From an uncultured Methylococcaceae bacterium (GTDB lineage Bacteria > Pseudomonadota > Gammaproteobacteria > Methylococcales > Methylomonadaceae): a stretch of DNA of 51,233 nucleotides. The notes under the pieces are model-generated. The model saw only the letters and a list, made by a program, of their open reading frames with translations. It was not told the origin of the DNA and did not search any database. The position numbers and the translations under genes were made by a program. The DNA lies in contig CAIXAE010000001.1 in assembly GCA_903917345.1 (NCBI GenBank), positions 1 to 51,233 on the forward strand, in the 5' to 3' direction. Below, piece after piece: positions 1 to 51,233 of this stretch. The stretch's first letter is position 1. Every line of letters begins with the position of its first letter.

Positions 1-40
1 TCTGGTATCTTTCTGCTTCGGTGATATGTGTGTAGTTCAT
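1..40 (-). CDS. IS30-family transposase, 5' fragment cut by window edge
   Basis: Reading the minus strand from an ATG at 40, the 13 visible residues are MNYTHITEAERYQ. This is the typical opening of the helix-turn-helix region of IS30-family transposases (pattern Y-T-H-L/I-T-x-x-E-R-Y-x-I). The rest of the gene lies outside the window. The same 13 codons occur in the opposite orientation at the right end. The family call rests on this short motif only. No strong ribosome-binding site is visible upstream. Confidence 0.6.
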   Translation of the reverse strand, partial: MNYTHITEAERYQ

Positions 41-141
41 CTGTGCAATTTCGACTGGCCGGTCAAAAAAGCAATGATGCTACTTCATATCACCCTTTCA
101 ACCAAAAGTTACTAATATTGCACTTCATGCTTGAAACCAAG
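1..141. repeat. Terminal inverted repeat, IS30-family element end
   Basis: These 141 bases are the exact reverse complement of 51093-51233, and identity stops at base 142. The outer 40 bases encode the start of an IS30-type transposase on the minus strand, so this is the 5' end of an insertion sequence with its transposase pointing out of the window. The broken integrase begins directly at the inner edge, which suggests that position 141/142 is the real element boundary. The length of 141 equals the largest default k-mer of a common metagenome assembler (MEGAHIT), so the length may reflect assembly rather than biology. Confidence 0.9.
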
Positions 142-670
142 ATTAATAAACTTATTAAAGGGCTCGCAAAATAAGATGTTGCAGTATATTGTGCCCATGC
201 TGATTTTAACGGGCGCAAGAAAACAAGAGGATTTAAAAGCTAAGTGGGAAGATTTTAACTTTGAGCGTAGATTGTGGAAAATACCTATTAGCAAGTCAGG
301 TAAGGTAAGGTAAGGTAAGGCCCGACATGTTCCTATGTCTGATGGTGTCGTGGATTTATTAACCCATATGCCCCATGTATGCTTGTATGTATTTGCTAAT
401 CCAAAGACATTATTACCCTATGCTAGCATTTATAATTCTTGTGATACCGCTAGAAAGTCAGTGTACTCAAAAGATGTGCGTATGCATGACTTACGCCATA
501 GTTTTGCATCATTTTTGGTTAACAGTGGCCGCGGTAGTTACGAGGTACAACGTATCTTAGGTCATACTCAAATTAAGACGACCCAGACATATGCTCATTT
601 ATCACAGGAATCATTATTAGCTGCCGCTAATGAGGTCTCTAATACCGTGCCCATATTATTGCCTCATTAA
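142..670 (+). pseudogene. Tyrosine recombinase/integrase, truncated and interrupted
   Basis: This is the C-terminal catalytic domain of a phage-type tyrosine recombinase. In one frame it shows the first catalytic Arg (TGARKQEDL), the beta-hairpin Lys (SKSGK), the H-x-x-R box (HDLRHSFASF), LGH and the nucleophile Tyr (TTQTYAHLS). The N-terminal arm- and core-binding domains are missing and homology starts exactly at the insertion-sequence boundary, so the gene was probably split by the IS. It is also broken internally: three extra copies of a 5-bp unit at 299-320 keep the frame but place a TAA stop at 311-313. A remnant is very likely; the residue left of any genomic island is not visible. Confidence 0.85.
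299..320 (+). repeat. Pentanucleotide tandem repeat GGTAA x4 inside integrase
   Basis: Four GGTAA units followed by GG. With a single unit the protein would read S-K-S-G-K-A-R-H-V-P, the normal beta-hairpin of tyrosine recombinases. The three added units (15 bp) preserve the frame downstream but create an in-frame TAA at 311-313. Gain or loss of units by slippage would change frame or remove the stop. Confidence 0.85.
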
Positions 671-880
671 GTATCTTTAGCGCATGAAATACAACTAGAC
701 TAGTGGATAAGCGGCTTGTATGACTTAATAAGTAACCTTTTGAGACAAACAAGGCGCTAACAGTTTTGTGGAAAAAAGCGCTTTTAACCCAATGCCGACT
801 GTAATGTTACAATGGATGGCAAAGATTATACGAGTCTTAACAAGTAGATATTTCCAAAACACAACAGTTATTAAATTGGA

Positions 881-888
881 CCCCCCCC
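881..888 (+). repeat. Homopolymer C8 tract upstream of polysaccharide gene
   Basis: Eight consecutive C residues lie 57 bp before the ATG of the WecA-like gene, in an otherwise AT-rich, gene-free stretch (671-944). Tracts like this are known slippage sites in front of surface-antigen genes. No promoter elements could be placed with confidence around it. Confidence 0.6.
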
Positions 889-944
889 GTAAAAATCGAG
901 GACGCCCTCCATAAAACAGCCGTATTTTATAAACAAGATAATTC

Positions 945-1988
945 ATGACCCTTATTAGCCTCTTACTAGGTCTACCGGCTTTATTCTTAAGCGCTATTCT
1001 TACTGGCTTTTTACGACGCTATGCTTTAAACAGCCAATTGCTAGATATCCCCAATGCCCGTAGCTCACACAGCATACCCACGCCTAGAGGCGGCGGAGTT
1101 TCAATCGTTTTAGTTTTTCTGTTGGGGCTACCGACATTATTTTATTTAGGTGTCATTTCACTTGGTGTTATGTGGGCACTCATAGGTGCGGGTGCCATAG
1201 CGGCTATCATTGGCTTTCTAGATGACCACGGACATATCCCTGCACGCTGGCGATTACTTGCGCACTTTATGGCCGCAACTTGGGGTTTGTATTGCTTAGG
1301 TGGCTTACCCCCTTTAGTCATTAGTTTGCCACTAGACTATGGTAATGCTCTGTTCAATTTTGACCTATTAGGTCAAATATTGGCCTTATTCTATTTAGTA
1401 TGGCTACTTAATCTCTATAACTTTATGGATGGTATTGATGGCTTAGCCAGTATTGAAGCCATTACCGTTTGTATAGGGGGGGCCTTATTATATTTTTTAA
1501 GCGCTGAAACTGCCGGTCAATGGGTTTTACCCTTATTCTTAGCTTTTACTGTTGCTGGTTTCTTACTTTGGAACTATCCTCCCGCAAAGATATTTATGGG
1601 AGACGCGTGCAGTGGCTTTTTAGGCTTAGTATTAGGCCTATTATCTATTCAAGCGGCTTGGATTAATCCGCTATTCTTTTGGAGTTGGCTGATATTACTC
1701 GGTGTATTTATTGTGGATGCGACATTCACATTGTGTAGGCGCTTTTTACAAGACGATAAAGTCTATGAAGCGCATCGTAGCCATGCTTATCAATACGCCT
1801 CTCGTTATTACAAGTCTCATAAAGTAGTTTCCATTACCGTGGGTTTAATCAATATCATCTGGTTAACACCGTTGGCATTAGGGGTAGGTTTAGCTAAACT
1901 TAACCCCTTTTTAGGGCTTATTATTGGCTATCTACCCTTAATTTTATTAGCTATCTATTTTAAAGCGGGACAAAGAGAAGTTAAATGA
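945..1988 (+). CDS. WecA/WbpL-type undecaprenyl-phosphate sugar-1-P transferase
   Basis: Polytopic inner-membrane protein of 347 residues with about ten hydrophobic segments, of the MraY/WecA family (glycosyltransferase family 4). It should transfer an N-acetylhexosamine-1-phosphate from a UDP-sugar to undecaprenyl phosphate, the first step of O-antigen or similar glycan assembly. Family motifs in order are GFLDDHGHIPARW near residue 88, NLYNFMDGIDGLA near 157, NYPPAKIFMGDACSG near 210, and a C-terminal E-A-H-R-S-H-A-Y-Q histidine motif. The last motif and the length fit the WbpL/FucNAc-transferase branch better than enterobacterial WecA. It overlaps the next gene by 4 bp (ATGA). A run of seven G at 1476-1482 lies inside the reading frame. 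Confidence 0.88.
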   Translation: MTLISLLLGLPALFLSAILTGFLRRYALNSQLLDIPNARSSHSIPTPRGGGVSIVLVFLLGLPTLFYLGVISLGVMWALIGAGAIAAIIGFLDDHGHIPARWRLLAHFMAATWGLYCLGGLPPLVISLPLDYGNALFNFDLLGQILALFYLVWLLNLYNFMDGIDGLASIEAITVCIGGALLYFLSAETAGQWVLPLFLAFTVAGFLLWNYPPAKIFMGDACSGFLGLVLGLLSIQAAWINPLFFWSWLILLGVFIVDATFTLCRRFLQDDKVYEAHRSHAYQYASRYYKSHKVVSITVGLINIIWLTPLALGVGLAKLNPFLGLIIGYLPLILLAIYFKAGQREVK

Positions 1989-3931
1989 TTCAAAACTCAT
2001 TAGCGCACTGGTTTATTAGTCTTAATAGAAAATATAAAGCGGTTATCTTAATTAATACCGACATATTTTTTGTTTTCTTCGCGCTGTGGAGTAGTTTTTC
2101 TTTACGCTGGGGAGAGCTTTATATCCCTAAAGGTGACGAATGGTATTTATTTGCTGCAGCACCCTTTATCGCTATCCCTATCTTTATTAGATTGGGTTTA
2201 TATCGTGCCATTATTCGCTATATTGAGATTAAAGCCTTATGGACTATCGTTCAGGCTTCTACACTCTACGCGCTACTCTTTGCTTTTGTTATTTATGAAT
2301 CTGGCATAAAAGTTATTCCCCGAACCGTTTCGCCGTTGAATGGATTGATCATTTTATTCCTACTTGCCAGCAGTCGATTCATTGCACGCTGGTGGTTGGG
2401 CGAGGCCTATTTTCGTATCACTGGTAAAAAAAGCCGAGCAGAATCATTAAAAAAACCGGTCATTATTTATGGTGCAGGAAGTGCTGGCGTGCAACTAGCC
2501 GCAGCATTAGAACAAGGTCGTGACTTTAAAGCCGTTGCCTTTATTGATGACGACAAGGCGTTACATAAAAGAAAAATAAATAGTTTATCGATCTACCCAT
2601 TAAGCTCTTTAAGTTATCTGATTGATAAGCACACCGTGTCTAATATTTTATTAGCGATGCCTTCTGCCAAACACTCTCGCATCAGTGAGTTAATACGCAT
2701 ATTAGAAACATATAAAGTACACGTAATGTCTATGCCCGGCTTATCTGACATTGCAGAAGGCAAAGTAAGCGTTGATGCTTTACAAGAAGTAGATATTGCA
2801 GATTTATTGGGCAGAGACCCCGTAGCACCTAACAAATCTCTCTTTGAAGCAAACATTAACCAAAAAGTAGTCATGGTCACTGGTGCTGGCGGATCTATAG
2901 GCTCAGAACTATGCCGTCAAATTATTAAATTAAAACCCCGCAGCCTCATACTTTATGAGATCAGTGAATTTGCCCTTTATGCAATTGAAAAAGAATTAAA
3001 CCAACTTATCTCTAAAAAAACGGCAGTTGATGTTCCAGAAATTATTCCTATTCTGGGCTCCATCACCAACGCTAAAAGGCTTGAGAAAACCAGCCAGACA
3101 CTTAACGTGCAAACCATTTATCATGCTGCTGCCTATAAGCACGTGCCACTAGTTGAGCAGAATCCTGGCGAAGCTATTTATAACAATATTTTTGGCACTT
3201 TATATACGGCTCAGGCAGCGCTTAAAGCCAATGTAGAATTGTTTGTTCTGATATCAACAGATAAAGCCGTCAGACCCACTAATACCATGGGGGCTACTAA
3301 GCGCTTTGCTGAGCTCATATTACAAGCATTGAGCTTACAAAATACAGATCAAGGTAGTACCCGTTTTACCATGGTTAGGTTTGGCAATGTATTAGGCTCA
3401 TCTGGATCAGTAGTGCCCTTATTTAGGGAACAGATTGCCCGAGGTGGCCCTGTGACGGTAACGGACGCCAGAATTATCCGATACTTTATGACCATCCCTG
3501 AGGCCTCTCAATTAGTTATTCAAGCAGGTGCTTTAAGCCAAGGGGGCGATGTTTTTGTATTAGATATGGGTGAGCCGATACGCATCTTAGATCTAGCCAA
3601 ACGTATGATTCATTTAAGTGGCTTAGAAGTAAAAAGTGAAGACACACTGGATGGTGAAATAGAAATTAAATTTACCGGCTTAAGACCCGGTGAAAAATTA
3701 TATGAAGAACTATTAATTGGTGAGAACGTCACTGAAACCCTTCACCCAAGAATTATGCGTGCCGAAGAACACGTTATTGAATGGGAAGATCTCAATAATC
3801 TATTAGCTTCGCTAAAGCTTGCCCATAGTAACGATGATTTTGCTGCCATTAGAGATCTATTAAAGCAAGCGGTGACCGGATTTAATCCTCAATGCCAAAT
3901 TAGTGACATCTTATATCAGAGAAGCCAATAA
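1985..3931 (+). CDS. WbpM/CapD-type nucleotide-sugar 4,6-dehydratase, membrane-anchored
   Basis: 648 residues. About four N-terminal transmembrane helices (residues 20-140) precede a first Rossmann-like domain with GAGSAG near 160. The catalytic SDR domain follows, with TGAGGSIGSE near 297, STDKA and the TMGATKR motif carrying the catalytic Lys, and the conserved FGNVLGSSGSVVPLF segment. The family converts UDP-GlcNAc to the 4-keto-6-deoxy sugar for QuiNAc, FucNAc or bacillosamine. The 4-bp overlap with the WecA-like gene implies one operon making and priming the first sugar of a surface glycan. The sugar cannot be fixed from sequence alone. A hairpin follows at 3947-3977, but its T-run favours the opposite strand. 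Confidence 0.9.
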   Translation: MIQNSLAHWFISLNRKYKAVILINTDIFFVFFALWSSFSLRWGELYIPKGDEWYLFAAAPFIAIPIFIRLGLYRAIIRYIEIKALWTIVQASTLYALLFAFVIYESGIKVIPRTVSPLNGLIILFLLASSRFIARWWLGEAYFRITGKKSRAESLKKPVIIYGAGSAGVQLAAALEQGRDFKAVAFIDDDKALHKRKINSLSIYPLSSLSYLIDKHTVSNILLAMPSAKHSRISELIRILETYKVHVMSMPGLSDIAEGKVSVDALQEVDIADLLGRDPVAPNKSLFEANINQKVVMVTGAGGSIGSELCRQIIKLKPRSLILYEISEFALYAIEKELNQLISKKTAVDVPEIIPILGSITNAKRLEKTSQTLNVQTIYHAAAYKHVPLVEQNPGEAIYNNIFGTLYTAQAALKANVELFVLISTDKAVRPTNTMGATKRFAELILQALSLQNTDQGSTRFTMVRFGNVLGSSGSVVPLFREQIARGGPVTVTDARIIRYFMTIPEASQLVIQAGALSQGGDVFVLDMGEPIRILDLAKRMIHLSGLEVKSEDTLDGEIEIKFTGLRPGEKLYEELLIGENVTETLHPRIMRAEEHVIEWEDLNNLLASLKLAHSNDDFAAIRDLLKQAVTGFNPQCQISDILYQRSQ

Positions 3932-3940
3932 ATTTAAGGC

Positions 3941-3977
3941 AAAAAAAACCCTCTGAAGCCAAAAGCAAAAGAGGGTT
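3941..3977 (-). terminator. Rho-independent terminator (minus strand)
   Basis: The stem AACCCTCT (3947-3954) pairs with AGAGGGTT (3970-3977) around a 15-base loop. In the minus direction it is followed by a U-run from 3946-3941. It terminates the small membrane-protein transcript; on the plus strand it lacks a downstream T-run. Confidence 0.75.
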
Positions 3978-4045
3978 GAAAATTCAAGCAGAGCATTTAT
4001 GAGGAGGAACTGCTTGGAGGTATAACACCAGGAGGTAGTTAACTG
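3941..4045 (-). ncRNA. Candidate 3'-UTR sRNA with anti-Shine-Dalgarno motifs
   Basis: On the minus strand, directly after the small membrane-protein stop at 4054, the transcript would carry ACCUCCU (4036-4030), ACCUCCA (4021-4015) and UCCUCCUC (4008-4001), followed by a Rho-independent terminator. ACCUCCU is identical to the 16S rRNA anti-Shine-Dalgarno tail. Known regulatory RNAs with repeated CCUCC motifs bind ribosome-binding sites. Whether this is a processed sRNA, an independent transcript or a plain 3' UTR is inference. On the plus strand the same bases would be clustered GGA motifs, an alternative Csr/Rsm-type reading. Confidence 0.3.
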
Positions 4046-4053
4046 GTTAAAAC

Positions 4054-4206
4054 TCAGCTGTTTATCTTGACTCGCGTTACAATATTGCTGTAAATGGCTG
4101 CTGAAGCAAATAACACAGTTGCAATAATAAATTGCCCTGAAATAAAACTCACAATACCTGCAATAAAAATTAATCCAACAACTATAAATTTATTTATATT
4201 ATTCAT
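4054..4206 (-). CDS. Small membrane protein of unknown function
   Basis: 50 residues starting MNNINKFIVVGLIF. The start at 4206 was chosen because AGGA lies 8 bases upstream; an in-frame ATG 11 codons earlier has no such site. The sequence is two short hydrophobic stretches joined by a glycine/serine turn, suggesting a membrane hairpin, with a basic C-terminal tail (TRVKINS). It is monocistronic between a WbpM-like gene and a divergent lysR, and ends at a clear terminator. No family recognised. Its 3' region carries the anti-Shine-Dalgarno motifs described separately. Confidence 0.5.
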   Translation of the reverse strand: MNNINKFIVVGLIFIAGIVSFISGQFIIATVLFASAAIYSNIVTRVKINS

Positions 4207-4441
4207 TAGGTTAATCCTGTAATTAAGTCTGAAATTCATTTAAACAGCTGAAGTGCTAATTTACAAATTCACTTACGTTCTTACATGGGTACTACTATAC
4301 AGGGTTATTTTTCGTATACAATACGCAAATTATTAAATAAATTGTTTCTAATTGAGAAACTGTAATCAATGTCAAGTGTTTTATTGACGAAAAGAACAGA
4401 TAAGACATAATGTATTCATCCCAGATTAATGAGATTCAACA

Positions 4442-5353
4442 ATGGATAAATTAACGAGTATGAACGTTTTCGTTCGCGTCGCCAGATCGGGGAGTTTTGC
4501 CGGGGGCGCTAAAGACCTAGGTATTTCTAGAGCCATGGCGACTAAGCATATTATGCAACTCGAAGGCTCTCTGGGCACCCGCTTAATTAATAGAACAACA
4601 CGCAGCTTAAGTTTAACCGATGTGGGCGCATCTTATCTTGAGCGTTGCCAGCAAGTTTTACTCGATGTAGATGAAATGGAAGCGGCCATTACGCATTTAC
4701 AAACCGAACCACGCGGACTTTTAAAAATTAGTGCACCTCCTGCTATTGGTGCAACCCATATTGCTAGGGCTGTCTCTGAATTCTTAAAAATTCATAAAGA
4801 CTTAACCATAGAAATGATTTTACAAGGTAGTCCCGGTGACTTAATTGATGAAGGCATTGATGTGGCCATTTTCCTTGGCGTATTGGATGACACCAGTATG
4901 GTCGCTAGAAAATTAGCCAGCTCTTCTTTAGTTGTTTGCGCATCACCCGCCTATTTAGAACTTAACGGTACGCCAAAAACTCCAGAAGACTTAGCTTCAC
5001 ATAGCTGCTTAATCAATTGGGGTATTTCTCCACGTAATAAATGGCAATTTAAATCTGAATCAGGGCTTAAAGTTGTCACTGTAAATGGCAGAATGCAAGC
5101 GAATGCCGCTCACCCTATTAGAATTGCAGCGATCAATGGCCTCGGTTTAGTCATGTTGCCCACTTATATTGTGGGACAAGATATTGAAAACGGCACCCTA
5201 AAAGTAGTATTGGAAGACTACCCATTACCTCCTTTAGATATACATGCGGTTTATCCGCACAGAAAGTATCTGTCTGCAAAAGTTAAAGCTTTCATGGACT
5301 TTCTACAAGTTTGGCTAGAACATAGGGTGAGTATGCCTGGCACTGAGCAATGA
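4442..5353 (+). CDS. LysR-family transcriptional regulator
   Basis: 303 residues. The N-terminal winged helix-turn-helix (residues 1-60, starting MDKLTSMNVFVRVARSGSF) and a type-2 periplasmic-binding-like effector domain (about 90-295) give the normal LysR layout and length. The branch resembles the CrgA/DmlR-like group common in proteobacteria. It overlaps the downstream methyltransferase by 4 bp, so the regulator is co-transcribed with its neighbours rather than divergent from a target, which is less usual. The effector and targets cannot be told from the sequence. Confidence 0.9.
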   Translation: MDKLTSMNVFVRVARSGSFAGGAKDLGISRAMATKHIMQLEGSLGTRLINRTTRSLSLTDVGASYLERCQQVLLDVDEMEAAITHLQTEPRGLLKISAPPAIGATHIARAVSEFLKIHKDLTIEMILQGSPGDLIDEGIDVAIFLGVLDDTSMVARKLASSSLVVCASPAYLELNGTPKTPEDLASHSCLINWGISPRNKWQFKSESGLKVVTVNGRMQANAAHPIRIAAINGLGLVMLPTYIVGQDIENGTLKVVLEDYPLPPLDIHAVYPHRKYLSAKVKAFMDFLQVWLEHRVSMPGTEQ

Positions 5354-5949
5354 TATCGACAGATCAACATTGGGATACCCTTTATAGTAACGCCACCATC
5401 AACGATTCCGATCCACTTAATTGTGCTGAAATACTGAGTGAAAATGCATTCTTATTGCCACCCAAAGGCAAGGCATTTGATTTAGCATGTGGAATGGGAG
5501 CCAATGCGATGTTTTTAGCTAGGCATGGACTAGCGGTTACTGCCGTCGATATATCAAAAGTTGCTATTGATAAATTATCTGTCTATGCAAGCTCTAACGC
5601 CCTAGATATCAACGCTTATGTCCAAAATATAGACCCTAAAAGCATCCCTAAATGTGCTTTTGATGTCATTGTTGTGAGTCGTTTTCTTGACCGCAGGCTC
5701 TCTGATGCGATAATAGACGCACTTAAACCGGATGGATTGCTTTTTTATCAAACTTTTACGAAAGAAAAAACCACCCCGACCTCGCCTAATAACCCCGATT
5801 ATCTGTTAAATCGTAACGAACTTTTAACATTGTTCTCATCATTACAGGTTATTTTATACAGAGAAAATGGTTTAGTTGGCTTGCCAAGTAGTGGCTTAAG
5901 AAACCAAGCCCAATTTATTGGTCAAAAAAACATTAATAAAACATCATGA
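5350..5949 (+). CDS. Class I SAM-dependent methyltransferase (TehB-like)
   Basis: 199 residues with the SAM-binding motif I FDLACGMGANAMFLARHG near residue 43, an acidic motif II (VTAVDIS) and a post-I region typical of small TehB/UbiG-like methyltransferases. Substrate unknown. The gene sits between lysR and a rhodanese with 4-bp overlaps on both sides, so the three are translated together. Rhodanese adjacency hints at sulfur or chalcogen chemistry, but this is inference only. Confidence 0.8.
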   Translation: MISTDQHWDTLYSNATINDSDPLNCAEILSENAFLLPPKGKAFDLACGMGANAMFLARHGLAVTAVDISKVAIDKLSVYASSNALDINAYVQNIDPKSIPKCAFDVIVVSRFLDRRLSDAIIDALKPDGLLFYQTFTKEKTTPTSPNNPDYLLNRNELLTLFSSLQVILYRENGLVGLPSSGLRNQAQFIGQKNINKTS

Positions 5950-6338
5950 TAGAAAATTTAAATCCAATACAATCTTACGAATTGTTACAGCAAAATAAAG
6001 CGAGTGTTCTCGTTGATGTACGTACAAAAATTGAACACAGCTTTGTAGGTCATCCCATAGGGGCTATTCATATCCCTTGGAAAGAGTTCCCTACGATGCA
6101 AATCAATGAATCTTTTATTAGAGAAGTAGAGAAAATAGCCCCTGATAAAACAGCACCTATTCTATTACTATGCCGAAGTGGACAACGTTCTTTAGACGCG
6201 GCAAAAGCACTAGAAGCTTATGGCTACAAACACCTAGTGAATATAACCGATGGCTTTGAAGGCCCCTTAGATGGTTCAAACCATAGAGGAAATATCGGTG
6301 GCTGGCGTTACAACAAATTACCTTGGCAACAAAGTTAA
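5946..6338 (+). CDS. Rhodanese-like sulfurtransferase domain protein
   Basis: Single rhodanese domain of 130 residues with no signal peptide, thus cytoplasmic. The active-site loop is CRSGQR with the persulfide-forming Cys76, preceded by the structural LVDVRT segment near residue 22. The C-terminal DGFEGPLDGSNHRG...GWR tail is typical of stand-alone rhodaneses. It is the last gene of the lysR-methyltransferase-rhodanese operon, overlapping the preceding gene by 4 bp. Confidence 0.88.
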   Translation: MIENLNPIQSYELLQQNKASVLVDVRTKIEHSFVGHPIGAIHIPWKEFPTMQINESFIREVEKIAPDKTAPILLLCRSGQRSLDAAKALEAYGYKHLVNITDGFEGPLDGSNHRGNIGGWRYNKLPWQQS

Positions 6339-6426
6339 GACGAAATAAAACTATTACTAACACTATTTATTAGGCTGAACACGCCTACCCCATACCCCAT
6401 TTTTAAACTATTAGAGTACCCAAAAA

Positions 6427-8238
6427 GTGATTGAAAAATTAAGAAACATCGCCATCATCGCTCACGTTGACCATGGTAAGACGACCCTTGTTGATAAGTT
6501 ATTACAACAATCAGGTACCTTTGCGTCTCACGCCAAAGTAACTGAACGTATCATGGATTCTAACGATATCGAGAAAGAGCGTGGTATCACCATTCTTGCA
6601 AAAAATACGGCATTAGATTGGAACGGCTACCACATCAATATCGTTGACACCCCAGGCCATGCTGATTTTGGTGGTGAAGTGGAACGTGTATTATCGATGG
6701 TTGATTGCGTATTACTTTTAGTTGATGCGGTTGATGGCCCGATGCCTCAAACACGCTTTGTAACTCAAAAAGCTTTCGCTTTAGGTTTAAAACCGATTGT
6801 TGTTATCAACAAAATTGACCGTCCAGGCGCTCGTCCTGACTGGGTTGTTGATCAAACTTTTGACTTATTCGATCGTCTAGGCGCTACTGATGAGCAATTA
6901 GACTTCCCCATTGTTTATGCATCTGCCATCAATGGCTATGCTGGTTTAGAGAGCGATGTAAGCGGTGGAGACATGACACCGTTATTCGAAACGATTGTAG
7001 AAAAAGTAAGTCCACCACCTGTTGACGTGGATGGCACATTCCAAATGCAAGTATCAAGCTTGGATTACAACACTTATGTGGGCGTTATTGGTATTGGCCG
7101 TATTCAACGCGGCAGCATTAAACCCAATCAACCTTTAGTGGTTGTTAATCGTGAAGGTGTTGAGCGTAAAGCGAGAATGCTACAAATTTATGGTTTCCAT
7201 GGTTTAGAGCGCGTCGAAGTTCAAGAAGCGCGTGCAGGTGACATTATCGCTTTCGCGGGTATCGAGAAATTAGAAATTTCTGACACACTTTGCAATCCTG
7301 ATGCAGTAGAAGCAATGACTCCGTTATCAGTTGATGAACCGACTGTGAGCATGACGTTCCAAGTTAACAACTCTCCTTTCGCAGGTAAAGAAGGTAAGTT
7401 TGTTACTACGCGTCAAATTCGTGATCGTTTAGATAAAGAATTACAACATAACGTAGCTTTACGTGTTGAAGACACGGCTGATCCAGATAAATTTCAAGTA
7501 TCAGGCCGTGGTGAGTTGCATTTATCAGTATTAATTGAAAACATGCGTCGTGAGGGTTTCGAAATGGGCGTATCTCGTCCAGAAGTAATTCTTAAAGAAA
7601 TTGATGGTAAAAAGTGCGAACCATTCGAAATGGTGACTATTGAGGTGGAAGAAGAACACCAAGGTAGCATCATGGAAAAACTGGGTGATCGTAAAGGTGA
7701 TTTAACCAATATGGTACCCGATGGTAAAGGTCGTATTCGTCTGGAATACATGATGCCATCACGTGGTTTAATTGGCTTCCAAACTGAATTTATGACAGCG
7801 ACTTCGGGTTCAGGTTTGTTGTATCACGTATTCGACCATTACGGCCCCATGAAAGCCGGTGATGTGGGTAGCAGATTACGTGGCGTAATGATTTCTATGG
7901 TAGCGGGCAAAGCGGTTACTTATTCGTTACATCCATTACAAGAACGCGGTGAGTTGTTATTGGTTAATGGCGATGAAGTATACGAAGGTATGCTAGTCGG
8001 TTTACATTCTCGTAGTAATGACCTGTGTGTTAACCCTTGTAAAGCAAAACAATTAACCAATATTCGTGCTTCAGGTACAGACGACACCTTAACCTTAGCG
8101 CGTATTCAAAAATTAACCTTAGAGCAAGCTTTAGAGTTTATTGCTGAAGACGAGTTGGTTGAAGTTACGCCAAAATCTATCCGTTTACGTAAAAAACTAT
8201 TAACTGAAAACGAACGTAAAAGAGCGTCTAAAGGTTAA
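6427..8238 (+). CDS. typA: Ribosome-associated GTPase BipA/TypA
   Basis: Translational GTPase of 603 residues, the family's normal length, starting at GTG ([20 protein letters not shown]). It acts on the 50S subunit in ribosome assembly and stress or cold adaptation. G1 AHVDHGKTT (11-19), the RGITI switch, G3 [11 protein letters not shown] and G4 NKID are all present, followed by EF-Tu-like domain II, EF-G-like III and V, and the BipA-specific C-terminal domain ending in basic residues. It is monocistronic, with 88 bp of untranslated sequence upstream. Codon use is more biased than in neighbours, which fits high expression. Confidence 0.97.
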
Positions 8239-8277
8239 TATTAACTATTCATTATTCACTGACCTTATTTGAGAACT

Positions 8278-8871
8278 ATGACGCAACGTACTTCAGTAGT
8301 CGAACGCAATACCCTTGAAACTCAAATTACTTGCAAGATCAATCTTGATGGCACAGGCATATCCTCATTTGTTACGGGTGTGCCTTTTCTTGACCACATG
8401 CTAGACCAAATTGCTAGACATGGTTTGATTGATATAGATATTCACGCAGTAGGCGATTTAGAAATAGACGCCCATCACACTGTGGAAGATATTGGCATTA
8501 CCTTGGGCCAAGCATTTGCTCAGGCTATTGGAGACAAGCGCGGCATTTATAGATACGGTCATTCGTACGTTCCTCTGGATGAATCTTTATCCAGAGTCGT
8601 TATCGACTTCTCCGGTCGTCCTGGATTGTTTTACGATGTAACTTATCCCAAAGGAATGATCGGTGGCTTTGATGTTGATTTATTTAGAGAGTTTTTCCAA
8701 GGCTTTGTTAATCATGCAGGGGTGACCTTACATATTGATAATCTGAAAGGCGCTAATGCACATCATGTTGCAGAAACTATTTTTAAAGCTTTCGGTCGGG
8801 CAATTCGCATGGCGATTACCGCAGACACTCGAATGGCGGGTATAATGCCCTCCACAAAAGGCAGTCTGTAG
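8278..8871 (+). CDS. hisB: Imidazoleglycerol-phosphate dehydratase
   Basis: Monofunctional HisB of 197 residues that dehydrates imidazole-glycerol phosphate in histidine biosynthesis. The start at ATG 8278 ([17 protein letters not shown]) matches the family; a TTG three codons upstream is in frame but unlikely. The Mn-binding motifs are visible: [24 protein letters not shown] and the second repeat N-A-H-H-V-A-E-T. No phosphatase domain is fused, unlike the enterobacterial bifunctional HisB. It is the first gene of hisBHAFIE-tatABC. Confidence 0.96.
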
Positions 8872-8898
8872 CCTTAAACTTTAACTTTTTAACTATTT

Positions 8899-9540
8899 AT
8901 GTCTTCTGTTGCTGTTATTGATTACGGAATGGGTAATTTGCATTCAATTGCAAAAGCGTTGCAACATGCAGCACCCGATGTTGATGTACAAATCTTATCC
9001 AATCCCGAACTTATTCTAAAAGCAGATAGAGTTGTCTTTCCTGGCGTGGGTGCCATGAGAGACTGTATGGTCGCTCTTGATCAATCTGGTTTAACTGACG
9101 TGATCAAGACATCAGCCAAAACAAAACCTTTTTTAGGGATTTGTTTAGGTATGCAAGCTTTACTCAGTGATAGTGAAGAAAACGGTACAACTCAGGCGCT
9201 TAATATCTTGCCGGGGCATGTCGTTCATTTTCCTGAGGCCTTAAAAGATGCCAACGGCAGCAGCCTTAAGATTCCCCACATGGGCTGGAATCAAGTGCAT
9301 TATTCTGCTCACCCGTTATGGGACAATATTCCACAAGATAGTCGTTTCTATTTTGTACACAGTTACTATGCGGTTCCTAATGACAAAGTATTAGTCGCTG
9401 CCACCACAGATTACCCAGATACCTTTGCTTGTGCCCTGTCTCAAGACAATGTATTTGCCGTACAATTTCATCCAGAAAAAAGTCAGACCGTTGGTTTACA
9501 ACTGCTCAATAACTTTTTGCATTGGAATGGCCAAGTTTAA
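8899..9540 (+). CDS. hisH: Imidazole glycerol phosphate synthase, glutaminase subunit
   Basis: Class I glutamine amidotransferase of 213 residues. The nucleophile Cys82 lies in GICLGMQ, and His191 and Glu193 in QFHPEKS complete the triad. It supplies ammonia through the HisF barrel for making imidazole-glycerol phosphate and AICAR. It is separated from hisF by hisA, the usual proteobacterial order. No obvious ribosome-binding site precedes the ATG. Confidence 0.96.
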   Translation: MSSVAVIDYGMGNLHSIAKALQHAAPDVDVQILSNPELILKADRVVFPGVGAMRDCMVALDQSGLTDVIKTSAKTKPFLGICLGMQALLSDSEENGTTQALNILPGHVVHFPEALKDANGSSLKIPHMGWNQVHYSAHPLWDNIPQDSRFYFVHSYYAVPNDKVLVAATTDYPDTFACALSQDNVFAVQFHPEKSQTVGLQLLNNFLHWNGQV

Positions 9541-9570
9541 TCTATACCCCCTTTTAAGGATTCAATTTCT

Positions 9571-10311
9571 ATGTTGTTAATACCCGCTATCGATTTAAAA
9601 GAAGGAAAATGTGTACGCTTACGTCAAGGACGTATGGACGATGACACAGTCTTCTCTGATGATCCTGTAGCTGTTGCTGGTCGCTGGGTTGCGGCTGGTG
9701 CTAAAAGAATTCATTTAGTTGATTTAGACGGTGCTTTTGCTGGCAAACCCGTTAATGCCGATGTTATACATGCCATTGTAGAAGCCTATCCCAACGTACC
9801 GGTACAAATTGGCGGCGGCATTCGTGATGAAGAGACCATTCAAGCTTATTTAAATGCCGGTGTTGAATATGTCATTATCGGCACTAAAGCGGTTAATGAA
9901 CCTCATTTTGTTAGAGATATGGCTCTTGAATATCCACGTCGTATTATCGTCGGCTTAGATGCTAAAGATGGCAAAGTGGCTATTGATGGCTGGTCAAAAT
10001 TATCTAAACATGATGTTATCGATTTAGCCCAACACTTTGAAGCGGATGGCGTAGAAGCGATTATTTATACCGACATCTCTAGAGATGGCATGATGCAAGG
10101 CGTTAATGTCGAAGCGACAGCACGCTTAGCCCGCGCTATTAAAATTCCTGTGATTGCTTCGGGTGGTATTACTAACATTGAAGATATTAGAGCCTTAGGC
10201 GCTGTCGCTCATGAAGGTATTATGGGCGCTATTACGGGCCGCGCTATTTATGAAGGTACCTTAGACTTTGCTGAAGCAGAAAAATTAGCTGAATCATTTA
10301 CTACCTTATGA
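9571..10311 (+). CDS. hisA: ProFAR isomerase (HisA)
   Basis: TIM-barrel isomerase of 246 residues ([17 protein letters not shown]), converting ProFAR to PRFAR. The catalytic Asp of AIDLK, the half-barrel phosphate loops QIGGGIR and IASGGIT, and YTDISRDGM with the second catalytic Asp are present. AAGGA lies 10 bases before the ATG. It overlaps hisF by 4 bp (ATGA). Confidence 0.97.
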
Positions 10312-11081
10312 GCTTAGCCAAACGCATTATTCCTTGCTTAGATGTCGCCAATGGCCGCGTTGTTAAAGGCGTGCAATTTGTAGACATTCGCGATGCAGGT
10401 GACCCTGTAGAAGTCGCAAGACGCTATGATCGCGAAGGCGCAGATGAAATTACGTTTTTAGATATTACCGCTACCCATGACAACCGCGACACCATGGTGC
10501 ATGTGGTTGAGCAAGTCGCGAGTGAAGTATTTATCCCGTTAACAGTGGGTGGGGGCATTAAAACCCTAGAAGATATTAGACGCATGCTAAATGCTGGTGC
10601 TGATAAAGTAGGCATTAATAGTGCCGCCGTCTTTAACCCTGAGTTTGTAAGAGAAGCCGCTCAACGCTTTGGCTCACAATGTATCGTAGTCGCGATTGAT
10701 GCAAAAAAAGTCAGCCAGCCCGGTGAAGGTGATCGTTGGGAAATATTTACCCATGGCGGTCGTAAAGCCACTGGCATCGACGCCATTGAATGGGCTAAAA
10801 AGATGGTTGATTACGGTGCAGGGGAAATCCTGTTGACCAGTATGGACCGAGACGGCACTCGAGAAGGTTTTGACTTACCTTTAACGCGCACCATCAGTGA
10901 AAGTGTCAGCGTCCCAGTCATTGCTTCAGGTGGCGTAGGCAATTTAGACCACTTAGCAGAAGGCGTCATTCAAGGCAAAGCCGATGCGGTATTGGCGGCC
11001 AGCATCTTTCACTTTGCTGAGTACTCTATTCAAGAAGCCAAAGAACACATGGCATCACGCGGCATAGAAATGCGTTTATGA
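10308..11081 (+). CDS. hisF: Imidazole glycerol phosphate synthase, cyclase subunit
   Basis: TIM barrel of 257 residues that partners HisH. It carries the catalytic Asp of [15 protein letters not shown] and Asp in [10 protein letters not shown], plus the phosphate-binding VGGGIKT and IASGGVG loops. It overlaps hisA upstream and hisI downstream by 4 bp each, so it is translationally coupled. Full length, no anomalies. Confidence 0.97.
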
Positions 11082-11473
11082 GCGATAGCTGGCTAGATGA
11101 AATTAAATGGACAGAAGAAGGTCTCTGTCCTGCCATTGCCCAGCAAGCAGAAAGCGGTAAAATCCTTATGTTTGCCTGGATGAATCGTGAATCTTTAGCC
11201 CTAACGGCAGAAGAAGGTTATGCGGTTTATTGGTCTAGATCTCGTCATCGCTTATGGCGTAAAGGCGAAGAGTCTGGACATCGGCAAAAAGTGATTGATA
11301 TCTATATTGATTGTGATGAAGACGTTATCATAATGAAAATAGAGCAAGAAGGTGGGATCGCCTGCCATACTGGACGCGAAAGCTGTTTTTATCGACGTTT
11401 AGTTGATAAACAATGGCAAGTCACAGAGCCTGTTTTAAAAGACCCTCACCACATATATAAAAAACATGAGTAA
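11078..11473 (+). CDS. hisI: Phosphoribosyl-AMP cyclohydrolase
   Basis: Stand-alone HisI domain of 131 residues that opens the adenine ring of PR-AMP. Zn/Mg ligand motifs are seen in YIDCDEDVI and [13 protein letters not shown], and the substrate motif in [10 protein letters not shown]. HisE is a separate gene overlapping by 8 bp, unlike the HisIE fusion of enterobacteria. Confidence 0.96.
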
Positions 11474-11786
11474 TGTACTACAACAATTAGCAGAAATTCT
11501 GGAGCAACGTAAACTAGAATCTGCTGATAAATCTTATGTAGCCAGCCTTTATGCTAAAGGCACCAATGCTATTTTAAAGAAGATTGGTGAAGAAGCCGCA
11601 GAGACTATCATTGCTGCAAAAGATGGCGACAAACAACAAATTATTTATGAAACTGCAGACCTATGGTTCCACTGCATGGTGTTACTAGCAGAACAAAATT
11701 TAAGTCCTGATGATGTTTTAAATGAACTACAACGTCGATTTGGTTTATCAGGTCTGGATGAAAAAGCGCAACGCACTCAAAAATAA
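11466..11786 (+). CDS. hisE: Phosphoribosyl-ATP pyrophosphatase
   Basis: All-alpha MazG-like pyrophosphatase of 106 residues that makes PR-AMP from PR-ATP. The metal-binding [15 protein letters not shown] helix and the [11 protein letters not shown] helix are intact. It overlaps hisI by 8 bp, and tatA follows after 12 bp, so histidine and Tat genes are likely co-transcribed, as in many gammaproteobacteria. Confidence 0.95.
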
Positions 11787-11798
11787 CGGGAGTAAACA

Positions 11799-12014
11799 AT
11801 GGGCATTGGCATCAAAGAATTATTAGTTATTTTAGTCATTGTTATCGTAGTGTTTGGTACTAAAAAACTACGTAATATTGGAACAGACCTAGGTGGGGCT
11901 ATTAAAAACTTTCGATCAGCCGTAAAAGAAGGCGAAGCGGATGGCAAACCCGATGAAAAAGAAGCAGACACTTTAGAAGGTGAAGTGACCTCTAAAACCA
12001 ACGAAAAAGACTAA
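11799..12014 (+). CDS. tatA: Sec-independent translocase subunit TatA
   Basis: 71 residues: one N-terminal membrane helix (residues 5-20), the [10 protein letters not shown] hinge, an amphipathic helix and an acidic C-terminal tail. It forms the pore-like oligomer of the twin-arginine pathway that exports folded cofactor proteins. CGGGAG precedes the ATG. First of tatABC. Confidence 0.95.
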
Positions 12015-12015
12015 G

Positions 12016-12309
12016 ATGTTTGACATAGGGTTTTCTGAATTAGTCATGATAGGCCTAGTCAGTTTAATAGTGATTGGGCCAGAACGCTTACCGAAAGTAG
12101 CCCGCATTGTCGGCTTCTGGCTCGGAAAATCTCGAGCCATGATCGCCAATGTCAAATCAGAAATACAATACGAATTACACCAAGAAGAGCTTCGCCAACT
12201 GTTAAACGACCAAGTTAACTTAACAGAACTCAATTCAACCTTAGAAGAAACCATAGATTCTCTGGAAGAAACTCAAAAAGATCTCAAACACTTAGATGAA
12301 CACAAATAA
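12016..12309 (+). CDS. tatB: Tat translocase subunit TatB
   Basis: 97 residues starting MFDIGFSELVMIGLVSLIVIG, with the TatB hallmark Glu in the membrane helix and the GPERLPKVAR hinge. A long acidic amphipathic or coiled region follows. TatB binds twin-arginine signal peptides with TatC. One base separates it from tatA, and it overlaps tatC. Confidence 0.95.
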   Translation: MFDIGFSELVMIGLVSLIVIGPERLPKVARIVGFWLGKSRAMIANVKSEIQYELHQEELRQLLNDQVNLTELNSTLEETIDSLEETQKDLKHLDEHK

Positions 12310-13075
12310 AATGGAAGAGGCGGCACTTCCTTTCATGAGTCATTTAATAGAACTACGTACACGACTGTTAAAGATCGTAGTATTTGTAATAGCCGTCTTT
12401 CTTGCACTCTCAGCTTACGCTAATGAAATCTACAGCTTTTTAGCGGGCCCCTTAATGAAGCATATGCCTCAAAATAGCACCATGATTGCTATTGATGTGG
12501 CCTCGCCTTTTTTCACACCGTTCAAATTAGCCCTCGTAGTCGCCGTTTTTATTTCTGTACCCGTCATACTGTATCAATTTTGGGCTTTCGTGGCTCCTGG
12601 GCTTTATAAACGGGAAAGACGCATGGTATTTCCTTTACTCATTGCCAGCACCTTTCTATTTTATTTAGGCGTCGTCTTTGCCTACTTTGTTGTGTTTCCC
12701 TTAATCTTTGGCTTTTTAACGGCAGCGGCTCCCACTGGGGTGGCCATAATGACCGACATTACCAAGTATTTGGATTTTGTCTTAACGCTGTTCTTTGCTT
12801 TTGGAATTTGCTTCGAAGTACCGATATTTACGATCGTAATGGTGTGGACAGGCTTGATAACGCCAGAAAGCCTCGCTGAAAAACGGCCTTATGTGATTGT
12901 AGGTGCTTTTGTGATTGGGGCTTTTTTAACGCCACCCGATGCTATTTCTCAAACTTTATTAGCCGTACCCATGTGGATGCTATTCGAGATAGGCTTATTA
13001 TTTTCTAAACTATTTGTTAGAAAACCTGATGATGACAAGGATCAAGACAATCTTCCCGTCGTTATCGATGAATAA
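12296..13075 (+). CDS. tatC: Tat translocase subunit TatC
   Basis: Six-helix inner-membrane receptor of 259 residues. The N-terminal cytoplasmic motif PFMSHLIELRTRLLK and the LYKRERR loop with the family's conserved acidic/basic pattern are present. The first ATG overlaps tatB by 14 bp; an alternative ATG at 12311 gives MEEAALPFMSHL and is equally reasonable. An acidic C-terminal tail follows the last helix. Confidence 0.95.
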   Translation: MNTNKMEEAALPFMSHLIELRTRLLKIVVFVIAVFLALSAYANEIYSFLAGPLMKHMPQNSTMIAIDVASPFFTPFKLALVVAVFISVPVILYQFWAFVAPGLYKRERRMVFPLLIASTFLFYLGVVFAYFVVFPLIFGFLTAAAPTGVAIMTDITKYLDFVLTLFFAFGICFEVPIFTIVMVWTGLITPESLAEKRPYVIVGAFVIGAFLTPPDAISQTLLAVPMWMLFEIGLLFSKLFVRKPDDDKDQDNLPVVIDE

Positions 13076-13083
13076 TGCCGACA

Positions 13084-13132
13084 GACTCAAACTATAAATA
13101 GTTAGCACTTATAACCATTTATAGTTTGAGTC
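13084..13132. terminator. Long perfect hairpin between convergent genes
   Basis: 16-bp perfect arms, GACTCAAACTATAAAT at 13084-13099 and its complement at 13117-13132, with an inner GTTA/TAAC pair. It lies just after tatC and before the converging DUF336 gene. There is no long T-run, so termination in either direction is probable but not of classic form. Confidence 0.55.
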
Positions 13133-13155
13133 AATAAACGGGATTACTCGCTTTC

Positions 13156-13584
13156 TTAAACTACCGCAAAGAAACCCACGGCTTCAATACCAGCAATAGC
13201 ACAACGCTCATCTTGATCAGACACATCGCCACTGATACCCACCGCACCTAAAAGATTATTTTCTGAATCTCTAATTAATACGCCACCCGGTACAGGCATT
13301 ATTTTGCCACCCGCCACATCAATTAAAGCATTCATAAAATCAGGACGCTGAGCAGCTACGCCAGCCAAACTTCTTGATGACACACCCATATTAACGGCGC
13401 CCCATGCTTTCGCAGTCGCGATTTGTTGCCTGATCATACTGGCACCATCTTCTCTTTGCATCGCCTTAATATGTCCAGCCGTGTCTAAAACCACGACCGT
13501 AAGCGGCGATAAATTTAACTCTCTAGCAATGTGAACAGCGGTATTTATAATAAGATTAGCTTGTTTTAATGTTAATACTGTCAT
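13156..13584 (-). CDS. GlcG/HbpS-family (DUF336) protein
   Basis: 142 residues from the ATG at 13584, supported by GAGAG upstream. The fold family includes HbpS and GlcG, small oligomeric haem- or cofactor-binding proteins. Family features are the LTLKQANLIINTAV start, VVVLDTAGH, and the glycine-rich PVPGGVLIRDSENNLLGAVGISG segment. It has no signal peptide. It lies 13 bp downstream of the tesA-like gene on the same strand, so it is probably co-transcribed. The actual ligand is unknown. Confidence 0.85.
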   Translation of the reverse strand: MTVLTLKQANLIINTAVHIARELNLSPLTVVVLDTAGHIKAMQREDGASMIRQQIATAKAWGAVNMGVSSRSLAGVAAQRPDFMNALIDVAGGKIMPVPGGVLIRDSENNLLGAVGISGDVSDQDERCAIAGIEAVGFFAVV

Positions 13585-13597
13585 CAGTAACTCTCGT

Positions 13598-14206
13598 TTA
13601 TTTAAGTAGAGGGAAAAGATAAGGCTCAATTTTGTCGGCAAGAATAGATTGTGCTTTTGCGTTAGGATGTAACCCGTCAAGTTGCATTAAATCTTTATTC
13701 AGTGCTACATCTTCAAGGATAAAAGGGACTAGCGGGATGCTTAATTCTTTAGACAATTGCGGGTAAACAGCATAAAACTGCTCAATATAACGTTTGCCGT
13801 AATTAGGTGGAATTTTCATGCCCAACAGCATCACTTTAGCTCCAGATTTTTGACTAATACGTATCATTTCAGCCAGATTGTTTTTCATCTGTATCAGAGA
13901 AAGACCCCTTAAACCATCATTAGCACCTAACTGCACCAATACGATACTCGGTTTATGAGTTGATAATAAGGCATTAACACGAGATAACCCGCCTGCACTT
14001 GTTTCTCCACTAATACTGGCATTTATAATACTATAATGCCGCTTGGATTCAATAAGCTTTTTCTGCAATAAAGACACCCAACCTTGATCAAGTTCTAGAC
14101 CATAGCCAGCGCTAATACTATCACCTAACACCAAAATGGGTGGCGACTGAGCTAAAGCTAAGCCTGGCAAGCATAACGTAGCGATCATCAATAGACACTT
14201 AAACAT
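13598..14206 (-). CDS. tesA: TesA-like periplasmic SGNH esterase/thioesterase I
   Basis: 202 residues with a signal peptide (residues 1-19, ending ALA). SGNH hydrolase blocks are seen: LVLGDSISAGYG (nucleophile Ser30), the oxyanion Gly in ISGETSAGG, GANDGLRG, and DGLHPN with Asp177 and His180. Family members hydrolyse acyl-CoA, lysophospholipid and aryl esters in the periplasm. The start at 14206 overlaps the ATG of the divergent ABC gene within the tetramer CATG. Longer in-frame extensions read antisense to that ATPase and were rejected. The tesA/ybbA neighbourhood is conserved in gammaproteobacteria. Confidence 0.93.
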   Translation of the reverse strand: MFKCLLMIATLCLPGLALAQSPPILVLGDSISAGYGLELDQGWVSLLQKKLIESKRHYSIINASISGETSAGGLSRVNALLSTHKPSIVLVQLGANDGLRGLSLIQMKNNLAEMIRISQKSGAKVMLLGMKIPPNYGKRYIEQFYAVYPQLSKELSIPLVPFILEDVALNKDLMQLDGLHPNAKAQSILADKIEPYLFPLLK

Positions 14207-14897
14207 GACACCCACACAAATTAAATCGCATTCACATCCGATAATAGTAGCAGAAAACCTAGCAAAAACAGTCCTAACTGCCGAAGGAACACTGCATATC
14301 TTGTCATCGATAGACTTGATAATCAACTCAGGGGAAAGTATTGCCATTATCGGAGAGTCGGGCTCCGGCAAATCAACACTCATAGGTTTATTAGCTGGAC
14401 TCGATACGTCCACAAGTGGAAGTATTTCCCTCAATGGTCTAGATATCACACAGATGAATGAAGATGGTCGAGCCGCCATACGTAATGAATTGATTGGTTT
14501 CGTCTTTCAATCGTTTCAATTATTACAAGGCTTAACCGCTTTAGAAAATGTCATGCTCCCTTTGGAGTTAAGAGGCGATAAAAAAGCTAAAGCCATTGCC
14601 AGCCGGTTATTAGAACGCGTGGGATTAGCCCACCGCTTATCACATACCCCCAAACAACTCTCGGGCGGTGAACAACAACGTGTGGCATTAGCCAGAGCCT
14701 TTGCAACCCAACCTAAAATCTTATTTGCTGATGAGCCCACCGGAAATTTAGACAGCAAAACCGGCGCATCCATTATCGATTTACTGTTTGAATTAAACTC
14801 AGAAAATCAAACCACCTTAATTTTAGTCACTCACGATGCCCATCTAGCGGCCCGCTGTGAGCGCACTATTAAAATTGAAGCAGGCCAGCAAGTATGA
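14205..14897 (+). CDS. ybbA: YbbA-type ABC transporter ATP-binding protein
   Basis: 230-residue ATPase of the MacB/LolD-like family with Walker A GESGSGKST, signature LSGGEQQRVALARA, Walker B ILFADEPTGNLD and the switch His in VTHD. It pairs with the FtsX-like permease that follows with a 4-bp overlap. It likely drives envelope lipid or ester-related export; the substrate is not established. No other ATG, GTG or TTG lies between 14205 and the domain start, so the overlap with the tesA start appears real. Confidence 0.93.
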   Translation: MTPTQIKSHSHPIIVAENLAKTVLTAEGTLHILSSIDLIINSGESIAIIGESGSGKSTLIGLLAGLDTSTSGSISLNGLDITQMNEDGRAAIRNELIGFVFQSFQLLQGLTALENVMLPLELRGDKKAKAIASRLLERVGLAHRLSHTPKQLSGGEQQRVALARAFATQPKILFADEPTGNLDSKTGASIIDLLFELNSENQTTLILVTHDAHLAARCERTIKIEAGQQV

Positions 14898-17383
14898 ATC
14901 TGAGTCGATTTAATTTGGCTTTACGCTTGTTGTGGCGTGATAGTCGCTCAGGCGAATTAACCATACTCATCATAGCCTTGTTAATTGCCGTGACGAGCTC
15001 GACCGCGATCTCTTTGTTTTCTGATCGCTTACAGCGCACCATGACCTTGCAAGCTGCTGAGTTTTTAGCCGCCGACTTAGTCATTGCTTGCCCCACCCCC
15101 ATTCCAACTGACTGGCAATCTCGCGCGAAACAACTTAACTTAACACTCGCTCAAACCGTTGAGTTCCCCAGTGTATTAATTGAACATGATGAACTGCTAT
15201 TAGCGGGTGTAAAAGCCGTCAGTAGTTCTTATCCTTTACGTGGCCTATTAAAAACAACAGGCGCAGATTACAACTCAGAAACCATCACGCATGCAGGCCC
15301 CGAAGCGGGCAGGGTATGGGTAGAAAAACGTATTCTGTCTGCGCTTAAACTCAATATAGGCGATTCCTTAACTGTTGGGGAAAAGCCGCTGACTATCAGC
15401 AACATTATTACTTATGAACCTGATAAAAAAGGTGATCTGTATAGTTTCTCACCTCGCGTCATGATGAATGACGCAGACTTAACAGCCACCGGCATTATTC
15501 AACCAGGCAGTCATGTGCATTATTTCTTTCAGTTTAGCGGTGATCAAGAAGCGATCGTTAATTTTAAACAATGGCTACAACCGCAATTAACACCCTCTCA
15601 AAAAATCATGGATATTCATGAAGATCGTCCTGAATTAGGTACCGCCTTAATTCGAGCAGAGCGGTATTTAGGGCTATCGAGTATTCTGGTTATTTTAATT
15701 TCAGGTGTCGCCATCGCTATGGCCACAGGACGCTATACCCAACGGCATTTTAATGCCACCGCCTTATTACGCTGTTTAGGCTGTCAACAGAGGGAAATAC
15801 TTTGGTTATATTGCAGTCAGTTTCTTATCTTAGGCTTATTAACTAGCGCGATAGGCTGCTTACTGGGTTGGTTTGCACAACGGGGTTTATTTAAGTTACT
15901 AAAAGACCTATTGCCACAACAAATCGCAAACCCCAATTTATCGGCCCTAGGGTTTGGCTTTAGTATCGGCATTATTGTCTTACTCGCCTTTGCGCTCCCG
16001 CCCATTTTACGATTAAAAAACGTCGCACCTTTACGCGTTTTAAGACAAGATCTAGAGCCACTACCGATCAGCGCATGGTTCGTTTACAGCCTATCTATCA
16101 CTATTATCGGCTTATTAATTTGGCGCTATACCACTGATGTAAAAATGACGGCCACCGTCTTAGGCACAGGCTTAATCACTTTACTAGTACTCAGTGTACT
16201 GATTTATGGTTTATTAAACCTAATAGCCTCTCTAGTCCCTAAAATGTCTTTAACTTGGCGGTTTGGCCTACAAGGCTTAATCAGAAACCGACAGGCGACA
16301 ATCAGCCAAATCTTAGCCTTTAGTTTAACCTTAGCCGCCATGCTACTGAGCTTTACCGTGCGAACTGATTTAATCAATAATTGGCAACAACAGTTACCTG
16401 AAAATGCACCCAACCACTTTGCACTCAATATCTTTCCCGAACAACAGTTAGCCTTTAAAGCAGACTTACAACAAGACGCGATACAAGGCAGTCAATTTTA
16501 TCCGGTGGTGAGAGGCCGATTAACGAAAATTAACCACACACCCGTGCAAAAATTTGTCAGTAAAGATTCTCAAGGTGACAATGCAACCCATAGAGAACTT
16601 AGCTTAACGTGGACCAAAGAGTTACCCGAAGACAATAAATTAGTCGCAGGACAGTGGTGGACTCCCACACAGACAGTCAGTGTCTCTGTAGAACAAAAAT
16701 TAGCGGATAATTTAAAGATAAACTTAGGTGATCTACTCACCTTTTCGATTGATAATCAATTAGTCTATGCGACCGTCACCAGTCTTCGGGCATTAAAATG
16801 GGACACCATGAAGCCTAATTTTTACATGGTATTTTCACCCGGTAGTTTAGATGCGTTTCCGAGCACCTATATCACCAGTTTTTATTTGCCAGAAGCTAAA
16901 AAAGACCTGTTAAATACATTAGTTAAAAAGTACCCCAGCACGACGGTTTTAGAGGTTGATTTGATTCTAAAACAATTTAAAACCCTGCTAAAACAACTCA
17001 CGCAAGCCATCAATTATTTACTCTATTTTGCCTTAATGGCCGGATTTACCGTCTTATTTGCCGCTGTTTATGCGACCTTAGATAATCGTATTTACGAAGG
17101 GACACTCATGCGCACCTTTGGGGCAAACCGAAAGTTCTTAAGAAAAACTCAATGGATAGAATTTGGTGTGTTGGGATTAATATCAGGGTTTTTAGCGGTG
17201 ATAATAGCAGAGGCTATCCTATACGCCTTGTACACCCGAGTGATGGCTATAGAATATCAGCCCAACCTAACACTAAGCTTGATAGTACCTGTCATCAGTG
17301 CACTATTTGTTAGTTTAGTCGGACTCTTAGGCGTTAAACAAGTGCTTAATAGGCCACCTATACACGTGTTAAGAGGGCTATAA
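14894..17383 (+). CDS. ybbP: YbbP-type FtsX-family ABC permease
   Basis: 829 residues with about ten transmembrane helices: one near the N-terminus, a four-helix group around 250-450, a second domain from about 475, and a final trio after 700. Two FtsX/MacB-like permease halves and large periplasmic loops match YbbP. It is coupled to ybbA by a 4-bp overlap. Full length. A bidirectional terminator follows at 17411-17447. Confidence 0.92.
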   Translation: MNLSRFNLALRLLWRDSRSGELTILIIALLIAVTSSTAISLFSDRLQRTMTLQAAEFLAADLVIACPTPIPTDWQSRAKQLNLTLAQTVEFPSVLIEHDELLLAGVKAVSSSYPLRGLLKTTGADYNSETITHAGPEAGRVWVEKRILSALKLNIGDSLTVGEKPLTISNIITYEPDKKGDLYSFSPRVMMNDADLTATGIIQPGSHVHYFFQFSGDQEAIVNFKQWLQPQLTPSQKIMDIHEDRPELGTALIRAERYLGLSSILVILISGVAIAMATGRYTQRHFNATALLRCLGCQQREILWLYCSQFLILGLLTSAIGCLLGWFAQRGLFKLLKDLLPQQIANPNLSALGFGFSIGIIVLLAFALPPILRLKNVAPLRVLRQDLEPLPISAWFVYSLSITIIGLLIWRYTTDVKMTATVLGTGLITLLVLSVLIYGLLNLIASLVPKMSLTWRFGLQGLIRNRQATISQILAFSLTLAAMLLSFTVRTDLINNWQQQLPENAPNHFALNIFPEQQLAFKADLQQDAIQGSQFYPVVRGRLTKINHTPVQKFVSKDSQGDNATHRELSLTWTKELPEDNKLVAGQWWTPTQTVSVSVEQKLADNLKINLGDLLTFSIDNQLVYATVTSLRALKWDTMKPNFYMVFSPGSLDAFPSTYITSFYLPEAKKDLLNTLVKKYPSTTVLEVDLILKQFKTLLKQLTQAINYLLYFALMAGFTVLFAAVYATLDNRIYEGTLMRTFGANRKFLRKTQWIEFGVLGLISGFLAVIIAEAILYALYTRVMAIEYQPNLTLSLIVPVISALFVSLVGLLGVKQVLNRPPIHVLRGL

Positions 17384-17410
17384 AATATAGTTGAAAAAGA
17401 AAAATGATTT

Positions 17411-17447
17411 AAAAAAACAGGTACGTTAATCATGTACCTGTTTTAAT
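17411..17447. terminator. Bidirectional Rho-independent terminator
   Basis: AAAACAGGTAC (17414-17424) pairs with GTACCTGTTTT (17434-17444). It is flanked by an A-run on the left and T-run on the right, so it serves both ybbP (plus) and the coiled-coil gene (minus). Confidence 0.85.
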
Positions 17448-17468
17448 TTGAATAAATCTAAAGCTTGA

Positions 17469-18230
17469 TTATTTTTCAGAAGACTCTTCTTCAGATTTGT
17501 TTGGCTTTACTTCAGTACTTGGATTTCTTATTAATTTATGGCGGTAGAAAATTCCTGCCGCAATTATCAAAACCAAAATTATTAAGAAAAGCACGGTGAG
17601 AAACTTATATAAACCTTCACTACCTATATCAGAAAAATAATTACCAACCCCTTTTGATACTGATCTAGTGGCATCGGCTTCTGATTGAACAACATCAATA
17701 TCAGTAGCTTCTCTTTTTCTAGCAAGACTTGTTTCTTCTTCGACAGTTTTTATTCTATCTTTTGCAATTGCCGCTTCTAAATCAGCCTTAGCTTTAAGCC
17801 TCTGAGTTTCGAGCTCTATTTGTTGAATTTTTAACTCAGACTGTTGTTTAATAAATTCTCTCTCTTCATCTTCTTGACGTTGAGCCCGTTCTTTATCCTT
17901 TTCCCTTTCTTCATTCTCTGCTTTTACCCTAGCCTCAGCCTTATCAGCTGCAATTTTAGCATTCGCTGCAGCAACTCTATTTGCCTCAGATCTTTCTTGA
18001 GCTAGTTGCTTCTCTCTCTGATCCGCTTTAAGTTGGGCCGCTTTGAGTTCGGCATTTTTAACTTCTTGTTGCTGACGAGCATAATCAGCTTGAACTCTAG
18101 CGTAATCTTGTGCAGCAGCATCATTTTTTTCTTGTACTGATTCCAATGTTTTCATTTGATCACTTAATTGATCAGCGTTAGCATTAGAATAAAAAAAAGA
18201 AAGTAGTAATATAAAAATTAATTTATTCAT
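17469..18230 (-). CDS. Secreted coiled-coil protein with C-terminal membrane anchor
   Basis: 253 residues. A signal peptide (residues 1-19, NANA end) is followed by an almost uninterrupted charged coiled coil rich in Ala, Glu, Lys and Arg (about 20-190). A single transmembrane helix comes near 208-228 (FLTVLFLIILVLIIAAGIFY), then a basic/acidic tail. The likely topology is a periplasmic rod attached to the inner membrane. Its ATG abuts the stop of the SlyB-like lipoprotein with no gap (TAAATG), so the two are translationally coupled. No specific family recognised. Confidence 0.75.
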   Translation of the reverse strand: MNKLIFILLLSFFYSNANADQLSDQMKTLESVQEKNDAAAQDYARVQADYARQQQEVKNAELKAAQLKADQREKQLAQERSEANRVAAANAKIAADKAEARVKAENEEREKDKERAQRQEDEEREFIKQQSELKIQQIELETQRLKAKADLEAAIAKDRIKTVEEETSLARKREATDIDVVQSEADATRSVSKGVGNYFSDIGSEGLYKFLTVLFLIILVLIIAAGIFYRHKLIRNPSTEVKPNKSEEESSEK

Positions 18231-18734
18231 TTACTTTACCGGAGGGCAAGTTGCATTAGGTTGAATTCTTGTCTCATTTGCTGTTGTGTTTATTAATAGT
18301 GTTGCTCCAACTATAAATTCACAAGCTCTACCAACTTGTGCAGAAGTAAATATTTTGCCATTCTCTGAGTAACTAATTGACACTCCCTCAACTAACACCT
18401 TATCAGAAACCAAAGATCCTGCTCCAGCACCCAGCGCTCCACCTGCAATTGTAGTTCCCGCAGTTCCTAATCCACCTGCGCCACCAAACCCACCAGCAAG
18501 ACCACCGGCCAAAGCCCCTAATACAGCACCTCCAATTTGGGCCTTTTTCTTTTGTTCTGAATTATCAACTTCGATTTGTGCGGGCAAAACAGCAATAATT
18601 TTTATTGCTCGAGCCGCCTGTGCCGTATTAACCTGCCCCGCTTTATAAACATTCGATCTTAAGTTTTCACCTGTAGCAGCACAACCAACTAATGAAAGCA
18701 CAGAAAGCGCGGTTATTATTTTTTTTGTATACAT
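18231..18734 (-). CDS. SlyB-like glycine-zipper outer-membrane lipoprotein
   Basis: 167 residues from the ATG at 18734, with GAGGT upstream; the in-frame TTG 5 codons earlier overlaps that site. Lipobox L-V-G-C with Cys18. The pattern V-Y-x-A-G-Q-x-N-x-x-Q-x-A-R followed by a glycine-zipper segment (about 67-105) and a C-terminal beta region matches SlyB/glycine-zipper lipoproteins of envelope stress responses. Two further Cys (in RACEF and ATCPP) may form a disulfide. First gene of a two-gene operon. Confidence 0.75.
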   Translation of the reverse strand: MYTKKIITALSVLSLVGCAATGENLRSNVYKAGQVNTAQAARAIKIIAVLPAQIEVDNSEQKKKAQIGGAVLGALAGGLAGGFGGAGGLGTAGTTIAGGALGAGAGSLVSDKVLVEGVSISYSENGKIFTSAQVGRACEFIVGATLLINTTANETRIQPNATCPPVK

Positions 18735-18965
18735 CGTAAGGTACCTCAATTTTATAGTTAATGTTTGCAGAAAGCGTTGTTATGATTTCAATGACGTGAC
18801 TAGTATTACCAATCGAAACCGAATAAATACTTTATTCATTAGTAACGGTTTCTTGACAAAATTATGCACTTAAAAACATTCCTTGTCTGTAATTTTCTAT
18901 TACTTAAATCTTTACGCTAGCTAAAAATAGAGCAAGGTAATTCTTGATGTACTCTAAATTGAAAA

Positions 18966-19088
18966 ATGGAAAGGCAAGACGATTGCTTGAAGAATCCGGC
19001 GGATGGTGCACTTTTAGGTGCAGAAGAAAAATATAAAAGCGTTTATACCAACTGCATGGCTGGCCGTGGACACAAAGTTATCAGATAA
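18966..19088 (+). pseudogene. C-terminal remnant of a small envelope-type protein
   Basis: A 40-codon open frame ending in ...YTNCMAGRGHKVIR before TAA. The Y-x-x-C-M-x-x-R-G-H/Y ending is like the C-terminus of glycine-zipper or DUF-type lipoproteins, and the frame is closed by a stop right upstream, with no ribosome-binding site at the internal ATG. The reading as a decayed gene end is inference; it could also be a short real ORF. Confidence 0.35.
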
Positions 19089-19765
19089 CACGTTTTCAAC
19101 AATTTAATAACACAAGGACGTGTTACTAAAATTAACTCTTAATCCCTCTGAAATAAAGCAGTACTATAAAAATACACCTTATAACTCTGTTAATCACTGT
19201 GTTTTCGCGATGATACCCGTTATTGTTTGGTAATAATGTACATCTCTATAGGTACTGTTAACATCCCTTCTTTTAATTTTTGTACTTCTAGATGAAAAAA
19301 ATGTAATGATTTTCTTAAAAACAGACCTAACAAATGGAAAATGTTAGATAACACTAGAAAATTGTTATTACGATTTATCCAATTGTTATCTATCATTAAT
19401 CAAGTTACACCTCTTTAGCCCTGGATTTAACGAGTTCTTGTTAATTGTCCTCCATTACTTAAAAAAATGCGATCTGTCATTTACTATAAGTTATGTTGTT
19501 TTTTTCTACTGTGATCTGCCTTAAATAAATTGTTCTCTCGTTTTTTGTGTATGGTTGGGCGCTTTTAGGCAACTATTGCAAGTATTTTTAATAATAAAGT
19601 ATTTATTTTCTAGGTTTTTATAAACAACTAGACTAGACTGCAAGTTGAGGCCGCGACCTTTTTGGATGCGTTCATAAAGCAAGGTCTCAGTTAATGCTCT
19701 ATAAGTCGACTGATTTTTAATGTTATGTGCGGTTTTGAATCATCCTTAACTTATAGAAATTAACC
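19089..19765. other. Gene-poor AT-rich stretch
   Basis: About 680 bases with no open frame of note on either strand. It holds T-rich runs and one weak inverted repeat (TAGATAACA near 19344 with TGTTATCTA near 19382). No promoter, RNA gene or repeat family could be supported. Together with 18735-18965 it forms a one-kilobase gap, unusual in this otherwise compact window. Confidence 0.5.
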
Positions 19766-20410
19766 ATGCAAGCAAAATTGATTGTTGCCTTTGAACGTTT
19801 GAATGAGTCTGTTTTTTTAGCTAAATCTAACACTATTGTTGCGGCTGTCACGTCTAACAATAATTACCCCATACCTTGGTTATCCCAGATTCCTTCGTTA
19901 TCGGCTTTTACGACTGCGCAAATGAATTATGAAGCGGCTTATTATGACGCATTAACTAAGGACATTAATAAAGTAGCTCTGAGAGATAGCCAACGCCTGA
20001 TCTTAACCAAGATGCTAAAACAATTGGCGCCGTATTTTGAATTAGTGGCGCAAGGTAGCGTCGATATATTGGAATCTACGGGCTATGACTTACGTCGAGA
20101 CACAACTCATACTGATAGGGTTGATCCTTTGCCTGCTCCTGCTGGTTTCCGTGTTTCTCGTGGCGAGTTAACGGGCACATTGGATGTTAGAGTGAAGCGT
20201 TTAGACGGTGCTGGCAGTTATGAGGTGCAAATGACTGAGTTGGATCCTTTAGTTGAAGCCCATTGGGAGCATGCGCTGTCATCAACAACTGCATCACACA
20301 TTCAATTGACTCATTTAACAGCAACACATACTTATTGGGTTCGAGTAAGAGCCATTGGCACTAATGGCGCAGGAGTATTTACAGAACCGTTGAGTATTAT
20401 TGCTTTGTAA
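19766..20410 (+). CDS. Hypothetical protein with C-terminal fibronectin type III domain
   Basis: 214 residues. The first ~110 are mainly helical with no family recognised and no signal peptide. Residues from about 123 (APAGFRVSRGE...) to 214 have the FN3 pattern, with YEVQM, the T-x-x-H-I-Q-L-T-x-L strand and the hallmark TYWVRVRAIGTNGAG. Such proteins occur in phage-related and surface contexts. It stands alone with its own terminator after the AT-rich gap. Function unknown. Confidence 0.6.
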   Translation: MQAKLIVAFERLNESVFLAKSNTIVAAVTSNNNYPIPWLSQIPSLSAFTTAQMNYEAAYYDALTKDINKVALRDSQRLILTKMLKQLAPYFELVAQGSVDILESTGYDLRRDTTHTDRVDPLPAPAGFRVSRGELTGTLDVRVKRLDGAGSYEVQMTELDPLVEAHWEHALSSTTASHIQLTHLTATHTYWVRVRAIGTNGAGVFTEPLSIIAL

Positions 20411-20436
20411 ATAAACTTAGATCTAACCCTTCAATT

Positions 20437-20468
20437 AAAGCCAGTTGACGTGTTCAGCTGGCTTTTTT
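20437..20468 (+). terminator. Rho-independent terminator after FN3 gene
   Basis: AAAGCCAG-TTGA pairs with TCAG-CTGGCTTT and is followed by TTTTTT. The T-run overlaps the stop codon of the converging trmN6 gene. Confidence 0.85.
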
Positions 20469-21186
20469 AAGTATTTTTAATAGCAAACCGCAATAAAAAG
20501 GGCGATAAATACTGTTCGCTCTCTTCGGAATAAACTCTTTCTGCTTTATAGATGGTTAAGCACATTTTATAGGGTATCGATATTTGCCTACTGTAGGTTA
20601 AGGCACTCACTTTGGCTTCGTTATGCGCATAACCTCGAAAATCTATTTGCCGATTTAGATACAAACCCAGTGCTAAAGCCAAAGCGGTAAATTTCTCTAT
20701 GGCATGGATAGGTAACAACACATAAAACAAACCCTTTTCAGATAATAGCCGATTAACACTGTCTAGCAAGTCTTCAAACGCTAACTGATCGGTATGTCTG
20801 GCGGTATTTCTTAACTGATTATAAGCCTTGCTGTGATCTGTAAAAAAAGGTGGGTTACAGATAATAAGATCATATTGGGCAATGCTATGAGCTGCAAAAC
20901 TTTGTATATCCGCATGTAAAGCCTCAAGTTGCTCTGCCCAAGGGCTGTTTTTAAAGTTTAATGCGGCTTCTTCATAAGCGGGCAACGTTAACTCAACCGC
21001 AGTTATTTGTTCTGCACCTAACTGGGCACCCATTAATGACAACAGCCCTGTTCCGGTACCAATATCCAGCAGACTATCGCCTTGTTTTACAGGCGCCATA
21101 GCACCGAATAGCACCGCATCGGTACACACCTTCATGGCAGAGTTTTCTTGTATCACCGAAAACTGCTGAAAGCGAAATACAGACAC
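20467..21186 (-). CDS. trmN6: tRNA1(Val) adenine-37 N6-methyltransferase
   Basis: 239 residues starting at GTG. Matches YfiC/TrmN6, which methylates A37 of tRNA1(Val). The FRFQQFSVIQENSAMKVCTDAVLFGA N-terminal block, the SAM motif LLDIGTGTGLLSLM and the catalytic NPPF motif of adenine-N6 methylases are present. It overlaps the terminator of the converging FN3 gene by 2 bp. Confidence 0.92.
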   Translation of the reverse strand: MSVFRFQQFSVIQENSAMKVCTDAVLFGAMAPVKQGDSLLDIGTGTGLLSLMGAQLGAEQITAVELTLPAYEEAALNFKNSPWAEQLEALHADIQSFAAHSIAQYDLIICNPPFFTDHSKAYNQLRNTARHTDQLAFEDLLDSVNRLLSEKGLFYVLLPIHAIEKFTALALALGLYLNRQIDFRGYAHNEAKVSALTYSRQISIPYKMCLTIYKAERVYSEESEQYLSPFLLRFAIKNT

Positions 21187-21248
21187 GTAAAAGACCCGCT
21201 AGTTTAAAAAACGTTACTGTTTAGAGTAATTATCACTTAAAGCGCTTA

Positions 21249-22964
21249 CTACAATTTGTACAGTGGCTCTAAGCTCTTATCGACGGTTTCTTTTATCGCG
21301 CCTCTGGCTTTATTTTCTGTAAAGGCTTGGAATAATTTCTTGCCTTCCCATTGGGTGCTTTCCTTGCCATACAAGGTTTGATTAAGAAGTACTATTTCAT
21401 CTCTTAAGCGTGCATCACATAACCCAGACAAAGCACCTAAATTATTAGTATCAAACTTATGATTTCCCCAGATTAATAAGGCTTCTTTAGCAGCAAGCGC
21501 ATCGTTATTAGCACAGGCATGTTTTAAATTTTTAATCGCGGCTTTTAAATTAATCTCAGACTCATCCTCTACCCATACTTCGGCTTTTGGGCGACGCTTC
21601 CTTAAAAAAACGATAAGGGTTATTAACCAACCCAAGGCTAAAAATATTGATACCCATAACCAAATGGGTGTGTTTTGGTAACTATCGGCGATAGCCACAC
21701 TATCCGTCTTGGTTGTTTCTAAGGGGGTAAAAGTGGGCGCAGGTGCTGGCTCAGGTTGCGTAGCAACAGCTGCCGTTGTTAAGGTTTCTTCTGGAATCTT
21801 AGCTATTTCTAGCTTTTGAGTTTGCGTATTAAACCAAGGAATTTCGATAGCTGGCAATGGATAGGTACCTGCTTTAGACGGAATTAAGGCAATTTTTTCT
21901 TCTCTAAAAGCGATCAGGCCCTCAACTTTTTTCTGTTCTTGCAATACTGGCTGATCGGGATATGCTTTTAATTCTTCGGAGGTTTGGGTGGTATTCAATT
22001 CAGGTAACTGACCCACAGTCGTGCCTTTAGCGACTAAGCTTAAGGTTCTGGTAACGGGCTCCCCTACTTTTAATTGAGCCACATCGGTTGACCATTCTTG
22101 TTTTAAGACCAACTGCTCCGCTGATAACCAATGCTGTCCTTTAAACTCAGCCGGCACAGGTTTAACATCTAAGGTAATGGGTTTAGATTCAACCCGTTTA
22201 GTTTTACTCATTTGAGAGTTAAAAAACGGATTAATACTCTGTGCATTGTTAACCAACACTTCGGCTGTTAATACCAAGGGCTTAATGGTTAATTTGCCAC
22301 TCTTTTGCGGAAAAAAGGCATATTTACGTTCAGTGACCGAATAATCGACGCCGTTGACTTGCGTGTTGTAATTACTGTCTTCCCCTAAGCGCTCAATCAC
22401 CGCATCTGATAACTCGGGTTCATTTAAACGTGCCTGTGAAATATTCACTTTGGTATATAAACGCAAAGTATAAAAAACTTGCGATTGTATATAAGGATTC
22501 TGAGGGCTTGCTTCTACATCTATAAAAAGATCTTCATTCGTATCCAGCGCTTTCTTGGATGATTTATCAGCCACTAAGATGCTGGAAGCTCGACTGACAT
22601 CTTTACCAAATTTTATTGCCGGAATAACTAAGCTACCGGTCTGCTTAGCCATGACATTGACAATCCACTGGACGACTTTTGTCGATTTACCATTCACCCA
22701 AGATGAACTGGAGCTATTGCTCTGATTGATAATGTTAAAGTCTTGTTCTAAGGGACTAAAATCCGGATCATCATCCGGTGATTGACTCGCCGTAAACGTT
22801 ATTTGAAAAGACTCATCCACACTGACAGGGTTACGATCGACAGACACTCTAATATCTGCTGCATAGGTATTTGAAGACATCAACGCACTGAGCAACAAGA
22901 AAAATAAACAAGCCAATAACCTGACCTGAAGTTCAGATCTAAATATGTGTTTTAGGGTCATCAT
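21249..22964 (-). CDS. batD: BatD-family (aerotolerance) membrane protein
   Basis: 571 residues: signal peptide (about 1-35), Ig-like periplasmic domains beginning RVSVDRNPVSVDESFQITF, one transmembrane helix near 437-455 followed by RKRRP, and a cytoplasmic helical tail. This is the BatD/oxygen-tolerance layout. batA, batB, batC and the moxR ATPase that normally accompany it are not in the window on this side; they may be elsewhere or absent. Two adjacent ATGs (22964, 22961) are possible starts. Confidence 0.85.
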   Translation of the reverse strand: MMTLKHIFRSELQVRLLACLFFLLLSALMSSNTYAADIRVSVDRNPVSVDESFQITFTASQSPDDDPDFSPLEQDFNIINQSNSSSSSWVNGKSTKVVQWIVNVMAKQTGSLVIPAIKFGKDVSRASSILVADKSSKKALDTNEDLFIDVEASPQNPYIQSQVFYTLRLYTKVNISQARLNEPELSDAVIERLGEDSNYNTQVNGVDYSVTERKYAFFPQKSGKLTIKPLVLTAEVLVNNAQSINPFFNSQMSKTKRVESKPITLDVKPVPAEFKGQHWLSAEQLVLKQEWSTDVAQLKVGEPVTRTLSLVAKGTTVGQLPELNTTQTSEELKAYPDQPVLQEQKKVEGLIAFREEKIALIPSKAGTYPLPAIEIPWFNTQTQKLEIAKIPEETLTTAAVATQPEPAPAPTFTPLETTKTDSVAIADSYQNTPIWLWVSIFLALGWLITLIVFLRKRRPKAEVWVEDESEINLKAAIKNLKHACANNDALAAKEALLIWGNHKFDTNNLGALSGLCDARLRDEIVLLNQTLYGKESTQWEGKKLFQAFTENKARGAIKETVDKSLEPLYKL

Positions 22965-23117
22965 GATTTTTAATCGTTAAGTTATTTATACGCGGGGGTA
23001 ATGTGCTAAGCAACAAGCCACATGACTATCAAGGCATCGTTGGACAAAGAATACGGATAAAAGTGCCGAAAATCAATGCACACTGACGGAATTAACAAAA
23101 ACAGTTAAGACAATAGC

Positions 23118-23123
23118 TATAAT
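23118..23123 (+). promoter_or_regulatory. Putative -10 box upstream of glycosyltransferase
   Basis: Perfect TATAAT 35 bases before the ATG of the GT39 gene, in a 193-bp divergent region. No good -35 hexamer at standard spacing, so only the -10 is called. Confidence 0.35.
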
Positions 23124-23157
23124 ATGCCGCTATTAGATTATCTTTATTTGACGCTCA

Positions 23158-24684
23158 ATGCTTACCAAAACACGTTTATTTATTAACCATCATCTATTCT
23201 TAACCTTAGCAGGCGTATTTTTATTACGCAGCAGTTACCTTTTTATTAACGGTTTAGATTTAATAGGTGATGAAGCGTATTACTGGGATTGGTCACGTCA
23301 ATTGGATTGGTGTTACTACAGCAAACCCCCGATGGTAGCTTGGTTGATTCGATTATTTACTGAGTTAGGTGGCAACACGGTCGCTATGGTACGTTTACCG
23401 ACTGTTGTGCTGGGGACTGTTTTTTTAGCCTATTTCTATGCCACGACCAAAGCCATCTATAACGCACAAACCGCGGCCTTAGCTTTATTAATGGTCTTAG
23501 CGACACCGGCTAACTTAATCGCCAACTTTATAATAACCATCGATCCACCACTGTATTGCTTTTGGATGATGAGTATTTACTATCTTCAACACGCGCTATT
23601 TAAAGGCCACCTGCTCAGTTGGTTTTGGGCAGGCTTAGCCACAGGGGCAGCGCTACTCAGTAAACAAGGCGCTTTACTAATCCCGTTAATGTTAGTGGGT
23701 TATTTATTAACCGATAAACAACGTTATGTTCTATTTAAACGGGAGTTTTTAATTTATTTATTCCCCATCATCCTCTGCATGATTCCCCTCATTTTATGGA
23801 ATCAAAATCATGACTGGGTAATGTACGGACACAGCAAAGGTCACTTTGTGACTGAGGAATCCATTAGTTTATTAAAACGACTTGGGCAAATGTTGACGGT
23901 ATTATTGTATCAACTTTTACTATTAACCCCGATTATCGCGGTATTATTGATCATTATCAGCTTTAAACTCACGATAAAACTCAAAGAATTACTGGCCCAA
24001 GAGCAATTCTTAGTATGGATGGGCCCTGTTTTAGTTCTCGGCTTTATTGCACTTAATGGCCTACAAAAGACCCAAGGCAACTGGCCTATGCCGTTTTATT
24101 TTACGGCTATCATTTTATTGAGCGGCCAATGGCAAGCAGGACTTTGGCAAAAATCAGTGAAGTACGGCTTAATGCTGGGGTATATATTTGTCACCCTGAC
24201 CTATGCACTGCCGGTATTAATCCAAACCTTTAATCTACAAAATACCGCTATTGACCCCACTTATCGCTTTAAACATACCCAAGGATTTGTGAATAGCATT
24301 GTGGCAGAAAGCCAAAAACAATCGATTGACGCTAAGCCGGACTTTTTCTTAACAGTGGGGCATCGCTACTTAACCAGTCAACTGGCTTTTTATCTACCTG
24401 ATCATCCTCAAGTCTATCGTTATGAAGATAAGGGAGGTGTCTATTCTCAATACGAAGTATGGCCTGGCCCCACCCAATTTATAGGTAAGACGGCTTTTGT
24501 TATCTCTGAACTCAATGGAAAAAACATACCCCATGAGCTAAAAGATATTTTTACTCACTTTAGAAAAGTAGGTGAAGCGGTTAACCCCAATGACAATACG
24601 AAAGTTTATACTTTGTTTATCGGTGAAGGTCTTAAATCATGGCCTGCTAAAGCCGTCGAACAAAAACAAAACGAAGCTGAATGA
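23158..24684 (+). CDS. Glycosyltransferase family 39 (PMT/ArnT-like)
   Basis: 508 residues, about eleven transmembrane helices. The N-terminal loop GDEAYYWDWSRQLDWCYYSKPPMVAW carries the conserved Asp-Glu of the GT-C fold, and the PMT_2 pattern continues to the RLPTVVLG helix. Members transfer sugar from a polyprenyl-phosphate donor to lipid A or other acceptors in the periplasm. It overlaps the PAP2 phosphatase gene by 4 bp, which suggests joint lipid A or lipid-carrier modification. The donor and acceptor cannot be assigned. Confidence 0.85.
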   Translation: MLTKTRLFINHHLFLTLAGVFLLRSSYLFINGLDLIGDEAYYWDWSRQLDWCYYSKPPMVAWLIRLFTELGGNTVAMVRLPTVVLGTVFLAYFYATTKAIYNAQTAALALLMVLATPANLIANFIITIDPPLYCFWMMSIYYLQHALFKGHLLSWFWAGLATGAALLSKQGALLIPLMLVGYLLTDKQRYVLFKREFLIYLFPIILCMIPLILWNQNHDWVMYGHSKGHFVTEESISLLKRLGQMLTVLLYQLLLLTPIIAVLLIIISFKLTIKLKELLAQEQFLVWMGPVLVLGFIALNGLQKTQGNWPMPFYFTAIILLSGQWQAGLWQKSVKYGLMLGYIFVTLTYALPVLIQTFNLQNTAIDPTYRFKHTQGFVNSIVAESQKQSIDAKPDFFLTVGHRYLTSQLAFYLPDHPQVYRYEDKGGVYSQYEVWPGPTQFIGKTAFVISELNGKNIPHELKDIFTHFRKVGEAVNPNDNTKVYTLFIGEGLKSWPAKAVEQKQNEAE

Positions 24685-25385
24685 ACAATCATAAATTAGC
24701 GTTACGTTGGCGTGAATTAAGCATCCTTGGGGTGCTAATCTTAATCAGTACCCCTATTTTTTGGTTCAGCGATCTTGATCAACAAATCTCAGCCTTTTTC
24801 TATCGAACTACAGAATCTGATGCCACCTGGCCTTGGAAAGACTGGTGGTTATGGCGGATGCTATTCGATTATGCAGATGCCTTTATTAGAATAATGAGCG
24901 GAGGTCTGTTAATCGCTTTTGGCTTGAGCTATGTGTTACCTAATTTAAAAACAGCACGTAGAGGCTTAGCTTATTTATTATTGGTGATTTTAATCGGTCC
25001 CGGTCTAGTCGTTAATCTAGTCTTTAAAGACCACTGGGGAAGAGCAAGACCTGTACACATTACTGAGTTTGGTGGGCAATATAACTATACGCCCCCCCTT
25101 AAGTTAGGAAATACGCCCGACAAATCTTTCCCCTGCGGTCATTGCTCGGTGGGATTTATGTTTTTTGCTTTGTATTTCTTATCTCGCAAATATAAACGCT
25201 ATTATCTAACGCTGACACTTACTATTAGCTTTGCCCTAGCCCTTGCTAGACTGGCTGCGGGCGGACACTTTTTGTCCGACATCTTGTGGTCAGGGTATTT
25301 AGTATTTTTCGTAAGTTGGCTACTTTATTATTACTGGTATTTAAGACCCGAGAACTTAAAAACTTCTAAAACCATGCTTGAATAA
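24681..25385 (+). CDS. PAP2-superfamily membrane phosphatase
   Basis: 234 residues, about six transmembrane helices. Phosphatase motifs are KDHWGRARP (116-124), FPCGH (150-154) and R-x5-H-x3-D (Arg190, His196, Asp200). The second motif has Cys in place of the usual Ser of PSGH. Likely a lipid A or undecaprenyl-pyrophosphate phosphatase of the LpxE/LpxT group. Coupled to the GT39 gene. Its 3' end overlaps the converging kinase gene by 20 bp. Confidence 0.85.
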   Translation: MNNHKLALRWRELSILGVLILISTPIFWFSDLDQQISAFFYRTTESDATWPWKDWWLWRMLFDYADAFIRIMSGGLLIAFGLSYVLPNLKTARRGLAYLLLVILIGPGLVVNLVFKDHWGRARPVHITEFGGQYNYTPPLKLGNTPDKSFPCGHCSVGFMFFALYFLSRKYKRYYLTLTLTISFALALARLAAGGHFLSDILWSGYLVFFVSWLLYYYWYLRPENLKTSKTMLE

Positions 25386-26247
25386 ACGGCACGTAAAAAC
25401 CCCTATTTTGAAAAGTTGCGCCGCGTTGTGTGACTGATGCAGAAGCAAAACTTTGTGCTCTAGCCATAGTGAGTGTTAACGGCCAATCTTTTAATAGCCC
25501 TAGCAATAATACTGCGGCAAACGCATCGCCAGCACCTACGGTATCAACTACATTAAAATCACCTACCGGTTTTACCTCGACAAACTCCCCTTTATTGCTT
25601 AATGCTATAGCACCTTGGCTACCAAGAGTCACAATCAACACGTCTAAGTTATACTCACTTATAAACTGCTGCATGGTGTTTTTAAGGTTGTTATTAAACA
25701 AAATCAATTGGCTTAACTCATCCGCATTTAATTTAACCCAATCCGCCTGCTTCAAGCTTTGCTCAACAGATGCTTTTTGCCACCAAGGGGCGCGTAAATT
25801 AACATCTAGAAAAACCTTGCCCTGATGGTTAGCCAATATAGTATTTAAGGCTTGCTCAGAAACGGAATGTCTTAACGCTAAACTGCCATGATAAATAACA
25901 TCATAGGTTTGTGATAAATCTAACGCTGCTTCGGAGATAAAATCATAGGCTTGCTGATCTAAAATATCGTAACTGGGCTCACCGTTATTTATTTGTATCG
26001 CCACCTGACCGGTTGGATAATTCGAATCTACTTGTAAACTTTCAAGAGACATTCCCCAAGCTTTCATTCCGCTTTGAATATCCGCTCCAATCTGATCAAA
26101 ACCCACTTTACTGATAAATCGTGGCGATTGCCCAAAAGCCTGTAAATGCCAAGCCACATTAAAAGGCGCACCTCCCAATATCTGTTGACCATCAGGGAAT
26201 TGGTCGATTAATACCTCACCGAATAAGGCAACGGAATGATTAGACAT
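25366..26247 (-). CDS. PfkB-family carbohydrate kinase (fructokinase-like)
   Basis: 293 residues from ATG 26247; the in-frame GTG further upstream lies inside the MOSC gene and was rejected. It shows the N-terminal GEVLIDQFPDG, the sugar-binding GGAPFNVAWHL motif and the C-terminal PfkB signature DTVGAGDAFAA with the catalytic Asp. Members close to this sequence phosphorylate fructose, and in methylotrophs fructokinase serves sucrose recycling; the substrate here is inference. It follows the MOSC gene by 22 bp. Confidence 0.88.
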   Translation of the reverse strand: MSNHSVALFGEVLIDQFPDGQQILGGAPFNVAWHLQAFGQSPRFISKVGFDQIGADIQSGMKAWGMSLESLQVDSNYPTGQVAIQINNGEPSYDILDQQAYDFISEAALDLSQTYDVIYHGSLALRHSVSEQALNTILANHQGKVFLDVNLRAPWWQKASVEQSLKQADWVKLNADELSQLILFNNNLKNTMQQFISEYNLDVLIVTLGSQGAIALSNKGEFVEVKPVGDFNVVDTVGAGDAFAAVLLLGLLKDWPLTLTMARAQSFASASVTQRGATFQNRGFYVPFIQAWF

Positions 26248-26269
26248 GCTTATTTTAGTCTGAGTCCTT

Positions 26270-27094
26270 TTATAAAGGCGGCTGTTGCTCACCTAGTTTA
26301 TTAACATGTACCTCATCACCCACCGATAAAAAACCCGTTTGATTATGAATCGCATTCTGCCCAAAATAGACTTTGTTTTGCCATTTACGGGTGTTATTTA
26401 AGGCCGTTAAAGGCGCTTTTTCTATGAGTGCGGTATCTGGATCTATCGCTGGAATGGAACATCTTGAACAAGGCTTGGGTAATCTGAAATCAATCTCAGC
26501 GATACGAATTTCTCGCCATGCATCTTCAGCATAAGCTTTACAACCGGTTACCACTAAATTAGGTCTAAACCGCGCCATGGTGAGATTGAGTTGCGCTGAT
26601 TCGTTCAAAACGTTTAAGGAGTTTTCTGACACCAATAAGAAGGGGAAACCATCAGAAAACGCGACGCTATCGGTATCTAAGGCATATTCAGGATCCACAG
26701 CCCTTAAGCTTTCTTCTGGGTGATACACCAATCGGCAAGGTAATTCTAAAAACTGACTAAACCATTGATCCACTTCTGCAGATACTGACCTCGCTTGCCC
26801 TGTGTATTCCCAAACGTTAGCCTCTAACCACTCACCCTCTGCAGGCTTTAAAGCGATCGATAAATCTGTCATGGTGGGTGCAGATACCATTAATTTATCA
26901 TCTTGAATCGCTGTTTTAATCAAAGCCATTTTAGGCAACTTTCGCTGACTTAAAAACTGACCGTGCTCATCAATCAACATCCATTGCCTATCATACAAAA
27001 GCCCGGTTTTAACCACCGGCCATTGCTTAACGCTAATACCGGCCACTGATTTAATGGGATAAAGGATTATTTCACCTAAAAAACTTTGTATCAT
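26270..27094 (-). CDS. MOSC-domain protein (YcbX-like)
   Basis: 274 residues: N-terminal MOSC beta-barrel (GEIILYPIKSVAGISV) and C-terminal MOSC domain, with the conserved Cys in PKPCSRCSIPAIDPDT that binds molybdenum cofactor in family members such as YcbX. A probable cytoplasmic reductase component for N-hydroxylated compounds. No ferredoxin domain is fused. It precedes the kinase on the same strand, and the two are divergent from the PQQ-linked operon. Confidence 0.88.
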   Translation of the reverse strand: MIQSFLGEIILYPIKSVAGISVKQWPVVKTGLLYDRQWMLIDEHGQFLSQRKLPKMALIKTAIQDDKLMVSAPTMTDLSIALKPAEGEWLEANVWEYTGQARSVSAEVDQWFSQFLELPCRLVYHPEESLRAVDPEYALDTDSVAFSDGFPFLLVSENSLNVLNESAQLNLTMARFRPNLVVTGCKAYAEDAWREIRIAEIDFRLPKPCSRCSIPAIDPDTALIEKAPLTALNNTRKWQNKVYFGQNAIHNQTGFLSVGDEVHVNKLGEQQPPL

Positions 27095-27220
27095 GTTTAA
27101 TTAATCTTTAGTTTAGAGTTATTAATATCTTATATGAGTGCGCTAACCCATGTGAAAACAATACAAAAAAATGTTATTCCGTTAGAATTACGACCAATCA
27201 AACTTTACTGTGTACAAGCA

Positions 27221-28417
27221 ATGCGATCAGTTAAATACCTTACTCTAGCCCCTGCTATTTATATTCTCATTACCCTCGTATTTAATCTTAATGGTGCTCA
27301 GGCGGCGGCTAAACAAACGATCAATATCGCTTATTTAACACAAGAATTAACACCCCCTGCCGCTCTCTCTAATTTAGACCCTTTTATTAAAGAGAAGGGT
27401 GTCATTGGCGCAGAACTCGGGATTAATGATAATAATACGACCGGTGAGTTTACTGGACAGCAATTTAACTTAAAAAAGTTTATTGTGCCAATTGATGGTA
27501 ATGTTAACGACACCTTTGTTAAAGAAATTAGTAGTCATTTTAAATACTTAGTCGTTAATTTATCTGCAGCTCAACTCAAACCTTTAGCTGACTTACCTGC
27601 AGCAAAAGAGCTCTTATTATTTGATGTAGGAACGAGTGATGATAGCCTGCGTAATGAAGAATGTAATCGGCATGTGTTGCATTTATTACCCAGCCGAGCC
27701 ATGCGTGCAGATGCCTTAGCCCAGTACATGATGAAAAAGCGTTGGACTCAATGGCTTTTAGTGATTGGAACTAATCCCGAAGATAAGCTTTATGCAGACG
27801 CTATTAAACGGGCTGCTAAACGCTTTAACATGAAAATAATCGCTGAAAAAACCTGGGAACACACCTACGATGCCAGACGTACCGCCCAATCAGATGTCGC
27901 TGTATTTAGCCAAACTGAAGACCCTTATGATGTTTTAGTGGTGGCTGATGAACAAGGCCAGTTTGGTGAATATTTAGATTATCGTACATGGATTCCCAGA
28001 CCCGTTATCGGTACCCAAGGCCTTGTTGCCACGCCTTGGCATAAAACCCATGAACAATGGGGGGCCGTGCAAATTCAGCATCGCTTCTTAGAAAAAGCTG
28101 GCCGCTGGATGGAAGAGCAAGACTACAGCGCCTATTTAGCCGTAAGAGCCATCGGTGAAGCCGCTACGCGCACCCAAAGCAACGAACTCCCTAAACTCAA
28201 AGACTATATTTTTAGCGATAGCTTTACCTTAAACGGTTATACCGGCACACCCTTATCATTTAGAGCTTGGGATGGACAATTACGCCAACCCATTTTATTG
28301 GCCGCACCACGCTCCTTAGTGGCCGTTGCGCCTATTGATGGTTTTTTACACCCCAAAACCGAACTCGATACCTTAGGCTATGATCAGCCTGAGTCACATT
28401 GCCAATGGAATAAATAA
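27221..28417 (+). CDS. ABC substrate-binding protein of PQQ-alcohol oxidation system
   Basis: 398 residues from ATG 27221, which gives a clean signal peptide (MRSVKYLTL...ALNGAQAAA region); an ATG at 27134 would add 29 residues before it. The mature part is a type 1 periplasmic-binding fold like branched-chain amino-acid receptors. The block of binding protein, beta-propeller, ATPase and ABC-2 permease is the gene set associated with PQQ-dependent alcohol dehydrogenases (ped genes of Pseudomonas, and methylotrophs). The ligand is unknown; the protein may not bind an amino acid. First gene of a four-gene operon. Confidence 0.8.
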   Translation: MRSVKYLTLAPAIYILITLVFNLNGAQAAAKQTINIAYLTQELTPPAALSNLDPFIKEKGVIGAELGINDNNTTGEFTGQQFNLKKFIVPIDGNVNDTFVKEISSHFKYLVVNLSAAQLKPLADLPAAKELLLFDVGTSDDSLRNEECNRHVLHLLPSRAMRADALAQYMMKKRWTQWLLVIGTNPEDKLYADAIKRAAKRFNMKIIAEKTWEHTYDARRTAQSDVAVFSQTEDPYDVLVVADEQGQFGEYLDYRTWIPRPVIGTQGLVATPWHKTHEQWGAVQIQHRFLEKAGRWMEEQDYSAYLAVRAIGEAATRTQSNELPKLKDYIFSDSFTLNGYTGTPLSFRAWDGQLRQPILLAAPRSLVAVAPIDGFLHPKTELDTLGYDQPESHCQWNK

Positions 28418-28419
28418 AC

Positions 28420-29382
28420 ATGATGTCTACCTCTTTAAAATGGCTGTTACTCTTAAGCCTTATCAGCACTGCTCACGCTGAAAATGTATTTGTCACCCTG
28501 GAAAAAGATAATGCGTTAGCCATTGTTGACCCTATCGAAGGCAAACTGCTTAAAACCGTTCCGGTTGGACAAAGACCCCGAGGGATTGCGCTGAGCCCAG
28601 ATAACAAACACCTGTATATTGCGACCAGTGACGATAATACGATTAAAGTATTTGACGCTAACACCTTCAAAGAATTGGGTAAGCTCCCTTCAGGTAAAGA
28701 CCCTGAAACTTTTGCTTTAAACCCCGCTGGCGACAAAATGTATGTCTCTAATGAAGATGATAGCTTAGTCACCGTTATCGATATTAAATCTAAAAAAGTC
28801 CTTAAGCAGATTAAAGTCGGCGTTGAACCCGAGGGCATTACGGTCAGCCCAGATAATAAATGGCTAATTAGTGTGTCTGAAACCACCAACATGGTGCATT
28901 GGATTGATACCAAAAAGAATACTATTGAAGCCAATACCTTAGTAGACTCTCGCCCTCGTGCCGCAAGTTTTACAGCCGATAGTCAACAGCTCTGGGTCAC
29001 GTCAGAAATGGCCGGCACACTATTAATTATTGATAGCCAATCTAAACAAATCCTCAAAACGGTTAACTTTGACGTGCCTGGTATTACTAACGATAAGATC
29101 CAACCGGTCGGTGTTATCATTGATAAAGATCGCAATAAAGGTTACGTGGCGTTAGGCCCCGCTAATCGCGTTGCCGTGATTAATGCCAAAACCTATGAAG
29201 TTGAAAAAGTATTATTAGTCGGGCAACGTGTTTGGAATCTGGCTTTCTCACCTGATCAAAAACGCCTCTATACCACTAACGGAACGAGTAATGATATTTC
29301 CTTGATTGATCTTGAAAGCCAAACGGTGACTAAATCAGTCGGCGTAGGCACTTATCCTTGGGGTGTAGTAGCAAAACCATGA
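28420..29382 (+). CDS. YVTN beta-propeller protein, PQQ-catabolism associated
   Basis: 320 residues: signal peptide ending TAHA (about residue 20), then about seven repeats of the YVTN type (LYIATSDDNTIKVFD, MYVSNEDDSLVTVID, LYTTNGTSNDISLID and others). A periplasmic propeller, one blade per ~42 residues. Its start is 2 bp after the binding protein, and its stop overlaps the ATPase start (ATGA). Role in the pathway not established. Confidence 0.9.
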   Translation: MMSTSLKWLLLLSLISTAHAENVFVTLEKDNALAIVDPIEGKLLKTVPVGQRPRGIALSPDNKHLYIATSDDNTIKVFDANTFKELGKLPSGKDPETFALNPAGDKMYVSNEDDSLVTVIDIKSKKVLKQIKVGVEPEGITVSPDNKWLISVSETTNMVHWIDTKKNTIEANTLVDSRPRAASFTADSQQLWVTSEMAGTLLIIDSQSKQILKTVNFDVPGITNDKIQPVGVIIDKDRNKGYVALGPANRVAVINAKTYEVEKVLLVGQRVWNLAFSPDQKRLYTTNGTSNDISLIDLESQTVTKSVGVGTYPWGVVAKP

Positions 29383-30119
29383 ATACACAAACAGCTCTAT
29401 CCATCGAAGATTTAAGTTTTTCTTATAGCGGTAAAAAAGCCCTAGACCAGATTAGTTTTACTATTAATGCGGGGGAGTGTACGATTTTATTGGGGCCTAA
29501 TGGCGCAGGTAAATCTACCTTATTTTCATTAATTACCCGCTTATATGATACGCATGCCGGACGCATAGCATTGTGTGGCTTTGATATCCAAAAAGATACG
29601 CGTCATGCCCTAGCCAAACTAGGGGTGGTTTTTCAACAAACTACCTTAGACATGGACTTAAGCGTTGAGCAAAATCTGCGTTATCACACCGCGTTGCATG
29701 GTTTAAGTAAGAAAGTTGCTCAACAACGTATCCAGCAAGAACTTGAACGCTTAAATATGTATGACAGACGCTTTGAGAAAATACGCCAATTAAATGGCGG
29801 CCATCGCCGTCGAGTAGAAATCGCCAGAGCGTTATTGCATAAACCGGCTTTATTATTATTGGATGAGCCGACGGTGGGCTTAGACGTACCGAGTCGCTTA
29901 GCCATTGTTGAATATGTACATCAACTGGCTAAAGAAGAAAATCTAGCTGTGTTATGGGCCAGTCACTTAATTGATGAAATCTATCCTGATGACCATTTGA
30001 TCGTTCTACATAAAGGTCAGATTAAAGCCAAAGGTACCGTCGATGCTGTGTTAGAAAGCACTCAAACGACTGCAATTAAAGATGCCTTTTATAATTTAAC
30101 GCAAGGAGAGCAAGCATGA
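29379..30119 (+). CDS. ABC transporter ATPase of PQQ-linked system
   Basis: 246 residues from ATG 29379, overlapping the propeller stop by 4 bp. Walker A GPNGAGKST, Walker B LLLLDEPTVGLD and the switch His in WASHLIDE are present. The signature is LNGGHRRRVE rather than LSGGQ, a variant seen in this subfamily. It pairs with the ABC-2 permease that overlaps by 4 bp. Predicted exporter linked to PQQ-dependent alcohol catabolism. Confidence 0.9.
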   Translation: MNTQTALSIEDLSFSYSGKKALDQISFTINAGECTILLGPNGAGKSTLFSLITRLYDTHAGRIALCGFDIQKDTRHALAKLGVVFQQTTLDMDLSVEQNLRYHTALHGLSKKVAQQRIQQELERLNMYDRRFEKIRQLNGGHRRRVEIARALLHKPALLLLDEPTVGLDVPSRLAIVEYVHQLAKEENLAVLWASHLIDEIYPDDHLIVLHKGQIKAKGTVDAVLESTQTTAIKDAFYNLTQGEQA

Positions 30120-30922
30120 ATTTAATGCATTATTGGCGCGCCATGTGGGGCATTATTGGCCGAGAATTATGGCGCTTTATTACGCAACGCGAACGCTTTA
30201 TCTCTGCATTGGTTAGACCCTTAGTTTGGTTATTTGTGTTTGCAGCGGGCTTTAGGGCTGCTTTAGGCTTAGCCATAACCCCACCTTATGAAACTTATAT
30301 CTTATATGAGGTTTACATAACCCCCGGTCTGATAGGCATGATCCAGCTGTTTAATGGTATGCAAAGTTCGTTATCGATGGTTTATGACAGAGAAATGGGC
30401 AGTATGCGCATCTTAATGGTTTGCCCCTTACCGCGCTGGTTTTTATTACTCAGTAAACTCTTAGCCGGCACTGGTGTTTCTATCATACAAGTCTACGTAT
30501 TCTTAATCATTGCTTGGTTTTACGATATTCAAGCACCGTTACAAGGCTATATCTGGATACTACCCGCATTAGTGCTCTCTGGCCTCATGCTAGGAGCATT
30601 GGGACTACTCTTATCGACCTTTATTAAACAATTAGAAAACTTTGCGGGTGTGATGAACTTTGTCATCTTCCCGTTGTTTTTTATGTCTACCGCTTTATAC
30701 CCACTCTGGAAGATGAAAGAATCCAGCGTATTACTGAGTAAGTTAGCGGAATATAATCCATTTTCACAAACGGTAGAAATGATCCGTTTTGCGCTCTACG
30801 GTCAATTTGATCAACATGCTTTTTTGTATACCTTAGGTGCTTTTAGTCTATTTATGGCGGCAGCTATCTTAGGCTATAACCCATCTAAAGGTATGATGGT
30901 TAAAAAAGGTGGACCTAACTAA
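30116..30922 (+). CDS. ABC-2 type permease of PQQ-linked system
   Basis: 268 residues with six transmembrane helices and the ABC-2 layout of DrrB/NodJ-like exporters. Conserved segments are RPLVWLFVFAAGF, the DREMGSMRILMVCPLPRWFLLLSK coupling helix and the FPLFFMSTALYPLWKM loop. Last gene of the operon; homologous to the permeases annotated as alcohol ABC transporter/PedC. No dehydrogenase or PQQ biosynthesis gene lies nearby. Confidence 0.9.
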   Translation: MNLMHYWRAMWGIIGRELWRFITQRERFISALVRPLVWLFVFAAGFRAALGLAITPPYETYILYEVYITPGLIGMIQLFNGMQSSLSMVYDREMGSMRILMVCPLPRWFLLLSKLLAGTGVSIIQVYVFLIIAWFYDIQAPLQGYIWILPALVLSGLMLGALGLLLSTFIKQLENFAGVMNFVIFPLFFMSTALYPLWKMKESSVLLSKLAEYNPFSQTVEMIRFALYGQFDQHAFLYTLGAFSLFMAAAILGYNPSKGMMVKKGGPN

Positions 30923-31144
30923 AACAGCCCACTTATCACGATTTGTATATAAATCTACTAAAAACCACAATTATTGACTTGAAAAGTTTCGTGTTTATGG
31001 TAAGTTTAGTGTTCTAGTAGGTTTATAACCCGAATGACCACCTACTTTAGAATAAAAATAAACCAGTCAATGACTGATGGATGCCTAACTAAGCATCTGT
31101 TTATAATTATAAAAATAAATTTTAAACTACTGTGAGGATGAGAA

Positions 31145-31675
31145 ATGAGTACTGAAGAAAACACAACACACGAAGAAGAAGTAGTAGTACAACCAACTGT
31201 TGCAGCAACTGAAAGTGTAGCCACACCAGAACCTGCAGCAACTAATGGTGCACTTGCTTCATTTTTGGACTTAAAAGAATCAAACCCTAAAGTATTTTTT
31301 GGTGCTATCGGTGGTGTAGTTCTTCTACTTATAATCCTTTTGAGTTCTGGTGGTGATGGTAACAAACCTGCACTTTCTGGCCCAGTACTTAAAAATCTTG
31401 CCATTGGCCAACAATATACTTTAAAAAGTGCCAATGCTTATGACTCAGCCGCTACAGTGCGTTTAGTATCAACTCCAGGCGCGATTGCAGCTTATGATGA
31501 TACAGAAGAAGCAGATAGAAACGGGGCTTGCCAACACATAGCGCAAGGCACTAACGTTACTGTTCTAGAATTTGCTGATGCTTACGGAAAACCTAAATCT
31601 TATTCTAAAGTAAGAGTTGAAGATGGTGCTTGTAAAGGCAATGAAGGTTGGGCTTTATCAATCGATATTCAGTAA
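31145..31675 (+). CDS. Single-pass membrane protein of unknown function
   Basis: 176 residues. An acidic, Ala/Val/Pro-rich cytoplasmic N-terminus (1-45), one transmembrane helix (about 49-67, FFGAIGGVVLLLIILL), and a periplasmic domain of about 100 residues with two Cys (in GACQH and GACKG) that could form a disulfide. The end (TVLEFADAYGKPKSYSKVRV...GWALSIDI) resembles a bacterial SH3-like fold. GAGGATGAG lies just before the ATG. It is directly upstream of the tRNA genes. No family recognised. Confidence 0.7.
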   Translation: MSTEENTTHEEEVVVQPTVAATESVATPEPAATNGALASFLDLKESNPKVFFGAIGGVVLLLIILLSSGGDGNKPALSGPVLKNLAIGQQYTLKSANAYDSAATVRLVSTPGAIAAYDDTEEADRNGACQHIAQGTNVTVLEFADAYGKPKSYSKVRVEDGACKGNEGWALSIDIQ

Positions 31676-31682
31676 ATATTGT

Positions 31683-31710
31683 TTGACAGAATTTATTAAA
31701 ACCGTATAAT
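31683..31710 (+). promoter_or_regulatory. Sigma-70 promoter of tRNA-Gly
   Basis: Exact TTGACA (31683-31688) and TATAAT (31705-31710) separated by 16 bases, 17 bases before the tRNA-Gly 5' end. It overlaps the end region of the preceding membrane-protein gene by only a few bases. Confidence 0.85.
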
Positions 31711-31727
31711 ACTCGAATAAATTCTGT

Positions 31728-31802
31728 GCGGGAATAGCTCAGTGGTAGAGCACAACCTTGCCAAGGTTGGGGTCGCGAGTTCGAGCCTCGTTTCCCGCTC
31801 CA
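31728..31802 (+). tRNA. tRNA-Gly (anticodon GCC)
   Basis: Full cloverleaf: acceptor GCGGGAA/TTCCCGC, D-arm GCTC...GAGC, anticodon stem AACCT/AGGTT with loop TTGCCAA (anticodon 31760-31762), T-arm GTTCGAG, discriminator T, and an encoded CCA. Reads GGC and GGT codons. Confidence 0.97.
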
Positions 31803-31812
31803 AATTCTAAAT

Positions 31813-31842
31813 AAAAAAGCCGCGAACCATCGCGGCTTTTTT
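31813..31842 (+). terminator. Strong hairpin between two tRNA genes
   Basis: AAAAAAGCCGCG (31813-31824) and CGCGGCTTTTTT (31831-31842) with a 6-base loop form a textbook intrinsic terminator. It sits in the 53-bp gap between tRNA-Gly and tRNA-Cys, so tRNA-Cys depends on readthrough, processing or a promoter not obvious here. Confidence 0.85.
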
Positions 31843-31855
31843 ATTTGACCTTTAT

Positions 31856-31929
31856 GGCTGCGTAGCAAAACGGTTATGCAGTGGCCTGCAAAGCCATCTA
31901 CGGCGGTTCGACTCCGCCCGCAGCCTCCA
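31856..31929 (+). tRNA. tRNA-Cys (anticodon GCA)
   Basis: Acceptor GGCTGCG/CGCAGCC, D-arm GCA...TGC, anticodon stem GTGGC/GCCAT with a G-T pair and loop CTGCAAA (anticodon 31888-31890), T-arm GGCGG/CCGCC with TTCGACT, and an encoded CCA. The Gly-Cys order is common in gammaproteobacteria (followed by tRNA-Leu in some); no tRNA-Leu follows here. Confidence 0.97.
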
Positions 31930-31995
31930 TTATAAAGCCTCCAAGTAACAATCAAGCGCCCAATTTCTATTCTGTAGAACAAACAACCACGCAAT

Positions 31996-32025
31996 AAAAA
32001 GCCCTGCTCTTTCGGGCAAGGCTTT
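31996..32025. terminator. Terminator after tRNA-Cys / His-Cys lipoprotein
   Basis: AAAAAGCCCTGC (31996-32007) pairs with GCAAGGCTTT (32016-32025) with one C-A mismatch. The U-run is best on the minus strand, where it ends the His/Cys-rich lipoprotein transcript; it may also stop the tRNA transcript. Confidence 0.7.
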
Positions 32026-32051
32026 AATAAAACCAGTTGATCTAATTAAGA

Positions 32052-32345
32052 TTACTGAGCTTTTTTCTCACAGTGCGCTTTACACACTTTATCTTTTTTA
32101 GCTTTTTTATGTTTTTTGCAATGCTTAGTACAGTTATGCGCACCTTTCGCTTTTGAATGATGCTTATCACAATGCTCTTTCACTACTGGCGCTGGTGCAA
32201 CAACAGCTGGCTCAGCAACTACGGGCGCAGCTTCTGTTACAACTGCGGGTTCAGCAACTGCTTCTATTGGTTTTTGAGCTTCACAACCCACTAATGCAAA
32301 TACGGCTAAGAAACCAGTAGCTATCAATAATTGTTTAATTTTCAT
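32052..32345 (-). CDS. His/Cys/Lys-rich lipoprotein, putative metal binder
   Basis: 97 residues. The signal peptide has lipobox L-V-G-C (Cys21). An Ala/Val/Pro/Glu spacer (22-56) with repeated A-E-P-A-V-V units leads to a strongly basic tail with Cys at 59, 72, 76, 88 and 92 and seven His between 58 and 91, mostly as C-x-x-H or H-C pairs. This composition suggests soft or transition metal binding at the envelope. GAGAGAAG lies 7 bases before the ATG. No named family recognised; the function is inference. Confidence 0.7.
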   Translation of the reverse strand: MKIKQLLIATGFLAVFALVGCEAQKPIEAVAEPAVVTEAAPVVAEPAVVAPAPVVKEHCDKHHSKAKGAHNCTKHCKKHKKAKKDKVCKAHCEKKAQ

Positions 32346-32513
32346 ATTATCTTCTCTCTCGTTAAATCCATTGAACTCAAGATTGTAAGCTTGATAGCCT
32401 TATAAAACAAGAAAACCTTTAATATCATTATTAAATTACTCTTGTATTAATATGCTAACAAAGTACAACAACCACAAAGCCAGTCTTAAATAATTATTTC
32501 GCTTATTTACCCA

Positions 32514-33431
<918 letters not shown>

Positions 33432-33498
33432 TTATTACAGAGGGTTTACTAAAATAGTGTCTAGGTTTTAATATCGTCGGCTAAATGTTGATTGGCTT

Positions 33499-33957
33499 TT
33501 AATGACGGCCTGTATGACCAAACCCACCCTCACCTCTATCAGTGATGGTAGTAAAAGTATCAACTATTTTAAAGTCGACTTGTACAACGGGCATAAAAAG
33601 TAGCTGTGCAATTCTTTCTCCGGGTTGCACAACATAATCGTCTAAACCATCATTATGTAAAATAACGCCTATTTCACCATGATAGTCTGAATCCACTATC
33701 CCCAAGCCTTGACCTACTCGAATCTGATTTTTTAAGCAAAGCCCACTTCGACTTGCTACGACAGCAACTAACCCGGGGTCTTGAATATTAACAGCTAACC
33801 CCGTACCGATCAGCACATTCTTGCCACCCGATATAGTCATGGGCTCTTCAATACAGGCGATTAAATCCATACCTGCTGAACCGGGTGTTTTATAAGCAGG
33901 AATCCCATACTTTTCAAGCAAAGCATTTACAATTTTAGTTTCAATTAATCTTTTCAT
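33499..33957 (-). CDS. dut: dUTP pyrophosphatase
   Basis: Trimeric dUTPase of 152 residues. All five family motifs are seen: [28 protein letters not shown] with the catalytic Asp, [10 protein letters not shown] and [12 protein letters not shown] (motif V carries His in the usual FGSTG). It hydrolyses dUTP to dUMP. argB follows on the same strand. In many gammaproteobacteria coaBC-dut-(algC)-argB are linked; coaBC is not present here. Confidence 0.95.
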
Positions 33958-34084
33958 TTGCCCTACTTTTAAATTAAATATTATAACCCAGCCTCAATTC
34001 AGTTTGGCTTTGCAATTTTAGTTAAGCGTATAAGTAAAAACTATAATAAGATAGATCAAACATTACAATGAACGAGTCATCTTT

Positions 34085-34426
34085 ATGCGTTATCTCATTT
34101 TACTCAGCATTATGCTTGCCTTACCTGCTTGGGCGGTTGATGATAAACCACCCCAACTTGAAGCCGTTCCAGAAGCGCCAGAACCTATACTTCCTATTCA
34201 AAGTGGCGAGAAACTAGAACCCGATATTACGATTATTCGTAAAGAGAAAAAAACAGTTCACGAATACAGACGGGGCGGTAAACTTTATATGATAAAAGTG
34301 ATACCTGATATCGGCCCTCCGTATTATTTTTTGGATAAAGACGGAGATGGCAAAATGGATGTCCGTCGAGATGATTTAGACCGTGGAGAAAGCAATATTA
34401 ATGTTTGGAAAATATTCGAATGGTAA
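34085..34426 (+). CDS. DUF2782-family periplasmic protein
   Basis: 113 residues: signal peptide (1-17, AWA end), a Pro/Glu-rich linker, then the DUF2782 core with PDITIIRKEKKTVHEYRRGG, LYMIKVIPDIGPPYYF, an EF-hand-like DKDGDGKMD and the closing VWKIFEW. Family function unknown; in other gammaproteobacteria it is often next to polA or homoserine genes. Convergent with the DUF748 gene, ends 6 bp apart. Confidence 0.85.
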   Translation: MRYLILLSIMLALPAWAVDDKPPQLEAVPEAPEPILPIQSGEKLEPDITIIRKEKKTVHEYRRGGKLYMIKVIPDIGPPYYFLDKDGDGKMDVRRDDLDRGESNINVWKIFEW

Positions 34427-34432
34427 GCGATA

Positions 34433-37381
34433 TCAATCTGCATTAAGCGATAAAGTCGTAACAATCTCTTTATCAGCAGAACCCGCATCAACTAAAGTAT
34501 CCAGTATATAAATATTTTCGGCTCCAATACCTCCCTTGTTAACCAAAAAATTAGCAATGGCCTGAGCCCTAGCTACCGCTAACACTTTAAGTCGCTCTGG
34601 CTCTGGATTAATCAAAGTTAATAACTTCTCTTTTGCTACCGCATAAAACTCCCCAGCGTTAGGGCCTCTTAACTTTGGAGACCCTAAAATGGAACGTTCA
34701 ACAAGCGTTGGGAATTTATCAATAAATAAATTCGCCAATAAACGCTTGTACTCTTCATCTGTTAATTGTACATATTCATCTCGGATTCTTTTCTTCGCAT
34801 TAATATTGAGCTCTGCGGCGCGCTGCCTCCTGAGCTGATCATACAATGCATCTTGCCTAATGAGAGGCCAATCCTTAGCCTGAAAAGCGGCCCCCTTGAC
34901 TTCTAAATTTAAATTTGGCCGCGTTCTTAACGCTTTAGCCAATACGAGCAACTTGTCTTGCTGGTCTTGTTTAAGCGTTGAACTACCCGCATCAAAGCCA
35001 ATTAGATTCAATTCTCTATCATTACCTACCAACATCGCTAAAGCACTAAAAGGCGATGTCACTAAACTACTTAAACCATTATATAAAGCATCTGCAAGAA
35101 CACCGCCAAAACTAAATTGAGGATCATCCAGACTCCCAGAAATAGGGACATCTATTTTTATTCTACCCTGAGAATCTTTGAGCAAAGCCACCGCTAACTT
35201 TATAGGTAAAGAAACTGCATTTGGATTTTCAACTTGTTCACCTAATTCGAATTGGTCGATTAATAAATTATTTGTCGCTGATAAATCGCTATTAGCAATC
35301 TTATAATTCAAGCCTAAGAACATCTTTCCTTTTTCTACTTTATAGCCTGAGAACTGCACCATATACGGAGTAACTAAAGGCATGGGTAGGTCTTTAAAAT
35401 TAACCTTAGCATGATAACTATTCAAAAAAGGGCTGATTTCACCTTTAATATCCACTGGGGCCAGATCATATGCATTCCCTTTTAAGAATACATTAATAGT
35501 CGAATTCTGCTCAGAAGAAATACCATTAGCCCCTCCATCCAAGCTCTTAATTTCTGCTTCAAAAGGCAGAATTAAAGACAGATCAGAAAAGTCTGATCGC
35601 CCCTCTTTTATTTGCACACTTCCCAACTTATAGACAGGCTTATCATTTCGAGTTGCACCATTAGCAGCCGTATCTATTTTATTGATAGTGGCCGCCTTAG
35701 ACTGACCGGTTACCAAAATATCATTAAGATTGGCTGTTTTATCTTTTCTGATGGCGACTCTAAGATAGGGCTTATCAAGCAGTAACGTTTTTGCTGAATA
35801 ATGATTTTCACTGTAGTCAATTTCAAGCTCTTTAAGTGCCATGCTTTCCCACTTTACAAAATCTTTATTTACTATTTGATCACGTGTTAAAAAGCGTTCA
35901 ATTCCAATATCTCCCATAAATTGGATATCGGGCCTATCTTGATCTAGTTTTGCGAAATGTAATTTACCGTCTATATTCAGAGCCCCATCAATAATATCTA
36001 GACGCACATACTTTTCATAATAAGACTGAAATCTTTCTAAATCGATATTCTCAACCTTAAGGTCAACCATTGCAGACAAAGGGTCCGCAACGGCATGTCC
36101 TTGAATCTTTATCGACCCCCCATTATTAACGCCCACTAGCATTTGTATAGGGGTTTTAACATTTTGGGTATTGCTATAATCTTTAAGTTTAAAATTAATG
36201 GGTTTAAGATTAAGTTTTACAGGGCTTTTTAACGTTTTATCTTCAAAATATAGTGCCAAATTGCTTATATCCACATCCGCAATCTTAATACTCCACGACT
36301 TATCTTTTGGAATGTCATTGATTTGTCCTAGATTCATTGTATCAACAGGCTTTATTTGGCTAGCAAATAACGCTACATAATTAAGAGCTCCATCAGGCTC
36401 TAACCATCCTTGAAAACTGCCTTTATCTGCAACAACGGACTTCACAATTAATTCTTTTTGTTTGAGATCAATATAAATACCCCCTAAAGACACCTTAGGC
36501 ATTTTTATAAGACTCTTATTTTGTAACTTATCAGTCAACTCAAACTCATTAACTTTTATTGCGGCATTCTTAACGACTAACTTTAAGTCATCTTTAAAAT
36601 CATTAAGCTTATAATCAGCTTCCAATAATTCATAACCGCCCACATCGATTGGAAATTTCTGAATAGATGAAAACAAATCTAATGTTTTTAAAAGCACCTT
36701 ATTTAAACTGAGATGACCTTCTAAAGATTGTGTCACCCAATTAAAGGTTCCTTTTACATTCAAGTCACCACCGGACTTTAACCCTGAAGATACCTCTAAC
36801 GCGCCAACCTTATCCGCCCTATTAGACAAATTGAGAACACTAATATTAATCGGCGTAATTTCTTCTTTAAGTACCTCATCAGAACGCTGATCCGTTAAAT
36901 TCAATGCTCCCTCAATAACCAATAATTGCGAAATGCTATAAGGTAATGACCGCTGAGTTTCTTGGGAATTTTTTTTATCTGTAGCAGGCTTAACAAGCCC
37001 TTTTACATTTAAAGTACCCGCTTTATTTCTAACAACATTAATGACGGGCTTTTTTAACAACACATTGTCAATCACCCATGCCATTTGTTTAATGGATGCA
37101 AAAAAACCCATCTGCACAGATAGTTCATCTAAAGCGACCAATGTATCGCCATTAGATTCGACTATTTGTAAGCCTTGTAAATTGAGTTTCAGCAGAAAAG
37201 GTTGAAATGTAACATTAGAAATCAGAGCCGTTTTCCCTGTTTCTTCTTGAATAATAGTGGAGAGTTCATTTTTTATTATGAAAGGTAAAACCATAAGCAC
37301 TATGACTACATAAGAGACTAAAAAGCCACCCAATACTAAGACGGGCTTTTTAAAATGAGTTATTTTGTCCTGAATGGCCAT
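34433..37381 (-). CDS. DUF748/AsmA-like envelope protein
   Basis: 982 residues from ATG 37381 (AGGA 9 bases upstream); an in-frame TTG two codons earlier is less likely. One N-terminal membrane helix (about 15-37) is followed by a very long beta-rich periplasmic region of the DUF748 type, related to AsmA/TamB-like bridge proteins. Near the C-terminus (about 815-870) an OmpA-like stretch (FDAGSSTLKQDQQDKLLVLAKAL) precedes a helical tail. Possibly involved in lipid transport or outer-membrane assembly; substrate unknown. Confidence 0.85.
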   Translation of the reverse strand: MAIQDKITHFKKPVLVLGGFLVSYVVIVLMVLPFIIKNELSTIIQEETGKTALISNVTFQPFLLKLNLQGLQIVESNGDTLVALDELSVQMGFFASIKQMAWVIDNVLLKKPVINVVRNKAGTLNVKGLVKPATDKKNSQETQRSLPYSISQLLVIEGALNLTDQRSDEVLKEEITPINISVLNLSNRADKVGALEVSSGLKSGGDLNVKGTFNWVTQSLEGHLSLNKVLLKTLDLFSSIQKFPIDVGGYELLEADYKLNDFKDDLKLVVKNAAIKVNEFELTDKLQNKSLIKMPKVSLGGIYIDLKQKELIVKSVVADKGSFQGWLEPDGALNYVALFASQIKPVDTMNLGQINDIPKDKSWSIKIADVDISNLALYFEDKTLKSPVKLNLKPINFKLKDYSNTQNVKTPIQMLVGVNNGGSIKIQGHAVADPLSAMVDLKVENIDLERFQSYYEKYVRLDIIDGALNIDGKLHFAKLDQDRPDIQFMGDIGIERFLTRDQIVNKDFVKWESMALKELEIDYSENHYSAKTLLLDKPYLRVAIRKDKTANLNDILVTGQSKAATINKIDTAANGATRNDKPVYKLGSVQIKEGRSDFSDLSLILPFEAEIKSLDGGANGISSEQNSTINVFLKGNAYDLAPVDIKGEISPFLNSYHAKVNFKDLPMPLVTPYMVQFSGYKVEKGKMFLGLNYKIANSDLSATNNLLIDQFELGEQVENPNAVSLPIKLAVALLKDSQGRIKIDVPISGSLDDPQFSFGGVLADALYNGLSSLVTSPFSALAMLVGNDRELNLIGFDAGSSTLKQDQQDKLLVLAKALRTRPNLNLEVKGAAFQAKDWPLIRQDALYDQLRRQRAAELNINAKKRIRDEYVQLTDEEYKRLLANLFIDKFPTLVERSILGSPKLRGPNAGEFYAVAKEKLLTLINPEPERLKVLAVARAQAIANFLVNKGGIGAENIYILDTLVDAGSADKEIVTTLSLNAD

Positions 37382-37427
37382 GATCAATTCCTAAGTATTT
37401 TATATCCACCTAAGCCATTATTAACCA

Positions 37428-37451
37428 AAAGACGGCATCCCTGCCGTCTTT
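37428..37451 (-). terminator. Terminator of glnK-amtB
   Basis: AAAGACGGCA (37428-37437) and TGCCGTCTTT (37442-37451) form a hairpin 15 bp beyond the amtB stop, followed by TTTT-rich sequence on the minus strand. Confidence 0.8.
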
Positions 37452-37465
37452 CTTTTAAAACGAGG

Positions 37466-38761
37466 TTACAAATCAAGATAACCTGTTTCTTCATGCAATA
37501 CAGTATCTAAACCTTGCACTTCTTCGTCAACAGTGACTCTAAGACCTATACAATTATCCAATAATTTCAAAATTAGATAACTAAATAGTGCACTCCATCC
37601 TATCGTCACGACAATGGCCAATGCTTGCATAGCCACTTGATGACCTATTGTCACGCCATCAGCAAGCCCTAATCCTCCAAATTGACTACTAACAAAAACA
37701 CCTGTCAACAATGATCCCGTAATGCCACCAATGCCATGCACGGGAAAAACATCTAAAGAATCATCAATTTTTAAAGTTCGTTTTACATATTGTGTCGCAT
37801 AAAAACAAATAATACCTGCTGTTACACCAATAGCTAAAGCGCCTATAGGCCCAACATACCCGGATGCCGGTGTAATAGTACCTAAACCCGCAACCATACC
37901 TGTCACAATACCTAACACACTCGGCTTACCAAAGCGATGCCACTCGATAGACATCCACGTAAGCGAGCCCGCAGCCGCAGCAATATGAGTAACTAACATA
38001 GCCATACCCGCTCTACCATCAGCAGTTAAGGCACTACCCGCATTAAAACCAAACCAGCCTACCCACAACATACCTGCACCCGTGACTACCATCGTCATAT
38101 TATGGGGAGGCATAGCGGTAGAAGGAAATCCTTTACGCTTACCTAATACTAAAGCAGCAACCAAAGCAGCAACACCTGCATTAACATGGATTACTATACC
38201 GCCCGCAAAATCCATAACACCTAGATCAGCTAACCAACCACTACCCCAGATCCAATGACAGACAGGCATATAAACGATAATTAACCACAAACCGCTAAAC
38301 CATAACATCGCAGAAAACTTCATACGCTCTGCAAAAGCACCGACAATTAAAGCGGGAGTGATAATAGCAAAGGTCATTTGAAACATAAAATACACTGTTT
38401 CAGGGATATCTCCTGTCAATGCCGTTGTCGTAATGTTTGGTAAAAATACTTTTGACGCACCACCAATAAATTGTTGTAACTCGCCACCGTTAGTAAAGAT
38501 GAAACTATACACCCCAGCTAACCACAGAATAGACACTAAACAAGTGATAGCAAAACATTGCATTAATACAGACAATACATTCTTACTTCTAACTAAGCCA
38601 CCATAAAACAATGATAAACCGGGAATAGTCATAAATAACACTAATCCTGTAGAAGTTAATATCCAAGCGGTATTCGCTTGATTTAAGCCCTCTGCCATTG
38701 CTAATTCAGGTAACAAAAGCAGCGCTAAAATTAATATCTTAAGTTTAGAAATAGCCCACAT
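37466..38761 (-). CDS. amtB: Ammonium transporter AmtB
   Basis: 431 residues: cleavable signal peptide (about 1-23, AMA end), then eleven transmembrane helices of the Amt/Rh family. Conserved features are NTAWIL, GLSLFYGGLVR, and the pore twin-His positions in IVIHVNAG and FPVHGIGGITG. The ATG directly abuts the glnK stop (TAAATG), so the PII regulator and its target channel are translated together, the standard glnK-amtB pair. Confidence 0.97.
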   Translation of the reverse strand: MWAISKLKILILALLLLPELAMAEGLNQANTAWILTSTGLVLFMTIPGLSLFYGGLVRSKNVLSVLMQCFAITCLVSILWLAGVYSFIFTNGGELQQFIGGASKVFLPNITTTALTGDIPETVYFMFQMTFAIITPALIVGAFAERMKFSAMLWFSGLWLIIVYMPVCHWIWGSGWLADLGVMDFAGGIVIHVNAGVAALVAALVLGKRKGFPSTAMPPHNMTMVVTGAGMLWVGWFGFNAGSALTADGRAGMAMLVTHIAAAAGSLTWMSIEWHRFGKPSVLGIVTGMVAGLGTITPASGYVGPIGALAIGVTAGIICFYATQYVKRTLKIDDSLDVFPVHGIGGITGSLLTGVFVSSQFGGLGLADGVTIGHQVAMQALAIVVTIGWSALFSYLILKLLDNCIGLRVTVDEEVQGLDTVLHEETGYLDL

Positions 38762-39232
<471 letters not shown>

Positions 39233-39260
39233 TCAGCCTTTTAAATTTTATGAGATCCAC

Positions 39261-41399
39261 ATGTTAAAGATATGTTTACGATGGTTACTACGCTTATTAT
39301 TTAAAGTGGAAGTAACGGGCTTAGATAATTACAAAAAAGCAGGAAAACGCGTCTTAATTGTGTCAAATCACACCTCATTTTTAGACCCCTTACTACTCGG
39401 TGTGTTTTTACCAGATGATATTACTTTTGCCATCAACACACACATATCCCAACGCTGGTGGTTAAAGCCATTTTTAGGCTTATCTAAAGTTTTTCCTATG
39501 GATCCTACCCATCCTTTATCTTTAAAGGATTTAATTCATCACCTAGAAAAAGACACGCGCACCGTCATTTTTCCTGAAGGACGCATTTCTGTCACCGGAG
39601 CCTTAATGAAGGTATACGATGGCACAGGTATGGTAGCCGACAAAACCCAAGCAACCCTCTTACCTATACGTATATCAGGCGCTCAATATACGCACTTCTC
39701 AAAACTTCAAGACATTGTGCGCTTACGTTTATTTCCTAAAATCACTCTGAATATTTCAACACCCACAAAAATGTCTATTCCAGAAGACATTAAAGGCAAA
39801 GATCGTCGTGCGTATTGTGGTCAACTGTTAGCCGATATTATGGCTAACATGATGTTTGATACGAGCCATTATAAACAAGCCATTTTTTCAAGCTTATTAG
39901 AGGCGCGTGTTATTCATGGGGGTAAACACATCATTGCCGAAGACTTAGATCGTTCAACGCTCAACTATGACAGTTTAATCACCCGAGTCATCATTCTCGG
40001 TAATGCCCTAAAGAAAATAACAGCTTTAGGAGAAAATGTTGGGGTGTTTTTACCTAATTCCTCTAAAACGTTAATCACGATACTCGGATTACAATTACAT
40101 CACCGAGTCCCTGCCATGCTTAATTACTCAACAGGCTCTTCAAATATCATTTCTGCCTGTCATACGGCTCAAGTTAAAACCGTATTAACTTCACACCGTT
40201 TTATAGAGCTTGGTAATTTACAAGCTGAAGCAGACCAGCTTAGTCGGCACTGCCAATTAGTCTATCTTGAAGATTTAGCACCCAAAATATCCCGACTCAA
40301 TAAGCTTATTGGCCTCATTAAAAGTAAAACCACCGCTGTTTGGTATAACCCAAAGCGGTTTGATGCCGAAACACCCGCGGTTATCTTATTTACCTCTGGA
40401 TCCGAAGGCACACCGAAAGGCGTCGTACTCTCACACGCTAATATTTTAGGAAACTTAAAACAGTTAGAAGCGTGTATTAGCTTTAACGCGAGAGATGTAG
40501 TGCTTAATTTTCTACCCATGTTCCATTCGTTTGGTTTCACAGTGGGCACCATACTCCCCACTATTAGTGGCATGAGAACATTTTATTATCCATCACCTTT
40601 ACACTTTAGTGTGATTCCTGAAATCGCTTATGAAATTCATGCCACTATCATGTTTGGCACCAATACTTTCTTTTCTGCTTATGCTAAAAAGGCGCATGCC
40701 TATGATTTTTACAATTTACGTTATGTCGTTGCTGGCGCCGAAAAACTCCAAGACAATACTCGACAGGTCTGGGCTGATAAATTTGGCATTCGAATTCTAG
40801 AAGGCTATGGCGCCACAGAAACATCACCTATCACTTCAGTTAATACCCCACTTCATCATAAATCTGGAACGGTGGGTCGCTTTATGCCCAGCATGAATTA
40901 CAAATTAGAACCTATAGAGGGAATCCATGAGGGTGGGCAGCTTCATGTGAGCGGTCCTAACATTATGATGGGCTATTTATTGGCTAATAATCCGGGGCAA
41001 TTAGTTCCACCAGAATCTATCTATGGTAAAGGCTGGCATGATACCGGTGATATTGTATATGTGGATCACGAAGGATTTATTACTATCAAAGGGCGTAGCA
41101 AACGCTTCGCTAAAATTGGCGGAGAAATGGTTTCTTTAGTCGCAGTAGAGCAATTAGCAATTAACACATGGCATGATGCGCATCATGCCGCCGTTAGCAT
41201 CCCCGATGCAAAAAAAGGTGAGCAGATAATATTATTAACAACCCAACAAGGTGCTACCATTAACGATATATTAGTTTCATCACCCGGTGTCGCCAATATT
41301 TGCTTACCTAAGAAAATTCTAATCGTAGAATCAATACCGGTATTAATGACTGGCAAAATCAATTATCCGGCCGTAATTGAATTAGCGCAAACGGTCTAA
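39261..41399 (+). CDS. Aas-like acyltransferase / acyl-ACP synthetase
   Basis: 712 residues, two domains. The N-terminal PlsC-type acyltransferase has NHTSFLD (catalytic His37, Asp42) and FPEGRIS. From about 215 an AMP-forming ligase follows, with FTSGSEGTPKGVVLSH, GYGATETSP and GWHDTGDIVYVD. This is the layout of the bifunctional Aas protein that re-acylates lysophosphatidylethanolamine. E. coli Aas is of similar size. No LplT transporter gene is adjacent. Monocistronic. Confidence 0.9.
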   Translation: MLKICLRWLLRLLFKVEVTGLDNYKKAGKRVLIVSNHTSFLDPLLLGVFLPDDITFAINTHISQRWWLKPFLGLSKVFPMDPTHPLSLKDLIHHLEKDTRTVIFPEGRISVTGALMKVYDGTGMVADKTQATLLPIRISGAQYTHFSKLQDIVRLRLFPKITLNISTPTKMSIPEDIKGKDRRAYCGQLLADIMANMMFDTSHYKQAIFSSLLEARVIHGGKHIIAEDLDRSTLNYDSLITRVIILGNALKKITALGENVGVFLPNSSKTLITILGLQLHHRVPAMLNYSTGSSNIISACHTAQVKTVLTSHRFIELGNLQAEADQLSRHCQLVYLEDLAPKISRLNKLIGLIKSKTTAVWYNPKRFDAETPAVILFTSGSEGTPKGVVLSHANILGNLKQLEACISFNARDVVLNFLPMFHSFGFTVGTILPTISGMRTFYYPSPLHFSVIPEIAYEIHATIMFGTNTFFSAYAKKAHAYDFYNLRYVVAGAEKLQDNTRQVWADKFGIRILEGYGATETSPITSVNTPLHHKSGTVGRFMPSMNYKLEPIEGIHEGGQLHVSGPNIMMGYLLANNPGQLVPPESIYGKGWHDTGDIVYVDHEGFITIKGRSKRFAKIGGEMVSLVAVEQLAINTWHDAHHAAVSIPDAKKGEQIILLTTQQGATINDILVSSPGVANICLPKKILIVESIPVLMTGKINYPAVIELAQTV

Positions 41400-41533
41400 A
41401 TTGCCTTACCAAGGCATTCATTATAGTGCGGGTTATTAACTTTCATTGCTGGCCATGATTAATTCGCATAGAATTGGATGGCTTTAAAAGAATTAATAAT
41501 TCGATTGATTGACCCTAACAATAGGAAAAGAAA

Positions 41534-41905
41534 ATGTCTGAAGCAACAAAAATTGGACTTGCCGTCCTAGCCGTTTTTGCGGCTGGTTTTATTATGGTCG
41601 GCTTGAGTAAAGAAGAACCCTCTACAGCCCAAAAAGAAGCCGCCGCAGGTATAAGAAATTATGTTGCCATACAAACAATGGCAAATGAAAAATGCCCGGT
41701 ATTAATAAAAAAAGAAACTGGTGAACAAGTATTCTTCCCATCAGAAACAAAAACCGATAAAGATACCTATATCACTTTAATTTGGTTTGGTGAAAATGCA
41801 CAAAAAGGGGGCTTTAAAAAAGCATCCTGTACTTTACAAGCCTCATTGGGTGGCATATCTGAATTAATTATTGATGATAAAATAGTTATCCAAAAGAAGT
41901 TTTAA
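41534..41905 (+). CDS. Small membrane-anchored protein of unknown function
   Basis: 123 residues. One N-terminal membrane helix (about 6-24, IGLAVLAVFAAGFIMVGL) and a periplasmic domain with two Cys (in EKCPVL and KASCTL) that may pair, ending in a short beta-rich IDDKIVIQKKF. AGGAAAAG lies just before the ATG. No family recognised. It precedes the cold-shock-domain gene on the same strand by 67 bp. Confidence 0.65.
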   Translation: MSEATKIGLAVLAVFAAGFIMVGLSKEEPSTAQKEAAAGIRNYVAIQTMANEKCPVLIKKETGEQVFFPSETKTDKDTYITLIWFGENAQKGGFKKASCTLQASLGGISELIIDDKIVIQKKF

Positions 41906-41972
41906 GATTTTACTCTAGTCAACGATATAGCACGACGACAACAACACACAAAGACAACAATAATAAATTTTT

Positions 41973-42317
41973 ATGACAAGAAAAACAGTTAAGGGTGTTT
42001 TAAAAACCTGGAAAGAAGATCGTGGTTTTGGATTTATAAAACCAGATGACGGTAGCAAAGATCTTTTTATGCATATATCCGCATTAGACAGTAGCAGCAG
42101 AAGACCCGTTACAGGCGATGTTATCTATTACCAAATCACCAGAGACCATCGTGGCAAATACAAAGCCATTAATGCTCAAATTGAAGGTGTTGAATTAAAG
42201 AAAAAGGCATCAGTAAAAACAACCTCTATTAAAAAACTATTCATTGGATTAGTTGTAGGGGCAATTATCATTGCTAGTGCTGTTTTTTGGTATTTAAACA
42301 CACAACAAACCTTATAA
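41973..42317 (+). CDS. Cold-shock-domain protein with C-terminal membrane helix
   Basis: 114 residues. Residues 3-68 are a CspA-type OB fold with RNP1 (RGFGFIKP) and RNP2 (DLFMHIS), which binds single-stranded RNA or DNA. A basic linker (KKKASVKTTSIKK) leads to one transmembrane helix (about 87-107) and a short tail. In relatives the cold-shock domain is often fused to the longer DUF1294 membrane domain; here only one helix remains. It suggests an RNA-binding domain held at the inner membrane. Confidence 0.8.
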   Translation: MTRKTVKGVLKTWKEDRGFGFIKPDDGSKDLFMHISALDSSSRRPVTGDVIYYQITRDHRGKYKAINAQIEGVELKKKASVKTTSIKKLFIGLVVGAIIIASAVFWYLNTQQTL

Positions 42318-42324
42318 TCACTGC

Positions 42325-42356
42325 TCCCCTTTGTAATGTTACAAGGGGAAGTTTTT
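42325..42356. terminator. Terminator between cold-shock gene and ppk2
   Basis: TCCCCTTTGTAA and TTACAAGGGGA pair with one bulged T, followed by GTTTTT on the plus strand. It ends the cold-shock-domain transcript and sits 11 bp from the converging ppk2 stop. Confidence 0.75.
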
Positions 42357-42366
42357 GGCCTCAGCG

Positions 42367-43260
42367 TTACTCCTTATCTAAAACCTCACGTGCCTTAATT
42401 AACAAGTCAGATTGATCTTTACTTAACGTTGGGAAATTAAGATCCAAATTCTTTAAGGTTGACGTAATCGCTTCAGCAACCAAGGCCCTTGTAACCCATT
42501 TATTATCCGCTGGCAGAATATACCAAGGCGCCCACTCTGTACTGGTCGCATTTATGGCGCCCTCGTAAGCTGACATATATTCCTGCCAACACGCACGCTC
42601 TGATAAATCTGCTGCCGAAAACTTCCAGTTCTTTTCGGGTTTATCAATACGATCTAAAAACCGCTTTTTTTGTTCGTGTTTAGAAAGATTTAAAAAGAAC
42701 TTTAAAATGACCGTACCATTTCGATATAGATGTTGCTCAAAGGCATTAATATCTTCATAACGACTTTCCCAAAACGCCTTATTCCGCTTCCCGTCTGGCA
42801 GATTTTTTAATAATTCGGGATGCACTTTAACGACTAATACATCTTCATAATAAGACCGATTAAAAATACCAATATGGCCTCGCTCTGGCAGACATTTGGT
42901 ATAACGCCATAAAAAGTTATGCTCTACATCTTCTAAAGAAGGCTTCTTAAAACTATAAACCTGACAGCCTTGGGGATTAACACCAGACATCACATGCTTA
43001 ATAGTGCCGTCTTTACCAGCCGCATCCATGGCCTGAAAAACTATCAACAAAGAATATCTATCATCCGCATAAAGTAATTGCTGGGCCTTCGTTAAATCGG
43101 TTAAATTTTGTTGCAAGAGCAGATTTACTTTTTCTTTTAACGTCTCAGTACCATAAGCTTCAAACTTCTTAAGCTTATCCCATTCCGTATTAAAATCTTT
43201 TAGATTAATTTTCTTTCCCGGCTTTACCCTTAAGCAATCCACATCTTTTTGTTTTATCAT
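42367..43260 (-). CDS. ppk2: Polyphosphate kinase 2 family protein
   Basis: 297 residues from ATG 43260 with GAGG 9 bases upstream. PPK2 transfers phosphate from polyphosphate to nucleotides. Walker A is in FQAMDAAGKDGTIKH (about 75-89), Walker B in GIFNRSYYEDVLV, and the lid RFLDRIDKPEKNWKFS is present. One catalytic domain of the polyphosphate:nucleotide phosphotransferase type. Whether ADP, GDP or AMP is used cannot be fixed by eye. Divergent from nth. Confidence 0.92.
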   Translation of the reverse strand: MIKQKDVDCLRVKPGKKINLKDFNTEWDKLKKFEAYGTETLKEKVNLLLQQNLTDLTKAQQLLYADDRYSLLIVFQAMDAAGKDGTIKHVMSGVNPQGCQVYSFKKPSLEDVEHNFLWRYTKCLPERGHIGIFNRSYYEDVLVVKVHPELLKNLPDGKRNKAFWESRYEDINAFEQHLYRNGTVILKFFLNLSKHEQKKRFLDRIDKPEKNWKFSAADLSERACWQEYMSAYEGAINATSTEWAPWYILPADNKWVTRALVAEAITSTLKNLDLNFPTLSKDQSDLLIKAREVLDKE

Positions 43261-43388
43261 CTGCCCTACCTCAAAATATAGAGACATAATATCCCACTCG
43301 GTATTATTCCAACTTAATTTTTATGAGGGCCTTTGCAATAATTTGGCATAATCCAAAGATAAACAAACTCGATTCATCACTTTATGCC

Positions 43389-44030
43389 ATGAATAAAAAA
43401 TACCGACTAGAGATTTTCAATCGTTTAGCTTTAGCTATTCCAGAGCCCACAACAGAATTAAACTACAGTACTGCCTTTGAACTCTTAATTGCGGTCGTGT
43501 TATCTGCTCAATCAACCGACAAAGGTGTTAACAAGGCTACCGGCCCCTTATTTGCCAAAGCTAATACACCAGAAGCCATTTTAGATTTGGGCTTACCTAC
43601 CCTTAAAAACTATGTAAAAACTATCGGGTTATTTAATACCAAAAGCGCTAATATTATTAAGCTCTGTCAACAACTTATAGCCCATCATAAGGGTGAGGTT
43701 CCTCAAACAAGAGAAGCACTGGAAGCATTACCTGGCGTGGGTAGAAAAACGGCCAATGTCATTCTAAATACGGCTTTCGGCCATCCCACTATTGCGGTTG
43801 ACACTCATATTTTTAGAGTCTCTAATCGTACTGGCTTAGCACCCGGGAAAAATGTCTTAGAAGTTGAAAATAATCTCATCAAATGGGTGCCCAAACGCTA
43901 TAAAAAAGACGCCCACCATTTACTAATTCTTCATGGCAGATATACTTGCACTGCTAGAAAACCAAAATGCCAACAATGCATTATTAAAGACTTGTGTGAT
44001 TCAGGTCTTCAAATTAATACCTTGCTTTAA
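43389..44030 (+). CDS. nth: Endonuclease III
   Basis: 213 residues from ATG 43389 (MNKKYRLEIFNRLA), the family's usual length; an upstream in-frame start would add 22 non-homologous residues. The helix-hairpin-helix LPGVGRKTANVILN contains the catalytic Lys, VDTHIFRV the catalytic Asp, and the C-terminal C-x6-C-x2-C-x5-C binds a 4Fe-4S cluster. DNA glycosylase/AP lyase for oxidised pyrimidines. Confidence 0.96.
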   Translation: MNKKYRLEIFNRLALAIPEPTTELNYSTAFELLIAVVLSAQSTDKGVNKATGPLFAKANTPEAILDLGLPTLKNYVKTIGLFNTKSANIIKLCQQLIAHHKGEVPQTREALEALPGVGRKTANVILNTAFGHPTIAVDTHIFRVSNRTGLAPGKNVLEVENNLIKWVPKRYKKDAHHLLILHGRYTCTARKPKCQQCIIKDLCDSGLQINTLL

Positions 44031-44074
44031 TAAAGTTTTTTCTTTATTTACGAGTCTTTAGGTATGATAGTCAC

Positions 44075-44099
44075 ATTCGATAAACACCATCTATCGAAT
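44075..44099. promoter_or_regulatory. Perfect inverted repeat upstream of bufferin operon
   Basis: ATTCGATA (44075-44082) and TATCGAAT (44092-44099) separated by 9 bases, 27 bp before the precursor ATG and next to an AT-rich TTTATAATAA stretch. The form suits a dimeric regulator's operator. No known consensus (Fur, CueR) was matched with confidence. Confidence 0.45.
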
Positions 44100-44125
44100 A
44101 TTTATAATAATACTAGGGAGTCAAC

Positions 44126-44524
44126 ATGAAAAAAATCAACAAAACACCTTTAGCAACAGCGATGGGTGCAGCTTTAATTTCAACTGTTTCTGCTACTGCG
44201 GTTTATGCAGATACAAATCCATTTGGCATGACTGAACTTTCAACAGGTTACATGCAAGTGGCTGCAGCAGAAATGAAATGTGGTGCATCAATGGACATGA
44301 ACAACAAAACACCTGAAGGCGCATGTGCAGGTGCACAACATCCAACTACGGCAGCTAAACCCGCTGCAACTGAAGCATCATGTGGCGCTATGATGAAAGA
44401 CGGCAAAATGAAACCCGGTATGGAAATGGCTTGTGGCGCTATGATGAAAGGTAAAGAAGGTGCTTGTGGTCAAATGAAACCCGGTGATAAAGTAAAAGAA
44501 GGCGGTTGCGGCGCTGCTAAATAA
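44126..44524 (+). CDS. Bufferin/HvfA-type secreted RiPP precursor, six Cys
   Basis: 132 residues. The signal peptide (1-28, ending VYA) is followed by the NPFGMTELSTGYMQVA block typical of HvfA-like precursors, then a low-complexity Met/Lys/Gly region with Cys at 52, 67, 86, 103, 114 and 128. Every Cys fits E-x-x-C-[GA], a relaxed form of the EGKCG motif that multinuclear iron oxidases modify. AGGGAG precedes the ATG. The products of related operons bind copper or protect from metal stress; the metal here is inference. First gene of the operon, followed by hairpins and the modifying enzymes. Confidence 0.85.
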   Translation: MKKINKTPLATAMGAALISTVSATAVYADTNPFGMTELSTGYMQVAAAEMKCGASMDMNNKTPEGACAGAQHPTTAAKPAATEASCGAMMKDGKMKPGMEMACGAMMKGKEGACGQMKPGDKVKEGGCGAAK

Positions 44525-44574
44525 TATTGAATTACCTTAATTCAATAAACTCGGAGGGTATCTAGATGCCCTCC
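44525..44574 (+). promoter_or_regulatory. Two hairpins between precursor and maturation genes
   Basis: Stem TATTGAATT/AATTCAATA (44525-44547), then GGAGGGTATC/GATGCCCTCC (44553-44574, one G-T pair). There is no long U-run after the second. They could stabilise the precursor mRNA or partly terminate, raising precursor over enzyme levels. Confidence 0.5.
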
Positions 44575-44605
44575 CATCATCTTATCAATATCAATAGGTG
44601 TTCTT

Positions 44606-45457
44606 ATGGACACAACACTCGGTTTAGTTAAAGGTACAGGCTTAGGACTCAGAAGATCCTTAGTCGATCAAATACTTGATTCTCCCCAACCCGACATCAA
44701 CTTTTTCGAGATTGCTCCTGAAAACTGGATAACCATAGGTGGTAAATTCGGTAAAGGCTTCAAGGCGATGACTGAACAACATGACTTTGTGTGTCATGGC
44801 TTATCCTTATCTATAGGCAGTACAGACCCATTAGATGAAAAATTTATTCATGAAGTTAAAACCTTCATGAAAGAACATCACATCAAACTTTACAGCGAAC
44901 ATCTTAGCTATTGTAGTAAAAATGGTCATTTATACGATTTAATGCCCATTCCATTTACTTCTGAAGCTATCATGCACGTTGCTAACCGCATTAAACGCGT
45001 CCAAGAGATAATTGAACAAAAAATTGCCATAGAGAATATCTCTTACTATGCCGCACCCGGGCAAGAAATGTCAGAGATAGACTTTTTTAATGCCGTTGTT
45101 CAAGAAGCAGATTGTGATATTTTGCTAGATATTAATAATATCTACGTCAACAGTGTTAACCATCAATATGATGCCGAAACCTTTTTAAAAGCTATACCGG
45201 CCGAACGCATTGCCTATGCTCATATCGCAGGTCATCATGTAGAAGCCGATGACTTTTTAGTCGATACGCACGGCGCTGATATTGTAGATCCTGTTTGGAA
45301 ATTGCTCGGCAAAGCTTACGAACTGTATGGGGTTTTCCCGACTTTATTAGAGCGCGATTTTAATCTACCCGCCTTATCCGATTTAATAAAAGAAGTCCAA
45401 ACCATTAAATCCATCCAACATGCTTGGCAGTCTGAACATGAAAAACGCACGGCTTAA
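44606..45457 (+). CDS. DUF692 multinuclear non-heme iron oxidase (BufB/HvfB)
   Basis: 283-residue TIM-barrel protein of the MbnB/DUF692 family that modifies precursor Cys residues using two or three iron ions. Likely ligand segments are FFEIAPENW, VCHGLSLSIG, YSEHLSY, AIENISYY, LLDINNIYV, AHIAGHH, VDTHG and LLERDFN. It lies 81 bp after the precursor and overlaps the partner gene. AGGTG is near the ATG. The Cys modification in bufferins is reported as a thiooxazole; which product forms here is not known. Confidence 0.93.
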   Translation: MDTTLGLVKGTGLGLRRSLVDQILDSPQPDINFFEIAPENWITIGGKFGKGFKAMTEQHDFVCHGLSLSIGSTDPLDEKFIHEVKTFMKEHHIKLYSEHLSYCSKNGHLYDLMPIPFTSEAIMHVANRIKRVQEIIEQKIAIENISYYAAPGQEMSEIDFFNAVVQEADCDILLDINNIYVNSVNHQYDAETFLKAIPAERIAYAHIAGHHVEADDFLVDTHGADIVDPVWKLLGKAYELYGVFPTLLERDFNLPALSDLIKEVQTIKSIQHAWQSEHEKRTA

Positions 45458-46220
45458 TTCATCTGAAACGGCTGTTGACTTTAAAGCCAAACAAGAAGAA
45501 TTTGCTGCTTATATAAGAGATCCTGAGAACAACCCCGCGCCGCCCGATGTTAAAGAAGACCGAATGAAAATGTATCGACAATTATTTTTTAATAATGTAG
45601 ATGGCTTTTTAGCGGGTAACTTTCCTGTTTTAAGAAAGCTACTTGACGACTCCTCTTGGCGATCCCTCGTACAAGACTTCTTCTCAACACATCAATGTGA
45701 AACGCCTCATTTTTCAGAAATCCCAGAAGAATTTCTGTATTATTTGGAACACGAGAGAGATAAATCAAACGATTTTCCATTTATATTAGAACTCGCACAT
45801 TATGAATGGGTAGAAATGGCTTTAGCCACTACAAAAGATAAGTCACCTAAACCGGCTATCGATCTTGATAATCTCCTTAACGCAAAGATTAACCTGTCTA
45901 ATTTAGCGTGGCCCTTAGCTTATCAATACCCTGTAAACAAGATATCACCAGACTTTATCCCCTTAACACCCCCAGAACAAGCGACCTTTCTGATTGTGTA
46001 TCGTAATCACGAAGATGAAGTTAATTTTCTGGAAATAACGCCCCTAACCTATCGTTTATTGGAAATTATTCAAACTGAAGGTAATGGATTAACCCAAACC
46101 TGTTTAGCACAAATAGCCACAGAATCTCGGCATCCAAATCCAGACATTATTATTAACGGCGGCTTACAGATCTTGAAAGACCTGTGCCAAAAAAAGATTA
46201 TTGGTTTGGCTGAAGAATAA
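45438..46220 (+). CDS. DUF2063 partner protein (BufC/HvfC)
   Basis: 260 residues from ATG 45438; an ATG at 45420 in the same frame is possible. The N-terminal DUF2063 domain (QEEFAAYIRDP...PDVKEDRMKMYRQLFFNNVDGFLAGNFPVL) recruits the precursor peptide to the iron oxidase. A C-terminal winged-helix-like region ends in KDLCQKKIIGLAEE. It overlaps the DUF692 gene by 20 bp. No DoxX-type membrane gene (HvfD) follows, so the operon is the three-gene form. Confidence 0.9.
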   Translation: MKNARLNSSETAVDFKAKQEEFAAYIRDPENNPAPPDVKEDRMKMYRQLFFNNVDGFLAGNFPVLRKLLDDSSWRSLVQDFFSTHQCETPHFSEIPEEFLYYLEHERDKSNDFPFILELAHYEWVEMALATTKDKSPKPAIDLDNLLNAKINLSNLAWPLAYQYPVNKISPDFIPLTPPEQATFLIVYRNHEDEVNFLEITPLTYRLLEIIQTEGNGLTQTCLAQIATESRHPNPDIIINGGLQILKDLCQKKIIGLAEE

Positions 46221-46290
46221 GCTGCAAAAGCTTTAAAGGCGTGTATTAGGCAAGTCTAATGCTTGCCCAATAATCAAATGACCTTACCCT

Positions 46291-46782
46291 TTAAAAGAAG
46301 CGACTAAAAAAGCCTTCTTCTTTCTTAACAGCGGGGGGCGCATAAGATTTAAAGCCTTTATCAATCGGTTGTTGTTGCGCGCAATGATAAGCCGCACTGT
46401 TGTATTTGATTTGCAATGAACGAGGATTCTCATGTTCAGAAAGAAACTTCTCTACCTCTTCGTCCGTTAAGTCTTTCAGCATATAAGTGGTTACACACTC
46501 ACAAGACTTAGTAAATCTAACGGTATCTTCTTCTATATTAGCCGAGTTTTTTAACTCTCTCGCCACGCATTGAGCAGCGAACACATCATGAAACTTATGT
46601 TTCTCAGTCGGCGTTACCGGCTCATCTTTAGAATGATCAAACGGATTGAAAACAGTATGAACGGGGGCTTTTGCCACCTCTTTTTCTTTATCTGAATCAG
46701 AACAACCCACAACCGTTAAAGCAATCATTAAACAAGTTAAACTAGCAAAAATTAAACTTTTATTAAATTTACATGGTTTCAT
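46291..46782 (-). CDS. Lipoprotein of unknown function
   Basis: 163 residues. Lipobox V-V-G-C with Cys27 after a basic N-region, then a charged linker. The body has four further Cys (in QCVAR, SCECV and HCAQQ) and helical segments around KDLTDEEVEKFLSEHENP. The cysteine spacing suggests two disulfides in the periplasm. It converges with the bufferin operon, 70 bp away. No family recognised. Confidence 0.65.
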   Translation of the reverse strand: MKPCKFNKSLIFASLTCLMIALTVVGCSDSDKEKEVAKAPVHTVFNPFDHSKDEPVTPTEKHKFHDVFAAQCVARELKNSANIEEDTVRFTKSCECVTTYMLKDLTDEEVEKFLSEHENPRSLQIKYNSAAYHCAQQQPIDKGFKSYAPPAVKKEEGFFSRFF

Positions 46783-47006
46783 AAACTATATCGCCTAGGT
46801 TAAAAGCCCAATTAAATGGGGTGTTGTTATTAAAATCCCAATAACTTTATCATTTAATGACGCGTTGTTCTAGTAGTGTGATCGGGTAAAATTTTATAAT
46901 GCTACGGCATAAACGCTTAAGAAAACATGATCGGCCCATTTATGCGATACTACGCAACTTTTAAATCATCTAAACTGTACTCAAAGCCTTTATTTAGGAG
47001 TAATAA

Positions 47007-47504
47007 ATGACAGCACTGGTTGGCATCATTATGGGATCGACCTCTGATTGGGAAACAATGTGTTTTGCCGCTGAAACGTTAGAGCGTCTTGGCATCCCTC
47101 ATCAAGTTGAAGTAGTGTCAGCACATAGAACGCCTGACAAACTTTTCCAATATGCAGAAACTGCCGAAGCTAAGGGCCTAGAAGTCATTATTGCAGGTGC
47201 AGGGGGCGCAGCACATTTGCCGGGCATGACAGCTGCCAAAACAGTCTTACCTGTGTTAGGTGTACCCGTGCAATCCAAAGCCCTTAATGGCATGGACTCC
47301 TTATTATCAATAGTACAAATGCCAGCAGGTATTCCAGTAGGTACATTAGCCATTGGTAAAGCAGGCGCCATTAATGCCGCACTATTAGCAGCGGCCATTA
47401 TCAGTAATAAACATAATCAATACCGTGCCGCTCTTGATGCTTTTAGAAGTGAACAAACCGAAACAGTACTAGAGAACTCTGACCCTAGAAAGGTATCTTT
47501 ATGA
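47007..47504 (+). CDS. purE: N5-CAIR mutase, PurE class I
   Basis: 165 residues with the substrate loop [17 protein letters not shown] and [11 protein letters not shown]. It converts N5-CAIR to CAIR in purine synthesis. TAGGAG lies 7 bases before the ATG. Overlaps purK by 4 bp. A TATAAT near 46895 upstream may be the -10 of its promoter, but the spacing to the start is long. Confidence 0.96.
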
Positions 47505-48595
47505 AAATAGGTATTTTAGGAGCCGGTCAACTGGCCAGAATGATTGCCTTAGCGGGCTACCCATTAGGCTTAGAATTTATTTTTCTTGATCCCTCTGCAG
47601 ATGCCTGTGCAAATAACTTGGGTCAACACCTACACGGCGCTTATGATGATCCACGCTTATTAGCAGAACTGGCCGATCTAGCCGATGTAGTCACCTACGA
47701 ATTTGAAAATGTTCCCGCAGATGTAGCAGAATTTCTAGCCTCACATACGCAAGTACATCCCGCACCTAAAGCCTTAGCTATTGCGCAAGATCGTTTAAAA
47801 GAAAAAGCTTTTTTTCAAGATATCAATATCCCTACTGCGCCTTACGCACCTGTGAATAGTTTTGCAGACTTAGAATCGGCTATTAGCCATATCGGCTATC
47901 CAGCGATTTTAAAAAGTTGCACGATGGGGTACGACGGCAAAGGTCAATCACTAATTAAATCTGCTACTGATTTGGACTCTGCATGGGACGTTCTAGCGGG
48001 TGCACCGGCTGTTTTAGAAGGCTTTGTACCTTTTAATAGAGAAGTGTCCATTATTGCTGCCCGCAGTGTTTCTGGAGCTATAGCATTTTATCCTTTATCT
48101 GAAAACACCCATAATGGGGGCATTTTAAGAGTCGCTAAATGTCTAGATAAAGATGCCGCTCAAACACAAGCGCAAGACTATATAACACGATTATTAGAGG
48201 CACTCGATTATGTCGGTGTATTAGCGCTAGAGTTATTTGACGTCAATGGCCAACTGGTCGCCAATGAATTTGCCCCCCGCGTGCATAACTCAGGGCACTG
48301 GACTATTGAAGGTGCGGAGACTAGCCAATTTGAAAATCATATCCGTGCCATCCTTGATTTACCTTTAGGTGCAACAACCGCTGTCAATAAAACGGCTATG
48401 GTCAATTTTATTGGTAATGTTTCAAGTACTGAAGAAATATTGGCTATCCCCAATACACACGTTCATCTTTACGACAAAACTCCGCGCAAAGGCCGTAAAG
48501 TAGCTCATGCCACGGTAAGAGCAGAAACGACTGAACAATTAGATACACTGCTTAAACAATTAATAACCCTAGCTGATCAGGTTGATGATTCTTAG
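47501..48595 (+). CDS. purK: N5-CAIR synthetase PurK
   Basis: ATP-grasp enzyme of 364 residues that makes N5-CAIR from AIR, bicarbonate and ATP. N-terminal [13 protein letters not shown], central [16 protein letters not shown] and [14 protein letters not shown], and C-terminal [18 protein letters not shown] with metal ligands are all intact. Translationally coupled to purE. Confidence 0.96.
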
Positions 48596-48622
48596 TCTAT
48601 AGCTCGTCAAACATTACCCTCC

Positions 48623-49363
48623 ATGACCGAACAAGATAGAGTATTTCAGCAAATCAATCGAATCGAAGACTTTGCCTTTGATGAAAAGGTGGCGAAAGTC
48701 TTTGATAACATGGTATCTAGAAGCGTGCCTTTTTATGATGAAGTGCAACGTATTCAAACGGACCTTATTATGGATTTTTTGCCCGAAACGGGCGGCATTG
48801 TGTGTGACTTAGGTTGTTCAACCGGCACATCCTTAGAATATCTCACTCGACATCCAAAATGTCCTGCTAACACCCAATTTATAGGTTATGACAATTCAGA
48901 ATCTATGCTGGATAAGGCCAGAGAAAAATTATCAGTCCAAATAGCGGAAGGTAAAATCCAGTTAATCACCGCAGACCTGTGTGATCTTCCACCCTTACCC
49001 ACTTGCAACATTGTTATTCTTAATTGGACGTTGCAATTCGTTAGACCTATTGGCAGAGAACAATTACTTAAAGACATTTATCAATCCATTAAACCAGGTG
49101 GCATTGTCTTACTGTCTGAAAAGATTCTAGTGAATGATCCCATTTTAAACCGCTTATATATTGATCATTACCTACAATTCAAAGTCTCTCAAAGTCATTA
49201 CACCGATATAGAAAATCAGCGTAAACGTGAAGCCCTTGAGAATGTCTTAATCCCTTATCGTTTAGATGAGAACTATAAATTACTTGAAAGAGCCGGCTTT
49301 GATCGTATAGGCACTTACTTTCAGTGGTTTAACTTTGCCTGCCTGCTTGCGGTAAAGATTTAA
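48623..49363 (+). CDS. cmoA: Carboxy-S-adenosylmethionine synthase
   Basis: 246 residues, methyltransferase fold. MTEQDRVFQQINRIEDFAFD, VAKVFDNMVSRSVPFYDE, the SAM motif VCDLGCSTGTSLEYL and FNFACLLAVK at the C-terminus match CmoA. It makes carboxy-SAM from SAM and prephenate for wobble uridine-34 modification. cmoB, often next to it, is not in the window. It lies 27 bp after purK, so it is possibly co-transcribed. Confidence 0.95.
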   Translation: MTEQDRVFQQINRIEDFAFDEKVAKVFDNMVSRSVPFYDEVQRIQTDLIMDFLPETGGIVCDLGCSTGTSLEYLTRHPKCPANTQFIGYDNSESMLDKAREKLSVQIAEGKIQLITADLCDLPPLPTCNIVILNWTLQFVRPIGREQLLKDIYQSIKPGGIVLLSEKILVNDPILNRLYIDHYLQFKVSQSHYTDIENQRKREALENVLIPYRLDENYKLLERAGFDRIGTYFQWFNFACLLAVKI

Positions 49364-49390
49364 GCATAAAATGGCTTAAACAATAACCCT

Positions 49391-49642
49391 TTTGCCACAA
49401 ACTGGAACCCGTTTGCTACAAAAGTCTTTCTGTTGACGTTAAAGGTATACTCGTTTGTCTTAAACCTTAAGACTTTTAGAGCAATTTAATGTCTGTTTGC
49501 TCTAAATAGGTATCCTTTCAGAGCAAACTAGATAAGGTTTACTTTAAACTAATATCCTTTTACTCTAAAAAGGATACTGTTTACTCTAAAAGTCTTGCCT
49601 TTTAGAGCATTCTGGTAACAATTTGCTGTATTTTTTATGAGT
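49391..49642 (+). repeat. 12-unit degenerate tandem repeat, exact 21-bp period
   Basis: Units begin at 49391, 49412, 49433, 49454, 49475, 49496, 49517, 49538, 49559, 49580, 49601 and 49622. Each starts with TTT (TTG or TTC once each), has a variable five-base block, AA near position 9-10, a second variable block, and usually ends CT or TG. The best-kept core is TTTRCTCTAAAA; three units carry a near-reverse form TTTAGAGCA or TTCAGAGCAAA. It fills the gap between the 3' ends of cmoA and the hydrolase gene. Stops occur in every tested forward frame, so it does not encode one repeat protein across its length. Confidence 0.85.
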
Positions 49643-49647
49643 AATGT

Positions 49648-50919
49648 TTAGTCTGTAGTCTCTGTCCATTCACAACGATCTTTTACCAAAGGCGCTGTTT
49701 GGGCATGACCAATTCCTTTAGCAATCAGGGCGATAACGCGATCATCTTTTGGGTAACCAATATGAGCTTCCATCGGGTTGGCTATCTTACCGATACCAAA
49801 CGCATCAAACACTTTTGCAATATTAATATTAATATTAGTCACTTGGCTACACAATCTAGCGTCCAAATATTTATCACTAAAATCATGTGGAATCGCGTAA
49901 CTTAAAAGATCATTAGGGTCACTAAAGGCAATAATTGAAGTTTCATTAAACATGCGAGAACCAAATTTAGGACTGCTCGCAGAACAATAGTCGGCTTTTT
50001 TCCCCGTAACTTCAGGAAGTTCTCTACCCAATTGCAACATGGGCAATTGATTGGATAGCATAAAGATTTGAACACGCTTATTTTGTAAAATCTCACGCTT
50101 CATTTTATTAATCGTGCGTAAAGTCGTCTTTTTTTCGGGTTGCTCCAGCAAAGACACCATACGCGTGATGCCATCAATAGTGATACGACTCCCTAAACTG
50201 TGAGAGACAAAAAAGATATCATCATATTTAAAGTTCTCATTGAGGCTATTACTAAAATCACAGCCATTACGACCTTCTTTGGGCAGTTGATCCCACTTAT
50301 CTTTACCCATCCAACACACCGCTTGTGCAAATGAGCGCAAAATTAACTCTCTACTTTTACCTAAATAGATAATGGGATCCGGACCACTGTCGTTGCTAAA
50401 CTTTTTGAGCATTTCATTCACCTCTGCCCGGCGAAATGAATACTCTCCTGAGTTATCGAAAGATAATAAAGCTTTTTGCTCACGCGTTATTTCTGACCAC
50501 GCTAATTCATAAAACCAAAGTTCTTTACTACTGTCCGCGTTTTGTAAGCGTGTCACCCTTAAATTACCTAGCTTTTCATCAGGATCACTAAACGACATCA
50601 GTTGGATTTCTTTATAGTTACTCACTTTAGCCGACAGATTCAGTTCTTTTGCCAACTTCTCCTGAAACTCTGTGGCATAGCCGGGTAAATGATCACCTAC
50701 TCCATGCACCATTAATAATTTAGTCTTAGCCTGAGGCCTATCTAAACTAGGCTCTATCCCTTCAAAGGGCTTACCCTTTACTTGACAAACGCGAGTATCT
50801 TCTGCATTTGATTTTTCTAAAACAGCTTCGGCGATGCCTTTACCAAAGCTAGCGCAACCCGATAAGTGTATGGCTAAACTCATAATGACGAGGGAATGTA
50901 TTAAGATCGCTAAACGCAT
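49648..50919 (-). CDS. Alpha/beta-hydrolase-like lipoprotein
   Basis: 423 residues with lipobox L-S-G-C (Cys22). The oxyanion region is KLLMVHGVGDHLPGY (67-81), the nucleophile elbow SHSLGS has Ser241, the likely acid is Asp334 or Asp337 in FSDPNDLLSY, and the likely His386 is in EAHIGY. The elbow has Ser for the first Gly of GxSxG. Several Cys may form disulfides. Probably an envelope esterase or lipase of unknown substrate. The stop lies right beside the 21-bp repeat array. The gene ends about 170 bp from the insertion-sequence boundary. Confidence 0.7.
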   Translation of the reverse strand: MRLAILIHSLVIMSLAIHLSGCASFGKGIAEAVLEKSNAEDTRVCQVKGKPFEGIEPSLDRPQAKTKLLMVHGVGDHLPGYATEFQEKLAKELNLSAKVSNYKEIQLMSFSDPDEKLGNLRVTRLQNADSSKELWFYELAWSEITREQKALLSFDNSGEYSFRRAEVNEMLKKFSNDSGPDPIIYLGKSRELILRSFAQAVCWMGKDKWDQLPKEGRNGCDFSNSLNENFKYDDIFFVSHSLGSRITIDGITRMVSLLEQPEKKTTLRTINKMKREILQNKRVQIFMLSNQLPMLQLGRELPEVTGKKADYCSASSPKFGSRMFNETSIIAFSDPNDLLSYAIPHDFSDKYLDARLCSQVTNININIAKVFDAFGIGKIANPMEAHIGYPKDDRVIALIAKGIGHAQTAPLVKDRCEWTETTD

Positions 50920-51092
50920 ATTTAAATTCTGTTATTGATTCTTTAGTCTTAGATTTTTGATGCCGTATTGTAGCGTATTAGTCTTATTTAGAGGATATCC
51001 TGACAAAAATGAACCTGTAATATAACTCATCCGAGCTAATATATAAGTTAACTTAATACAAATATGAACTTTTATAATTTATAACTATATAA

Positions 51093-51233
51093 CTTGGTTT
51101 CAAGCATGAAGTGCAATATTAGTAACTTTTGGTTGAAAGGGTGATATGAAGTAGCATCATTGCTTTTTTGACCGGCCAGTCGAAATTGCACAGATGAACT
51201 ACACACATATCACCGAAGCAGAAAGATACCAGA
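51093..51233. repeat. Terminal inverted repeat, IS30-family element end (right copy)
   Basis: Exact reverse complement of 1-141. The inner edge CTTGGTTTCAAG is probably the element's terminus; ATG of the transposase follows 101 bases later. The flanking base composition changes at 51093 from a very AT-rich spacer. Confidence 0.9.
51194..51233 (+). CDS. IS30-family transposase, 5' fragment cut by window edge (right copy)
   Basis: ATG at 51194 followed by the same 13 codons as the left-end copy (MNYTHITEAERYQ), running off the window on the plus strand. The two copies point away from each other. Confidence 0.6.
   Translation, partial: MNYTHITEAERYQ

Follow-up and report, generated by a model that had tools for sequence, protein, structure and literature searches.

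Our analysis reports on a row of 21-bp units that fills the space between two genes in a 51,233-nucleotide stretch of DNA (hereafter the window), and that belongs to a family of arrays scattered over intergenic sites. The family is real and unusual: in this sequence form it was found only in Methylococcales among the genomes searched, and the open-access literature searched yielded no description of a phased TTT/AAA family. We propose, with a probability of roughly 0.4, that the array is an intergenic mosaic element acting at the DNA level, in which a putative dimeric protein probably has a row of operator-like sites. Action at the level of DNA is the better-supported reading, to which the putative protein and its presumed function are our additions. 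The array and its neighbors comprise the following features.

48623..49363, plus strand: left neighbor, carboxy-SAM synthase CmoA (TIGR00740, above cut-off), with its 3' end at the array
49370..49643, no strand assigned: 21-bp phased array, 12 clear units (49391-49642) and a weaker unit at 49370
49391..49411, no strand assigned: first full unit, a TTT-GCCAC-AAA core and a 10-bp spacer
49475..49537, no strand assigned: three adjacent units with the words AGAGC, GCTCT and AGAGC, one word in opposite orientations with the register unbroken
49538..49600, no strand assigned: three units with zero mismatches to the phased pattern
49648..50919, minus strand: right neighbor, a 423-aa protein with a lipoprotein-like start by eye, its 3' end at the array

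The original prediction of an exact 21-bp register of twelve units holds over 49391-49642. Each unit consists of TTT-RNNNY-AAA followed by a 10-bp spacer; at least four of the six anchor letters are present in all 12 units and all six in seven of them, while the weaker thirteenth unit at 49370 has four of six. The intergenic stretch between cmoA and the 423-aa gene is composed almost entirely of such 21-bp units. Period-21 column information reaches 17.4 bits in the array (18.1 at the best nearby phase) against a mean of 5.9, a standard deviation of 1.24 and a maximum of 12.7 in the rest of the window. Enrichment of the anchor pattern is also evident: the two-unit pattern TTTRNNNYAAA-N10-TTTRNNNYAAA, with at most one mismatch, has nine matches in the window, all inside the array, whereas the expectation over 100 shuffles is 0.19. 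Tandem Repeats Finder reports just 2.1 copies here because the unit interiors differ. The five bases between the anchors had been described as variable; the words do differ between units, but their ends are fixed, with a purine first and a pyrimidine last in 12 of 12. Three of the words read AGAGC and one GCTCT, the same word in both orientations. The broader claim, that anchors and spacing are kept while interiors differ, is borne out by this layout and by the homologous arrays described below.

The genes on either side of the window array are convergent, cmoA ending at 49363 (plus strand) and the 423-aa gene at 49648 (minus strand). The 423-aa protein has no match in Pfam or NCBIfam, and its gene is present in 20 named relatives, of which all but one carry the label Methylococcaceae or other Methylococcales and one the label Alphaproteobacteria. 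The predicted location between two convergent 3' ends is correct for this array but is not a property of the family; 34 loci were examined, a set that includes orthologous ones, and 24 have a called gene on both sides, and these genes are divergent at 10, convergent at 6 and tandem at 8. It is scarcely credible that the array is a decayed coding repeat encoding seven-residue F-x-L-K units. A 21-bp period does equal seven codons, the F-x-L-K frame is open over 39 codons and several arrays contain short open frames, but the frame TTT-NNN-NTA is stop-free from its letters alone. All six frames of the window array contain stops, 3 to 10 in each across 49364-49647, as the original prediction had argued against a single coding repeat; these stops, and the presence of units in both orientations, also speak against its hint of decayed coding.

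The two orientations recur across the family. The same five-base word is found both ways round within one array in 8 of 13 arrays, the window array included, and a test on the middle three bases gives 9 of 13 against 1 of 13 for a reversed-only control; some of the 13 arrays are mutually homologous, and only units with at least five of six anchors were counted. Inverted and direct units share one register. This within-array comparison takes the place of a pooled unit matrix as main evidence; the matrix was built from arrays read in arbitrary contig orientation, and part of its symmetry is therefore trivial. The spacers tend towards CAAG-RY-CTTG in seven genomes (G011, G016, G043, G046, G010, G013 and the window's own, G000) and towards GAAG-RY-CTTC in three (G015, G017, G019), and this tendency to an RY-centered palindrome gives each unit two dyads, about half a unit apart. 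One genome, G086, has a 42-bp double unit. Its locus L122 also carries, at 583-729 and immediately ahead of the TTT/AAA array, another 21-bp array whose sequence is unrelated (7 copies with 89% match). By eye, the TTT/AAA form in the window's genome seems to drift at L083 1769-2150 (contig C9) into a weakly conserved 21/42-bp register, and a different 21-bp repeat at a contig end (L031 4267-4497) looks like a coding heptad.

Further arrays are present in the window's own genome, on contigs C5, C9 and C23, and the existence of other 21-bp TTT/AAA arrays in relatives, one of the checks proposed for the prediction, is confirmed in 11 of 35 genomes of the genus. With at most three mismatches, the phased pattern occurs in 16 of the order's 311 genomes, and 11 of the 16 belong to the genus, whereas its backward control occurs in G086 only. 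The five positives outside the genus are G169, G207 and G700, which are iteron-like, and G086 and G115, which belong to another family of the order. A four-unit sequence model derived from 27 segments matches 14 of the 35 genus genomes (E<=0.001) and, at E<=0.0001 with stricter filters, 8 of 201 genomes of the order. Since just 11 (by pattern) or 14 (by model) of the 35 genus genomes carry arrays, the arrays are dispensable. A looser pattern is found in 33 of 397 other genomes of the phylum against 28 for the backward control, and there is therefore no signal outside the order. One array, L075, has no blastn match in plasmids or phages, and the type 1 consensus has none in viral contigs. Three viral contigs (L185, L186, L187) hold phased 21-bp arrays of another kind, near-identical and with TTT/AAA anchors.

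Comparison of loci demonstrates that arrays came to lie at several intergenic places in related genomes. The window array aligns with L068 without a gap over 280 bp, with 29 mismatches, and the genes beside L068 are different; against L069 it has 53 mismatches in 325, and here the match extends into the 3' end of the right-hand gene. A cmoA match is present at 7 of 20 relatives' loci. At five of these seven (L027, L029, L033, L035, L040) cmoA is convergent with the right-hand gene within 36 bp and the site is empty. Arrays of one class keep their unit order at different loci, and eleven such arrays from four genomes have a common order and differ by substitutions and whole units. Around the arrays, a 210-aa protein family has an array upstream in five genomes (L068, L076, L077, L124, L138), with more than one array type represented and no Pfam match for L077 and L138. 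Genes of defence or toxin-antitoxin type were noticed in passing near arrays L068, L069, L072, L078, L124, L128 and L132; they comprise nucleotidyltransferase, AAA_21, TacA1 antitoxin with acetyltransferase, GmrSD, STIV_B116-like with Cas_NE0113, Zeta-type and AAA_15 genes.

The 21-bp spacing is retained as the sequences change. Of 70 homologous array pairs, which together hold 3,492 pairwise substitutions, 64 have a net length difference divisible by 21 and 6 are off by one base. All six off-register pairs set L072, L125 or L131 against L071 or L079, so one single-base difference suffices. In the raw alignments 39 gaps are of 21 or 42 and 101 are of other lengths, the latter cancelling within each pair. 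In a control on the relatives' upstream intergenic DNA (pairs with at least 90 aligned bases and 5-25% substitutions), 8 of 11 pairs have a net difference that 21 does not divide, and there are 33 gaps per 263 substitutions. A first control on flanks is weak because 11 of its 14 comparisons are gap-free (45 substitutions); three comparisons account for all 12 of its gaps, and in two of these three the same five gaps recur. The contrast between 64 of 70 array pairs and the upstream control supports the view that the spacing is kept between homologous copies. Two outcomes that the original prediction had named as counting against it did not appear: arrays exist in relatives, and the spacing is held between copies.

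The letters of the units change unevenly, although the statistics are of differing weight. At five loci of one class, differences affect 165 of 2142 cells at the anchors of live units, compared with 287 of 1785 for the five-base word and 585 of 3570 for the spacers; unit pairs differing at more than 11 of 21 sites were skipped, and the pairs are not independent. A stricter test, at three loci with the live units defined by a third locus, puts the ratio at 0.51 (95% range 0.10-1.08). As this range includes no difference, selection on the anchors is suggested, not proven. Arrays also differ in how far they have diverged relative to their surroundings: L082 and L135 are 82.5% alike, without gaps, between flanking genes that are 97.3% alike, and L073 and L126 are 90.9% alike between flanks at 98.1%, while L072 and L125 are 97.6% alike against 95.2% for the gene, the array being no more diverged.

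Exchange between arrays has left its own signature. In the orthologous pair L076/L124 units 0-10 are identical and 25 differences fall within units 11-19; at 15 of these 25, each of the two variants is also present elsewhere among the arrays of the genome that carries it, compared with 51 of 2000 random changes. This pattern is a clear indication of an ectopic gene-conversion tract. In two further pairs the signal of conversion is weak. L075 and L128 change abruptly, with units 4-9 identical and units 10-19 diverged, and 1 of 32 differences has both variants in own paralogues; for L073/L126, both variants occur in the genome's own other arrays at 6 of 49 differences.

These observations allow a simpler account that is nearly as likely as the row of operator-like sites, namely that the array is a non-autonomous, once-mobile intergenic element whose units recombine and convert one another, with no host function, and that its register simply results from exchange by whole units and from common descent. 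Register could indeed persist through these two processes alone. The dispersal and the empty sites, the conversion tract in L076/L124, the patchy presence in 11 of 35 genus genomes, the lack of a fixed orientation to genes and the faster divergence of some arrays than of their flanks (L082/L135, L073/L126) are what such an element would be expected to leave. Against it, net indels other than multiples of 21 amount to one base across the 70 array pairs, while other intergenic DNA has them in 8 of 11 pairs; the anchors seem more conserved in one of two tests, and the L072/L125 array has diverged no more than its gene. The account in terms of operator-like sites has its own counterweight, in that no protein binding the array was found.

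An origin in plasmid replication is doubtful but deserves some weight. The arrays would be chromosomal relatives or relics of replication-origin iterons, possibly titrating the initiators of incoming plasmids. Arrays in G169, G207 and G700 (by the phased pattern) and in G142 (by the sequence model) lie about 0.15-0.55 kb from genes with a Rep3_N domain, and all four have 21-bp periods; these four were found via the motif, however, so their likeness was selected. Rep3_N occurs in 7 of 35 genus genomes and is absent from G000 and 9 of 11 pattern-positive genomes, and in G016 and G050 it sits on contigs other than those of the arrays found. The repeats that accompany resident rep genes of the genus (8 of 10 loci) are other sequences by eye, with periods mostly of 20-22 bp. 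At the window array, whose neighbors are CmoA and the unnamed protein, the genome gives no Rep3_N match. These four arrays near Rep3_N genes, the 21-bp tandem repeats at L163, L164, L174 and L123, are probably iterons of plasmids or integrated plasmids.

A structured or processed RNA, with a transcript of the array forming long stems, is improbable; a processed repeat RNA was among the options of the original prediction. The folding energies of L075 (z -5.3) and of the window array (z -4.5) are low against dinucleotide shuffles, and 21 of 24 strand tests are negative against shuffles of unit order, with both strands of L138 and one strand of L082 below -2; but 21 of 24 strand tests lie within z -2 to +1 when unit order is shuffled, so the shuffles fold nearly as well. 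Arm matching is better than in unit shuffles (p<=0.05) in just 3 of 25 arrays, orientation relative to genes is free, and Rfam yields only two sub-threshold miRNA matches at the five loci searched. Stem positions lack consistent covariation, and the isolated low p values (type 1, d2 0.004 and d15 0.01; type 2, d12 below 0.001) fit no helix. In the pooled matrix, symmetric positions exceed shuffles at 12/19 in type 1 (2 of 500) and at 11/20 and 15/16 in type 3 (0 of 500, type 3 comprising 31 distinct units that alternate over 42 bp). We give slightly less credence still to intrinsically curved DNA, with a bend from phased short A-tracts as the selected property. Under two wedge-type models the curvature of the window array greatly exceeds that of the remaining window (z -7.7 and -7.2) and falls when the phase is broken, and under a 16-wedge model 9 of 11 type 1 arrays exceed the same anchors with random interiors. 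Under that same model, however, each of the 10 arrays that are not type 1 has less curvature than the same anchors with random interiors, as type 1 arrays also have under an AA-only model; type 2 arrays L080, L081, L134 and L138 stay at background level, and the window array scores z -0.9 with a crystal-based parameter set. The predicted curvature is model-dependent.

Returning to the row of operator-like sites, the sequence comparisons suggest a model in which the array belongs to an intergenic element present in dispersed copies, one that would act as double-stranded DNA. Each unit carries a pair of dyads separated by about 10.5 bp, one being TTT-RNNNY-AAA and the other a spacer tending in the commonest type to (C)AAG-RY-CTT(G), and 12 to 20 units would show the same contact face every two helical turns. 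We propose that a putative dimeric DNA-binding protein loads cooperatively along this face and produces a compact nucleoprotein patch between genes. The nucleoid-protein landing site named in the original prediction is still a candidate. Historically, the model has whole arrays placed at several intergenic sites, a step demonstrated by the loci compared here; arrays now occupy shared positions in related genomes and gain or lose whole 21-bp units, and block exchange by ectopic gene conversion, demonstrated at one orthologous pair and suggested at another, would keep the register. A bolder version, which we consider unlikely though worth stating, is that the arrays constitute a new class of chromosomal element, in which multi-locus phased-dyad arrays and a dedicated dimeric protein cluster or compact loci much as a dispersed centromere or silencer would, with the blocks between anchors reshuffled by in-register gene conversion.

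Bacterial intergenic repeats usually decay fast. The array family offers a test case for selection on spacing alone in intergenic DNA, since the two-turn spacing is kept despite heavy sequence change, inverted units stand in phase and copies appear to be patched from each other. A dozen or more phased sites would also make a sharp bait for a new DNA-binding protein in methanotrophs.

Several known systems share features with these arrays. REP sequences and BIMEs are dispersed intergenic palindromic units in both orientations, associated with RAYT transposases and bearing a GTAG/GGAG tetranucleotide beside the palindrome. The arrays described here are likewise dispersed and intergenic, with palindromic units in both orientations. 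RAYT has no match at E<=1e-10 in 5 of 11 pattern-positive genomes, the array bearers G000, G043, G046, G016 and G010, and G012 has 17 RAYT matches and no array. An array lies about 0.34 kb from a gene for a REP-associated tyrosine transposase at L133 (2136-2429 and 2765-3295), and an array and a RAYT gene are within about 0.3 kb of each other on contig C63 of G017 and its counterpart C204 of G019. We rejected a REP/RAYT interpretation, which had one shared neighbor locus and no genome-wide link.

Iterons resemble the phased arrays by analogy only. Published iterons measure 17-22 bp, and their cooperative binding is lost when the spacing shifts by half a turn (PMC4980987). Both are repeats about two helical turns apart, direct ones in iterons, and the 21-bp repeat length of the window array falls within the published range. 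Iterons beside Rep_3 genes come in about 4-6 near-identical copies close to rep, whereas the arrays have 12-20 diverged units in both orientations and G000 has no Rep3_N gene match. Of three iteron features examined, the window array has the repeat length and lacks the other two, an adjacent rep gene and near-identical repeats in one orientation.

The TAACTGA direct repeats of Beggiatoaceae, a seven-base unit mostly near putative start codons, are a comparable set of intergenic repeats in gammaproteobacteria (PMC4679880); the heptamer has 0 occurrences on either strand of 49364-49647. The dRS3 repeats of neisserial intergenic mosaic elements read ATTCCC-N8-GGGAAT and number almost 700 copies per genome, together with RS elements of 30-160 bp (PMC3898611). 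The window contains one dRS3 match with two mismatches, outside the array, where 1.88 are expected. The likeness lies in dispersed intergenic arrays whose short units vary in the middle between fixed inverted ends, and for which a role in recombination has been suggested (PMC3898611); in the arrays reported here, by comparison, the unit is TTT-N5-AAA, the 21-bp register is strict and each genome carries a handful of arrays.
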